Positions 1 through 43,160 of a stretch of 43,160 nucleotides of DNA are shown piece after piece (position 1 is the first letter of the stretch; each line of letters begins with the position of its first letter). The DNA comes from a virus, in the IMG/VR virus record IMGVR_UViG_3300010885_006510, positions 1-43,160 of that record; one strand, given 5' to 3'. Under the pieces are notes generated by a model, which worked only from the letters and a program-made list of their open reading frames with translations, was not told the origin of the DNA and did not search any database. A program made the translations under genes and the position numbers.

Positions 1-114
1 ATTAATCCATATAATACAAGCTATTAAATAATTCATTGGTGTTTTATATCCTTCATATTTTTTACCATTAACAATAAATGTTACTGATTTTGGATACCAT
101 ACTAACTCATTCAT
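1..114 (-). CDS. Partial small hypothetical protein, 3' end outside the window
   Basis: An open frame starts at an ATG (110s) and runs off the left edge after 38 codons, beginning MNELVWYPKSVTF. A hydrophobic stretch (LIACIIWI) at the visible end suggests a membrane segment. The start codon lies inside the first copy of a 22-bp leader repeat shared with the next two genes, which supports the start choice. I do not recognise a family. Confidence 0.5.
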   Translation of the reverse strand, partial: MNELVWYPKSVTFIVNGKKYEGYKTPMNYLIACIIWIN

Positions 115-133
115 AGGTTATTTGTTTTGGTTA
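112..133 (-). repeat. 22-bp leader repeat, copy 1
   Basis: Identical 22-bp sequence found three times (112-133, 215-236, 333-354). On the coding strand it begins with TAACC, contains AAAACAAATAA and ends with the ATG of the next gene. Here it joins the stop codon of the 28-aa gene to the start of the edge gene. Confidence 0.9.
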
Positions 134-217
134 GTATTTTTTTCTTTTTTCATCATCAACTTTTAAGCCAATTATTATTGCTATTATAAAAAATATTATT
201 AATGGTATTGCTGACAT
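131..217 (-). CDS. 28-aa single-pass membrane microprotein
   Basis: The 28-residue frame is MSAIPLIIFF, then a run of Ile/Ala/Gly, then a charged tail DDEKRKKY. This gives one transmembrane helix (about residues 3-20) and a short charged end. The start codon sits in the second copy of the 22-bp leader repeat and the stop TAA is the far end of the first copy. The leader conservation is the main evidence that it is translated. Role unknown; it could act at the host membrane. Confidence 0.5.
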   Translation of the reverse strand: MSAIPLIIFFIIAIIIGLKVDDEKRKKY

Positions 218-236
218 AGGTTATTTGTTTTGGTTA
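215..236 (-). repeat. 22-bp leader repeat, copy 2
   Basis: Second exact copy. It joins the TAA of the 33-aa zinc-ribbon gene to the ATG of the 28-aa membrane microprotein. It has no Shine-Dalgarno motif; an A-rich leader of this type is normal for Bacteroidota translation. Confidence 0.9.
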
Positions 237-335
237 TAATTTTATGTATCCACATCTTTTACAAAAATGAATACGATTTGTATTTTGGTATGGTATTAAT
301 TTATGACCAAATATTTTACATAATAATTTCTTCAT
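234..335 (-). CDS. 33-aa zinc-ribbon-like microprotein
   Basis: Thirty-three residues, with the pattern C6..GH11..C25xxC28G. This resembles very short phage Cys/His proteins (start MKKLLCKIFGHK, end FCKRCGY) annotated in many prophages as DUF1660-like; that family link is from memory. The residues could form one small zinc site. The start lies in the third copy of the 22-bp leader repeat, and the stop abuts the second copy. Function unknown. Confidence 0.55.
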   Translation of the reverse strand: MKKLLCKIFGHKLIPYQNTNRIHFCKRCGYIKL

Positions 336-354
336 AGGTTATTTGTTTTGGTTA
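333..354 (-). repeat. 22-bp leader repeat, copy 3
   Basis: Third exact copy. Here the upstream gene (339-620) reads through most of the repeat and stops at the TAA inside it, so the last residues (NQNK) of that protein are encoded by the repeat. The repeat was therefore probably this gene end plus leader, later copied to the left with new small genes. Confidence 0.9.
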
Positions 355-620
355 ATGATTTGTTCTTTTATCCATTTAGCACCATCTATATGAATAGCGG
401 ATACAAGGTATTGACCTAGTTTATCAGACACATCTTCATGCATTGTTGAATATCTATCAGAATATGATTTTATATCCTCATCACTTGGTAGTTCTATTGG
501 TGCAAGCATCTTTAAATGATTTTTGATTGTAGGTTGTGCACCATCAATACCAAATTTTTCAATATAACTTTGTATAGCGTTTACAGTATTTAACACTTGT
601 TCTTCTGTATATAGTTTCAT
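339..620 (-). CDS. Hypothetical phage protein, 93 aa
   Basis: The protein begins MKLYTEEQVLNTVNAIQSY, a beginning seen in many short phage hypothetical proteins. It is soluble, mostly helical in appearance, with no Cys and no membrane segment. Its last codons overlap the third leader repeat. ATG start at 618-620. No function can be assigned. Confidence 0.75.
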   Translation of the reverse strand: MKLYTEEQVLNTVNAIQSYIEKFGIDGAQPTIKNHLKMLAPIELPSDEDIKSYSDRYSTMHEDVSDKLGQYLVSAIHIDGAKWIKEQIINQNK

Positions 621-621
621 G

Positions 622-726
622 TTAATTCTTTATCCAGTTTATAATATTATACCAGAGCGTAAAACTTGTAGCAGCTATAATAAACCACACAAAGATTACA
701 TCCCATTTCCATTTACTCTGTTTCAT
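622..726 (-). CDS. 34-aa membrane microprotein
   Basis: Frame MKQSKWKWDVIFVWF continues as a single hydrophobic helix (about residues 9-27) and ends IINWIKN. Four Trp residues flank or line the helix, typical of interfacial anchoring. It overlaps the end of the upstream gene by 14 nt in another frame and stops one base before the start of the next gene, a layout that supports translation. Role unknown. Confidence 0.5.
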   Translation of the reverse strand: MKQSKWKWDVIFVWFIIAATSFTLWYNIINWIKN

Positions 727-982
727 GACCGTAGAAGTTTTCAAATTCATCAGCTGCTTTAGGATTAACTGTCTTTAAATGCTCTAGAGACATTTGGTAT
801 CTACCATTTTCTACTTGAGCTCCAAAACTTACATCATATAAGCTGTCTTTTAATATTGTAACACTATCTAATTGTTTTTGTAGAATGTCCACTTGTTTTA
901 CTTGTTCTTTTAAATCAAACATAGTGTAGAACAATAAAGTAATTGTACCTAAGCTTAATGCTGCTGTTATATATTTTTTCAT
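713..982 (-). CDS. Small membrane-anchored protein, 89 aa
   Basis: I place the start at the ATG at 980-982 (MKKYITAALSLG), directly after the upstream TAA; in-frame ATGs at 991 and 1003 would overlap the upstream gene. One N-terminal transmembrane helix (about residues 5-24) is followed by a polar, coiled-coil-like stretch with Leu/Val heptads (KEQVKQVDILQKQLDSV). It probably sits in the inner membrane with the coiled coil exposed. No family recognised. Confidence 0.65.
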   Translation of the reverse strand: MKKYITAALSLGTITLLFYTMFDLKEQVKQVDILQKQLDSVTILKDSLYDVSFGAQVENGRYQMSLEHLKTVNPKAADEFENFYGHETE

Positions 983-983
983 T

Positions 984-1238
984 TTAAACATTTTTAAGTC
1001 CACAATATAAATCTAAGAAAGCCATTTCTCTTTCGGCTAACTTTTTACTCCAACGTTTTTTCTTACGGATGTACGTTACGCCCCAGTCTATCCATTCTTT
1101 ACGTTGGTCATCTGTCATTGTCCATTGACAATACCAGTCATCTTTTCTACCAATAATATCATTATAGCTAACGTTATGGCCGGCTATAATAAACATTTGG
1201 TCTATAATAATTTGTATCAAGTTATCATTTCGCTTCAT
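984..1238 (-). CDS. Hypothetical protein, 84 aa
   Basis: A Trp- and Lys-rich soluble protein (DDWYCQWTMTDDQRKEWIDWG). The tail contains FLDLYCGLKNV, a pattern shared by many small phage proteins of unknown role. It overlaps the upstream zinc-ribbon gene by 14 nt, so the two are likely co-translated. No catalytic motif seen. Confidence 0.7.
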   Translation of the reverse strand: MKRNDNLIQIIIDQMFIIAGHNVSYNDIIGRKDDWYCQWTMTDDQRKEWIDWGVTYIRKKKRWSKKLAEREMAFLDLYCGLKNV

Positions 1239-1452
1239 GATATATTTTTCTTACCTTACTACCTAACTCATTGTCATTAGGAGTGTTTATAATTGTAGCT
1301 TCAGATACTAGGATATGTCTGCGGTTACTACCATAAAGGTAGCAGCTTGAACATAATTGACCTAATCCATCTATATAACCGTTTCTCATGTCTACATGAG
1401 TTGATTCATCGTATGCAGTTTCTACACCGCAAGATACGCAACAATCTTTCAT
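1225..1452 (-). CDS. Small zinc-ribbon protein, 75 aa
   Basis: Two CxxC knuckles, C4xxxC8 (DCCVSCG) and C34xxC37 (QLCSSCY), separated by about 25 residues, suggest one four-cysteine zinc site. The rest is polar. Such small zinc ribbons in phages can bind nucleic acid or host proteins, but no specific role can be given. The ATG start is clear and the 3' end overlaps the next gene. Confidence 0.7.
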   Translation of the reverse strand: MKDCCVSCGVETAYDESTHVDMRNGYIDGLGQLCSSCYLYGSNRRHILVSEATIINTPNDNELGSKVRKIYHEAK

Positions 1453-1479
1453 ACGTCATTGATTTAAAAATTAAAGTTA

Positions 1480-2163
1480 TTAAAGTTCTATTATATTACC
1501 AAAAGATGTAAGACCACGGTCAAATCTTCCATCATCTACACAAGCACCGTTAGAGAATACAGTACGAGTACCATAATAAGTTGATACTCCTTGGTTTATG
1601 ATCTCTTTACAGTTATGGATATGACCAAAGCATACTAGTTGTGGGTTAATTATCTTAATTCTTTTACCTAATGACTTATCACCACACATTTCTAAGTTGT
1701 TCTGTCTATCCAACGAAAGATCTCGTATACCTTTTGGTGGTCCATGTACTACGATGACATCTGTACCTACAGGTATTTTGTCCCATACAGTAAAGGTTTT
1801 ATCTCTAGCTTTCATAAAGGACCAATCACCAAAGGTTGGTGTAATAGGGGAGCCCCATATCTTTAGTCCTTCTATATCTACAGATTCATTTTCTAAGTAT
1901 GTAATACCTCTAAGCCTGATATCTTCAGGTGCTATAGCTCTTCTAGCAATTGCTGTATCATGATTACCTGCTACAAAGATCTTATGTTTAACTGGTACAG
2001 TTTCATACCAGTTAAGAAAACTTTGTATTTCAATAATTGATTGATGTAGAAGATTACTATTAGAACAGTCACCACTATGTATGACCATATCTATACCATC
2101 AAAATAATTTTTAGGGAAGTCATTATGAAACCCGTGGGTGTCACTGATGTGTAGTATTTTCAT
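1480..2163 (-). CDS. Calcineurin-like metallophosphoesterase
   Basis: All five metallophosphoesterase blocks are present: DTH (D8, H10), GDCSN (D32), GNHD (66-69), a VHGPP block (H140) and GHIH (H181, H183). These residues bind the two metal ions used to hydrolyse phosphomonoesters or diesters. At 227 residues it matches the compact single-domain family. The substrate cannot be read from sequence; phage members include nucleotide or 2',3'-cyclic phosphatases and repair nucleases. It sits two bases from the dNMP kinase gene, so a role in nucleotide or DNA metabolism is a fair inference. Confidence 0.88.
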   Translation of the reverse strand: MKILHISDTHGFHNDFPKNYFDGIDMVIHSGDCSNSNLLHQSIIEIQSFLNWYETVPVKHKIFVAGNHDTAIARRAIAPEDIRLRGITYLENESVDIEGLKIWGSPITPTFGDWSFMKARDKTFTVWDKIPVGTDVIVVHGPPKGIRDLSLDRQNNLEMCGDKSLGKRIKIINPQLVCFGHIHNCKEIINQGVSTYYGTRTVFSNGACVDDGRFDRGLTSFGNIIEL

Positions 2164-2165
2164 AA

Positions 2166-2876
2166 TTATAACATCTTGTGTAAACGTAGTATACTTTTAA
2201 CTTGATTTGCTAACTCTTGTATAGAACCATTGTTTTTAATAACATGGTCAAACTTATAATGATCTAATCCTATTTCTGAAGGATGATCATTAATTGGTTT
2301 TACGCCAGGTCTTTCTACACGGATTAGTACACCATCTTTTTCTCTGATAGCATCTGCTTCATTAGGAAATCTAGTGTCTGTAATAATCCAGTTAGGCATA
2401 TCACCGTCTTCATAACCACCAATAGGACCTTGAGCCCATTGTACTTGTGTAGGTGTATAATCAGACATAAGAGCATTAACCCATGCGTTTTCATGTAGAC
2501 CATATCTTAATGCATCTGTACCTAATCTTTGTAAGAATTCTCTTACAGTTAAAGGTTGTTTATGCATTGTACCTACTTTACCTGGAGGATTACAATCCCA
2601 TTCAGAACTTAGGTTAGTTTTTTTAAACTCTTGGTCTTCAAACTTATGCTTAGCTATACCTGTTAGTGTAGAAGCTATTTCTTTAAGTTTACCTGCCCAC
2701 TTTTTAATTTCCCAACCAGACTGTTCTTCTAGCCACCACTCGTGTGTTATTGTAAACTCTAATACATCTTCTAAAGATGTAGTTGGTTGGTTGTCATCAT
2801 TTACAGATAAGTATTGTATGATAATACCGACAGTGTCTTTTCCACTGCCGGAATACCCGTTAATTCCTATGATCAT
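2166..2876 (-). CDS. Deoxynucleoside monophosphate kinase (T4 gp1-like)
   Basis: The P-loop GYSGSGKD (7-14) opens the protein, followed by the family block REFLQRLGTDALR and a WIITDTRFPNEADAI block that resembles the dNMP-kinase family of T4 gene 1. These enzymes phosphorylate dNMPs to dNDPs using ATP, feeding phage DNA synthesis. At 236 residues the length is usual. The neighbouring phosphoesterase and downstream DNA polymerase fit nucleotide supply. The start is the ATG at 2874-2876. Confidence 0.85.
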   Translation of the reverse strand: MIIGINGYSGSGKDTVGIIIQYLSVNDDNQPTTSLEDVLEFTITHEWWLEEQSGWEIKKWAGKLKEIASTLTGIAKHKFEDQEFKKTNLSSEWDCNPPGKVGTMHKQPLTVREFLQRLGTDALRYGLHENAWVNALMSDYTPTQVQWAQGPIGGYEDGDMPNWIITDTRFPNEADAIREKDGVLIRVERPGVKPINDHPSEIGLDHYKFDHVIKNNGSIQELANQVKSILRLHKML

Positions 2877-2881
2877 GTTAT

Positions 2882-3025
2882 TTAGTTTTCTACATCTGCT
2901 GTAATAGTCCAGTTATCTAAAGAACTGTCTCCTATTTCAGGATGTTGGTTATAAAATTCTTGTAATAATAATTGATATAGTTCTTCTGATATTAAGTCTA
3001 TATCTAAGCTGATTGTTTCGTTCAT
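2882..3025 (-). CDS. 47-aa acidic hypothetical protein
   Basis: A short acidic frame (MNETISLDIDLISEEL, ending WTITADVEN) fills the gap between the dNMP kinase and the 113-aa gene with only 3-5 nt on each side. Tight packing and normal codon use argue that it is real. No motif recognised. Confidence 0.6.
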   Translation of the reverse strand: MNETISLDIDLISEELYQLLLQEFYNQHPEIGDSSLDNWTITADVEN

Positions 3026-3028
3026 AGT

Positions 3029-3370
3029 TTAATCATTAAAATAAAAGTCAGGATGTCTTTCTTCTTCTAAAGCTTTTACTAAGTTATTGTGTCCTTCTAA
3101 AGCTTCGTCATATGTACAGTATCTACGCTGATATTCATCATTACTACCATCAAAGATCATAGACTCAAATAATATTGGTTTAGAAGATTTTGTATTCATT
3201 CCAAAATCTAAGCTGTGATCAAAATGTAGAAATACTGTAGATATTCTTTGTTCACCTACAAAGGTGTTACCAACATGTTTAGTTGGTCCTGTTAAATCTC
3301 CTTGTAGAGGGTATACACCATCAGGTAATAGTTCCACTGTATGGTCTTCATTTAGTTTATACCATTTCAT
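3029..3370 (-). CDS. Hypothetical protein, 113 aa
   Basis: A soluble protein that begins MKWYKLNEDHTVELLPDG and includes a beta-rich core with VSTVFLHFDHS-like strands (GEQRISTVFLHFD). This kind of N-terminus is common in phage hypothetical proteins of unknown role. It lies 2 nt from the upstream gene, in one operon with the dNMP kinase. No catalytic residues stand out. Confidence 0.75.
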   Translation of the reverse strand: MKWYKLNEDHTVELLPDGVYPLQGDLTGPTKHVGNTFVGEQRISTVFLHFDHSLDFGMNTKSSKPILFESMIFDGSNDEYQRRYCTYDEALEGHNNLVKALEEERHPDFYFND

Positions 3371-3372
3371 AA

Positions 3373-3708
3373 TTATTCTTTGTATTTATTATTAATATGT
3401 GTTTCTATTAATTCAATTACTTCTTCTAAATCTTCTTCTGGTAAACTAATTAGTTGTTCAGTGAGAAGCATTACATATACTAAGTTAGCTTTGTCTAACT
3501 CTTTTTTTACTTCTAAAATATGATTAGAGTCAGGTAGTAAACCACATAAGTGATCTATAGCCACCTTTACTTTTTGAGCTGCATTACTCAGAGCGTATTT
3601 TTGTTTTTGAGTACTAGCAGCTTTTGCATATTCTAGTCTTATTTCTATACATTTTAGGTGTTGAAGCACACAGGAAAATAAGTTTCCTATAGATTTTTCA
3701 TTTAACAT
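3373..3708 (-). CDS. Hypothetical helical protein, 111 aa
   Basis: Mostly helical by composition, with Ala/Leu/Lys-rich segments and an acidic C-terminal third (LPEEDLEEVIELIETH). No Cys motif or membrane segment. It follows a terminator (3726-3752), so it is likely the first gene of the operon reading toward the dNMP kinase and phosphoesterase. Function unknown. Confidence 0.7.
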   Translation of the reverse strand: MLNEKSIGNLFSCVLQHLKCIEIRLEYAKAASTQKQKYALSNAAQKVKVAIDHLCGLLPDSNHILEVKKELDKANLVYVMLLTEQLISLPEEDLEEVIELIETHINNKYKE

Positions 3709-3725
3709 ATGTAAACTTGAAAATA

Positions 3726-3752
3726 AGTGAGGAAGTATTACACTCCCTCACT
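3726..3752 (-). terminator. Intrinsic terminator after the DUF932-like gene
   Basis: A 7-bp stem AGTGAGG/CCTCACT with a 13-nt loop, followed on the minus strand by TATTTTC. It lies just past the stop codon at 3761 and separates the polymerase-side transcript from the dNMP kinase operon. Confidence 0.75.
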
Positions 3753-3760
3753 CATCTTAA

Positions 3761-4582
3761 TTATAAAAAAGTTACTCCAAATATAGATTCTTCAATATCT
3801 GCATATACTGCTTCTTCTTCTAAATCATCTATGATAGGAGAAGTAATTATATTACTCACTGTAGTAGTAGATCCAAGATTGTTTAGAAAGAACGTATGTA
3901 CTTTTTGATGATCTCCAAGATATCTCATTGGATGAGAATCTTTTAGAGCTAAAGTAATGTGATTATATAATGTCCATGCAGAATCTACAGGAGCATTATA
4001 ATTATGACTTGGAGCATCTAACTCATGTTTAACTATACCTACTTGAGAAAGAGTAAGTATTTCTTGATCTGCATATAGCTGACCAATAATAGAAGCTTGC
4101 TCTTTCTTACTTAGCGTGATTTGTTTAAATGTTTCTTTATCAGCTATTAAGTTATTATAGTGTTCTTTAGCTTTAGATATCTGATATTGAATAGTTTGTG
4201 TAACATCAACTAGTGCTGTACCAGTATGTTTCCTGGCATAACTACCTATGTCACCCGATACCATACCATTCATACATACAAATACTTGAGCACCCACTGC
4301 ACATTTAAATCTCATCATCTTGTTGTATGAGTTAGACCATGCAAACATTAGACCCATATCAGGATCATTACCATAATTTAAATGATAGACACCTTGTGCT
4401 ACTTCACCATTTAAATTAGTCTTGTATAGCTCGTTAGAAATTGTAAATCCTGCAGTAGCTAATTCTTTTTTAGTTTCATCAATCACGTAACCGTGAGGAA
4501 TAACAGTGTAGCTTTTACCATGTGTAGGTAAAGCTGCTTGTCTAATAAGTTGTTCAGTTCTGAACTCTGTCTTTATTGGCAT
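3761..4582 (-). CDS. DUF932-like phage/plasmid protein
   Basis: 273 residues. The central block FAWSNSYNKMMRFKCAVG followed by VFVCMNGMVSGD resembles DUF932, a family found on phages and plasmids near replication genes whose biochemical role is not known to me. It lies 11 nt downstream of the DNA polymerase gene and is closed by its own terminator, so it is probably co-transcribed with the polymerase. The family call rests on the N-x-Y-D/N-x-x-x-A/R pattern and gene context only. Confidence 0.6.
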   Translation of the reverse strand: MPIKTEFRTEQLIRQAALPTHGKSYTVIPHGYVIDETKKELATAGFTISNELYKTNLNGEVAQGVYHLNYGNDPDMGLMFAWSNSYNKMMRFKCAVGAQVFVCMNGMVSGDIGSYARKHTGTALVDVTQTIQYQISKAKEHYNNLIADKETFKQITLSKKEQASIIGQLYADQEILTLSQVGIVKHELDAPSHNYNAPVDSAWTLYNHITLALKDSHPMRYLGDHQKVHTFFLNNLGSTTTVSNIITSPIIDDLEEEAVYADIEESIFGVTFL

Positions 4583-4593
4583 AAAATTGTTTT

Positions 4594-6552
4594 TTAAAAT
4601 AATGATAACTGAGTAAAGCTTTTACGCTTTATCTTGTTGATTTGTTCTATTTGTCTATGAATGTTTTCTAGATAATAGTCTTTGTTAATGCCGTATTCAC
4701 TAAGAGGTTTATTAGTATCTCTTAAGTCATTAACTACTGTTTGCATCCAAGGTCCTGCTTCTACTTGAGCTTCACGACCATCCGGGTGACACTTCATTAG
4801 TTTAGTACCTTTCTCAGCTACATAGTATCTTACTATTTTTTGTAGTTTAGTTTTTTCTATAGATGACCCATCATTTTCATGAATAAGTTTTCTAGTCTCA
4901 TAATACCAGCCACCTTTAGCTTTTACACCTGCACAATAATCAAAGATAGACTGATTGTCTTCTAAGAACTGTTCGGGCTCTATACCTTTTGTAAAGAATG
5001 CATAGATAGCTTTAGGTATAATTAAGAAAGATTTATTCTTATGGAATACACTTACTTTCTTTTTTTCTAAGTCTTCCCACTCAAATCTACCTTTACATTT
5101 AGTTTTACCATCTTTAGTTACTGCTATATAATTGTTTACATCACCAATGATCATTTTAGAATATTCATCATGTTCCAGGTTAAGTTGTGTAATTACTTGC
5201 CATTTTTCACATACCTCCATATACTTAGGTATAGCTGATGTTGGTATCATCATTTCTAAACCATCTGTATTTTGCATTAGAGGCATAGCTTCTGGTATAG
5301 CTAAACACAACATCTCGTAAAGCATTGATAATAATAACTGACCGTTGATTGTAATTTGCATAGTCATACGTGGATCATACAGGAATGAGTTTTCATCACC
5401 TGTTAAACCGTATGTACTATTGAGGATAATCTTGTAAACGTAGTTTTTAGGATCAGACTTAGGAATCTTTTTACGCTCTTCAAAGAACCATTCATACAGA
5501 TCACCAAACTCTTTTTGTGGTAGGTGTTCAGGATGAAACTTGTTCTTAATAGCTAGATTAGGATAGAATGATGTAACGTCACTAGTCATAATTGTATAAC
5601 CAGTTTGAGCTTCATATACTCCTGCATCTGCTGCACCATGGATACCGCCTAGACCGTAGTCAGTTTTAACACCTCTATTTTCAAGAGTGAACTTAAAACC
5701 ATCTTTAGTAGATGTAATTACCTTGGTACGGAAGTAGTCAAGAATCTTTTGAAACTCTGGGGTTACAAACTTCACATAAGGAAGTATACAATCAGCTAAT
5801 ACAATATAATTACGTGGCGTTCTGAGCATTTTGATCTCAGACTTGTCCCAGTCCAGCTTCTTACTCAAGAAATAAAGAAATAACTCTTTAGAAATTCTTG
5901 GTTCTGATGCTGAATATAAGTCAATACCATATTCTTTTGTAAGAGTTTGTCTGAGCTGTATTTGCTCTTTAGAATGTTCAAGTATCATCTTAGTACTGAG
6001 TACGTCATTGATACAATATTGAACTACATCCTGTAATTGTTCTGATGTTTCTACATCTTCATAATAATGATGCGGCATTTCTTCAACGTTCTCCCAATCC
6101 ATACTATACTGTATCCATTTAAGACTACTCATCTTAGCACGGTTATCCCAGTGGTTCATTTTGAATAGATCTATTTGTCGGATCTTAAGTTTGTAAGGAG
6201 CAAATTCTAGAAACTCCCCTTTACTTGATTTATCAATAACAGATTGAGCGTAAGCATATAAACGCTTAGCAGCTTCTTCACCATCTAGTTTTAAGTATTC
6301 TTTTTGATTATTAATCACATGCTGTGAAATCTGAGCATCAAATGCTAGACCATTATATGATATATGCCACTGCTTTTGTTTTACACACTTATTAAGAAAG
6401 TCTATAAATTTAGCTATGTCGTTTTGATCTTTAGTAACAATGAATATCTCACTGATATTATCATCTTTATAGTGTTGGAATACGGCTATAAAACAATTAG
6501 TAAGTGTCTCATAGTCCATTACCCAATGGGTAGGTGATGCTGTCTGTGCCAT
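4594..6552 (-). CDS. Family B DNA polymerase with 3'-5' exonuclease
   Basis: Replicative polymerase of 652 residues. The exonuclease domain shows ExoI D13-Y-E15, ExoII N67-x3-F71-D72 and ExoIII Y179-x3-D183. The polymerase domain shows a GGIHGA stretch (302-307), motif A D325-VTSFYP, motif B K374-x3-N378-S-x-YG382 and motif C N428-T-D430. The first Asp of motif C is Asn, but the Asp aligned with the main catalytic residue remains. The protein is short for family B, closer to protein-primed or small phage polymerases. It adds dNTPs at the phage fork and proofreads. It begins its own transcript after a terminator at 6597-6622. Confidence 0.93.
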   Translation of the reverse strand: MAQTASPTHWVMDYETLTNCFIAVFQHYKDDNISEIFIVTKDQNDIAKFIDFLNKCVKQKQWHISYNGLAFDAQISQHVINNQKEYLKLDGEEAAKRLYAYAQSVIDKSSKGEFLEFAPYKLKIRQIDLFKMNHWDNRAKMSSLKWIQYSMDWENVEEMPHHYYEDVETSEQLQDVVQYCINDVLSTKMILEHSKEQIQLRQTLTKEYGIDLYSASEPRISKELFLYFLSKKLDWDKSEIKMLRTPRNYIVLADCILPYVKFVTPEFQKILDYFRTKVITSTKDGFKFTLENRGVKTDYGLGGIHGAADAGVYEAQTGYTIMTSDVTSFYPNLAIKNKFHPEHLPQKEFGDLYEWFFEERKKIPKSDPKNYVYKIILNSTYGLTGDENSFLYDPRMTMQITINGQLLLSMLYEMLCLAIPEAMPLMQNTDGLEMMIPTSAIPKYMEVCEKWQVITQLNLEHDEYSKMIIGDVNNYIAVTKDGKTKCKGRFEWEDLEKKKVSVFHKNKSFLIIPKAIYAFFTKGIEPEQFLEDNQSIFDYCAGVKAKGGWYYETRKLIHENDGSSIEKTKLQKIVRYYVAEKGTKLMKCHPDGREAQVEAGPWMQTVVNDLRDTNKPLSEYGINKDYYLENIHRQIEQINKIKRKSFTQLSLF

Positions 6553-6596
6553 AAGTTTTTGTTCAGTTAAGCTGTCCCCCCGTATTAATGAAGCTG

Positions 6597-6622
6597 AAAA
6601 AAGGGAAGATTTCTCTTCCCTT
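6597..6622 (-). terminator. Intrinsic terminator upstream of the polymerase gene
   Basis: Stem AAGGGAAG/CTTCCCTT with a 6-nt loop, followed on the minus strand by a run of six T. It ends the transcript of the 138-aa gene and isolates the polymerase gene. Confidence 0.9.
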
Positions 6623-6652
6623 AGTTGTTATTGATGGAGCTAGTAGTAGTAA

Positions 6653-7069
6653 TTACGCTTCTGTAATAATCCCGCTATGTTTTGGACCTGCTGGAGGTGT
6701 AGCTGGAGATTCCATATGTTCTTTATAATTAAATGTGTCTGCATTAATAGCAATCATATTAATAATATTAACAATCTCTTCTGGATGCTCTACATAGTAT
6801 TCATAAAAGCTCTCTAATGGTTTACGCTCTTCAGCATATGATTTACCGTTAGATCTTTTACCAATCTTAAGTTCTTGTGGGTCTCCTAAATCATTAAGCT
6901 TAGCTAACATGTGTAAAGACTGTTTTTTCTCTTTACCGATTAAAGCTAACACTTTGCTATCTGGGTCAAATATCCCTTCGTTATAGATAGCATCAGGTGT
7001 AATAGGCATAAGTTTAAAGGTTTTTCTAGGACCCCAGCTAGAAGTAACTAGCATCATTGATTTATTCAT
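6653..7069 (-). CDS. Hypothetical protein, 138 aa
   Basis: I choose the ATG at 7067-7069 (MNKSMMLVTSSWG), because the longer frame would begin with TTG inside the promoter at 7088. The protein has a beta-rich N-terminal half (GPRKTFKLMPITPDAIYNEGIFDP) and a helical C-terminal half ending in a Pro-rich tail. Its position beside replication genes and its own strong promoter suggest abundant early expression. No family recognised. Confidence 0.75.
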   Translation of the reverse strand: MNKSMMLVTSSWGPRKTFKLMPITPDAIYNEGIFDPDSKVLALIGKEKKQSLHMLAKLNDLGDPQELKIGKRSNGKSYAEERKPLESFYEYYVEHPEEIVNIINMIAINADTFNYKEHMESPATPPAGPKHSGIITEA

Positions 7070-7087
7070 TGTTGTTTTTTTAGTATA

Positions 7088-7118
7088 CAAATTTACTTAT
7101 TTATCTAACATTACCAAA
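7088..7118 (-). promoter_or_regulatory. Bacteroidota-type promoter (TTTG-N19-TAAATTTG)
   Basis: On the minus strand TTTG (7115-7118) is followed after exactly 19 nt by TAAATTTG (7088-7095), matching the primary sigma consensus known for Bacteroides (-33 TTTG, -7 TAnnTTTG). It lies in the 3' end of the 185-aa gene and 18 nt before the ATG at 7069, so the leader is very short and A-rich. Confidence 0.75.
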
Positions 7119-7654
7119 TGTTCTAAAGGAATTTTTAAAGTTTCTTTTTCAATACTACATGGGTCACAGAGCTCACCACCGCTTGACTTTATTGTTTTGA
7201 TATCCACATCTAAAAGTTTAGCGTACAAGCCGTGGAACCTTTCGGGAAACAGATATGACTCCATGTAGTTGTATTCAGATGATTTCTCACCATAGTATGC
7301 TTTAATAGCTCTCTTCAGAACATTTGATAAATTAGAATATTTTCCAAGTAAAAAGTTGAACCAGTCATCTTTATATATTTGAAAATCAAATACATAGAGC
7401 TTATAATCTTGAATAGGGATGACTTGTTCAAATAAAGGATTAGTGAGTAACATCTTTTCCTCAAATGCTTTAAACCCTTCAGTCTCACTATTTTTATAAC
7501 TGCAGATAAGCTTCATGTCTTCAGGACCTATTTTTCCTTTAAGGGATAGATAAGTACCTGTAGGATGGGTGCTACTGCTCTTTTTAATTCCTAAAGCTGG
7601 GTACAAAAAAGACCTAGACTTTTGAAAGTATTTACCATATAAGCTCTCTATCAT
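7097..7654 (-). CDS. Hypothetical protein, 185 aa
   Basis: A soluble protein with many aromatic residues and a few Cys (ELCDPCS near residue 160, one CxxC). It starts MIESLYGKYFQKS and shows no recognised catalytic motif. It lies 13 nt downstream of the PD-(D/E)XK nuclease gene and hosts the promoter of the next gene in its 3' end. Possible partner of the nuclease by position only. Confidence 0.72.
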   Translation of the reverse strand: MIESLYGKYFQKSRSFLYPALGIKKSSSTHPTGTYLSLKGKIGPEDMKLICSYKNSETEGFKAFEEKMLLTNPLFEQVIPIQDYKLYVFDFQIYKDDWFNFLLGKYSNLSNVLKRAIKAYYGEKSSEYNYMESYLFPERFHGLYAKLLDVDIKTIKSSGGELCDPCSIEKETLKIPLEHLVMLDK

Positions 7655-7667
7655 ATGTACAATTTGT

Positions 7668-8699
7668 TTACAAAGTTACGGAACCTGTAGCAAAATCGTA
7701 CGGAAGATCATAACTTTTATTTACATAATGCCATTCTGCTTTATTCATAACCTCTCTCATTCTCATTAACCAGCTTGCTAATGTAGCATCTGATACAGGA
7801 AAAGCGTATGTTTGAAACATCTTGTCTATAACTACAAAGTTAAATTTAAATTCATAACCACCTAATTCAATTTGAGCTTTATACTCGTTAGCCACTAAGC
7901 TACAATAGATTATAGCTTGTAACCAGTAAGAATAAAACTCAATAGTTTCAGGAAAATCTTTTAGTTCTTTACTTGTTGTTTTAATATCATTAATATATAT
8001 AATCTTTTCATCATGGTTGATTACTAAGTTATCTATAATTCCTTTAATACCAAAAGGTTTTTCTCCTGCTTCAGTTTGTAAGAACAACTCGTTTCTAACA
8101 TCTATATTATCAAACTCAGTTTTATTACAACCAATAAGTTTGCATATACTTTTGTTAGTCTTAACTAGCTCTACCGCTGACTTACAGAAATCAAATGTTT
8201 CTTGATCTATAAGAGTCTTGTTACCTTTAGTCTTTAAGAAATCCCAATAGTTAGTAGTTTCTGTACTGATAATTTTATCTAGACGTTGCTGATCTGTTTT
8301 TAATGCTTGAAAATAATTCATATCTTTCATAACATCAAGAACTGCTTGATCAAATTCATCTAGTTTTGTACGTAAGTCACCATTTTGTGATAATTCTATA
8401 TGATGAGCAAACACTCTATCTACAACAGCTCTTACACCATCACCCGGTAGTTTACCTGGACTAACAATAAAGTTGTCATTAAACTTTTCTTCTTCTAATA
8501 GAAGTGCGTGCACAATCTTACCTTGTACTAAGTGAGCATCTGTACGTTCTTCTTTAAGTCCAAGTATATACATGCTATGAAATACTGCAGGGCTCCAAAG
8601 AAGTTTATTTAAACTACTGTATGAGAAGTAAAACTTCTTATTGTAAAAATCATCTTGCATAATTTTTATAGACTCTTCCATTAAATCTTCTAGTTCCAT
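7668..8699 (-). CDS. PD-(D/E)XK nuclease, RecB/exonuclease VIII-like
   Basis: 343 residues. The N-terminal half has the family block QGKIVHALLLE (59-69, H64). The catalytic core shows E204, D223 in GIIDNLV and D238-x-K240 in NDIKTT, followed by the Q-x-x-x-Y helix (QAIIYC, 261-266). This matches the phage exonuclease family that resects dsDNA ends to make 3' tails for recombination. With the SSB-like and Sak4-like genes in the same block it would form a resection and annealing pathway. The exact polarity cannot be read from sequence. Confidence 0.85.
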   Translation of the reverse strand: MELEDLMEESIKIMQDDFYNKKFYFSYSSLNKLLWSPAVFHSMYILGLKEERTDAHLVQGKIVHALLLEEEKFNDNFIVSPGKLPGDGVRAVVDRVFAHHIELSQNGDLRTKLDEFDQAVLDVMKDMNYFQALKTDQQRLDKIISTETTNYWDFLKTKGNKTLIDQETFDFCKSAVELVKTNKSICKLIGCNKTEFDNIDVRNELFLQTEAGEKPFGIKGIIDNLVINHDEKIIYINDIKTTSKELKDFPETIEFYSYWLQAIIYCSLVANEYKAQIELGGYEFKFNFVVIDKMFQTYAFPVSDATLASWLMRMREVMNKAEWHYVNKSYDLPYDFATGSVTL

Positions 8700-8703
8700 G
8701 TTG

Positions 8704-9117
8704 TTATTGTATTGAGTTATTTAATTCTTCAGCTCTCTTCTCTACTTCTTGTAGCATGAGGCCGAGTCTCCATTTTTCCATTCTGTGTCCGTATTCTTTA
8801 ATAACAGCTTCTAAATGTCCATCATTCATTTCTGATACAGACATTTGTTTATACGGTTCATCACCGTTTATACCGTGTGTTCCCCATAATGGAGCAGTTC
8901 TACATTTTTCAAATCCGTCTGTAAGATATACAGTTGCAGATAAGTCTACTAAATCAAGATCAGCACCACCATAACGTTGGTATTCTGTACCTCCATCTAG
9001 CATGGTTTTATTATCACAAGTACACATAACATAATTATGTCTGTGTCTAGAGACTAGTACATCACCACATTTTTTACATGTAGCGGTACTATATACAATT
9101 TGTTCTAGTCCGTTCAT
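8704..9117 (-). CDS. Hypothetical zinc-ribbon protein, 137 aa
   Basis: An N-terminal Cys cluster, C14xxC17 (CKKCGD) and a later C-T-C pair (VMCTCD), forms a probable zinc ribbon. The rest is helical. The region LDGGTEYQRYGG is typical of a set of phage proteins with this ribbon but no known function. It begins an operon that continues into the nuclease gene four bases on. Confidence 0.7.
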   Translation of the reverse strand: MNGLEQIVYSTATCKKCGDVLVSRHRHNYVMCTCDNKTMLDGGTEYQRYGGADLDLVDLSATVYLTDGFEKCRTAPLWGTHGINGDEPYKQMSVSEMNDGHLEAVIKEYGHRMEKWRLGLMLQEVEKRAEELNNSIQ

Positions 9118-9129
9118 AACATTAAAGTT

Positions 9130-9486
9130 TTAATTCCATCCTTCAGAGTTATCTTGTTTTAGTAGCTCTTGTGCCACTTGACATAACATCATACCTGATA
9201 TTTGATTACTAGACATTATACTATGTGAGTAGCTAAATTCAGGATATTTTTCATAAAATTGTGCTGCTACACCTCTCCATGAGTGAGTATTAGGATCATC
9301 TGGTCCTGTACCACATCTCCAATCACGGATATCAGCTAACATATCAGCTGTCATATCATTACTTAATATTTCTATTTCTGCATCATGTCTTTTCTGAAAA
9401 TCTTGCTGCATTTTTTGATATTCAGGATCAGCCATCAGTCTTCTGAATGCTGAGTTATGATCTATTTCTTGATCTATATCTGCCAT
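9130..9486 (-). CDS. Hypothetical protein, 118 aa
   Basis: A helical N-terminal region is followed by a conserved-looking segment WRCGTGPDDPNTHSWRGVA and a helix MMLCQVAQELL. This arrangement (WRxxxxxSWRxVA) occurs in small phage proteins linked to neighbouring zinc-ribbon genes. It has one base between its start and the upstream stop codon. Function unknown. Confidence 0.72.
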   Translation of the reverse strand: MADIDQEIDHNSAFRRLMADPEYQKMQQDFQKRHDAEIEILSNDMTADMLADIRDWRCGTGPDDPNTHSWRGVAAQFYEKYPEFSYSHSIMSSNQISGMMLCQVAQELLKQDNSEGWN

Positions 9487-9487
9487 A

Positions 9488-9988
9488 TTATTCGTTTAAA
9501 GATTTCCATGCTGCCATAGCTCTATCACCATTACCAATTGCACAGGTTCTACATATTGTAGAAATCCAACCTGATGTTCTTCCTAGATCTTCTCTAGAAC
9601 CGCAATCTTGGCATGTATTATCAGCTAAGTATTCTGCATAGTGTATCATACCATCTACTTTTTTATCTGCACCATTTTCATAGAATCTGAGTCCACCAAA
9701 CTTTTCTTTCATCTGTGTGCAGGTAACTTGATCATGAGATACCATTATAGATTTATGCGTAGTTATATCATCATAGTTCCATGTAGATCCTTCTATATAA
9801 TCAGGATTGTCTATAGAGTATCTATGATGATCTATGTATTCTTGTATAGAACCACACAAGTCATCTATAATTGGTAACCAACCTGTCGGTACACCATGCC
9901 AATTACATCTTCCTGGATTACCAGGATAGTCTTCAAATATCTTTGGATACTTAGCTATTATTTCTTCTGTAGTTATCTTGATGGCCAT
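9488..9988 (-). CDS. Phage zinc-ribbon protein, 166 aa
   Basis: It carries the phage-wide block EKFGGLRFY followed by a C-terminal four-cysteine zinc ribbon, CQDCG then CRTC near residue 150, with WISTIC between. The family is common on tailed phages; its role is not established. The gene overlaps the next upstream gene by 16 nt and abuts the downstream gene, so all three are one translational unit. Confidence 0.78.
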   Translation of the reverse strand: MAIKITTEEIIAKYPKIFEDYPGNPGRCNWHGVPTGWLPIIDDLCGSIQEYIDHHRYSIDNPDYIEGSTWNYDDITTHKSIMVSHDQVTCTQMKEKFGGLRFYENGADKKVDGMIHYAEYLADNTCQDCGSREDLGRTSGWISTICRTCAIGNGDRAMAAWKSLNE

Positions 9989-10209
9989 AATCCTAGTTCT
10001 ATTAGTTTAGCACTCATCCTCTGTTGGGATCTTGGATCTACAGTTAGAGCTTCCTCATATTCAAGGAGAGCTACTAATTCTTTAATTAAGTCATTACAGT
10101 TTTTTAGCTCAGCAGCTTTATTTAATAGTTCCTGCTTAGATATCTGTGCATCTTCTGACTTATCCCAATCATTAACATTTGGGTCTGTTTCATTACTATA
10201 TATTGCCAT
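9973..10209 (-). CDS. Hypothetical protein, 78 aa
   Basis: A small acidic N-terminus (SNETDPNVNDWDKSED) is followed by a helix-rich region. The tail DPRSQQRMSAKLIELGLW resembles a helix-hairpin segment. It overlaps the zinc-ribbon gene by 16 nt and lies 5 nt from the upstream 51-aa gene. No function assigned. Confidence 0.68.
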   Translation of the reverse strand: MAIYSNETDPNVNDWDKSEDAQISKQELLNKAAELKNCNDLIKELVALLEYEEALTVDPRSQQRMSAKLIELGLWPSR

Positions 10210-10214
10210 AGTAT

Positions 10215-10370
10215 TTAGTTTTCTAATTGTTCTGAAATTTCTTCTGGTAAATAACCTAGTAAATTCTTCTTTGGTGTGAACTCTAACAACTCATATATAG
10301 CTGTTACGTCATCCATCTCAAAGTCTTTTCTCATCTGTTCTATGACAGCTTCAATAATTGGGTCTTCCAT
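10215..10370 (-). CDS. 51-aa acidic hypothetical protein
   Basis: Frame starting MEDPIIEAVIEQMRKDFEMD and ending EEISEQLEN. Acidic and helical, with codon use like its neighbours. It fits between two genes with 1-5 nt gaps, which supports translation. No family recognised. Confidence 0.62.
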   Translation of the reverse strand: MEDPIIEAVIEQMRKDFEMDDVTAIYELLEFTPKKNLLGYLPEEISEQLEN

Positions 10371-10371
10371 T

Positions 10372-10764
10372 TTACTTTAGTTTTTCTAATTTAGTTTTAG
10401 CATCATGACATGTTTCACATAGTACTTGTAAGTTCTCTTGTTCACAGAACAATCTATCTACAAAACCTGGAAGGTCATTACTACATTTAAGACTACCTGC
10501 TCCTATTATATGATCTACGTTGATTTTCTTTTCAGGAAACCACTTATGACAAGCATTACATTCATATTCAAACTTCTGCCGTTTGTTAGGTCCTTTATAA
10601 GGTCTACGAGCATCTATTTTACATTGTGTAATTGGCTTCCACCATCTTGACTTTTGTCTCAATGTACTACGTATAAAACTCCAAAAAACTGATTCTGTCA
10701 TAGTACCAGCATTTCTTGTTTTATCTACTGTAGTTTTACGTGGTCTAGCTATTTTTCTTGGCAT
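10372..10764 (-). CDS. HNH endonuclease
   Basis: The zinc pair CNACH (about 70-74), the catalytic VDHIIGAG block and a second zinc pair CETC in the helix LQVLCETCHDAKT form a standard HNH fold with a structural zinc. The basic N-terminus (MPRKIARPRKTT) would bind DNA. 130 residues, a free-standing HNH enzyme. It may act as a homing nuclease or in DNA processing; no intron or intein is evident beside it. A TATCTTTG -7 element lies 18 nt upstream of its ATG. Confidence 0.82.
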   Translation of the reverse strand: MPRKIARPRKTTVDKTRNAGTMTESVFWSFIRSTLRQKSRWWKPITQCKIDARRPYKGPNKRQKFEYECNACHKWFPEKKINVDHIIGAGSLKCSNDLPGFVDRLFCEQENLQVLCETCHDAKTKLEKLK

Positions 10765-10782
10765 AAATATTATTTGTTCTTA

Positions 10783-10790
10783 CAAAGATA
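10783..10790 (-). promoter_or_regulatory. Candidate -7 promoter element TATCTTTG
   Basis: Matches TAnnTTTG and lies 18 nt before the HNH gene start, the same distance as at 7088 and 29059. I see no good -33 TTTG at 19 nt, so this is a weaker call. Confidence 0.4.
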
Positions 10791-10797
10791 GGTGAGT

Positions 10798-11778
10798 CTA
10801 AACAATTTTTTTGTTTAATAATGGGACTATACGGTAGTAGACTTCTTTGGCACCGTAGTCTTTAATAGAATCTGCAGGGTCTTTACTCATAGGTAAAGCA
10901 GTATGTTCAATCTCTGGATACAGTTCTTTGTACTTTTCCATAGCTTTAATACCGGGGTCATCAAAGTCAAACATAACAATTACTTTTTCGTATTTGTTAA
11001 TGTATCCTTCCATGACTTCTTTACGTATAACAGTGTTCTCTGAGTCTGGAGCTATTATATCTAAAGGCAGTTTAAGACTTCTTAATGCCATTAGATCTTT
11101 AAGAGAGGATGTGATTATCAACCACTTATGATTTTTTAATTGTTCTGATCCCTGTATATAATCTGCAACCTTTATAAACTTTTTATCTAAAGTTTTAGGT
11201 TGGTATATTTTATACAGCGTACCGTCTGTCTTGAAATAACCGTATAAGTAATTACCTTTAATGGTTAAGTCTATAGGACTGCCATCATTATCTTTGTGCA
11301 TAGTGTATGCTGATAAAGGTCTCACTTGATACTCTTCAAGAAGTCTAGTACCAATATTAAACTGGGTCCAGAAATATTGATCTTGGGTATTCCACGATCT
11401 AAATATATAGGTAGTTACCTTATACTTAGATGCTTGTTTAAATTCTTGTAAGTCATAACCCCCATTGTTGTGAAGTACGAAGTCATTGTACTTTTCTACA
11501 ACTAAAGAACAAGCTTTGTAGTAAGATAAGTTTTCAATATCTTTTACAAGATCTATTGCTGAACCACCTTTGCCTGATGAGAAGTCTTTATAACGGTAAG
11601 AAGATTTCTTAGCGTCATAATATATACACATACTTGGTGTACGCTCTTTCAAATTGAAGAGAGACTTTATCTTTACATCGTGACCATTAAGCTTTTCTTT
11701 TAATTTGCAGAAATGTTCAAATATCCATGCTACTGGTACATCTTTAATGTCATGTACCAAGTTTTTGGTCTTAAACAT
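10798..11778 (-). CDS. DnaG-type DNA primase (TOPRIM)
   Basis: 326 residues. The N-terminal part (1-90) matches the primase zinc-binding region in layout (YRYKDFSSGKGGSAIDLV) but lacks a full Cys set. The TOPRIM part spans about 217-300, with IITSSLKDLMAL (221-232) and the metal-binding MFDFDDPG (269-276). The usual Glu of the first TOPRIM motif is replaced by Ser; a nearby E247 might substitute. It makes RNA primers for the phage fork, with the DnaB-like helicase encoded 2 kb upstream. Closely related primases occur in other Bacteroidota phages. Confidence 0.85.
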   Translation of the reverse strand: MFKTKNLVHDIKDVPVAWIFEHFCKLKEKLNGHDVKIKSLFNLKERTPSMCIYYDAKKSSYRYKDFSSGKGGSAIDLVKDIENLSYYKACSLVVEKYNDFVLHNNGGYDLQEFKQASKYKVTTYIFRSWNTQDQYFWTQFNIGTRLLEEYQVRPLSAYTMHKDNDGSPIDLTIKGNYLYGYFKTDGTLYKIYQPKTLDKKFIKVADYIQGSEQLKNHKWLIITSSLKDLMALRSLKLPLDIIAPDSENTVIRKEVMEGYINKYEKVIVMFDFDDPGIKAMEKYKELYPEIEHTALPMSKDPADSIKDYGAKEVYYRIVPLLNKKIV

Positions 11779-11795
11779 AACACAGTTTTTAAATT

Positions 11796-11827
11796 AAAAA
11801 AAATAGGGGAGTGTAGAAACACCCCCC
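11796..11827 (-). terminator. Intrinsic terminator after the SSB-like gene
   Basis: Stem GGGGGTGT/ACACTCCCC with a 4-nt loop, followed on the minus strand by T-A-T8. It lies between the SSB-like stop (11848) and the primase start (11778). Confidence 0.9.
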
Positions 11828-11847
11828 GTTATATTTACTAATCCAAC

Positions 11848-12459
11848 TTACATTTCAAAATCATCATTAGCTGGCTCAAAGCTAGCTACAGCTTTAGTTT
11901 GCATAGCTTTATAATGATATTGATTAGTCTTATCAAATTTATCTAACTTAGCTTCATCTGCAGCTGCAAATTTATACTTAGGTAAAGATAATTTAATTAT
12001 AGTCTTACCATTATACTCTTCTTCAGTTCCTTTTAAGAAGAAATATAAATCTTTACCTTTCAATAGGTTTGCTACTTGAGCAACCCAGTCTTCAATACTA
12101 GATGCGTTAATTTTATCTAACTCGTCTTTAAGACCTAGTTCTACAGCAATAACGCTAAGCTTGTTCATAATCTCATTTTTAGATGGACTAGTCTCATTAA
12201 ATGTATCTATCCAGATACTTGCAGATACTCTTGATGACTGACCTTTAAACTTAGGTCCTTCTAAATCATCTTTACTGATTGCCCAACCCTCAAAACCGTC
12301 TATAGGCGGGGTTTCTAAAACTAATTCTAAGGACTTTTTACCAGTACCTTTAGAATCTCTTACTAACGCACTATAGATATGTGCGTAAACTACTCCTGAT
12401 TGTAGAGACTTTTGTACTCCACCTGTTGCTTTGACTTCTTGTCCTTTTGTGCTGAACAT
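11848..12459 (-). CDS. Probable single-stranded DNA-binding protein
   Basis: 203 residues with a beta-rich core (LELVLETPPIDGFEGW, SRVSASIWIDTF, TIIKLSLPKYKF) and an acidic C-terminal tip ASFEPANDDFEM. Acidic tails of this kind recruit partner proteins in SSB and in phage gp2.5-like proteins. It lies next to a Sak4-like ATPase, a known functional partner of SSBs, and next to primase. It is closed by a strong terminator, consistent with high expression. The fold is inferred; no classic OB signature is certain. Confidence 0.62.
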   Translation of the reverse strand: MFSTKGQEVKATGGVQKSLQSGVVYAHIYSALVRDSKGTGKKSLELVLETPPIDGFEGWAISKDDLEGPKFKGQSSRVSASIWIDTFNETSPSKNEIMNKLSVIAVELGLKDELDKINASSIEDWVAQVANLLKGKDLYFFLKGTEEEYNGKTIIKLSLPKYKFAAADEAKLDKFDKTNQYHYKAMQTKAVASFEPANDDFEM

Positions 12460-12476
12460 GTTGTTTGAATTTAAAT

Positions 12477-12490
12477 ATTAAACGTTTAAT
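12477..12490 (-). promoter_or_regulatory. 14-bp perfect palindrome in the SSB leader
   Basis: ATTAAACGTTTAAT lies 18 nt upstream of the SSB-like start, in the short gap after the ATPase gene. A perfect dyad in that position could be an operator or a translational control site; by itself it is weak evidence. Confidence 0.35.
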
Positions 12491-12497
12491 TTATACA

Positions 12498-13181
12498 CTA
12501 GTTTTCATAAGCTGTAATTGCTTCTTTTACAAGTTGCAGATCATTAGCTATCTCAAATGACTCAAACATCCCTCTAGGAGACTTACATGTATTTTCACCA
12601 TTGTTAGATGTCTCAAATACATATCTGATGTTACCGTCTTTGTCTTTTTTTACTTTACCAAACAAAACTATGGAAAATAATCCTTCTAAAGTAAGTTTTT
12701 CATCAACCATTTTACCAATAGTTTTTGCTTTAAACTTCTTTTTACCTTCCATATCAGTAGATTCTTCTGCATGGGTTAAGATGAATATCATAAGGTCTTC
12801 TCTAAGATCTTTAGGTAGTCTAGCTATACGAGCTAAATGTGCACCGATCTGTGTGAATTTCTCATAACCTTTCTCGTCTACTCTTTCAAAGAACTCAAAT
12901 GAGCTCATGTATTGAAAGTCATCAATTATAATGTTCTTAATCTCTGGACGTTTCTCACTGATATATTTTAAAGCTGCCTCAATATTTGCAGGTGAAGCTT
13001 TATCATACATGTTACCAGCAGGATTATCCTTAGACCAAATAGTATAGTTTTTTCTCCAACCTCTGAAAGGTAATGGTTTATTAGCAATGTTGATAATAAA
13101 CGTTTCTTTTGGATCTAGTTTTTCTATACTAGTGGATTTACCACTACCTGATTCTGCAATTACTAAAATTCCTTGTCCCAT
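12498..13181 (-). CDS. RecA-like P-loop ATPase, AAA_24/Sak4-like
   Basis: 227 residues. Walker A AESGSGKST (9-17) begins almost at the N-terminus and Walker B NIIIDDFQY holds D87-D88. This size and layout match the AAA_24 group that includes Sak4, phage RecA-like proteins that promote single-strand annealing together with an SSB. The adjacent SSB-like gene and the PD-(D/E)XK nuclease support a recombination role. It overlaps no gene and lies 1 nt from the 190-aa gene. Confidence 0.78.
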   Translation of the reverse strand: MGQGILVIAESGSGKSTSIEKLDPKETFIINIANKPLPFRGWRKNYTIWSKDNPAGNMYDKASPANIEAALKYISEKRPEIKNIIIDDFQYMSSFEFFERVDEKGYEKFTQIGAHLARIARLPKDLREDLMIFILTHAEESTDMEGKKKFKAKTIGKMVDEKLTLEGLFSIVLFGKVKKDKDGNIRYVFETSNNGENTCKSPRGMFESFEIANDLQLVKEAITAYEN

Positions 13182-13182
13182 A

Positions 13183-13755
13183 TTATTTTTGTTTTATAAG
13201 TTCGTTTAACCATGTTTTAACACTAACAGGCTTACCTGTATGTATAGCGTAATAGTCTCTTATAGTCATTTCACTATAAGGAGCGTCTTCCATAGGTGCT
13301 GGAGCTTTGTACATAACATCTGGTGTAGGAGCTGTTGGTTGCTTAGTATTAAATCTATCACTGCTAGTAACAGCAGAAGATTTACTAATTGCTACTGACT
13401 GTGGATTAACAGTTCTTAATTCATCCAGTGACACAAGATACGAACCTTTTTCATTTAGTTCATATTCATCTTGAAATGTTACACTTGGTTGAACTCTGTA
13501 TACTGTTCTTTCAGTGTTGATAGGTTCTAAACCTCTAGTTACTAGTTCAAAGAAGAAACCTTTTTCTTTTTTAAACTCTGATGCAAAGATACCTACTACC
13601 ATCTCACCACGAGAATTGTAGAACGGCATCTTCATGTTAAAATCTGTTCTTAAGATTTTAAGATCATCAATTAATTCTTGATGATAATCACGGATGGCGT
13701 CAAGCTTAGCTTTTTTCCATTCCTTATGTTCATCATCTGACATAAAGTTTGACAT
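13183..13755 (-). CDS. Hypothetical protein, 190 aa
   Basis: A charged helical N-terminus, a beta-rich middle (RGEMVVGIFASEFKKEKGFF), a disordered Ser/Thr/Pro/Ala region (TAPTPDVMYKAPAPMED) and a short C-terminal helix. It lies between DnaB and the Sak4-like ATPase, so it may be a replication accessory factor or helicase loader, by position only. No motif recognised. Confidence 0.7.
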   Translation of the reverse strand: MSNFMSDDEHKEWKKAKLDAIRDYHQELIDDLKILRTDFNMKMPFYNSRGEMVVGIFASEFKKEKGFFFELVTRGLEPINTERTVYRVQPSVTFQDEYELNEKGSYLVSLDELRTVNPQSVAISKSSAVTSSDRFNTKQPTAPTPDVMYKAPAPMEDAPYSEMTIRDYYAIHTGKPVSVKTWLNELIKQK

Positions 13756-13786
13756 GTGCTTTTGTTTTAAATGTTAATGTATTTTG

Positions 13787-14863
13787 TTATAATTCGTCCC
13801 CGATGTCGGCAGAGACATTACCTGTTGTAAATTGACCAATAGATCTTCCTTTTGGTTTTCCTGTACCAGAGTTACCAGAAGCGTTTCTTGAAACTGGTTC
13901 TGCTACTTCTATCATACGCTGTCTTACACCATCCATTTTTAAATAGATGAGATTGTTATCATCTGAATTATTTCTGTTTTTTAATAGATGCATGAATACA
14001 TCTTCAGATTTACATTCATATGATTTTGGTCCGTAGATTTTAATGTCCGATTTATACGGACGGTTTAAAACTGCAACCATATCTGAACCTTGCATAAGAG
14101 CGTCACCACCAAAGATATCTGATGATGTAGGAAAGTTACCTACAGAACCTGGATTTTTTCTAGATGGATCATCTATAGTTCTATTAAGCTGTGTAAGCAT
14201 TATAATAATTACAGGAAGTTCATTCTTAAGTTGCATTAATGCTTCTACTGTATTGTAGAGTGTTGCAATCTTTTCTCTCTCGTCTGCATTTTTCTTGATT
14301 AACCAGCTATGATCTATTGTAATAATCATTGGCTTACCACCAAGTTTATTATAATATAAATGTACAGCATCAACTATCTCTTTGTTAGTGAGAGGTTTGT
14401 TAATTTGTATTCTACGTATGCCAACAGCTTCCATTGCTTTAACTTCAGCAAGATGTGTTTGCATCAATCCATATACGTAGTCATCTAATTGACGATCAGT
14501 ACTTAACACAACATTATAATCCAAAGCTACTTCTGCAGCAAATGCTCTAGATGCTGATTGTTTAGCACCCATTTCAAATTGGAATTCTAATATGTTAAAA
14601 TCTTGATCGGGGTTTTGTTTATGAGCTTCACGTAATATCTGACTAGAAATCATTGTCTTACCACTACCAGGTCTTGCACCAATAGTAAGTAGTGACCCCC
14701 ATTCTAATCCGTTTATACCGGCTCTGTTAAAACCTAACCATGGTGTTTTAAAGGACTTAATCCTACCATGTCTTCTGTCATTGATATAACCTAAACCTTC
14801 TGCTAGAATTTCTGAATAGTTTCTAGCACCGTAAGCTCTATCATCTATGGGTTTTATACTCAT
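13787..14863 (-). CDS. Replicative DNA helicase, DnaB C-terminal domain type
   Basis: Walker A GARPGSGKT (62-70), the E93 region LEFQFEM (92-98), Walker B IITIDHSW (D184) and the H3 block IIMLTQLNR are in DnaB order. The 358 residues cover the RecA-like motor domain; the N-terminal collar domain of bacterial DnaB is almost absent. It would form the hexameric 5'-3' helicase at the phage fork, working with the primase and family B polymerase. It overlaps the upstream 75-aa gene by 4 nt (ATGA), a translational coupling signal. Confidence 0.9.
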   Translation of the reverse strand: MSIKPIDDRAYGARNYSEILAEGLGYINDRRHGRIKSFKTPWLGFNRAGINGLEWGSLLTIGARPGSGKTMISSQILREAHKQNPDQDFNILEFQFEMGAKQSASRAFAAEVALDYNVVLSTDRQLDDYVYGLMQTHLAEVKAMEAVGIRRIQINKPLTNKEIVDAVHLYYNKLGGKPMIITIDHSWLIKKNADEREKIATLYNTVEALMQLKNELPVIIIMLTQLNRTIDDPSRKNPGSVGNFPTSSDIFGGDALMQGSDMVAVLNRPYKSDIKIYGPKSYECKSEDVFMHLLKNRNNSDDNNLIYLKMDGVRQRMIEVAEPVSRNASGNSGTGKPKGRSIGQFTTGNVSADIGDEL

Positions 14864-15087
14864 AGTTCAGCTATTTTAGCTGATCTAATAGCTTTTAATG
14901 AAACATCTAACGCTTCTAGCTTACCTTTTAAGTCAGCTATTTGCATCATTTGTTCTACAGCAAGTTTAAAACCATCAAAACTGATAGCTCTAATTTCTGT
15001 GTTAAGTCCTGGGATTGTTACTGTTACTTTTTCATAGAGCTCAAGAATTTGAGCCTCTTCGTCTGAAGTGATGTTTTTTTCTGTCAT
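14860..15087 (-). CDS. Hypothetical coiled-coil-like protein, 75 aa
   Basis: A small acidic protein, with an N-terminal helix (SDEEAQILELYEKVTV) and a C-terminal helix with Leu spacing (MMQIADLKGKLEALDVSL). It is coupled to the DnaB gene by an ATGA overlap. It might be a helicase partner, but no family is recognised. Confidence 0.68.
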   Translation of the reverse strand: MTEKNITSDEEAQILELYEKVTVTIPGLNTEIRAISFDGFKLAVEQMMQIADLKGKLEALDVSLKAIRSAKIAEL

Positions 15088-15137
15088 TGTATTTATGTGT
15101 TTTGTATTGTAAATATACTACTTTTCCTAAAAATAAA

Positions 15138-15746
15138 CTAACTATCTTGTAAATCTTTTAAAATATTTGGATTGTCAATTAATAGTTGACAATGGTCAGC
15201 TAATTTAGAAGCTACTTCTTTTGTACGAGGATCTGTTTTTCTAATAAAATAACTACTGGTAACCATATAGTTATAATCATCTAAACTCTTTAAATACACA
15301 TAATATTCTGTGGCGTCTAGTATAAGATCCCAACTATAATTTGGATATGCTTTTCTAAATTTTACAAATTTATCTTTTATTTCATCTATACCTTGTCTAG
15401 CAAGTTCTTTTGATGTAGGTATTCTTCCTCCATTTAACTTAGTAGAGTCTGGAAATATGTTTAAATACTCTTTTACTTTAGCTAAGAAATCTTTACCTAA
15501 AACTTCAGTGGTTACTTTAGTTTTAGTCTTTGTTTGAAATGTTTTGAACTCTTCAAGAGCTTGTAAACCTATTGGTGTAAGTTTTCCGCTCATGTCTATA
15601 ACTCCCATTTTCTGACACAGTAGTAATTCTGCATCTTCATTAATCAGCGTCCCCGGCATTATGCTGCTGTTGTAACAATCCAGCAAAAACATTTGGTTCG
15701 GGGTCAAGCTGTACTTTCTGCACGTAGTCCATAATTGAAGGCTCAT
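15138..15746 (-). CDS. Winged-helix-like phage protein, 202 aa
   Basis: The N-terminal segment SLTPNQMFLLDCYNSS followed by a Leu-rich helix and LTPIGLQALEEF resembles a winged-helix DNA-binding domain. The rest is helical (YYVYLKSLDDYNYM, AYPNYSWDLILDATE). The ATG at 15744-15746 gives a 107-nt overlap with the DnaA-like gene in another frame; a later ATG at 15657-15659 would cut the overlap to 20 nt but would lose the LTPNQ segment. I favour the long form. Probably a replication or regulatory factor. Confidence 0.65.
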   Translation of the reverse strand: MSLQLWTTCRKYSLTPNQMFLLDCYNSSIMPGTLINEDAELLLCQKMGVIDMSGKLTPIGLQALEEFKTFQTKTKTKVTTEVLGKDFLAKVKEYLNIFPDSTKLNGGRIPTSKELARQGIDEIKDKFVKFRKAYPNYSWDLILDATEYYVYLKSLDDYNYMVTSSYFIRKTDPRTKEVASKLADHCQLLIDNPNILKDLQDS

Positions 15747-16176
15747 GATTATCTTTTATATATTTAACGATGGTTGCATATTTAGCACGAAACTCATAGC
15801 TTGTTTCGTATAAGTCATTGAAAACGTTTACATTATGGATTACAGTGGTGTGATCTCTGTTTCCTATTGTCTGACCTATTATTTTAAGACCATATTTCAT
15901 ACCTCTTGCTATGTAGCAGTAGATATGTCTTAATTCTACTATTTCTCTATATCTGTGTTTGCATTCTAGTTTAAGCTTTATGTTATGTCTTTCTGGTAGA
16001 AACTTATCAAACATAGTTTTTAGCTTTTCTAGTGTCATTATCGGCTTATATTCACCGCTAGATGTCTGTATTTCCGTAATAATGATTGGGTAATAACCTA
16101 ATTTTTCATAAAATGTCTGCCTGAACTCAGAAACTAGTTTTTCTTGTAGTGCGTAGGCGTACTCTTTGTTTTCCAT
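15640..16176 (-). CDS. DnaA domain IV-like replication initiator
   Basis: 178 residues. The segment RHIYCYIARGMKYGLKIIGQ followed by IGNRDHTTVIHNV (104-116) matches the DNA-binding helix-turn-helix of bacterial DnaA (signature GxRDHTTVxHA). There is no AAA+ domain, so it is not an ATPase: it is likely a sequence-specific binder that marks the origin or regulates. It is the first gene of the leftward replication block and its 3' end overlaps the next gene by 107 nt. A TACATTTG -7 element lies 24 nt upstream. Confidence 0.85.
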   Translation of the reverse strand: MENKEYAYALQEKLVSEFRQTFYEKLGYYPIIITEIQTSSGEYKPIMTLEKLKTMFDKFLPERHNIKLKLECKHRYREIVELRHIYCYIARGMKYGLKIIGQTIGNRDHTTVIHNVNVFNDLYETSYEFRAKYATIVKYIKDNHEPSIMDYVQKVQLDPEPNVFAGLLQQQHNAGDAD

Positions 16177-16200
16177 AACTTAATTTTGAGGTTTTATGCA

Positions 16201-16208
16201 CAAATGTA
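16201..16208 (-). promoter_or_regulatory. Candidate -7 promoter element TACATTTG for the leftward replication block
   Basis: Matches TAnnTTTG on the minus strand, in the divergent gap 16177-16295, 24 nt from the DnaA-like ATG. No clear -33 TTTG at 19 nt. The same gap has the dyad ATGTAG/CTACAT around 16241-16266 and the palindrome TTTATATATAAA at 16273-16284, possible control sites for both directions. Confidence 0.4.
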
Positions 16209-16295
16209 GATAATCTGACTGATATTTTGTATATTATAATGTAGGGATTATAGAAATTCTACATATTCTAAGTTTATATATAAATCGTTTATAAC

Positions 16296-16565
16296 ATGGT
16301 AACTAAAAAGTTTTATGCCCAAAAGGATTATTTAGGATATCCTATTCCGGGTACAATGCAAAGTATCTCTGCTGAACAACCAGTTCCAGTAGATACTATT
16401 GAGATTCCAGCTGCTGATACTATTACAAGTCCTCAAAACATTCGTGAGAATAGTATGAGATATTTTGTACGTAAAGACAGAAATGGTAAAATCATTGCTA
16501 ACTCATTGATTGCTAGCTTAAAAAAGCCTGCTGGTCTAGTTTATGAGTTTCAACCTACTAAATAA
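16296..16565 (+). CDS. Hypothetical protein, 89 aa
   Basis: The first gene of the rightward block. It is soluble, with Pro/Thr-rich strands and an internal segment RYFVRKDRNGKIIANS that looks beta-hairpin-like. The ATG at 16296 follows an AT-rich gap with palindromes. It resembles short crAss-like proteins near lysis or virion genes, but I cannot assign a role. Confidence 0.7.
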   Translation: MVTKKFYAQKDYLGYPIPGTMQSISAEQPVPVDTIEIPAADTITSPQNIRENSMRYFVRKDRNGKIIANSLIASLKKPAGLVYEFQPTK

Positions 16566-16574
16566 GGTAATGCA

Positions 16575-16883
16575 ATGACTCCTAGAGAAAACCCGTCTAT
16601 AGCAGCTTTTAAAGTGTGGGTGTTTCCTACACTAGTATCTTTAGTTAGTTTACTCATATGGAATGATGTAAACGAAATAAAATCTGATGTAAAGTTATTA
16701 ATGGCTCAGTCTAATATAGACAAGACCAGGATTGATAATTTAGAGCGTCAGATGTTTAAAACTGCAAGTGTTCCAGAAGAACCTACTAAACAACTTATTG
16801 ATTTTCAACAAGTTCTAGCTGTTCTGCCTGATAACAAAACGTTAAAAGGTAAATATTATAAAACAATTAAGTATGACTTTTAA
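16575..16883 (+). CDS. Small membrane protein with coiled coil, 102 aa
   Basis: One transmembrane helix (about residues 12-29, AFKVWVFPTLVSLVSLLIW) is followed by a coiled-coil-like stretch (IKSDVKLLMAQSNIDKTRID) and a polar tail. The shape, an N-terminal anchor plus coiled coil, is common in phage lysis clusters (holin or spanin-like). It overlaps the next gene by 11 nt. Confidence 0.7.
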   Translation: MTPRENPSIAAFKVWVFPTLVSLVSLLIWNDVNEIKSDVKLLMAQSNIDKTRIDNLERQMFKTASVPEEPTKQLIDFQQVLAVLPDNKTLKGKYYKTIKYDF

Positions 16884-17115
16884 ACAATGGGTTTTAGATC
16901 TTTTCAAAGATGAGCGTGGAACCACATCCATTAAACCTGTTGTAGGTTTTATGTGTGCACTGTTTCTATGTGTTACATTAACTGCTAATAGCTTTTCTCA
17001 TGGTGATATTAAACCTTCAGATGCTTTAGTAGAGTCAGTAATGTACATCTGCATAGCAGCATTAATTGGTGACACTGGAGATAAGTTCTCATTTAAAAAG
17101 AAAGTAGATGAATAA
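16873..17115 (+). CDS. Two-helix membrane protein, possible holin
   Basis: 80 residues with two hydrophobic segments (about 24-40 VVGFMCALFLCVTLTAN and 56-70 SVMYICIAALIGDTG) and a basic tail FSFKKKVDE. The size, two helices and the charged C-terminus fit a class II holin, and the GH19 endolysin lies 800 nt downstream. The call is from topology and context only. Confidence 0.5.
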   Translation: MTFKQWVLDLFKDERGTTSIKPVVGFMCALFLCVTLTANSFSHGDIKPSDALVESVMYICIAALIGDTGDKFSFKKKVDE

Positions 17116-17734
17116 AATATATTTTTTCATTATAGGTGTACTAGTAGTCTTTGTTCTTTTACAGAATAAAGGTTGTATAGGTGGAGCTAGTCATCAAGGG
17201 TCTGATACTCTTGTAGTACATGATACTACTTGGTCAGTTCATGATAGCTTAATCTTTGCTAAACCTAAGCCGGCTAAGATTATACATGATAGCTTATTTA
17301 TAGAAGGTAAAACTGAATATCTAGCTGATACTAATTATGCAGCTCTAAAGATACAGTTTGATAATCTTGTTAAAAGTTATACAGCATTAGCTATATACAT
17401 TGACAGTGTAAAGCTAGATACACTAGGTTATGTTTCAGTTACAGATTCTGTAAGAGAAAATAAAATTATAGGTAGATCCTGGCAGTATAATTATAAGATA
17501 CCGTTTGTTACTAAAACAGTTACGGTTACTAATTATGCTAAACCAAAGAATCAGTTATACGTAGGTGGTGGTGTTAATACAACACAAACATTAGGATTAC
17601 ATTCTGCAGAAGCAGGATTAATATTAAAAACTAAATCAGACAAGATCTATGGTTTAAAAGCCGGATCTGATGTCAATGGTAATATATCTTATGGTTTCCA
17701 GACATACTGGAAGATTGGTAAAAAAACAAAATAA
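17108..17734 (+). CDS. Membrane-anchored periplasmic protein, spanin-like
   Basis: The N-terminal hydrophobic helix (about 5-20) precedes a Cys at 23; the lipobox is imperfect, so it may be a signal anchor. The periplasmic region has repeated HDT/HDS-type strands (VVHDTTWSVHDSLIF) and a C-terminal beta-rich domain ending GFQTYWKIGKKTK. Proteins with this layout occur beside endolysins in Bacteroidota phages, some annotated DUF6808, with a possible inner/outer membrane spanning role in lysis. 208 residues. Confidence 0.55.
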   Translation: MNKIYFFIIGVLVVFVLLQNKGCIGGASHQGSDTLVVHDTTWSVHDSLIFAKPKPAKIIHDSLFIEGKTEYLADTNYAALKIQFDNLVKSYTALAIYIDSVKLDTLGYVSVTDSVRENKIIGRSWQYNYKIPFVTKTVTVTNYAKPKNQLYVGGGVNTTQTLGLHSAEAGLILKTKSDKIYGLKAGSDVNGNISYGFQTYWKIGKKTK

Positions 17735-17735
17735 T

Positions 17736-17879
17736 ATGAAAAAGATTATTGAATTAGTTAAGAAGTTATTATTTGGTAGCAAGGTTGAGAAAGCAGTAGC
17801 TGCAGCTCAAGTTGCTAACGAAGTTAAGAAAACATCAGTAAAGATTAAGTCTGGTACTGCTAGTAAGAAGAAGAAGTAA
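17736..17879 (+). CDS. 47-aa Lys/Ala-rich small protein
   Basis: The ATG at 17736, 1 nt after the upstream stop, gives a frame beginning MKKIIELVKKLLFG and ending with a Lys-rich tail. It looks like an amphipathic helix with basic ends, suggestive of a membrane or nucleic acid binding peptide in the lysis region. An upstream in-frame ATG (17670) would overlap the previous gene and is unlikely. Confidence 0.6.
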   Translation: MKKIIELVKKLLFGSKVEKAVAAAQVANEVKKTSVKIKSGTASKKKK

Positions 17880-17895
17880 TAAACACACTATACAT

Positions 17896-18495
17896 ATGAA
17901 TTTAGAAAAGCTTAGGGGGCATGTTCCGGATACTGTAATTGCACAGATCCCGGCTGTCATAGATACGTTTGGTGTAAATACGTCTTTACGTCTTGCACAT
18001 TTTTTAGCACAGTGTGGTCATGAATCTGGTGGATTCAGACTTACTCAAGAAAACCTTAACTACTCAGCTAAAGGTCTTATGGGTATTTTTAAGAAATACT
18101 TTCCTACTCAAGCATTAGCTGATGCTTACGCTCGTAAACCAGAAAAGATTGCTAACCGTGTATACGGTGGTAGAATGGGTAATGGATTAGAAGCTTCAGG
18201 TGAAGGTTATAAATTCCGTGGAAGAGGTTATATTCAGTTAACTGGTAAACAAAACTACACTGCATTTGATCTAGCCGTAGAAGATGATATTCTTGCTAAT
18301 CCAGACTTAGTTTCTTCTAAGCATGCGTTAGCTTCTGCAGCATGGTTCTGGAAAAAGAATGGTTTAAATCTAATTGCAGATACAGGATCTAGTTCTGAAG
18401 TAGTAACTAAAATAACTAAAAGAGTTAATGGCGGTACTATAGGTTTACCTGATCGTATCAAACACTTTCAAGAATATCATGCATTACTTGCATAA
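17896..18495 (+). CDS. GH19-type endolysin (chitinase/lysozyme fold)
   Basis: 199 residues covering the glycoside hydrolase 19 catalytic domain. The general acid is E43 in CGHESGGF, and the second Glu is E103 in GEGYKFRGRGYIQLTG, the family signature block; FWKKNGLN and RVNGG complete the fold. In phages this family cleaves peptidoglycan glycan strands for lysis. There is no signal peptide, so export would need the holin-like gene upstream. Located with small membrane proteins in one rightward operon. Confidence 0.92.
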   Translation: MNLEKLRGHVPDTVIAQIPAVIDTFGVNTSLRLAHFLAQCGHESGGFRLTQENLNYSAKGLMGIFKKYFPTQALADAYARKPEKIANRVYGGRMGNGLEASGEGYKFRGRGYIQLTGKQNYTAFDLAVEDDILANPDLVSSKHALASAAWFWKKNGLNLIADTGSSSEVVTKITKRVNGGTIGLPDRIKHFQEYHALLA

Positions 18496-18507
18496 AACCA
18501 ACAAATA

Positions 18508-18633
18508 ATGGCTAAAACTAAAGTTGGTGACTCAAGAAAAGTCACTTTTGGAAAAAGAAAAGGTGGACGTTTACGTAAAAGTAATGGTCCTAAAGCTAAA
18601 AAAGTTAGTAAATATAGAGGGCAGGGTAGATAA
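18508..18633 (+). CDS. 41-aa basic Lys/Arg-rich protein
   Basis: Starts MAKTKVGDSRKVTFGKRK and ends SKYRGQGR; nearly half the residues are Lys/Arg or Gly. I recall very similar short basic proteins next to endolysin or virion genes in crAss-like phages. Basic charge suggests nucleic acid or virion binding. 12 nt after the endolysin stop. Confidence 0.65.
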   Translation: MAKTKVGDSRKVTFGKRKGGRLRKSNGPKAKKVSKYRGQGR

Positions 18634-18666
18634 TACTACTAAGCTCTCTAATAAATATATAGAGAT

Positions 18667-19311
18667 ATGAGAGCACTCGTTATTAATTACAGCCAAAAGT
18701 TATTTGACCTAATAGGTAAAGCTTTTTTAGTCTTTGTAGGACTATGGCTAGCATTTGCATTAACCTTTGAGGGTTATATGGTGTACCTGCACTTTTCAGG
18801 ACAAGTAGAAAAGACTATGGCCATTTCTAACTGGTTTAGTTGGACATTTGATGGAACCTTTAAAGACAGTCCAGGTAATATTTGGTATGAAGAACCTAAA
18901 AAGATAGATATATCATCTGTAACTAATAAAGTTGTTGTAGGTTCTTTAGCTGGTAATCGTAATCTAGAGTTTGGTCTAAAGAATATATTAGAAGAAGTAG
19001 TTCAAGAAAAAGAATATGAACTAGATAAAGCTTCTAATTTAAAAATTACAGCAGAAATTATATATCTAGATGTATTAAAAACACAATCTAGTTTTTCAGT
19101 ATTACATAATAATAAAGAGTCAGTTGTTATTAGACTTAGAGGATACCTATACAAAGATGGTAAACTTGAGAAGAAAGTAACTGTTGAGGAATCTGCTGAT
19201 GAGGTAAGTATGTCCGCTCTTCTTGTAGATGAGGGAGGTAAGTTTAACCAACAAAATTTAAGTTCAGCTCTAAAGAAAGCTTCTGTTTCATTGGTAAATA
19301 AACTATTATAA
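18667..19311 (+). CDS. Membrane-anchored CsgG-like protein
   Basis: An N-terminal helix (about 15-42) precedes a segment with VVGSLAGNRNLEFGLKN, then a beta-alpha-rich domain that resembles the CsgG/curli-secretion lipoprotein family in its pattern of LKITAEIIYLDVLK and VVIRLRGYLYKDGKL strands and a final amphipathic helix. No lipobox Cys is present, so it is likely anchored by the helix. It overlaps the next gene by 1 nt (ATGA-like), implying coupling. The CsgG link is by eye and moderate. Confidence 0.45.
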   Translation: MRALVINYSQKLFDLIGKAFLVFVGLWLAFALTFEGYMVYLHFSGQVEKTMAISNWFSWTFDGTFKDSPGNIWYEEPKKIDISSVTNKVVVGSLAGNRNLEFGLKNILEEVVQEKEYELDKASNLKITAEIIYLDVLKTQSSFSVLHNNKESVVIRLRGYLYKDGKLEKKVTVEESADEVSMSALLVDEGGKFNQQNLSSALKKASVSLVNKLL

Positions 19312-21443
19312 TGAGAAAATTTATTACGACATTTTTTACGACACTTTTAGTACTTATTGCGACATTTTCGTATAGTCAACAAAAGTTCAAAGCTGCTACT
19401 TATGTAGGTGGGTCTTCTCTTAATAGAGGAGACGTTTTTGATTATGTGATTTATGGTAATGGTATGAACAATGCCACTACTCGTCAGTTATTATTTGATG
19501 TACAATATGACAGAGATGTTTTTGAGTTAGTATCTGTTAATCACACAGGTACAGGTGGAAACGGTGGTATTTTACCTCAGAACTCTACTATTAACCTTTC
19601 TTATTATAACTATCCTGGTTATAATTTTATTCCTGTAGCAACAGGTAATGCAGCTAATACTACTACTAATGGTACTACTAACTATCAATACGCTAATTAT
19701 AACTATGGTACAACTAATCCATATGCTATTTTAAGAACTACGCTTACTTGGTCTACTACATCAGCTATGCCTTATAGTGGTTATAGTGATTTTATTAAGA
19801 TTAAGTTTAGACTTAAAGCTGCTTCCACTGCATACACTTTTAATCCTATTAAGTTAAACTTTGTTGCTGGATGGAACGGATCTGGTCAATATGATAATAC
19901 TACAATGGAAAATCCATTATCTACAGCAGTTATCATGAACCAAAACTATGGTAAGTATGTAACAGCTAAAGTAGATTTAAATACTAACTTGTATAGCATA
20001 TCTAATGTAAAAGTATCATTTAGAGATACTCTTACTAATACAGGAGTGATGTTCCCTGTTACGTCTACAGGTGAAGTTGATATCAATCAAGCTTCTTTAT
20101 CTGCTGATAAAGTGTATGAGGTTACTGTAATGCATGAGTTAGATAAATTGTATACTATGTATAGTAATGCAATCACTATATCTGATTTTACTACAGCTCA
20201 AGGTGAATTTACATCTATGGGACTGGACGGATCTAACGGTCAGAGTATTAAAACTGGACAGTCATTATACGCTGCAGATATTAATCGTAGTAGAACAATA
20301 GATGGTGGTGATCTTCCTAAACTTCTTGCACAAGTGGCGGGTTTAGATACGCTAATGATGTTACCTAGTACTTACACTTCAGGTAGCGGTGGTTATATGA
20401 GTCTTCCTACATGGAAAGCATCTGATGTTACAACTATTGCAGGTCAAGCAGAATGGGGATATGTAACTCCTGGTTCTACATCAAGTACATTACGTATTGA
20501 TATGAGAGAATTTCCTAGTAGTTCAGTAGCTAGCACTGTTAAAAGTGTTCAGTTATTTGATATATACACTGGACCAGTTGAATATGTATCTAATGATGGT
20601 ACTTGGGCCCAATACACTGTACCTTCAACACTTATTAAAGCTAAAGACGGTACTTCGTTATATGTAAGTTCTATACGTGATATTAATGGTCAAGGTGTGG
20701 ATTATGCTTTAAAAGCAGAATTTGAATTTGATGTAGATGTTAACCATTCATGGGGGACCATCACTGCAGCTAACTGGAAGAATATTACTTATCCTAAGAC
20801 TTATTTTAAAACAGGTACTCTTGGTACTAATGCCTTCTTAGACCTTAAATATCTTTTATGGGGTGATGTAAACAGATCTCACTCTTCGCAGGTAGTTACA
20901 AGCTCTGCAGGTACAGCAACTGTACAAACAAATGCTGTAAATAGCTTAGCTACTAACTCAGCATTTAAAACTATGTCTATACAAGCACAGTCTACAGGAA
21001 CTTCAATGAATTCTACGGCTGATATTAGTTATATTGATGTAAACTTAAATAACTTAACAGTTACTTCTAATACAATTGAGATTCCAGTAAATATAGATGC
21101 TAAAACTTCTAGTGTTTCTGGTTTACAGTTTGAATTTACATTTGATCCAGCTAAAATAAAATTTGAAGAGCTTACAAGTAATGTACCAAACACTTGGTAT
21201 GTATTTGCTAGTTCTAAAGATGGACGTGTAAAGTTTGGAGGTTTAGATAAGAATAACTCTGAGTTTATTAAAGGAACTAACACTCCATTTAAACTTAAGT
21301 TTAGCACAATTGGTGAAGGTGTAAACATTGTTACATCTGTAAAAGTTTCACCTCTTATGGATGCTGCAGATTCTAAAGGAAATCAGTTAGGAATAAATCT
21401 TAACTCTACACAAATTAAGTTAACCGGTTATAACAATTTTTAA
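19311..21443 (+). CDS. Secreted cohesin/dockerin-like protein, 710 aa
   Basis: A clear signal peptide (1-22, cut before Q23, ending FSYSQ) marks export. The N-terminal part (about 38-190) has a cohesin-like jelly roll (RGDVFDYVIYGNG, LLFDVQYDRDVFELV). A dockerin-like calcium loop and helix lie at 321-344 (ADINRSRTIDGGDLPKLLAQ), with a degenerate second loop at 518-526 (GDVNRSHSS). A second cohesin-like domain occupies 574-685 (VPVNID type strands, LQFEFTFDPAKIKFEEL). Such pairs hold extracellular complexes by calcium-dependent docking. In a phage it might build a virion-associated or host-surface assembly. The longest gene in the window. Confidence 0.72.
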   Translation: MRKFITTFFTTLLVLIATFSYSQQKFKAATYVGGSSLNRGDVFDYVIYGNGMNNATTRQLLFDVQYDRDVFELVSVNHTGTGGNGGILPQNSTINLSYYNYPGYNFIPVATGNAANTTTNGTTNYQYANYNYGTTNPYAILRTTLTWSTTSAMPYSGYSDFIKIKFRLKAASTAYTFNPIKLNFVAGWNGSGQYDNTTMENPLSTAVIMNQNYGKYVTAKVDLNTNLYSISNVKVSFRDTLTNTGVMFPVTSTGEVDINQASLSADKVYEVTVMHELDKLYTMYSNAITISDFTTAQGEFTSMGLDGSNGQSIKTGQSLYAADINRSRTIDGGDLPKLLAQVAGLDTLMMLPSTYTSGSGGYMSLPTWKASDVTTIAGQAEWGYVTPGSTSSTLRIDMREFPSSSVASTVKSVQLFDIYTGPVEYVSNDGTWAQYTVPSTLIKAKDGTSLYVSSIRDINGQGVDYALKAEFEFDVDVNHSWGTITAANWKNITYPKTYFKTGTLGTNAFLDLKYLLWGDVNRSHSSQVVTSSAGTATVQTNAVNSLATNSAFKTMSIQAQSTGTSMNSTADISYIDVNLNNLTVTSNTIEIPVNIDAKTSSVSGLQFEFTFDPAKIKFEELTSNVPNTWYVFASSKDGRVKFGGLDKNNSEFIKGTNTPFKLKFSTIGEGVNIVTSVKVSPLMDAADSKGNQLGINLNSTQIKLTGYNNF

Positions 21444-21444
21444 A

Positions 21445-21822
21445 ATGAAAGAAACTAGTAAACTATTAGTGGTATATCTTCTTATTATAGTGACAGTCAT
21501 TTTATATGCTTGTACTAAAATAGATATCCCAGCTCCAGAACCTATTAATTTAGGTGTTAAATCCGAGTCTACGGCTATCAAGTCTATCACTCAAGTGGGT
21601 AACAGCATTACAGCTGAGTTTGAGACAACAGTTGGAGCTAAATATTCTGTACAGATTGTACCATTTGGTAAAGAAGACCCAGTTAAGAAAGAGGGTTTTA
21701 CTGCTACAGAAGAATTAACTAAAAAAGTATATGATCTATCTGGCTTGACTAAGCAAGATTATGATCTTATCTTTATAGATATAAAAGGTAAAGAAGTTAA
21801 ACATCCAATAATTATAAAATAA
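21445..21822 (+). CDS. Lipoprotein, 125 aa
   Basis: Signal peptide with lipobox LYAC (C23), then a charged, beta-rich mature domain (SITAEFETTVGAKYSVQIVP). Lacking an Asp right after the Cys, it could be retained in or sorted to the outer membrane; Bacteroidota rules differ from those of Escherichia coli. It begins 1 nt after the cohesin/dockerin gene stop, so the two are likely made together. No domain family recognised. Confidence 0.75.
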   Translation: MKETSKLLVVYLLIIVTVILYACTKIDIPAPEPINLGVKSESTAIKSITQVGNSITAEFETTVGAKYSVQIVPFGKEDPVKKEGFTATEELTKKVYDLSGLTKQDYDLIFIDIKGKEVKHPIIIK

Positions 21823-21828
21823 CATATT

Positions 21829-22131
21829 ATGTCAGAAGAAAAAGAAGAGTCAACCGGCTCAAGTTTAAAAAAAACAATATTAGGTACTATAGCTACAGTT
21901 GTAACAGCTGGTGGGGCATGGTTAGGTTCAACCTTATTTGGTGGAGGAGAAGATAAAGCAGCTGCTCCAGCTCCTGCTCCAGTTATTAACATCACTAACT
22001 CTAATCAGCAGTCTCAAGCTGCTGGAGGTAAAACTGTTATTATTAATCAGAAAGCTGCAGATCCTAAACCTGTGGCTCCTGTTAAAAAGAAAGAAGGTGA
22101 TGAGTTTAAAGAAGAAGCTCCAAAGTGGTAA
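21829..22131 (+). CDS. Small protein with Gly/Ala helix and Ala/Pro linker
   Basis: The N-terminus is polar and acidic, then a glycine-alanine helix (LGTIATVVTAGGAWLGSTLF, about 17-36) that may insert in a membrane, followed by an Ala/Pro linker and a beta segment VINITNSNQQ and a charged tail. 100 residues. It may be a phage structural or membrane-associated protein. The gene packing (6 nt from the upstream stop) is operon-like. Confidence 0.65.
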   Translation: MSEEKEESTGSSLKKTILGTIATVVTAGGAWLGSTLFGGGEDKAAAPAPAPVINITNSNQQSQAAGGKTVIINQKAADPKPVAPVKKKEGDEFKEEAPKW

Positions 22132-22148
22132 TCAATTAATATAAATAT

Positions 22149-22766
22149 ATGCAAAACAACACAGAATCTGGTGGATTTAAACAACTGTTAGGAGAAATGA
22201 TGCAAAGACGCTGGTTTATTACAGCGTTAGTATTAGGTTCTTTTATGCTTATTATAGCAGGTATTTTTACTGCTATTACATACGGTACTGCTATTGCAGG
22301 AGAATGGAAAGAGTTATTATTATTGTTACTAGGAGCTTTTATTGGCTCTTATGGTAAAATTATTGATTATTGGTTCTCTGATACAGATAAAGATAAAATG
22401 TTAGTACAGAAAATGGATGAAGAAGATGGTGTAACTCTATCTCATACAAACGATATGAAAGAGTCTCCTAAAGATCATACACCTTTAGTAGATCCTGCAT
22501 TTTTAGCTGCTGCTGATAGAGCTAATGCTCAATCACAAGCTTCTAAAGCTGAAGTTAAAGCAGAACAACCAATTGCTGTACCAGTTAAGAAAGGTGTAGA
22601 AATTGATGAAGACGGTGACGGTACAATGGACGGTCTAGACTTTGATGGTGATGGTAAGATTGATGAATATTTTGCACATCGTCAGTGTGAACACGTTTGG
22701 GGTGACGCTGATGGAGACGGTGAATTAGAATGTCTTAAGTGTGGCAAGATAAAAGATATTGTTTAA
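22149..22766 (+). CDS. Membrane protein with calcium-loop and zinc-ribbon motifs
   Basis: Two transmembrane helices (about 22-45 and 54-72) come first, then SYGKIIDYWFSDTDKD and a charged linker. The C-terminus has tandem Asp-rich calcium-like loops (IDEDGDGTMDGLDFDGDG) and a second loop DADGDGELECLKCG overlapping a C-x-H...CxxC zinc site (CEHVWG, CLKCG). Known phage proteins with the first half resemble holin or anchor proteins. Calcium loops fit the dockerin-like gene upstream. Function not known. Confidence 0.62.
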   Translation: MQNNTESGGFKQLLGEMMQRRWFITALVLGSFMLIIAGIFTAITYGTAIAGEWKELLLLLLGAFIGSYGKIIDYWFSDTDKDKMLVQKMDEEDGVTLSHTNDMKESPKDHTPLVDPAFLAAADRANAQSQASKAEVKAEQPIAVPVKKGVEIDEDGDGTMDGLDFDGDGKIDEYFAHRQCEHVWGDADGDGELECLKCGKIKDIV

Positions 22767-22790
22767 CTTAATTAACTCCCATGGATCCTG

Positions 22791-23012
22791 ATGAACAAAA
22801 GAAACAGACTACGGAGCGTGAATTCTCTCAAAGATATCAGCTTAATGCTGGCAATGTTCTTCCTACCTTTAGGATACGATCTTTTATTCAAGACTCTCTT
22901 AAATATTACTGGGAGCTTCTGGGCTACAGATATCATATTCTACTGCTTGTCAGGGGTCTTTTGGCTGCTATATTGGTTACTTACCAAATACTCTACTAAA
23001 TTAAAAACATGA
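22791..23012 (+). CDS. Two-helix membrane protein, 73 aa
   Basis: MNKRNRLRSVNSLKD is followed by two hydrophobic helices around LMLAMFFLPLGYDLL and DIIFYCLSGVFWLLYWLL. The pattern FFLPLGYDxLFK..TGSxWxTDxIFY occurs in small crAss-like phage membrane proteins as I remember it. A second frame starting at 22781 overlaps; I prefer this one because of the membrane pattern and the ATGA overlap with the next gene (23009). Confidence 0.65.
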   Translation: MNKRNRLRSVNSLKDISLMLAMFFLPLGYDLLFKTLLNITGSFWATDIIFYCLSGVFWLLYWLLTKYSTKLKT

Positions 23013-23740
23013 TTAATAAATATTTTGTTTGGTTTGTGTTTCTATCCAGTATGCTCTTAATAGGGCATACTGGTTTTTCACAAATAGCTAAGACTACCAC
23101 TGAGAATTATAAAGCTAGTTTTGAAAAAGCTATAGACATTAGTCAGTTTATGGATTATGAAGGTGTGCAAATACCTATACAAATTCTTAAGTGTGGTATA
23201 TCAGATGAGATGTACGAACAATACCCTGAGCTTAAAGAAAAGCGTGTAGGTCTTGGCGTAGCTAACATATCTATGGAATATTTAGAGAACCTTAATAGGT
23301 TCAAGTTTACTGAGGATAAAACAGAGATTAAAAACCGTATGGTGAAGCAGTTTCAAGCTTCCGCTGCCGGGATATCTGAGAATAAACTAGATGGTCGTGG
23401 TAAGATTAATCTAGCTAAGTACTTTGTTACTATAGAATGCTATGATTACTCTATATCAGAAGACGAATCTGTGTATATAAAGGGGGATACAAAACAGTTG
23501 ATGGTTACTCGTATCGGTTTGCAAGTGAGATTCACTGACGCTGAAACGGGTACCATTATATCTGGTTCTGGATTGGGTGAAGCTAAAAGTACTAAAGAAA
23601 CATCAGGATTATCTGACGCTAGTTTAGACCCTGTAAAATTTAATCAATCTACTATTTCTATTGCTACGAAAAAAGCTCTAGATATAGCATGTGCTCGTAT
23701 TTTAGATAGAATGGTGAAGAAAGCAATCTTCACTAAATGA
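23009..23740 (+). CDS. Exported CsgG-like protein, 243 aa
   Basis: Signal peptide 1-25 ending TGFSQ, then a domain with the CsgG-family order: a strand block INLAKYFVTIECYDYS (about 126-141), VTRIGLQVRFTDAETGTI (164-181) and a terminal helix ATKKALDIACARILDRM. CsgG forms the outer-membrane pore for curli secretion and related proteins are widespread in Bacteroidota. There is no lipobox Cys, so this one would be periplasmic or secreted. It overlaps the next gene by 4 nt. The fold call is by eye. Confidence 0.55.
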   Translation: MINKYFVWFVFLSSMLLIGHTGFSQIAKTTTENYKASFEKAIDISQFMDYEGVQIPIQILKCGISDEMYEQYPELKEKRVGLGVANISMEYLENLNRFKFTEDKTEIKNRMVKQFQASAAGISENKLDGRGKINLAKYFVTIECYDYSISEDESVYIKGDTKQLMVTRIGLQVRFTDAETGTIISGSGLGEAKSTKETSGLSDASLDPVKFNQSTISIATKKALDIACARILDRMVKKAIFTK

Positions 23741-25083
23741 TGAAACGGTTTATATTTTTACTATTTTTAGTAGTAATCCTACCATTTTATGGATACTCTC
23801 AAACTCTTGTACAGACATTTGTTGACCCTTGTACAAAAGTGGTCTCTACGTTTGTTATCCCTATCACTGGTAGTACTGTTATTGTTTTTTACAATAAGTC
23901 TAGAGTCTTTACGTCTGCTGATGTTAGGAGCGGGGCTTTTAATAGTTGGCTCAATCAAGTTTATGAAGATTATAGAAAGTTATCTCCCTGTTCTGTTGCT
24001 CAAGCTACAGCTACTAGTACTCAGATTACAGCCAGTGCTGTTTCTGCTGCAGTAAGTGCTGCAGCCTCTGCGGCTGCTTCTACGGCAGCTTCTTCTGCTG
24101 CGGCTAGTGCAGCTTCATCAGCAGCAAGTTCAGCCGCCTCATCAGCTTCTAGTAGTGCTGCTTCATCTGCAAGTTCTTCTGCGTCTTCCTCAGCTAGTAG
24201 CTCTGCTTCTAGTTCAAGCAATTCTCAAGGATCGAGCTCAGAGTCTAGCAGTAGTAGCTCTAGCGGGGAAAGTTCTTCTTCATCATCAGATTCTAAATCA
24301 GAGTCTTCATCAAGTAGCTCAGAATCTAAGTCTGAGTCTAAATCTGAATCAAAAAGTTCATCATCTAAATCTGGGGGATCTAAATCTAAAGCTGCCGCTA
24401 AGGGACCTGCTAAAGTAAATCCTATATTATTTAACTCTGACTTTACTGGTGGGCAAAGTCTAGATAATAGTTTCAGTATTATTATGACCGGTGGGATATC
24501 ACAGTCTTCTATGACTGGACAATCTTCCTGGGGAGTAACCGGTATGGTGTGGAGCAATCTACAACAGTTTGCTATTAGTTCTAGATATACTTTAATGCAT
24601 TTTGATGAAGGTAAACTCCAAGGTATATCTAACTTTGGTTTTACAGCAGCTTATGCTTTCGGTACAAAGTTTGGTTTTGGTACATATGCTTACATAAAAC
24701 CATTAGGAAAATGGGGTGTAACTGGTGTCAATTACACTTTGAGTTTTGCTGAAGCAGCGTACCAGCCGGACCCAATGATAGATGCATCTAGTCAAATTAG
24801 TTTAACTAGTTCTATTTTATTATTCTACACTAAACCATTTACACTAAGTAAACGGTTATCTATATCTCCTGATATATATTTATCAGGTAGTCCTTTAATA
24901 TATCTTACTAAAGAAGGTAGTTTTACTGAGTCTTCAGATATGGGTATACTTACAGGTTTTGGTTTTGATTACTCTTTTACTAAGAGATTTAAGTTAAACA
25001 TAGGACTCAAGACTAGTATTTCTACTAATCCCGAGGTTCCCATGTTATATTTTGCTGTTATAGGATCTAAGATTAACCTATAA
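23737..25083 (+). CDS. Exported protein with Ser/Ala linker and C-terminal beta-barrel
   Basis: Signal peptide 1-21 (ending YGYSQ), a small N-terminal domain with Cys13-like hydrophobic region through about residue 85, a 130-residue Ser/Ala low-complexity linker (about 90-220) that turns to Ser/Glu/Lys, then a C-terminal barrel-like domain (about 228-448) of amphipathic strands ending in YFAVIGSKINL. Last residue Leu preceded by alternating hydrophobics fits an outer-membrane beta-barrel insertion signal. Reading frame is unbroken. It overlaps the CsgG-like gene upstream by 4 nt and its stop overlaps the convergent gene by 11 nt. Confidence 0.7.
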   Translation: MMKRFIFLLFLVVILPFYGYSQTLVQTFVDPCTKVVSTFVIPITGSTVIVFYNKSRVFTSADVRSGAFNSWLNQVYEDYRKLSPCSVAQATATSTQITASAVSAAVSAAASAAASTAASSAAASAASSAASSAASSASSSAASSASSSASSSASSSASSSSNSQGSSSESSSSSSSGESSSSSSDSKSESSSSSSESKSESKSESKSSSSKSGGSKSKAAAKGPAKVNPILFNSDFTGGQSLDNSFSIIMTGGISQSSMTGQSSWGVTGMVWSNLQQFAISSRYTLMHFDEGKLQGISNFGFTAAYAFGTKFGFGTYAYIKPLGKWGVTGVNYTLSFAEAAYQPDPMIDASSQISLTSSILLFYTKPFTLSKRLSISPDIYLSGSPLIYLTKEGSFTESSDMGILTGFGFDYSFTKRFKLNIGLKTSISTNPEVPMLYFAVIGSKINL

Positions 25084-26590
25084 CTTCACCTTTTTTATCT
25101 ACTTTATAGATTTTACTACCATCAAAGACTACTGCTTGACCTGCATCAGAGTATTGTTGCATAACTGATTCATTAAAGTAATCAAATCTAGCACCGTTAA
25201 TACCTATAAAGAAAGCTTTGTCGGAATATATACGACATCTGTCTTCAGCATCTGTCACTACTAATGCATTAGTACTATGTTGATTGATATGTTCAACCAC
25301 ATTGTTTATGCACGTACCGCCTGATGTACCTAAAGCAGCTATTGTAAATATATCTGTTTTTAAACTTCTTACACGATCATTAAATACGTAGATTTTATTT
25401 AACAAATCTAGTTCTTGTAACTTAAGTGCAAAAGCTTTACAGAAATCTAGCTTATCTATATTATTTCCATCTTTATCTTTTACTCCACAGTTACCAGACA
25501 TTGATCCTGAAATGTCTATGTATATATCAATCTTACCTATAGCTTTAGTGTCTTTAATAATGATATCTTCTATCATTACTTTTCTAAGCTTTGGATGTAA
25601 GAATACATAATCATCTAACGCTGATATATTATCAGAATTAAATAAGTCTTCATATATAGTCTCTTTTTTAGCACTAAAGTATGACGTGGATTTGTCCATA
25701 AGTTTTTTAATCTTTTCTTTTAATGAACCTAAAGAGAGATTAATACGTCTAATGTCTTCAGCCACCTGTTTTAGATACTCAGGTCCTATTTTAGAAGCTC
25801 CACCGCCATCTTTTATGTTTTCAAACAAGCTATCTTGTATATCTTTAGGCATACTTTCATCCAAAGATTTACATGTTTCTGTTGCATCTTTTACAGCATC
25901 ATCTAACATATTTTTAGATAGTTTATTATCAAGCATGTCTTTCATTAATTTATCTAAGTCTTCATTATCAAACTCAGAACTACCATTAAGACCATTCATT
26001 ATTTGTTTTGCTGCATCTGGATCTACATATTCCATCATAGTTAGCTGCATAGCAAAATATCTCATTAAGTTTCTTGCAAAAATTGAAGACTTAAGATTAC
26101 TTGTTTCTGTCATAATTTTAGAAACAGGATTGTTAGCTCTTTCTAAAAATTTGTACTGACCGTAATTTTTATCTGTACGCTCTTCAAAGTCTAGTCTATC
26201 CATTTTATGATAGAACATCTTAAAGATGTCATTCTTAAGATGTTTAGGAAACTTATTATAAGTTTCTATTAATTTCTCAGAAAATGCACGGAAATCAGGC
26301 TTTCTATCGTCAGATATTTTATTAAAACTAGCACTTCTTTGAAATTTATTATAGTCGGTATTAACTCCTTGTGGATCATTAATATGAGCTCTTACTATTG
26401 AGCTAAGTTTATCTTCATCTATATAATGCATGTGAGGTTTGATAAGATCTCCTTTTTTATAGAAGTTAAGCTTACCAAATAATCCTTCTGTATCTTTATA
26501 GTGAGATTGTATCTCTCCTTTCTTTACTTTTTCTAGGATGGTATAAACATTCTTATACTGCTTTCCTGTACTGAGACTTTTCAGTGCCAT
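25073..26590 (-). CDS. VWA-domain protein, partner of a MoxR-type ATPase
   Basis: 505 residues. The first 330 are helical and charged with no recognised motif. A von Willebrand factor A domain follows: MIDAS D359-x-S361-x-S363 (YIDISGSMSG), T422 or T426 in GTSGGT and D447 in VVTDAED. VWA proteins of this size paired with a MoxR AAA+ protein act as chaperone or insertase adaptors (RavA-ViaA, CbbQ-CbbO, NorQ-NorD). The MoxR-like gene lies just upstream and the two appear to be one system. Start ATG at 26588-26590. Confidence 0.85.
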   Translation of the reverse strand: MALKSLSTGKQYKNVYTILEKVKKGEIQSHYKDTEGLFGKLNFYKKGDLIKPHMHYIDEDKLSSIVRAHINDPQGVNTDYNKFQRSASFNKISDDRKPDFRAFSEKLIETYNKFPKHLKNDIFKMFYHKMDRLDFEERTDKNYGQYKFLERANNPVSKIMTETSNLKSSIFARNLMRYFAMQLTMMEYVDPDAAKQIMNGLNGSSEFDNEDLDKLMKDMLDNKLSKNMLDDAVKDATETCKSLDESMPKDIQDSLFENIKDGGGASKIGPEYLKQVAEDIRRINLSLGSLKEKIKKLMDKSTSYFSAKKETIYEDLFNSDNISALDDYVFLHPKLRKVMIEDIIIKDTKAIGKIDIYIDISGSMSGNCGVKDKDGNNIDKLDFCKAFALKLQELDLLNKIYVFNDRVRSLKTDIFTIAALGTSGGTCINNVVEHINQHSTNALVVTDAEDRCRIYSDKAFFIGINGARFDYFNESVMQQYSDAGQAVVFDGSKIYKVDKKGEVIG

Positions 26591-26616
26591 GTTAATTTAT
26601 TTTAAGGATTATAAAT

Positions 26617-26666
26617 TAAAAAAGCTCACCAGCAGATGAACAAAATAAGTCCATCTTGCTAGTGAG
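26617..26666 (-). terminator. Intrinsic terminator after the MoxR-like gene
   Basis: A long imperfect stem, CTCACTAGCAAGATG pairing with CATCTGCTGGTGAG on the minus strand, is followed by CTTTTTT. It lies between the MoxR-like stop (26735) and the VWA start (26590). A second small hairpin CCAATA/TATTGG sits at 26697-26713. Partial read-through would let the two genes be made in unequal amounts. Confidence 0.85.
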
Positions 26667-26734
26667 TTCATTGTATTTATATAAATTTGAATCTTTCCAA
26701 TAAAAGTTATTGGCTATCAATCTATAACCCTGTG

Positions 26735-27871
26735 TTAAAAAGCTTGAACAGAGGCTTGTTCTACTTCAGATTCAGACATCATAGCTTCAAAGTCTTCTGA
26801 ACCTTGGTTATCTACACGAGCAGGGTGATTCTGTAATATATACTGCATAGAAAGTTCTATTTCTTCTACTTGTCCTTCATCCATGATACCACGAGAAGTG
26901 TAAGTATTGATTAAGCTCTCTATTTCAGCAATAGCTAATTCTAACTGCTCATTAGAACTGTGAGAATGTAACATTTCCACTTTGCTCATAACAGCTTTAA
27001 CTTCTGGAGACATCAACTTGTTCTGTAATTCAGAACCTGCTGATTGTCCAATCATAATTTGTGCTGTTTTCACAAGTGCTTTATCTATACTAATGTCCCA
27101 GATGTATGATACCGCTTTAGTTAGACTAGGTACGAAAGTTAACGTACGATCTGAACTGTTTTGGTAACCCACCTCAAGATATTTTTCTAACTTATTAACT
27201 GGTACTTCTAAAGACTCTATTTCAGTTTTAGATGGTATACCAATTGTAAACTTTTCTTTGTAGTTACGGGCCCCTTTGTTAAAATACTTAACTAGTTCAC
27301 CTGCAGATACACGGTTAACAGTATGCTTTAACATAAATCTATCCCAGAAAGGAGATCCAATCTCATCTTTCGGTATTTCATTACATGTAGCAATGAATAA
27401 CTTCCACTTACATGGGATTTTGTGCTTACCGTTGAATAAGAACTTCTCGTTCATTACACCTAACATAGCATTACGTATAGCTGAAGATGCTTTGTCTACC
27501 TCATTAATGATAACAATCTCTGCTTCAGCAATTGGTGTATTAAGATCATAGATATTTTCAGTAAATAACTTACCTAAATCAGGCATACCTTTGATCTCTG
27601 ATGCTTTAGTACCTTCATCAGTCTCTAATATATAGATTTTATTAGCAAAGTCTTGTGCAGTCATATTACCATCTCTGTTTAACCAAGCTTTTGCATAATC
27701 CAATACTGTTTTAGTTTTAGCTACGCCAGGTGCACCTACTAATAAACAGGGTAAACCTGTAGATTCTGCTAGAGCTAGCATTTTAAATACTTCTTCTTTA
27801 TTGATTAATGATGTATCAATAGTTCTTACTTCCTGCGTAGACTTTTTTGTAATTGATTTTACTTTAGACAT
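26735..27871 (-). CDS. MoxR-like AAA+ ATPase
   Basis: I start at the ATG at 27869-27871 (MSKVKSITKKSTQEV) because longer frames overlap the upstream gene. 378 residues. Walker A GAPGVAKTKT (46-55), Walker B-like IINEVDKA (121-128, N123-E124 instead of D-E), sensor 1 IATCNEIPKDE and an arginine-finger-type block SPFWDRFMLKHTV. MoxR proteins remodel or load cofactors onto partner complexes with a VWA protein, here 25073-26590. The function of this pair in phages is not known to me. The last 60 residues are acidic. Confidence 0.86.
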   Translation of the reverse strand: MSKVKSITKKSTQEVRTIDTSLINKEEVFKMLALAESTGLPCLLVGAPGVAKTKTVLDYAKAWLNRDGNMTAQDFANKIYILETDEGTKASEIKGMPDLGKLFTENIYDLNTPIAEAEIVIINEVDKASSAIRNAMLGVMNEKFLFNGKHKIPCKWKLFIATCNEIPKDEIGSPFWDRFMLKHTVNRVSAGELVKYFNKGARNYKEKFTIGIPSKTEIESLEVPVNKLEKYLEVGYQNSSDRTLTFVPSLTKAVSYIWDISIDKALVKTAQIMIGQSAGSELQNKLMSPEVKAVMSKVEMLHSHSSNEQLELAIAEIESLINTYTSRGIMDEGQVEEIELSMQYILQNHPARVDNQGSEDFEAMMSESEVEQASVQAF

Positions 27872-27896
27872 TTTTAATGTATTTTTGGGTTGTGTG

Positions 27897-28313
27897 TTAA
27901 AGGTTTGCAAATGCTGCGAGGTCGGATTCTGCACCACTCTCTGCTGTGATTCTAATAGCAGTCTGGTTGTTACCTTGAGATATGACGCTTGTATCCGTAG
28001 ATCTTGTGTCCCCGATATTAGTCTTTGGTAAGCTTTCCAAATTGATCTCATCTCGTCTGACACTAGTGTCATTGGTGGTTGTTCCTGCATTATTATTATT
28101 TTTTGTATCATCAATTACAGTAAATACTGTAACTGTAGTTTCTGCATCCTTTAAAGCAGGATGTTTACGGATCATAGCGATCTGTTGCTCTTTTGCATTG
28201 TACTTATCTTGGATACTTCCATATCCTAAGTCGTCTTTCTTTAACCAGGTTAGACCATTGTCTAAATCCTCTAGAATTTGAGATACATAGATCTCTACTT
28301 TGTTGATTGCCAT
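27897..28313 (-). CDS. Hypothetical protein, 138 aa
   Basis: Helical N-terminal half (QILEDLDNGLTWLKKDDLGYG), then a Lys-rich segment and a long Asn/Thr/Ser-rich disordered tail (TKNNNNAGTTTNDTS). I recall similar proteins in crAss-like genomes without a known function. Followed by the MoxR-like gene 25 nt away. Confidence 0.72.
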   Translation of the reverse strand: MAINKVEIYVSQILEDLDNGLTWLKKDDLGYGSIQDKYNAKEQQIAMIRKHPALKDAETTVTVFTVIDDTKNNNNAGTTTNDTSVRRDEINLESLPKTNIGDTRSTDTSVISQGNNQTAIRITAESGAESDLAAFANL

Positions 28314-28331
28314 AATTGTGTATTTAAAATT

Positions 28332-29048
28332 TTACCAGTTAATTGTAAATTCAGGACCATTATTACCTTTAATGATCTCATTAGCTTTGTTGAATACATC
28401 ACCACAATCCCATACTGTTTTAGTATAAGCTGCAGAAGCTGGATGAGAAGCTTTAAGTATATAATGATTCTGTCCGATGAAAGGTTCTAGTTCTTGAGCT
28501 TGCTTACCTAAAAGCATAAAGATCAAACCAGAACTTGTTAAGTTGAGCATATCTAATACATACATTGTAAAGTCATGCCATAGATTTACGTGAGATCCAA
28601 TCTTATCTACCTCGCAGGTAAGAGCTGTATTTAATAACAGTACGCCCTGGTTAGCCCAGCGTGCAAGATTAGGATCTTGATACGTAGGAAACTCTTGGTA
28701 AACTGTTTGTTCTATAGCTTCAAACATGTTACGCAAACTTGGTTGAGGTTTTCCAGTGATACCACAAGAAAATGCCATACCGTCTGCTACACCAAACTGT
28801 GGATAAGGGTCTTGTCCTATTACAACAATCTTAAGATCGTTTAACGGACAGTTTTGAAATGCATTAAATACATGCTTAAGAGGAGGAGTAAAGCGTTTAC
28901 CGTCTTCTCTTTGTTTATATAGGGTTTCTAGTATATTATCAAAATCACTAGATTGTATAAAACTTTTAAACTTATCTGCCCAACCTGACGGTTTTAGACG
29001 CTCAATAAGCTTACATTTTATTTCTTCAAGATTTATCGTCTCAGTCAT
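28332..29048 (-). CDS. ung: Uracil-DNA glycosylase, family 1
   Basis: 238 residues. The water-activating motif GQDPYP is at 78-83 and the minor-groove loop H-P-A-S at 202-205 (canonical HPSPLS). LLNTALTC between them and the C-terminal block complete the fold. It removes uracil from DNA after cytosine deamination or dUTP misincorporation. It is found in several crAss-like phages. No dUTPase is visible in this window. It stands at the end of a divergent pair with the plus-strand 92-aa gene (gap 35 bp). Confidence 0.93.
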   Translation of the reverse strand: MTETINLEEIKCKLIERLKPSGWADKFKSFIQSSDFDNILETLYKQREDGKRFTPPLKHVFNAFQNCPLNDLKIVVIGQDPYPQFGVADGMAFSCGITGKPQPSLRNMFEAIEQTVYQEFPTYQDPNLARWANQGVLLLNTALTCEVDKIGSHVNLWHDFTMYVLDMLNLTSSGLIFMLLGKQAQELEPFIGQNHYILKASHPASAAYTKTVWDCGDVFNKANEIIKGNNGPEFTINW

Positions 29049-29058
29049 AAAAATTTAT

Positions 29059-29066
29059 TAAATTTG
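29059..29066 (+). promoter_or_regulatory. Promoter -7 element TAAATTTG for the inverted gene
   Basis: TAAATTTG, an exact TAnnTTTG match, lies 17 nt before the ATG at 29084. The -33 position (TCGT) is imperfect. A hairpin GTAGA/TCTAC overlaps the probable start point (29066-29080), so transcript start or translation may be controlled. Confidence 0.55.
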
Positions 29067-29083
29067 TAGAATAAATCTACATT

Positions 29084-29362
29084 ATGGAAAAAATGAAAAT
29101 ATTAAAGAGTGATGCTATTATACATCTCCCTATCGGTACAGCTTTTTATTTAAAGCTAAAAGACCTTCTTGTATATCTTACAGAAGACAAGACTGATGAA
29201 CAAATTAAAGAATTTGAAACTGCTATTATTGAAAAGAAAGAGATCACAGAAGACTGGATGGCTCACTTATTCACTGTAGTGTTATTGATCAGAGCTCTTG
29301 AAGATAAAGCTGAAACTGATGGACAGTTAGAAGAGAAAGAAATTACCCTACCGGAAAATTAA
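29084..29362 (+). CDS. Inverted 92-aa hypothetical gene
   Basis: The only plus-strand gene inside the 25-41 kb leftward block. MEKMKILKSDAIIHLPIGTAF is followed by helices and an acidic tail (ETDGQLEEKEITLPEN). Its own promoter (29059) and short leader support expression. I recall similar short acidic proteins in crAss-like phages with no function. Its 3' end overlaps the convergent gene by 20 bp. Confidence 0.68.
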   Translation: MEKMKILKSDAIIHLPIGTAFYLKLKDLLVYLTEDKTDEQIKEFETAIIEKKEITEDWMAHLFTVVLLIRALEDKAETDGQLEEKEITLPEN

Positions 29363-29738
29363 TTTCTTCACCTATTTCCATAGCTGCTTGTATAGCTAAC
29401 GATAAGTCTTCTTTAGAACACTCACCAAAGCTTTTAGCTAAAAAGTATTCTCTACCTGCTACTTCTCTAGATATACAAAGACCAGCACGATCTTTAATAA
29501 GAATTTTCATATTCTCTGCAGTCTCACCAATATGATTGGCAAGCTGTCTAATTATTACATGAAGTTTGGCTAGCTGTGGAAGCGTGCCATCATCATGAGT
29601 CATTTCGTAAAAACATTCTACTATCATACCATCTGGTACATCTGAAGCATAATATTCAAACTGTTTAGATTGGGCAAGACTAGAAAACTCTAGTCTCCCA
29701 TTCTTTTTTATAAGTTTACCTATAAAAGATTGATTCAT
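29343..29738 (-). CDS. Hypothetical protein, 131 aa, NinB-like at best
   Basis: I take the ATG at 29736-29738 (MNQSFIGKL); the longer frame begins with TTG. The middle segment LAKLHVIIRQLANHIGETAENM followed by helices is a pattern shared with phage recombination-type proteins of the NinB kind, but the similarity is faint. It overlaps the helicase gene by 23 nt. Treat as unknown. Confidence 0.6.
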   Translation of the reverse strand: MNQSFIGKLIKKNGRLEFSSLAQSKQFEYYASDVPDGMIVECFYEMTHDDGTLPQLAKLHVIIRQLANHIGETAENMKILIKDRAGLCISREVAGREYFLAKSFGECSKEDLSLAIQAAMEIGEEINFPVG

Positions 29739-30840
29739 CTGTTTCAATTTTTACATCAAAGTGTTTCACTTTAGCAGGATCTAAATCTTTAAGAGCTTCT
29801 GTAACCCAACGTTCATCTACACTGTTTTTATAACATAGTATGTGTATAATAGATGTATCATTAGGATTAAGTCTTAGTAATCTACCTATACGTTGATTGC
29901 TTTTACGCTCGTTACCATAAGCATGCATAATTATGCCGGCTCTAAGATTAGGTATATTTACACCCTCATTAAGTTGAAGAACACATGAAAGTTTATCTAT
30001 CTCATCGTTTTTAAATCTAAGAAGATTGTCTTCAGCATCTGGATTAGTAGAATGATATGAATCTTTACAAATTCTATCTGCTTGAGCTTGTGTATTACAA
30101 AATACAATACACTTCTCTTCTATATCTTGCATCAGCTGTTTAGCATAAGTCTCTTTAGTTTGAAAATCCATAAGAGTACGCATTCTCATTACAGAAGCTA
30201 TTTGTTCCATCTTTTTACTCTGTGCTTCCATTAGACGTTTAGTCCAATATTCATAGTTCTTTTGCTCAGAGGTATAAAACTGTTTGTCTTTCATATTTAC
30301 TGCTATTGTGTTATCAGTAGATAAAGAAAGCTTATGAACTATAATTCTGTAATCATTAAGAATGTTATCGTCAATAGCATCATCTGTAATGTATTTATAC
30401 ATCATAGGACAATATGTACTTACCATCTTACCTTTTTCAGATTGTAAGTGTCTAGGCGGTGTACCAGTTAAACCAAGTATTCTACCTTTATATCGGTTAA
30501 GAAATAAAGTGTGATTAATTAGTAAACTGTGACACTCATCCATTATAACTATATCATAAATAAATGGATCACATTTATTTAATGATAAGTAAGTGGTAAA
30601 TTCAACATTATCAAGTGAAATATTAAACTTAACAGAGTCGTCTTTCCAGCTATCAAAAATAGAAAGCTTTGGTGCTACTACTAACACTTTAAGCTTATTC
30701 ATGTTTGCTTTCTGAAAAAAATCTATATATTTCAAACCTATTAAGGTTTTACCAACACCCATTGATATAGCTAGACCTGAACGTTTATGTTTGGTAACTA
30801 TATCAAGAGCTTCTTGTTGGATTTCTTCTCTTTTACTCAT
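29716..30840 (-). CDS. SF2 helicase
   Basis: 374 residues with Walker A GVGKT (28-32), motif II DECH (101-104), motif III LTGTPP (124-129) and motif VI QRIGRLLR near 320. This is the compact phage SF2 helicase form (UvsW/DEAD-like core). It would remodel branched or RNA-DNA intermediates during replication or recombination. It overlaps the next upstream gene by 8 nt and the downstream one by 23 nt. Confidence 0.87.
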   Translation of the reverse strand: MSKREEIQQEALDIVTKHKRSGLAISMGVGKTLIGLKYIDFFQKANMNKLKVLVVAPKLSIFDSWKDDSVKFNISLDNVEFTTYLSLNKCDPFIYDIVIMDECHSLLINHTLFLNRYKGRILGLTGTPPRHLQSEKGKMVSTYCPMMYKYITDDAIDDNILNDYRIIVHKLSLSTDNTIAVNMKDKQFYTSEQKNYEYWTKRLMEAQSKKMEQIASVMRMRTLMDFQTKETYAKQLMQDIEEKCIVFCNTQAQADRICKDSYHSTNPDAEDNLLRFKNDEIDKLSCVLQLNEGVNIPNLRAGIIMHAYGNERKSNQRIGRLLRLNPNDTSIIHILCYKNSVDERWVTEALKDLDPAKVKHFDVKIETDESIFYR

Positions 30841-31114
30841 TCATTTCGTATTCAGCGTAGCAAAAGTTTGCACACAGTGTAATGATTCTTAAATTTTTAC
30901 TACAGTCTGCATCTGCATTACTAATAGCATCTTTTAAATTGTTAGCCACTACTGATTGTACAAAGCTACCACCTTGTAAGACGTTATCTCTTGTCATCAT
31001 TGCTGATATCATAACGTCAATTACGTGTTCAGATACTTCTACTCCATATCTGTTAGCAAAATGGACTGCTGCCATTCTGTATTTGTTTCTAGTTTCTTCC
31101 CAATTTGTTTCCAT
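30833..31114 (-). CDS. Hypothetical protein, 93 aa
   Basis: I take the ATG at 31112-31114 (METNWEETRNKYRMAAVHF), which avoids a longer frame that overlaps the HNH gene. The protein is helical with SFVQSVVANNLKDAISNAD and a Cys-containing helix near the end (LRIITLCANFCYAEYEM). No motif recognised. Confidence 0.66.
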   Translation of the reverse strand: METNWEETRNKYRMAAVHFANRYGVEVSEHVIDVMISAMMTRDNVLQGGSFVQSVVANNLKDAISNADADCSKNLRIITLCANFCYAEYEMNE

Positions 31115-31115
31115 A

Positions 31116-31499
31116 TTATAATCGGTTTTCTGATAAATTAAGTTCTTTAGCTGCATCTGGATGAAGCTCTATCCATGTGTGACAGTTCCTGCAGACAGGT
31201 AACCATGTAGCAATACGTAGATAATTTTCACCTCTACCTGCTTTATGATGTACTTCTGTAGCATTGCTTGTACAGCCAGATAGTTTAGCCTTACATAAAG
31301 TATTTACTGTAAGGTATGCAGTACGTATCTTTGAATACTGATCTACAGTTTCCTTCATCTTTTTAGACATAGGAGCTATAGACTTTGGTTTCTCAATATC
31401 ATACCAGCATTCCTTACAGTATTTTTCTTTACCGTGAGACTTCCATATGTGTTTAGACTTGTTACAGCCGGCACACATCTTAAGTTTCGCTTGTATCAT
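31116..31499 (-). CDS. HNH-type nuclease/zinc protein
   Basis: 127 residues with CAGC (about 9-12) and CKEC (33-36) zinc pairs, followed by TEVHHKAGR and LPVCRNCHTWIE near the end, an HNH-like arrangement with zinc knuckle. Such phage proteins are annotated as HNH or NinG-like. The catalytic HH is present. It may act on branched DNA or as a homing nuclease; the neighbouring SF2 helicase gives weak support for recombination. Confidence 0.72.
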   Translation of the reverse strand: MIQAKLKMCAGCNKSKHIWKSHGKEKYCKECWYDIEKPKSIAPMSKKMKETVDQYSKIRTAYLTVNTLCKAKLSGCTSNATEVHHKAGRGENYLRIATWLPVCRNCHTWIELHPDAAKELNLSENRL

Positions 31500-31710
31500 C
31501 CTCTTTACTATTTTGTGTTGAATGTGTTTTTTTCTTGAATATTACACTGTCAGTTACGGGTTTACCTAAAATATTAATAGGTTGTGTAATTCTTACAGCT
31601 TCAATAAAACTACCTCCATCTAGCACTCTATCTAATAAGAGTTTATCTAGATCGTTTTCTGGTATCAACACTAACTGTGCTGTACCGTTAATTACAAATG
31701 TACATTGCAT
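31480..31710 (-). CDS. Hypothetical protein, 76 aa
   Basis: Beta-rich first half (CTFVINGTAQLVLIPEND) and a polar, charged C-terminus (KKTHSTQNSKEDDTSET). It overlaps the HNH gene by 20 nt. No family recognised. Confidence 0.64.
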   Translation of the reverse strand: MQCTFVINGTAQLVLIPENDLDKLLLDRVLDGGSFIEAVRITQPINILGKPVTDSVIFKKKTHSTQNSKEDDTSET

Positions 31711-31716
31711 AATGCT

Positions 31717-32226
31717 CTAAGTTAAGTTAAAAAAGTTACTTGGCAAAAGTTTAAATTCAACAAGTTTACGTGCTATCACATCATCTGATAACCGCTCACC
31801 TGGATTAGAAAATTGGTATTCTGAACTTGTAATTTTTACAAATTCTTTTACAACATCTGATCTATGAAATAACTTAAGCAAGAAATTGTCTATACGCTGA
31901 TTCATAATGTCATCTTTCCAACGAGCTAAAAACCTTTGTACTCTATGGTAGTTTTTTTGTATGAAATGCTTTTTAGTAGGTGTAAAAGCTTTTACCTCTT
32001 CTGCAGAGTATATGGCAAACCCGTATAAGGCTTCATCATATATCCTTCTTTGAGTGGAGTTAAACACTACTGCTTCAATCTGTTGATACTTTGTGGTACC
32101 ATACAGCTGAATTTGTTTTACGTACTGGCTATCATAAGGTATAAACCTATGTTTATTAACGTCTCTAAAACATATAACTATGCCTTTAGAGTTTGCAGAT
32201 ACGGTTTTGTTCTGATTATTGTGCAT
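31717..32226 (-). CDS. Hypothetical protein, 169 aa
   Basis: A basic protein with a segment HNNQNKTVSANSKG at the start and helices rich in Phe/Lys (KKHFIQKNYHRVQRFLARWK). I recall a protein of this size in crAss-like genomes but no function. It follows a terminator that closes the next upstream gene, so it begins its own transcript. Confidence 0.7.
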   Translation of the reverse strand: MHNNQNKTVSANSKGIVICFRDVNKHRFIPYDSQYVKQIQLYGTTKYQQIEAVVFNSTQRRIYDEALYGFAIYSAEEVKAFTPTKKHFIQKNYHRVQRFLARWKDDIMNQRIDNFLLKLFHRSDVVKEFVKITSSEYQFSNPGERLSDDVIARKLVEFKLLPSNFFNLT

Positions 32227-32254
32227 ATAGCTGGATTTATGTAATGGAATAGAT

Positions 32255-32287
32255 AAAAAATGGGAGCTCAGATTTCTCCAAGCTCCC
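32255..32287 (-). terminator. Intrinsic terminator
   Basis: Stem GGGAGCT/AGCTCCC with a 12-nt loop and the run ATTTTTT on the minus strand, after the stop codon of the 158-aa gene. Confidence 0.85.
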
Positions 32288-32312
32288 TGGGGGTTTATAA
32301 CACACTATGCAA

Positions 32313-32789
32313 TTATAGTTCTGCTTGTAATTCCTTTAAACGAGACTTATTTAAAGAACCAATTGCACGTTGTGCAGATTGTACTTCTTTAATTTCTTCT
32401 GCATTAGTATGCATAATAAGCTCGTCTTGAGCGTTTACATTAGGTGTAAAGAACGTCTGACGATAAATTGCTTGATCATCTACACGGCAAATTACACCTG
32501 TATCACCAGCTATCTTGATATCTCTATCAGGATTTTCTGGGTTAAATGGATCGTGAGACTCTACCACAATGATTTTACCTGTGATTTCCTCTCCGTCTTT
32601 GTAGTTAGAAGCTACTAAGTCTTCTACCTTACCTTTAATTAACGCTGATCTTTTAGCGTTACGTAACCAACCACGGTCATTAATGACACGGGCGTTCTGT
32701 TCTACTCTAATCCAGCCATATTCTGGATTGTTTGGTGAAATACCAATTACATTACCGTTTTTGTCGGCTGCTACTGCTACTTTGTTCAT
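32313..32789 (-). CDS. Hypothetical protein, 158 aa
   Basis: Beta-rich and slightly acidic, with segments PNNPEYGWIRVEQNAR and KIVVESHDPFNPENPDRD. It ends in a helix. The sequence looks like a small barrel or OB-type domain; no named family is recognised. Flanked on both sides by terminators, it is its own transcript unit. Confidence 0.7.
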   Translation of the reverse strand: MNKVAVAADKNGNVIGISPNNPEYGWIRVEQNARVINDRGWLRNAKRSALIKGKVEDLVASNYKDGEEITGKIIVVESHDPFNPENPDRDIKIAGDTGVICRVDDQAIYRQTFFTPNVNAQDELIMHTNAEEIKEVQSAQRAIGSLNKSRLKELQAEL

Positions 32790-32813
32790 AATAATAATTA
32801 TTAAATTATAAAT

Positions 32814-32840
32814 AAAAAAAGCTCCAGGGTTAGCTGGAGC
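32814..32840 (-). terminator. Intrinsic terminator
   Basis: Perfect 7-bp stem GCTCCAG/CTGGAGC with a 6-nt loop and a run of seven T on the minus strand. Closes the 86-aa gene. Confidence 0.92.
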
Positions 32841-32865
32841 TTAGGTTTAAAAAGTTTAGACTAAT

Positions 32866-33126
32866 TTAGTCTTCTTCAATTTGAAAATCAATATCTGGAG
32901 CGTTCAGTTTTTCTGAAACGGTTATATCAGTAAGTTCTTTAATAGTATCTGGTATATCTTCTGATCTAGAGTTATCTGCTTTACTTAATATTGAGCCAAA
33001 CCATGGGTTTTCTAATACTTCACCATAGTTATAAGCTACTAAATAATCTAATTCTTCATCGGACATCTCAAAATACTGCTCAGTACTCATCTCTATTACT
33101 TTTCCATTTGGCAACTGGTAGAGCAT
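32866..33126 (-). CDS. Hypothetical acidic protein, 86 aa
   Basis: Acidic throughout (STEQYFEMSDEELDYLVAYN), with an acidic C-terminal tail DIDFQIEED. The N-terminal MLYQLPNGKVIEM is a beta-hairpin-like start seen in many phage small proteins. It is followed by a strong terminator. Function unknown. Confidence 0.7.
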   Translation of the reverse strand: MLYQLPNGKVIEMSTEQYFEMSDEELDYLVAYNYGEVLENPWFGSILSKADNSRSEDIPDTIKELTDITVSEKLNAPDIDFQIEED

Positions 33127-33208
33127 ATTTGGGGCTTTATGTATTTATAAAGCTAGTATATGTCTCTTAATCTACAAATACCTATTCTATTTTCTTTGGA
33201 TAATAGAG

Positions 33209-33376
33209 CTATAACTTGTCTTTCTTAGTACTTAAATGCAATCTTTTCTTCCAATATGCATTAGTTTTGTCTATATGCTCTTGTCTTTCTTGTAGTTTGA
33301 TTTTAAGTTCTACGATTTCTTTCTCTAACTCTTGTATCTTATTTTTACCAAATAAAGATGTGAACCAATTAATCAT
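33209..33376 (-). CDS. 55-aa coiled-coil protein
   Basis: Starts MINWFTSLFG and continues as one long charged helix with heptads (IQELEKEIVELKIKLQER) ending in a Lys-rich tail (KKDKL). The coding frame on the minus strand has normal codon use. It sits in the gap between the 86-aa gene and the 33418 gene. Such short coiled coils are often phage regulators, but no role is known. Confidence 0.6.
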   Translation of the reverse strand: MINWFTSLFGKNKIQELEKEIVELKIKLQERQEHIDKTNAYWKKRLHLSTKKDKL

Positions 33377-33391
33377 AAGTTATATTAATGT

Positions 33392-33408
33392 GAGAGGATA
33401 ACCCTCTC
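33392..33408 (-). other. Hairpin after the 33418 gene
   Basis: Perfect stem GAGAGG/CCTCTC with a 5-nt loop between the stop codon of the 33418 gene and the start of the 55-aa gene. No T-run follows on the minus strand, so it is not a typical terminator; it could pause polymerase or protect an RNA end. Confidence 0.5.
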
Positions 33409-33417
33409 GGTTAAAAA

Positions 33418-33963
33418 TTATTGTTTAGTAAACTTTTGATAAAGCTTCCCAAACCTTCCTCCAGATGCACTATAAGGTGCTTCTAACTCAGGAAGCTTTT
33501 CCAACTCTATAATATCTATTAAATCACCTTCCGGTGTAACAGATTTACCATCACGTTTGATCTCAAAGATATTACAAAAAGTCTCTTTACCATCATCAAT
33601 TGTGATAATAAGAATTTCTTTTTTTATAGGTAGCTTTTTGTAATTATCCACTTCAGGATCAAACTCGTCTTTTTCTGCTGTACGCATCCATGCTTCAGAA
33701 GCAAATGCTACAGCTTTAACATCAAACCTTTCTTGAACTTTTATAGATAACTCTGGTATCATTTCATCTACAAACATCTGCTTGCCTTCATCAGAATTAG
33801 CTATTTTTTCAGGAAGAGGTATGTGTATAATAGCAGGTTTATTTTCCTTCCTATGGTCACCAAGTATGGTGATTGTAGGTTGTATATTACCTGCACGTAA
33901 TAATATGCTTTTCATATTATCTAAATACTCATCCTTCATTTCTATAAACTGTTCATCTGTCAT
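33418..33963 (-). CDS. Hypothetical protein, 181 aa
   Basis: I prefer the ATG at 33961-33963 (MTDEQFIEMKDEYLDN), which follows the upstream stop after a 10-nt A-rich leader; an ATG at 34012-34014 would overlap that gene by 41 nt. The protein has a beta-rich centre (IQPTITILGDHRKEN, KAVAFASEAWM) and a tail PYSASGGRFGKLYQKFTKQ. No family recognised. Confidence 0.68.
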   Translation of the reverse strand: MTDEQFIEMKDEYLDNMKSILLRAGNIQPTITILGDHRKENKPAIIHIPLPEKIANSDEGKQMFVDEMIPELSIKVQERFDVKAVAFASEAWMRTAEKDEFDPEVDNYKKLPIKKEILIITIDDGKETFCNIFEIKRDGKSVTPEGDLIDIIELEKLPELEAPYSASGGRFGKLYQKFTKQ

Positions 33964-33973
33964 ATAGTTTTGT

Positions 33974-34540
33974 TTAGTCCCACCATTCGGCAGAATGTCT
34001 TTTAAGAATTTCAAATATTAGATCATCAGCTTTTTCTTGACGTATATGACTCATATAAAATGATATAGAATCTTTATTATTAAGACTCTTATTATTTTTT
34101 GCATACTTTTTTATAGCTGTTCGTTTAGCACTAGGATATTTAGCTATATATTCATCAAGTGTATCTGATTCAGGTTCAGAAAATAAATCTTCACCCATAA
34201 CTATATACTCATATTTTTCCATAGAATAATAGTCACAATGCTTACGTTCTAAAAGATTAAGAACTACAGTCATCCAATAATTATCTCTATCTATGTTTAC
34301 ATGTCTATTAGCTGATACTAAATAAGCTCTTTGAAATTCAATTTTTTTCTGCAGAAGCTTTGTTATAAAGTAATCATCCCAATGTCTGTCTTTCCAAATA
34401 ATTGGAAACCATTGAATTAGACTGTATATAGATCTAAAGAACTCTTTTATACGCCAATGCATATATCTTTGCCATTTATATCTTGGTACATCCCATGCTG
34501 TATCTACAGGAATAGGTAGTTTAGTATACTGTTTCATCAT
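33974..34540 (-). CDS. Phage protein of unknown function, 188 aa
   Basis: Contains the phage-wide pattern IKEFFRSIYSLIQWFPIIWK and KDRHWDDYFITKLLQKKI, seen in many tailed-phage hypothetical proteins with a C-terminal -AEWWD end, which is present here. It is likely soluble and helical and may bind a partner encoded beside it (34521-34799), with which it overlaps by 20 nt. The family has no function that I know. Confidence 0.78.
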   Translation of the reverse strand: MMKQYTKLPIPVDTAWDVPRYKWQRYMHWRIKEFFRSIYSLIQWFPIIWKDRHWDDYFITKLLQKKIEFQRAYLVSANRHVNIDRDNYWMTVVLNLLERKHCDYYSMEKYEYIVMGEDLFSEPESDTLDEYIAKYPSAKRTAIKKYAKNNKSLNNKDSISFYMSHIRQEKADDLIFEILKRHSAEWWD

Positions 34541-34799
34541 CTAAATGTTTAGCTATTTCTCTAAGAGAAACAACGTGAGTTTTATCTAATATAAATTCAT
34601 CCCATGCTCCATATCTAGATGTGTATCCAAATATGTATTTAATCCCATATTTCACACGGTACCAAAAGGACCGTCTTACTAGATGTACGTGTACGTATGC
34701 TTCTGGAGCAAACATGTCACCGCCTTCATCTAAGTGTATAATCATCTGATGTTCTGAGCTATAACAGCTACAGAGTAATAACATATGCTTGTTATCCAT
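34521..34799 (-). CDS. Phage protein of unknown function, 92 aa
   Basis: Contains the recurrent phage segment RRSFWYRVKYGIKYIFGYTS followed by RYGAWDEFILD, typical of a small family that travels with the 188-aa protein on tailed phages. Two Cys in LLCSCYSS near the start. No function assigned. It begins its own transcript after the terminator at 34812-34848. Confidence 0.78.
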   Translation of the reverse strand: MDNKHMLLLCSCYSSEHQMIIHLDEGGDMFAPEAYVHVHLVRRSFWYRVKYGIKYIFGYTSRYGAWDEFILDKTHVVSLREIAKHLDDETVY

Positions 34800-34811
34800 G
34801 ACTTTAAATTT

Positions 34812-34848
34812 AAAAAAGATGGTGGAGAAAAAATAAACTCCACCATCT
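34812..34848 (-). terminator. Strong intrinsic terminator
   Basis: Stem AGATGGTGGAG/CTCCACCATCT (11 bp) with a 10-nt loop, followed on the minus strand by six T. It ends transcripts coming from the ParB-like gene and the island downstream of it. Confidence 0.95.
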
Positions 34849-34943
34849 TAAACGCTAGTTACTTTTATCGGGGCACCATTGGAATGATTTACCGTCTGTT
34901 TATAAGTGCATTCTACTACTCGGATAATATAAGTAGCTTCCAT
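34848..34943 (-). CDS. Possible 31-aa microprotein
   Basis: An ATG at 34941-34943 opens a frame MEATYIIRVVECTYKQTV that stops just before the terminator stem. GC at third positions (9 of 30) is close to that of nearby genes, unlike other frames in this island. It may extend five codons upstream to a GTG. Low certainty. Confidence 0.35.
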   Translation of the reverse strand: MEATYIIRVVECTYKQTVNHSNGAPIKVTSV

Positions 34944-35141
34944 ACGTGGAAATTTCACTAACTACTCCTAGATATCCGGTTTTGTCGTGGCTCTCTACAG
35001 TGCAATACTAAGAGGACATTTCACACAGCCGGTTTTATTGCTGTTGACTTCAATCTAGTAATAACATTAAAACTGATATAATCATCTTACGACACCATCC
35101 AAGTCATGCTCTGGTTGTTCTGTGTATCAGTTTTAAATATT
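34944..35141 (-). other. GC-rich noncoding island A
   Basis: About 200 bp without a credible gene between the ParB-like stop and the 31-aa frame. GC is about 40% by hand count. It has a 10-bp stem AAAACTGATA/TATCAGTTTT enclosing 46 nt, a TTCCA/TGGAA hairpin with a UACG loop (34938-34951) and CTACT/AGTAG and CTCT/AGAG hairpins. With the terminator at 34812 it could be a structured 3' UTR or RNA. Confidence 0.5.
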
Positions 35142-35876
35142 TTAATGGAAATATACTTTTTTAGGTTCTTTCCAGTTATAGATATCTTGTAAAGTATCCA
35201 AATAATCTTCAGTTTTGCTGAAATCATGAATTTCTTTACAACGCTTTGGAAGCTTTCTAAATAGTCTTTCCTGACTAAAGTCTTTGTGGTTCATCATAAC
35301 AATTACAGATGATACAAAACCTTTACGGTTGTAACTCTTGTAATATATAGACATCTTTCTTAAAGTTTCAGCAATTTCTTTTGCTTTACTAAAACTTTTA
35401 ACTTTAAATTTACCTGATTTAAATACTTGATCAGCATTACCACCTGCAGCACGTAAATTACTTAACATAAGTATAGCTGTGCTGTGAGGGAATTCTGAAT
35501 AAGTCGTACAGAAGTTATTATACAATCTGTAATCAATTAAACTTTCATCAGTTGCAAAACTATGTGCATAATCAGCATAGTTCCATTTTGTAGATGTAGC
35601 TTGTAATTGAGCTATCTCTGATGTTGTCATGTCTTCGTCATCTATAATAAAGACAACAGGCATTTTTAACTGCACACAAGCTTTTAAGCGGTGCTGTCCA
35701 TCTAGTACATTCATACTAGAGTCTACTTTGATTGGAATTTTTTGTCCCATTACTTCAAAGCTTTTTACTAATTTGTGAACGTTAGCTTGGTCCACGGGTC
35801 TATTATCAGCTCTGTATTTGAACTGAGAATAGTTTTTTGTTTGGAAGATCTTTCCAACTACTTTAGAATCTTTCAT
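35142..35876 (-). CDS. ParB/Srx-fold nuclease-like protein
   Basis: The ParB signature VLDGQHRLKACVQLKMPVVF (about 58-77) follows an N-terminal strand RADNRPVDQANVHKLVKSFE, the standard ParB/sulfiredoxin core order. The C-terminal half is helical (LRKMSIYYKSYNRKG). 244 residues. ParB-like proteins with this core are frequent in phages and may regulate DNA or bind CTP; there is no ParA in the window. Preceded by a gap with hairpins (35877-36235). Confidence 0.8.
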   Translation of the reverse strand: MKDSKVVGKIFQTKNYSQFKYRADNRPVDQANVHKLVKSFEVMGQKIPIKVDSSMNVLDGQHRLKACVQLKMPVVFIIDDEDMTTSEIAQLQATSTKWNYADYAHSFATDESLIDYRLYNNFCTTYSEFPHSTAILMLSNLRAAGGNADQVFKSGKFKVKSFSKAKEIAETLRKMSIYYKSYNRKGFVSSVIVMMNHKDFSQERLFRKLPKRCKEIHDFSKTEDYLDTLQDIYNWKEPKKVYFH

Positions 35877-36235
35877 TTAAATGAATTTATATGGAATTGT
35901 AATTAAATACTGAGCTAAAAGTCTATCTCAGGGACTACATTAATTATCATCAGAACTGCTACTAAGTACATGACCATCTTTCATATGACAGAAATTTATT
36001 TTACTAATATGTCGTTTAATTACTCAATGACGGAACCGTTTGCTTTCAACAGAATATAATGTAGGCACCTGAGATCAGACTTTAACATTTAGCTATTACA
36101 GCCGACTCTGCCCCGAGGGGTCTTAAGTGTCTACTGCAATCAGCCAATAACATGGCGTAGGGCTCAAGAATTATACTTATAACTAGCGTACTTATACCTA
36201 ACTATCTGAACTTGGCCCCGTTGCCTTAAAGATCT
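35877..36235 (-). other. GC-rich noncoding island B
   Basis: About 360 bp without a convincing gene between the winged-helix stop and the ParB-like start. GC reaches about 43% in 36061-36235. It holds GGGCCAAG/CTTGAGCCC (one bulge), CCCC-GA-GGGG, a repeated TACTTATA-type unit (36173-36200) and CTGAG/CTCAG near 35910-35931 followed by TATTT. Three tiny ATG frames (36082-36153, 36020-36088, 35940-35984) exist, but their third-position GC (about half) is unlike this phage's genes. A structured RNA or leader is more likely. Confidence 0.5.
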
Positions 36236-36523
36236 TTATTTTAGAATAACTGTAAGTTTTGTAACTCTTGGTCCTTGATATATACGTTTAATGATACCTT
36301 TTTCTTCTAGAGATTCAAGTGTACGTTTGATTGTTGACGTAGTAACACCACATTCTGATGACATTCTATGTACACTAACTACAAGTTCATTGCTTATAGC
36401 GTTAGCGTAAGTACATAAATATGCATATAAACCTTTGTCTCGTAGGGATATATCAGGATCACGCATTACTAAACTAGTAGCTTGCCCAAAACCTTTTTGT
36501 ATACGAGGATTATTAAACTTCAT
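36236..36523 (-). CDS. Winged-helix DNA-binding protein, 95 aa
   Basis: The segment LRDKGLYAYLCTYANA and the recognition region MSSECGVTTSTIKRTLESLEEKGIIKRI (split as three helices and a wing) match the winged-helix domain of phage replication or regulator proteins (helix_turn_helix_36-like). 95 residues, DNA-binding domain only. A likely transcriptional or replication regulator of this region. Confidence 0.82.
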   Translation of the reverse strand: MKFNNPRIQKGFGQATSLVMRDPDISLRDKGLYAYLCTYANAISNELVVSVHRMSSECGVTTSTIKRTLESLEEKGIIKRIYQGPRVTKLTVILK

Positions 36524-36551
36524 AAGTGTGGTTGTTAAATATGTTAAAGTT

Positions 36552-36582
36552 AAAAGAAAGAGGAGAACAGTGCCCTCCTCTT
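36552..36582 (-). terminator. Intrinsic terminator in a larger inverted repeat
   Basis: Stem GAAGAGGAG/CTCCTCTTTC with a 9-nt loop, followed by CTTTT on the minus strand. An outer inverted repeat GTTAAAGTTA / TAACTTTAAC (36543-36552 and 36590-36599) extends the stem. Closes the 207-aa gene. Confidence 0.8.
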
Positions 36583-36603
36583 CTAAATACTAACTTTAAC
36601 CTT

Positions 36604-37227
36604 CTATGAATCACTACTATCATCATCACCTGAAAATAATCCAGATAAAAGATCACTGATGTCAAAGTCTGAACGGCTAATTTTCTTAGGTATCATACCA
36701 TTAGTTTTAACAAGATTTAAATACTTGTCAAAGTTATATCCACTTCTTTTAACTAATTTAATACGTTCTGTAAGACTTTCTTTACTGATAATCTCAAAGT
36801 TATCGTTATCATCAGATGTTTCACCTGCTTCTTCACGATCTTTTAACTCTTTAAGTTTCATTATACCTTTAAGTATCTGCATTTTGATCTTTTCTTCACG
36901 AGACTCTGCTGAATCTTCGTTAAAGTTTCTATATCTAGAGTACACTTCTTTAGCCATTTGCTGGTACATCATAAATATCAGCAATGTATATTCGTACTCT
37001 ATAGGGTTTGTGATAGTAGCTATTAATCTTTCTAAATCACCTGTAACTGTACGAAATTCTTTAGGAGCGTCTTCTCTATCATCAAATAACTCATCTGCTT
37101 GTAAAGAGTTACTAAATGATGTAAAGAATATACGTTCTTTACATATAACTTTAGTTTCTTCACTTATACCCATTGCCAAATGGAAGTCATCTTCCTCATG
37201 GTTAAACTTTCTATCTTTTAGTGACAT
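36604..37227 (-). CDS. Hypothetical protein, 207 aa, acidic tail
   Basis: A helical protein rich in Glu/Lys, with a long central helix (RYRNFNEDSAESREEKIKMQ) and a strongly acidic C-terminal tail (SGLFSGDDDSSDS). The tail resembles protein-interaction tails of DNA-binding phage factors. I recall similar proteins in crAss-like genomes, without a known role. It lies 4 nt from the upstream 132-aa gene, so the two are co-transcribed. Confidence 0.72.
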   Translation of the reverse strand: MSLKDRKFNHEEDDFHLAMGISEETKVICKERIFFTSFSNSLQADELFDDREDAPKEFRTVTGDLERLIATITNPIEYEYTLLIFMMYQQMAKEVYSRYRNFNEDSAESREEKIKMQILKGIMKLKELKDREEAGETSDDNDNFEIISKESLTERIKLVKRSGYNFDKYLNLVKTNGMIPKKISRSDFDISDLLSGLFSGDDDSSDS

Positions 37228-37231
37228 AATG

Positions 37232-37630
37232 TTAGAAATTTATTTTATCAGCAATATAGTTTACAAATTCTTCTGGTGTTTTAGTATCATCAGACATATA
37301 ATCTTCTATTAAGATCATATCTTTAATGCTATCTACATAAAATGTAGAGTGGTAGTTAACACTAATTTGTGGTGGTGTGTGATAGTTAGATACGCTTACA
37401 TCAGATAGTTTATTAGAGTATTGTTCCTCTATTTGCTTTCTAATTACTTGTTTTCTTTCTTCAAGCTCTTCTATTTTACTAATAGTTGTTAATAGCTCTT
37501 TATATAATTTAGAAGTTTCTACCTTTTTTACAAGGGTTTCAGAACTTCCTTTGTGGCGAGCTATTAATTCAGCTCTTACTTTCTCTGCTAATGCTTTAGC
37601 AATGATTGGTGTCAGTTTTTTTGTTGACAT
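37232..37630 (-). CDS. Hypothetical coiled-coil protein, 132 aa
   Basis: Helical and basic at the N-terminus (LTPIIAKALAEKVRAELIAR), a coiled-coil stretch (ISKIEELEERKQVIRKQIEE), then a beta-rich end (NYHTPPQISVNYHSTFYV). Possibly a paired partner of the 207-aa gene, 4 nt away. No named family. Confidence 0.7.
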   Translation of the reverse strand: MSTKKLTPIIAKALAEKVRAELIARHKGSSETLVKKVETSKLYKELLTTISKIEELEERKQVIRKQIEEQYSNKLSDVSVSNYHTPPQISVNYHSTFYVDSIKDMILIEDYMSDDTKTPEEFVNYIADKINF

Positions 37631-37652
37631 GGTTGGTTTATATTTATAAATG

Positions 37653-37686
37653 AAAAATTAAAAATAATCAGCTTGACGTACTGATT
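37653..37686 (-). terminator. Intrinsic terminator at the 3' side of island C
   Basis: Stem AATCAG/CTGATT (37666-37686) with a 9-nt loop, followed on the minus strand by ATTTTTAATTTTT. It ends whatever RNA is made across island C before the 132-aa gene. Confidence 0.75.
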
Positions 37687-37936
37687 GTGCTGAAGTTCCC
37701 TACATCTATACAGCTAAGCTGTCAGGTTCAGTCAATACTACTCACGGTAATTTTGACTTATAAAGCGTTAGCTAATGCAAAAGACGCTTTGGTATGCCCC
37801 CATTACGGCAGCCATCCTACTAGTTCAATTAAGAAGGTTCAGTCTTCATCTGCGGTAGTTCACGGTTGATCAAGTCTAGTGATACAGGTTAGGATATGAA
37901 CGTACCCATGTTAACTAATGTTAACTTCACCATCTT
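37687..37936 (-). other. GC-rich noncoding island C
   Basis: 250 bp with GC of about 42% between the 69-aa gene and a terminator. It carries AAAGCGT/ACGCTTT (7 bp, 15-nt loop), CAGC-TAA-GCTG, GAAG/CTTC and two partial copies of a motif AGGTTCAGTC...TCACGGT (37723-37748 and 37835-37866). Minus-strand frames are only 6-15 codons. A plus-strand frame of 60 codons starting with GTG (37687-37869) has no support. An RNA of about 250 nt ending at the terminator is the simplest reading. Confidence 0.5.
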
Positions 37937-38146
37937 CTAAGTGTGTAAACATACATACTTAATCTTTTCACCCATTAATACACGTATATTGTCAGATCTT
38001 CTATCTGCTAACATAGATACATTAAACTGGGTACACCATTGTTGATATTCCGGTGTTATATTCATTGGCTCTCTACGAGAGGTATATATCATACCTTCCA
38101 TAATAGGAGGTCTAACAATAAATAGTTTTTCTAATAGTTTTTTCAT
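37937..38146 (-). CDS. Hypothetical protein, 69 aa
   Basis: A basic N-terminus (MKKLLEKLFIVRPP) and a central segment (TSRREPMNITPEYQQWCTQF) with one Cys, ending VCLHT. It is soluble and lacks a known motif. It lies 6 nt from the upstream gene, so probably one transcript with 38153-38365. Confidence 0.6.
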   Translation of the reverse strand: MKKLLEKLFIVRPPIMEGMIYTSRREPMNITPEYQQWCTQFNVSMLADRRSDNIRVLMGEKIKYVCLHT

Positions 38147-38152
38147 ATACTT

Positions 38153-38365
38153 TTATTTGTCCATATATTCAAATATATAAACATTATCTACAGTATCATA
38201 CGCTACCATCATTAATGTGGGATTGTATCTGTCTGTGGATATAGTTTGTTTATTGAATTCTACGGGTAAGTCAATTTTGTTATGATTTTTATTAATAGTA
38301 CCAGCTGCATATCCTATGAACAAACATAGCATAGCTAATACAATACCTCTTGATGTATTTGTCAT
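38153..38365 (-). CDS. Small membrane-anchored protein, 70 aa
   Basis: N-terminal transmembrane helix (about 8-22, GIVLAMLCLFIGYAAG), then a polar exported tail with TLMMVAYDTVDNVYIFEY. A likely type II or signal-anchor protein that could modify the host envelope. No family recognised. Confidence 0.65.
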   Translation of the reverse strand: MTNTSRGIVLAMLCLFIGYAAGTINKNHNKIDLPVEFNKQTISTDRYNPTLMMVAYDTVDNVYIFEYMDK

Positions 38366-38376
38366 ACAATAGTTAT

Positions 38377-38985
38377 TTAAAATGATTCAATCATAGGTAG
38401 TAATTTCTGAGCTTGCTCATAGTTATCTGCCCATATTTTATAACCTTTAAGTTTCCACATAGATTTACCTGTTGTGGTGTTTATCTCATCTGGTGCAGGA
38501 TCTAATTTATTCATTGAAATCCAACCATTACTATTAGGAGCACTACGCTCATTAACATCAACATATGATGCTACTAAAGGCTTTCTATCATCCTGTGTAT
38601 AACCAGCACTGTCGTATTCAGGTTCTTCATCAAGTGAGTATACATTTGGTGTTTCACCCCATACAGACTCATCATTAAGAATACAAACTGGTACCCATAC
38701 ATATCCTGATTGTACACCATTAGGAGTAAAAGACACTATGTTATTCTTTGTAAGAAAGTCTAACATACCTTCATTTTCAGAATAGTCTTTGATAAGCACT
38801 TCATTTTCAGCTAGTAATACATGAGTTAGATTAACGGTAGCTACAGCATAGGGTGTATACATAGCCATATCTAAATCTTTTTGTAATAATTGTATTGCTG
38901 TACGACCATTGTCGTATTTACTTAAATTGATAACCACAGATACAGTTTCACCTGTAGATGGGCTTTTTAGTTTAAACTCTTTCAT
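38377..38985 (-). CDS. DUF4313-like protein
   Basis: I take the ATG at 38983-38985 (MKEFKLKSPSTGETVSV); the longer frame starts in a noncoding leader. The segment DNGRTAIQLLQKD and PYAVATVNLTHVLLAENEVLIKD (quoted in parts) resemble DUF4313, a family of mobile elements and phages in Bacteroides with no assigned function. 202 residues, acidic with a C-terminal WKLKGYKIWADN. Confidence 0.66.
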   Translation of the reverse strand: MKEFKLKSPSTGETVSVVINLSKYDNGRTAIQLLQKDLDMAMYTPYAVATVNLTHVLLAENEVLIKDYSENEGMLDFLTKNNIVSFTPNGVQSGYVWVPVCILNDESVWGETPNVYSLDEEPEYDSAGYTQDDRKPLVASYVDVNERSAPNSNGWISMNKLDPAPDEINTTTGKSMWKLKGYKIWADNYEQAQKLLPMIESF

Positions 38986-39028
38986 AATTAAATGATTTAA
39001 ATGGATGTGTGAAATAAAATACAAATAG

Positions 39029-39054
39029 AGCTCCCACGTAGAAACGCAGGAGCT
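39029..39054 (-). terminator. Probable intrinsic terminator
   Basis: AGCTCC/GGAGCT stem extended by CGT/ACG, with a 4-nt loop, followed on the minus strand by CTATTTGTATTTTATTT. Closes the 54-aa gene. Confidence 0.65.
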
Positions 39055-39075
39055 TATATTTACTATACGAAACCA

Positions 39076-39240
39076 TTAAAAGGTCTTTTTACCCTGATTT
39101 CTTCTAGAAAAATCTATCTCTATGATTAAACATAGAAATGCAATAAATAAATTTGGTTTGTCATAGCTGATACCAAACAATACTGTGTTTTTAATAAACT
39201 TTAGACTGTAGTTTTTGCGTCTAATTAGTGTTTTTTCCAT
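39076..39240 (-). CDS. 54-aa hypothetical protein
   Basis: Starts MEKTLIRRKNYSLKFIKN, with a hydrophobic segment IAFLCLIIEIDF and a basic tail RRNQGKKTF. One membrane segment is possible. It fits between a terminator and the next upstream gene. Weak but plausible. Confidence 0.45.
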   Translation of the reverse strand: MEKTLIRRKNYSLKFIKNTVLFGISYDKPNLFIAFLCLIIEIDFSRRNQGKKTF

Positions 39241-39253
39241 GTGGATTAAATAT

Positions 39254-39493
39254 TTAATGTTTCCAATAATTTACTTTACCAACTACGCAGCGGTATTGCT
39301 TTGGTGCGTAATAATGCCTTTCAGCTGAACATGATGATATTATCAATACTAACATTATAGTTACTAAAAACCATATCATTAATACTAATAAGGGATTAGT
39401 ACTCTTTTTCAATGTATTTGATTTAGTGTAGTTAACAATAATATAGATGTTAGACCCCTTTGACATTATCTCCAGGGCTAACCATCCATACAT
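39254..39493 (-). CDS. Small lipoprotein-like protein
   Basis: A central hydrophobic helix ends in a lipobox-like IISSCSAERHYYAPKQ. In Bacteroidota many small lipoproteins have this form. Possible starts are the ATG near residue 10 or, more tightly, the Met before the hydrophobic stretch (MIWFLVTIMLVLIISSC), which gives a 41-aa lipoprotein with the mature end AERHYYAPKQ. I keep the longer frame and flag the uncertainty. Confidence 0.5.
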   Translation of the reverse strand: MYGWLALEIMSKGSNIYIIVNYTKSNTLKKSTNPLLVLMIWFLVTIMLVLIISSCSAERHYYAPKQYRCVVGKVNYWKH

Positions 39494-39496
39494 ATC

Positions 39497-39718
39497 TTAA
39501 AAGTGTCTTTTGAAATAATCTCTGTTCCTGCTATAGTATTCTACACAAGGAACTAATGCTATCCACCAACCTATAAAGAGGGTGTAGCAAATAAACCAGT
39601 TTGCATTACCAGTTACTTCAGAGTAACTTTGGTTCCATAACGTACCTATTAAGCTTAATAATAGGAAGAAAAACATATGTGTAAACACATATATTAAAAA
39701 TAGAGTGATCGTTTTCAT
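39497..39718 (-). CDS. Membrane protein, 73 aa
   Basis: Two hydrophobic helices (FLIYVFTHMFFFLLLSLIG and WFICYTLFIGWWIALVP) and a short basic tail (NRDYFKRHF). The overlap of 4 nt with the upstream gene implies coupling. A phage envelope or superinfection function is possible. Confidence 0.65.
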   Translation of the reverse strand: MKTITLFLIYVFTHMFFFLLLSLIGTLWNQSYSEVTGNANWFICYTLFIGWWIALVPCVEYYSRNRDYFKRHF

Positions 39719-39942
39719 TTGGATGTTAATTTAATTTTACCAATAATTGTTGTGTTGTTAGTACTTTTACCACATCCACAACCACATGCCCAACCAAAGT
39801 TTTTAAGGACACGTTTGTTGCTAACGTAGTGATATTCATACTCTTCATAGTCATAAGAAGGACCATTACGATACGTAAGGTATTGTGTGTTCTTATGCTT
39901 GACATAATGAGTAGCTTTCGCAAGTGTATTAAATACTATCAT
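39715..39942 (-). CDS. Hypothetical protein with Cys-Gly motif, 75 aa
   Basis: Contains CGCGCGKS, a close repeat of Cys and Gly near residue 55, in a region with WACGCG and a Lys-rich tail. Frame and ATG start fit the gap to the next gene by 4-nt overlap. The Cys cluster could bind metal. No family. Confidence 0.55.
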   Translation of the reverse strand: MIVFNTLAKATHYVKHKNTQYLTYRNGPSYDYEEYEYHYVSNKRVLKNFGWACGCGCGKSTNNTTIIGKIKLTSK

Positions 39943-40297
39943 ATATAAAATAAATGTAAAGGATTAAGAGAGACTCAATGTTCTCTCCGTCACTCCTTTG
40001 GGTGAAACATATACAACTGTAAAGGAGCTGATATGAGACTGTAGGCTAGGTGTATGGTTTCCTTTACCTCCATACAAGATACCTGATAAGCAGATACTGC
40101 TGCTCGTTCAGTGTGGTTATTGTAGTCCACCAACTAATAGGTTCAAATATAGGTTTTAAGCTTCTACCTATAAAGCCTCTGATCAGTGAAGTAGACCAGA
40201 TAAACTCCTGTTTCATGAGCTCATATTTGACCCCTATAGTATAGATATATATAAATACTATTTAACTACTATACAGAAGGGTGCAAAAATGAGCTGT
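39943..40297 (-). other. GC-rich noncoding island D
   Basis: About 350 bp without a convincing gene. GC is about 42% by hand count across 39961-40200. Hairpins: CTCCTTT/AAAGGAG (7 bp), GTATGG/CCATAC, ATAGGT/ACCTAT, GAGAGA/TCTCTC at the minus-strand 3' end. A TATATTTG element lies at 40144-40151 with TTTA 19 nt upstream, which could start a small RNA. A 50-codon minus frame (40064-40216) and a 64-codon plus frame have third-position GC near 45%, unlike this phage's genes. Confidence 0.5.
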
Positions 40298-40540
40298 CTA
40301 ATCACACCAGCTGCGGCTGCAAACTGGACATGAAATGATATGTGAGGAAGATGATATTCTAAATGCTTGATCATCTCCGTACTTTTCTACTAACATTTCA
40401 GATAAGGACTGAAGCTTACCGTATCTGTCATCTCTTACCCAACCATATGTATGGTTACAAGATGAGGATGCAAAGAACGGTAGTTTGTTAGTGTTACAAT
40501 AGATCCTTTGATTGTCGTAATGAACGTTATCCATACACAT
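40298..40540 (-). CDS. Hypothetical Cys-rich protein, 80 aa
   Basis: Frame MCMDNVHYDNQRIYC...ends HIISCPVCSRSWCD. Three Cys cluster in the last nine residues (CPVCxxxxC) plus Cys/His earlier (CNHTYGW), so a zinc site is likely. The start at 40538-40540 follows an AT-rich leader. Unknown function. Confidence 0.6.
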   Translation of the reverse strand: MCMDNVHYDNQRIYCNTNKLPFFASSSCNHTYGWVRDDRYGKLQSLSEMLVEKYGDDQAFRISSSSHIISCPVCSRSWCD

Positions 40541-40656
40541 AGAAGTTTATAGCTATTTAATCCGCTTAACGGTTGGTATAAATAGCAGGTGAGGAATACA
40601 TAAAGAAAGAGCGTGACAGTTGCCTACCACACTCTATCTCTCTGATAATCAATCAG
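40541..40656 (-). other. Intergenic stretch with terminator
   Basis: About 115 bp; it contains the terminator at 40608-40635 and an AT-rich leader before 40540. Nothing else recognised. Confidence 0.6.
40608..40635 (-). terminator. Intrinsic terminator
   Basis: 8-bp stem (one T-G wobble) AGAGTGTG/CACGCTCT with a 12-nt loop, followed on the minus strand by TTCTTT. Closes the 67-aa gene. Confidence 0.75.
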
Positions 40657-40860
40657 TTAGTACATAATTATTACTACAACTGCAGACACACCGCTAACGC
40701 TTGATAACAAACGTGCTGTTAGGTGTGTATACTTACTAGTGATGTACATGTACCATTGTCTGAAGTCTTCGTATGTACGGAACTTCAGGGTTTTAGAATG
40801 CTTTAGCATAATACTAAATTTAGTGATGGATGAATACACAGTGTTTATGGTTACATACAC
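40657..40860 (-). CDS. Small protein with C-terminal hydrophobic end, 67 aa
   Basis: Possible start at the ATG at 40858-40860 or at MLKHSKTLKF (40809). The middle is basic and aromatic (FRTYEDFRQWYMYITSKY) and the end is hydrophobic (SGVSAVVVIIMY), which could anchor it in a membrane. It is closed by a terminator. No family. Confidence 0.5.
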   Translation of the reverse strand: MYVTINTVYSSITKFSIMLKHSKTLKFRTYEDFRQWYMYITSKYTHLTARLLSSVSGVSAVVVIIMY

Positions 40861-40955
40861 AGTGGTTAGAGATAGTAACGTACATGGTAACGTACATGCA
40901 GCTAGAAATTAAGCTGCATGTACTACCAATGTCCAACCCTTTACAGGGTTCCTGC
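40861..40955 (-). other. Intergenic stretch with hairpins and a 12-bp tandem repeat
   Basis: Holds GTAACGTACATG twice in tandem (40875-40886 and 40887-40898), then GTACATGCAGCT/AGCTGCATGTAC (12-bp perfect stem, 8-nt loop, 40892-40923), and AACCC/GGGTT (40935-40950), which abuts CCTGC/GCAGG (40951-40964). No T-run follows, so not terminators. Confidence 0.6.
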
Positions 40956-41201
40956 TTATGCAGGATTGCACCAATAAAGGTTGCCTTCAATTTGAGAGTC
41001 AGATAATACTACAGGTACTGTATCACCTTTAGTGTATCCAATCTCTTCAGGGTTTTCACAAGCAAAGAAGCCGAATTTAAGGTCAGCTACTTGTGTACTC
41101 ATCATACGTTTCTTACCGTTCAAGGTTACCTCTTTAGTAGTTAGTTTGTTGTTTACTACTACGATACCTTTGTCTGTGTTTTTTACAAAATACATTGCCA
41201 T
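40956..41201 (-). CDS. Hypothetical protein, 81 aa
   Basis: The first leftward gene of the divergent pair at 41.2-41.4 kb. MAMYFVKNTDKGIVVVNNKLT begins with strands, and the remainder is beta-rich with LSDSQIEGNLYWCNPA at the end. Single small domain, no family recognised. A promoter position at 41202-41445 serves it or the plus-strand gene. Confidence 0.7.
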   Translation of the reverse strand: MAMYFVKNTDKGIVVVNNKLTTKEVTLNGKKRMMSTQVADLKFGFFACENPEEIGYTKGDTVPVVLSDSQIEGNLYWCNPA

Positions 41202-41445
41202 GATTATGGATTTAAATGTGGATATAAATACCGGGTAGACCCGGGCTAATGATAAGAGGGGGAGCCGATGGTTAGTAGGTCATCTCATCCTCTAGCATAG
41301 AGGGGGGCTATACCAGTAGAAAAGTAATAGGGGGGTTTGTTAACACATGTTGAAAAATATAATATTGAAATGAAATTATATAATATTAAATTTGTTAAGT
41401 TTAAACTTATTAGGTATATTATAGTATAGACCAAACTAATAACCA
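41202..41445. promoter_or_regulatory. Divergent regulatory gap with GC-rich hairpins
   Basis: 244 bp without a gene between opposite genes. It holds CCGGG/CCCGG with a TAGA loop (41231-41244), CCTCT/AGAGG (41289-41303), G-tracts around 41267-41335, and the rightward promoter described separately. It is probably the switch for the late rightward block and the leftward small genes; an origin is possible but unproven. Confidence 0.55.
41364..41409 (+). promoter_or_regulatory. Bacteroidota-type promoter with overlapping palindrome
   Basis: ATTG (41364-41367), then 19 nt, then TAAATTTG (41387-41394), an exact -7 match. A perfect 14-bp palindrome TAAGTTTAAACTTA (41396-41409) covers the likely start point, so a dimeric regulator could block or time this promoter. 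It would drive the rightward genes from 41446. Confidence 0.65.
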
Positions 41446-41757
41446 ATGATACATAAATGCAACATTCACTGCCATACAGTGGATATAGACAAAGCTGAGA
41501 TGATGGGACTAGATGACAAAGGTAGATGGATGGCATTTGCTTTTGACATAGACTGCGTAATAGCATGTAAGCTTACATCAGATGATGAAGAAATGTTAGT
41601 GAATGGGTGTACCACTATATTCACAGAATATGGGGATACGTATATTATAGATACGCCCTATGTAGAATTCCAAGATTTATATATAAAGTATAATGAGAGT
41701 CTTTACTCTTCAGGCACTGAATCTGATGCTGAAGAAAAGGATGAACTAGATTTTTAA
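41446..41757 (+). CDS. Hypothetical protein, 103 aa
   Basis: The first gene of the rightward structural block. MIHKCNIHCHTVDIDKAEM has a Cys-His pattern, the middle is beta-rich (RWMAFAFDIDCVIACKL), and the tail is strongly acidic (SGTESDAEEKDELDF). I recall similar first genes in crAss-like structural blocks. No function known. Confidence 0.7.
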   Translation: MIHKCNIHCHTVDIDKAEMMGLDDKGRWMAFAFDIDCVIACKLTSDDEEMLVNGCTTIFTEYGDTYIIDTPYVEFQDLYIKYNESLYSSGTESDAEEKDELDF

Positions 41758-41775
41758 TTTTTAAATAAAACCAAC

Positions 41776-42126
41776 ATGTCAGAAAACCAAATTACAGAGG
41801 AACAACAAGTTCCCACCAAAGAAGAGTTAATTAACTTCTTTAAAGAACAGATTGAAGTTAAGAAGGTACAATTAGAACTTCAAGAGCTTAACACTAATTT
41901 AGCTGTAGCTAAAGCAGAAGAATTAAAAGCTTTAGGATTTATTGCTCAGATGACTACACAACCGGGTCAGAAGTCTGCACAACCAGAAGGGCAACCTCAT
42001 ACACTTACACAAGAAGATTTAGATAATAATCCAGATCTTGCTAGTGGTGGGTTTATGGTTGGAGATGATATTATGATTCCTACGCAGCCAGAAGAAGCTC
42101 CTATTAAAAAGTTAAAAAAGAAATAG
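41776..42126 (+). CDS. Coiled-coil crAss-like virion-region protein, 116 aa
   Basis: An acidic start, a long helix with KEELINFFKEQIEVKKVQLE and AVAKAEELKALGFIAQM, and a C-terminal TLTQEDLDNNPDLASGGF then a Lys-rich end. This layout (helix, then TxEDLxxNPxL, then GDDxMIP) matches a protein commonly found beside the IHF-like and structural genes of crAss-like phages, as I remember it. Role unknown. Confidence 0.75.
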   Translation: MSENQITEEQQVPTKEELINFFKEQIEVKKVQLELQELNTNLAVAKAEELKALGFIAQMTTQPGQKSAQPEGQPHTLTQEDLDNNPDLASGGFMVGDDIMIPTQPEEAPIKKLKKK

Positions 42127-42127
42127 A

Positions 42128-42559
42128 ATGACCACCCTTTATAAACTAAGAGACTATAAACTAGCTTATAGATTTGAGAGGGAACATCCTAAAGCAATCC
42201 AGTGGGACGAGGGGTATAAAACGTATCTCTTGTCCCAAGGTGATTGTGTCCAGGGTATATGGTTTAAAGACAAGACAGATCTGGTAGCAGAAATCATAAT
42301 GACATGGACTAGCGATAATGCAGTACATTGTGATAGCTTTACAGTGATGCCTTCCCATAGAGGACAAGGTCTAGGTCATGATATAGTAAAAGAAGCTTTA
42401 GACTGGGCAACAGAATCAGGGTTTGAATACTTTATAGGAGAAGCACGTAAAGGTGCAAGCTGGAAAGTATTTCAAGACTTTGGTGCAGAAGAAGTGTTAG
42501 TCTATAAAAATTGGTCAAAGACCGGTGAAGAGTATATAAGTTTTAAAATCAAATTGTAA
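42128..42559 (+). CDS. GNAT acetyltransferase
   Basis: 143 residues. The acetyl-CoA binding motif R-G-Q-G-L-G (in PSHRGQGLGHDIVKEAL, about 77-93) and the strand SFTVMPSHR before it match the GNAT fold; the C-terminal FQDFGAEEVLVYKNW completes it. It would acetylate a small molecule or protein amine. A GNAT gene beside structural genes is not universal in crAss-like phages. Overlaps the next gene by 1 nt. Confidence 0.83.
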   Translation: MTTLYKLRDYKLAYRFEREHPKAIQWDEGYKTYLLSQGDCVQGIWFKDKTDLVAEIIMTWTSDNAVHCDSFTVMPSHRGQGLGHDIVKEALDWATESGFEYFIGEARKGASWKVFQDFGAEEVLVYKNWSKTGEEYISFKIKL

Positions 42560-42921
42560 TGGCAATAGTAAACCAAGTGGATAAACGTGTACGGATGCAG
42601 CTACAAGAAATTGTAAAATATCAGCTGTTGACGCATTGTTATCTATATAAAATTCCTGTAAGTGATGCAGACTTAAATTGTCTGACATTACTAGCTATAG
42701 AAGGTGAGCAAGAGCTTACAAACTTCTGTAATAAAGCTAGTGATAAAGATATATTCTCTAGCACACAGTCAGTTAGAAACTGTTTAACAAAAGCAGAAAA
42801 GAAATCCCTTATTGTAAAAGAAGGGAAGAACAAGAAAAAGATTAGTATCAATCCGATTATTAAAGTGTATTCAAGTGGTAACATTTTGTTAGACTTTAAA
42901 TTTTTATGCGTTGAAGCCTAA
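42559..42921 (+). CDS. Hypothetical winged-helix-like protein, 120 aa
   Basis: KYQLLTHCYLYKIPVSDADLN is followed by helices and then QSVRNCLTKAEKKSLIVKEGK, a pattern like a winged-helix recognition helix and wing. The gene starts at the stop codon of the GNAT gene (TAATG) and its 3' end overlaps the IHF-like gene by 11 nt. I recall a similar protein upstream of the IHF-like gene in crAss-like genomes. Confidence 0.7.
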   Translation: MAIVNQVDKRVRMQLQEIVKYQLLTHCYLYKIPVSDADLNCLTLLAIEGEQELTNFCNKASDKDIFSSTQSVRNCLTKAEKKSLIVKEGKNKKKISINPIIKVYSSGNILLDFKFLCVEA

Positions 42922-43160
42922 AAAGTCAAAGGAGCTGCTGCCAATAGTAGCTAATGAATTACAAATTAGTGAGCATCTTGTAAAGGAGGTTGTTGAATAC
43001 TATTGGCAAGAAGTGAGAAAGAGTTTGTCTAGTTTAAAGCATGCTAGAATACATATCACTAATCTTGGAGATTTTACCATCAAGAGTTGGAAGATAGATG
43101 GTAAGATAGAAATGCTGGAAAAGTTTGAAGAGACTAACCGGCAGAAGGGTCTACAGCAAA
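42911..43160 (+). CDS. IHF/HU-like DNA-bending protein, partial (right end outside window)
   Basis: Open frame of 83 codons to the window edge, with a TTG start (LKPKKSKELLPIVANELQ) because the only ATG upstream (42906) is out of frame. Helices followed by SLKHARIHITNLGDFTIKSW match the crAss-like IHF-type fold (strands with a G-D/F turn). The start choice is inferred; an upstream in-frame stop lies at 42890-42892. It likely bends DNA in replication or packaging. Confidence 0.7.
   Translation, partial: MKPKKSKELLPIVANELQISEHLVKEVVEYYWQEVRKSLSSLKHARIHITNLGDFTIKSWKIDGKIEMLEKFEETNRQKGLQQ

Follow-up and report, generated by a model that had tools for sequence, protein, structure and literature searches.

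Modules of CsgG and CsgF are encoded by SAR11 and OM43 phages (PMC7029224, PMC9004378, PMC9599517), and cargo of the type IX secretion system (T9SS) is encoded by Cryophage (PMC7468147). A first-pass annotation of the locus presented here knew of no described phage system with its combination of parts. In view of these publications this can be upheld for the full combination, which was not found in the literature searched, but not for the CsgG/CsgF and T9SS parts taken singly.

The window, i. e. the whole stretch of viral DNA analyzed, has 43,160 nucleotides (IMGVR_UViG_3300010885_006510, positions 1 to 43,160). Our analysis of positions 18667-25083 supports a dedicated exported or envelope module, in which an outer-membrane barrel, a lipoprotein and proteins with CsgG folds are encoded along with a cohesin protein.

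Results

ORF calling in the window placed eight consecutive ORFs in this region, all on the plus strand. They are listed here together with the gene directly upstream.

Endolysin, GH19 type, 17896..18495, plus strand: directly upstream, outside the cassette and given as context only (phrog_181, 6.5e-70; Pfam PF00182, 1.1e-9)
g1, 18667..19311, plus strand: 214 aa; membrane anchor at the N-terminus and small periplasmic CsgG-like domain
g2, 19311..21443, plus strand: 710 aa, exported; cohesin at 588-680, single dockerin-like F-hand loop, without T9SS tail
g3, 21445..21822, plus strand: 125-aa lipoprotein; domain of ~80 aa resembling a T9SS sorting tail
g4, 21829..22131, plus strand: 100 aa; probable inner-membrane anchored linker (alignment of 21 relatives)
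g5, 22149..22766, plus strand: 205 aa; probably two membrane helices, calcium-type loops, zinc-ribbon motif (alignment of 17 relatives)
g6, 22791..23012, plus strand: small membrane protein of 73 aa, with near relatives only
g7, 23009..23740, plus strand: 243 aa, exported, CsgG fold; evolves slowly and marks the cassette
g8, 23737..25083, plus strand: 448 aa; signal peptide, N-terminal domain, helix, linker and 12-strand outer-membrane barrel

Overlaps of 1-4 nt, said earlier to join many of these genes, exist at three of the seven junctions (g1/g2, g6/g7 and g7/g8), whereas the other four are gaps of 1-24 nt, so that "many" was a little strong. The claim that most of the proteins carry signal peptides or anchors agrees with a plain hydrophobicity scan, a heuristic and not SignalP, which flagged seven of the eight. 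The exception is g4, which was flagged as signal or membrane protein in just 6 of 52 relatives. Across relatives the N-terminal signal was kept in g2 (80/83), g7 (53/58), g8 (57/62), g1 (48/51), g3 (16/16) and g5 (35/36); the comparison sets gave 0/35 for the endolysin and 90/440 for untyped neighbours of at least 100 aa. In a 131-kb relative of the window phage, 10 of the 16 flagged proteins of at least 60 aa genome-wide lie in the cassette island and the preceding lysis genes.

The cohesin noticed in g2 was confirmed: residues 588-680 match Pfam Cohesin (PF00963, E 3.1e-7, 31.1 bits vs. a cut-off of 24.1), and at E<=0.01 this family is also matched by 45 out of 58 g2-like proteins. The dockerin half of the same claim did not stand in full. 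By pattern, window g2 has a single F-hand-type loop, DINRSRTIDGGDL, starting near residue 323, instead of the duplicated F-hand module, and Pfam Dockerin_1 has no match in it; among the g2-like proteins Dockerin_1 was present in 9/58 (E<=0.01). A T9SS sorting tail was found in 40 of the 58 (TIGR04183, best 1.6e-12; PF18962, best 6.4e-14) and is C-terminal in all five g2-like proteins whose tail position was read. Window g2 has no such tail and no NCBIfam match, and the tail is absent across the window's own clade.

g3 has a lipobox-type N-terminus (LYAC), the Cys of which (C23) is invariant in 23/23 aligned rows, in line with its first assignment as a lipoprotein. The profile of the g3 family matched phage T9SS tails (95.9%, E 6.4e-9), and two control pairs were negative over that domain. 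With Pfam, PF18962 was hit by 6/23 family members (best 1e-5) and DUF3244, scoring about equally, by 3/23 (best 2.8e-5); window g3 on its own had no Pfam match. Of 53 clusters, 41 have the tail on g2 and lack g3, 12 have g3 and lack the g2 tail, and no cluster combines the two or lacks them both. Where g3 is present, it directly follows g2 (-1 to 2 nt) in 11 out of 12 clusters. The swap occupies a single branch of the g7 tree (100/100), which indicates one event and not many. Judged from sequence, the cassette may thus come in two anchoring forms, with the tail on g2 or with a domain resembling it on the separate lipoprotein g3.

Of the two CsgG-like proteins in the first-pass annotation, g7 was supported by structure prediction and Foldseek. 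Its AlphaFold model (pLDDT 76.6) has CsgG (4uv2) as best match, with a Foldseek E of 2.8e-7 and a VIA Z of 12.7 (162 aligned, rmsd 3.9), which exceeds the values of other folds (10.5 or lower) by no more than a moderate margin. Pfam PF03783 (CsgG) matched neither window g7 nor any of 14 family members at E<=1. The second, g1, is connected by a profile-profile match to g7 (hhalign, 97.9%, E 4.5e-13); according to the alignment its counterparts in many relatives are shorter and have a signal-peptide-like start.

The expected beta-barrel protein with a Ser/Ala linker was recovered by structure prediction and Foldseek as g8. The model (overall pLDDT 72.3) comprises a small N-terminal domain (23-82), a helix (85-134), a disordered Ser/Ala-rich linker and a closed barrel of 12 strands (230-447; pLDDT 76-92 in most blocks and 61 in one). 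The top Foldseek match was FapF (5o65, E 3.5e-8), and in VIA autotransporter and porin barrels matched as well as FapF or better (NalP Z 23.1, FapF Z 19.8). Hence g8 is predicted to be a 12-strand outer-membrane barrel, with a long flexible linker connecting it to the small domain at its N-terminus.

g5 and g6 are membrane proteins, and g4 probably is one as well. In an alignment of 21 relatives, g4 shows one weakly hydrophobic segment, a linker rich in Pro/Ala and Asn/Gln, and a conserved C-terminal GDEFKEEAPKW. The N-terminal half of g5 is conserved and hydrophobic. The calcium loops and zinc ribbon ascribed to g5 reappeared in a 17-row alignment, where the HxxC...CxxC zinc-ribbon motif (H177, C180, H182, C195, C198) is invariant in 17/17 rows and the first of the DxDGDG calcium-type loops are present in 13/17.

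Conservation was studied by counting same-strand neighbours in 45 clusters of g7 (92% identity) for which 6 kb was available to either side. The partners of g7 were g8 (45/45), g2 (44/45), g1 (44/45), g4 (42/45) and g5 (28/45), and g6 was near g7 in 1/45. Identity tracking with g7 across relatives was 0.86 for g1, 0.84 for g8, 0.78 for g2, 0.74 for g4, 0.72 for g5 and 0.34 for the endolysin; all six values, that of the endolysin included, were above 200/200 label shuffles. The median pairwise identity was 0.67 for g7, 0.64 for g5, 0.54 for g4, 0.44 for g2, 0.33 for g1 and 0.24 for g8. As far as these sequence comparisons reach, the cassette travels as a unit. It does so in varied settings: there are 170 distinct g7 proteins, and the flanks of 52 loci have a median of 7% of proteins in common and form 20 groups, of which the largest comprises 27 loci. 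Conservation under such varied conditions is no accident. In bacteria, g7 was found on one phage-like contig only. The terminase matched 138 phage records (uncultured 51, Bacteroides 30, Flavobacterium 29, Cellulophaga 9, and others). The hosts of these relatives, together with the distribution of T9SS as given in PMC7468147, fit a T9SS-bearing phylum, the Bacteroidota.

In the relatives, 30 out of 35 downstream exported proteins of the operon were searched for domains, which yielded Lectin_C in 22/30, Laminin_G_3 in 11/30 and Dockerin_1 in 5/30 (E<=0.01 for Dockerin_1). With a lectin HMM, none was found among the 138 called ORFs of the 131-kb relative of the window phage. Endonuclease_NS proteins with signal-like N-termini were located inside the operon of locus L241 (5.1e-21) and just upstream of the cassette in Flavobacterium phage immuto (1.1e-25). 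The gene order in immuto is lectin protein, cohesin plus tail, g4, g7, g8, g1; no g3, g5 or g6 was recognised there.

Discussion

Phages are not commonly known to devote this much coding to exported proteins, and Bacteroidota play a major part in polymer degradation in aquatic habitats and the gut. A common core with exchanged lectin, nuclease and scaffold cargo points to a selected benefit at the Bacteroidota cell surface. We consider it probable that this cassette of Bacteroidota phages brings a cohesin/dockerin-type protein to the surface of the infected cell, accompanied in many relatives by partners that bear lectins. The g2 homologues of the larger clade end in a T9SS tail and should therefore be exported by the type IX secretion system of the host itself. 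g4 and g5 in the inner membrane, g7 and g1 in the periplasm and g8 in the outer membrane would form an envelope-spanning support which keeps the surface proteins in place or assembles them, and cohesin and dockerin modules would bind each other outside the cell. The most likely use would be a glycan-binding coat that alters what attaches to the infected cell, whether by hiding receptors from competing phages or, with nearly the same likelihood, by making cells or progeny adhere to each other. Since the window phage has neither a tail on g2 nor a detectable lectin, we infer its outward route from the relatives. A more far-reaching version, which we put forward tentatively, is a phage-specific trans-envelope organelle, spread over many Bacteroidota phage backgrounds up to jumbo size, in which the hijacked T9SS serves to cover the dying cell with a coat of cohesin, dockerin and lectin modules, in two anchoring forms.

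Such a module could serve superinfection exclusion proper, with lectins masking the glycan receptors of the cell against competing phages and exported nucleases in some versions destroying incoming DNA. The Endonuclease_NS proteins with signal-like N-termini at the cassette in L241 and immuto are consistent with this, as is the unequal change among the cassette genes (g7 down to g8), and PMC7468147 proposes the same idea for the T9SS cargo of Cryophage. However, the window cassette has neither lectin nor nuclease, and g1 is also fast-changing, although it does not look like cargo. Moreover, the position after the endolysin in the window clade suggests late expression, which fits poorly with receptor masking. 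We regard this reading as possible, with the balance somewhat against it.

A lectin/cohesin coat might also make infected cells adhere to siblings, to algae or to particles and thereby let the progeny meet new hosts ("sibling capture"). The many Lectin_C and LamG domains downstream (22/30 and 11/30) argue for adhesion or aggregation, and sibling capture has been proposed for pelagiphage curli (PMC7029224). On the other hand, an OM43 phage with CsgGF gave no clumping according to PMC9004378, though this is a different system; altogether we hold this use to be possible, slightly less so than receptor masking.

It is improbable that the cassette is a lysis or release module, whose membrane proteins, lipoprotein and barrel would disrupt the outer membrane with the endolysin and replace spanins. 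In the window the endolysin immediately precedes the cassette on its strand, a homologue lies at most 10 ORFs away on the same strand in 24/45 clusters, and g1 and g3 might superficially pass for an inner/outer spanin pair. Yet the divergence of the endolysin tracks the cassette weakly, albeit above shuffles (0.34 vs. 0.72-0.86), it occurs on either side and either strand, and the annotated chitinase and holin of immuto are ~27 kb from the cassette. Lysis has no need for lectins, cohesin and T9SS tails.

CsgG has two membrane-spanning hairpins per subunit. The monomer model of g7 has one long hairpin (138-157/160-177), with a conserved charged SEDE (150-153) near its tip; where the second would lie, between the last strand and the final helix, there are 13 low-confidence residues, which seem to leave no room for it. 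Together with the lack of CsgF, CsgE and curlin-repeat matches among the eight window proteins (Pfam, E<=1; Pfam missed the CsgG kinship of g7 too), this gives no support to the suggested secretion route as a curli-type pore. Type VIII secretion, in which g7 would export g2 or g4 as fibre subunits, is thus quite improbable, even though CsgG is the closest solved fold of g7, g4 is partly Asn/Gln-rich and the top match of g8 is a functional-amyloid exporter, to which autotransporter and porin barrels are equal or better fits. Virion or tail-fibre components are hardly credible, since the weak PHROG tail-fibre matches of g7 (E 0.057) and g8 (E 0.007) and the occurrence of lectin folds in phage tails stand against retained export signals, envelope features (g8 barrel, T9SS tails) and the location of terminase, portal and major head genes away from the cassette in the 131-kb relative. 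The assembly first placed at the outer envelope or the virion surface hence probably belongs to the former, as T9SS tails and lectins in relatives point to the cell surface.

With this cassette it becomes testable whether phages remodel the outer surface of infected cells to control attachment or competitors. Viral surface remodelling of this kind is hardly described, and with immuto a cultured carrier exists. The cassette is also a possible source of new parts of the cohesin/dockerin and sorting-tail kinds. That a domain resembling the tail is found on a lipoprotein of its own is relevant to the working of T9SS tails.

Comparison with known systems

Cellulosome scaffolds have cohesin and dockerin modules on exported proteins. 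The cassette differs from them in its mostly single dockerin-like loops and the lectins in relatives, and no glycoside hydrolase was found with Pfam among the eight window proteins. g8 shares a 12-strand barrel and an N-terminal helix with FapF, the functional amyloid exporter of Pseudomonas, and with 12-strand autotransporter barrels, but identity is about 6-11%, and g8 has an N-terminal domain and a long Ser/Ala linker. The cultured phage vB_FspM_immuto (Immutovirus) carries the cassette itself, its g7 having 50% identity; no description of it as a system was found in the literature searched.

In pelagiphages and in the OM43 phage Melnitz, the curli (T8SS) modules are likewise phage genes for an exported CsgG-fold surface module, with a putative role in both cases. 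They encode true CsgG along with CsgF, to which pelagiphages add CsgA/B (PMC9599517), whereas the cassette, which belongs to Bacteroidota phages, has no recognised CsgF or curlin and instead has a separate 12-strand barrel besides cohesin, lectins and T9SS tails. With Cryophage (PMC7468147) it shares type A T9SS tails, variable cargo and a proposed role at the surface or in superinfection. Yet Cryophage has separate cargo genes (endoglucanase, GH39, PA14), whereas the cassette is a fixed multi-gene set with CsgG-fold, barrel and membrane partners, and only the cassette also occurs in a second form, in which a lipoprotein bears the tail-like domain.

Genome, host and gene setting

At 43,160 bases, the window is a complete IMG/VR virus record. 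One part of a 131,294-base contig (the 131-kb relative) is 99.993% identical to it across the window's full length, and the terminase, portal and major head genes of that contig all lie outside the matching stretch. A terminase search matched 138 phage records (51 uncultured, 30 Bacteroides, 29 Flavobacterium, 9 Cellulophaga, and others), with about 25% identity among the matches shown; because of these records, the host phylum is very probably Bacteroidota. All eight genes of the first-pass annotation were confirmed as real open reading frames in the window:

18667-19311, plus strand, g1, second CsgG-like protein
19311-21443, plus strand, g2, cohesin protein
21445-21822, plus strand, g3, lipoprotein
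21829-22131, plus strand, g4
22149-22766, plus strand, g5
22791-23012, plus strand, g6
23009-23740, plus strand, g7, CsgG fold, used as cassette marker
23737-25083, plus strand, g8, predicted outer-membrane barrel

An endolysin gene and small membrane genes lie upstream of these eight on the same strand. A simple hydrophobicity scan of the 131-kb contig picked out 16 export- or membrane-type proteins of at least 60 aa; 10 of these belong to the cassette island and the lysis genes before it. Among 50,697 phage records, neither a near DNA match to window positions 15000-27000 nor a tblastn match to g2 was found.

Small proteins of 102, 80, 208 (membrane-type start) and 69 aa, for which no names were found, are encoded before the endolysin (16575-17879); they are perhaps holin and lysis accessories. 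Convergent to the cassette, the minus strand at 25073-28114 encodes a VWA-type protein beside an AAA+ ATPase, a MoxR/VWA-like pair that adjoins the cassette in many of the window's nearest relatives. The former has a MIDAS-like DIYIDISGSMSG by eye and only a weak PHROG match (HNH, 0.00039); the latter matched PHROG 'ATPase' (1.8e-17). Very large ORFs (4512, 2048, 1719 and 1686 aa) are also found in the 131-kb relative (L132-L135), where they occupy 27-66 kb of the reversed contig. The 1719-aa ORF, the only one of the four that was scanned, had no PHROG match.

The cassette as a conserved unit

Viral contigs were scanned with g7 of the window (491 matching stretches), of immuto, a cultured Flavobacterium phage carrying the cassette (113), and of the related locus L137 (246), and further with the g7 alignment and with g2. 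Up to 80 best-scoring loci of each scan were sampled, and cassette members near g7 were assigned by iterated HMMs. With immuto's record and a single bacterial contig added, these best-scoring loci yielded at least 170 distinct g7 proteins in at least 58 clusters at 92% identity. For 45 g7 clusters from the best-scoring loci 6 kb were available on both sides. There, g8 was found on the same strand in 45/45, g2 and g1 in 44/45 each, g4 in 42/45, g5 in 28/45 and g3 in 11/45.

Outside the cassette, the flanks of 52 loci had a median of 7% of proteins in common and fell into 20 groups, one with 27 loci. Within the cassette, the divergence of g7 was tracked by that of g8, g1, g2, g4 and g5 (0.72-0.86), whereas the endolysin reached 0.34. 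Median pairwise identity was 0.67 for g7, 0.64 for g5, 0.54 for g4, 0.44 for g2, 0.33 for g1 and 0.24 for g8. Cassette-bearing contigs were up to 434 kb long.

In bacteria g7 is nearly absent. The genome collection held one match, L137, on a 254-kb contig of an uncultured Bacteroidetes MAG, and among 395 genomes of its phylum solely that same genome matched. By eye, this contig has tail-collar-like genes, and an endolysin lies beside the cassette; it is probably a phage and looks like one of jumbo size, binned into the MAG.

CsgG folds, barrel and smaller proteins

The CsgG likeness of g7 held up in structure prediction. Modelled from a 47-row alignment (pLDDT 76.6), g7 had CsgG as its closest solved fold in Foldseek (E 2.8e-7), and by VIA the Z scores were 12.7 for CsgG, followed by Cj1090c (10.5), PelC (9.2) and LptE (8.7). 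The best viral match of g7 was a phage protein named CsgG (E 4.9e-7). Neither as a single sequence nor as a profile did g7 match Pfam CsgG or a PDB sequence, and its PHROG matches were weak only. In the model there is a single long hairpin, whose tip region carries conserved charged residues, and the loop appears too short for a second hairpin. For this reason we term g7 a CsgG-fold protein and do not claim a pore. Profile comparison shows the fold of g7 in g1 as well. The alignments held 46/58 g7 clusters (A7) and 40/49 g1 proteins (A9), each plus the window.

By its model, g8 has an N-terminal domain and a helix, which a disordered Ser/Ala linker connects to a 12-strand barrel, in line with the barrel first proposed. 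Its nearest structure was FapF by Foldseek, and VIA placed NalP, KdgM and FapF among the nearest. The window's g8 had no Pfam match and weak PHROG matches; in 51 g8 proteins Pfam gave 19 families, none convincing and PorP/SprF not among them. The g8 alignment (A8) held 50/55 g8 proteins plus the window.

The sequence of g5 contains calcium-type loops and a zinc-ribbon motif, as had been noted. By pattern, the zinc motif was present in 9/9 g5 proteins of the clade with g3 versus 2/25 in the other clade. A holin identity for g5, suggested by motifs, found no database support and was rejected. Because g4 lacks a clear signal peptide and contains a hydrophobic segment, we also set it aside as a curli-like fibre subunit.

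The cohesin protein and surface cargo of relatives

The cohesin of g2 exceeds the Pfam cut-off. The dockerin proposed for the same protein stood only in part: one dockerin-like loop is seen, but Pfam calls no dockerin. The window's g2 had no PDB sequence match. Among 58 g2-like proteins a cohesin was found in 45, Dockerin_1 in 9 and a type IX secretion (T9SS) C-terminal sorting domain, here called the tail, in 40, the same count in each of two libraries. In 5 of the 10 that were read in detail, including immuto's annotated cohesin protein, a cohesin is followed by a tail reaching the C-terminus. The g2-like alignment (A5) comprised 57/63 upstream g2-like proteins plus the window.

Many loci carry one further exported protein downstream of g8. 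In a set of 30/35 such proteins (A6; 10 chosen by eye among 15 untyped) a C-type lectin domain was present in 22/30, a LamG-type lectin in 11/30 and Dockerin_1 in 5/30. In the 131-kb relative, an HMM of these lectin domains was run against all 138 called ORFs and found none.

DNA/RNA non-specific endonucleases with signal-like N-termini occur in or beside the cassette in two relatives (L241 13339-13923, L127 9935-10510) and could possibly guard against incoming phage DNA. In two others, exported-looking proteins of about 150 aa with a DVGDGWK motif adjoin g1 (L253 14276-14728, L246 14355-14780); they gave no convincing family.

Two forms of the sorting tail

Of 53 clusters, 41 have a g2 with the tail fused to it and lack g3. 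The other form, in 12/53 clusters including the window's clade, has the lipoprotein g3 and a g2 without tail; no cluster combined a tailed g2 with g3 or lacked the two together. In 11 of the 12 clusters g3 directly follows g2. One locus, L159, had both only in appearance, as the tail HMM was matching g3 itself, and this led to a profile test of g3 against the tails. A stretch of 80 columns matched between the g3 family and the phage tails (95.9%, E 6.4e-9, to be read relative to a control pair that reached E 0.00073 (25.8%) on the signal peptide alone); two other family pairs, taken as controls, gave no match over a domain. The Pfam tail model was matched by 6/23 g3 proteins at E<=1 (best 1e-5) and DUF3244 by 3/23 (best 2.8e-5); the window's own g3 matches neither. 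The two forms separate on one well-supported branch of the tree. Because they part on this single branch, the split is one evolutionary change and not independent repeated evidence.

Possible role and comparison with known systems

Export signals, a cohesin, CsgG folds, a barrel and conservation of the cassette are evident by sequence or prediction, as are tails and lectins in relatives. Our favoured reading is a cassette placing a cohesin/dockerin, often lectin-bearing, coat on the infected Bacteroidota cell. For this, the window's g2 would have to reach the cell surface, the cassette modules would bind one another, and the membrane and periplasmic cassette proteins may form a support. Presumably the phage benefits. 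We tentatively favour a coat that masks receptors; a coat serving adhesion, likewise favoured, is put forward with slightly more doubt. The closeness of lysis genes in many loci points somewhat to late action.

A literature search that covered few subscription papers listed none describing this cassette combination. Immutovirus was named by Hoetzinger et al. 2021, as cited in PMC11500664. Single elements have precedents in several papers: phage-encoded curli modules (PMC7029224, PMC9004378, PMC9599517), phage-encoded T9SS cargo (PMC7468147) and a crAss-BACON ORF with a T9SS domain (PMC6949934).
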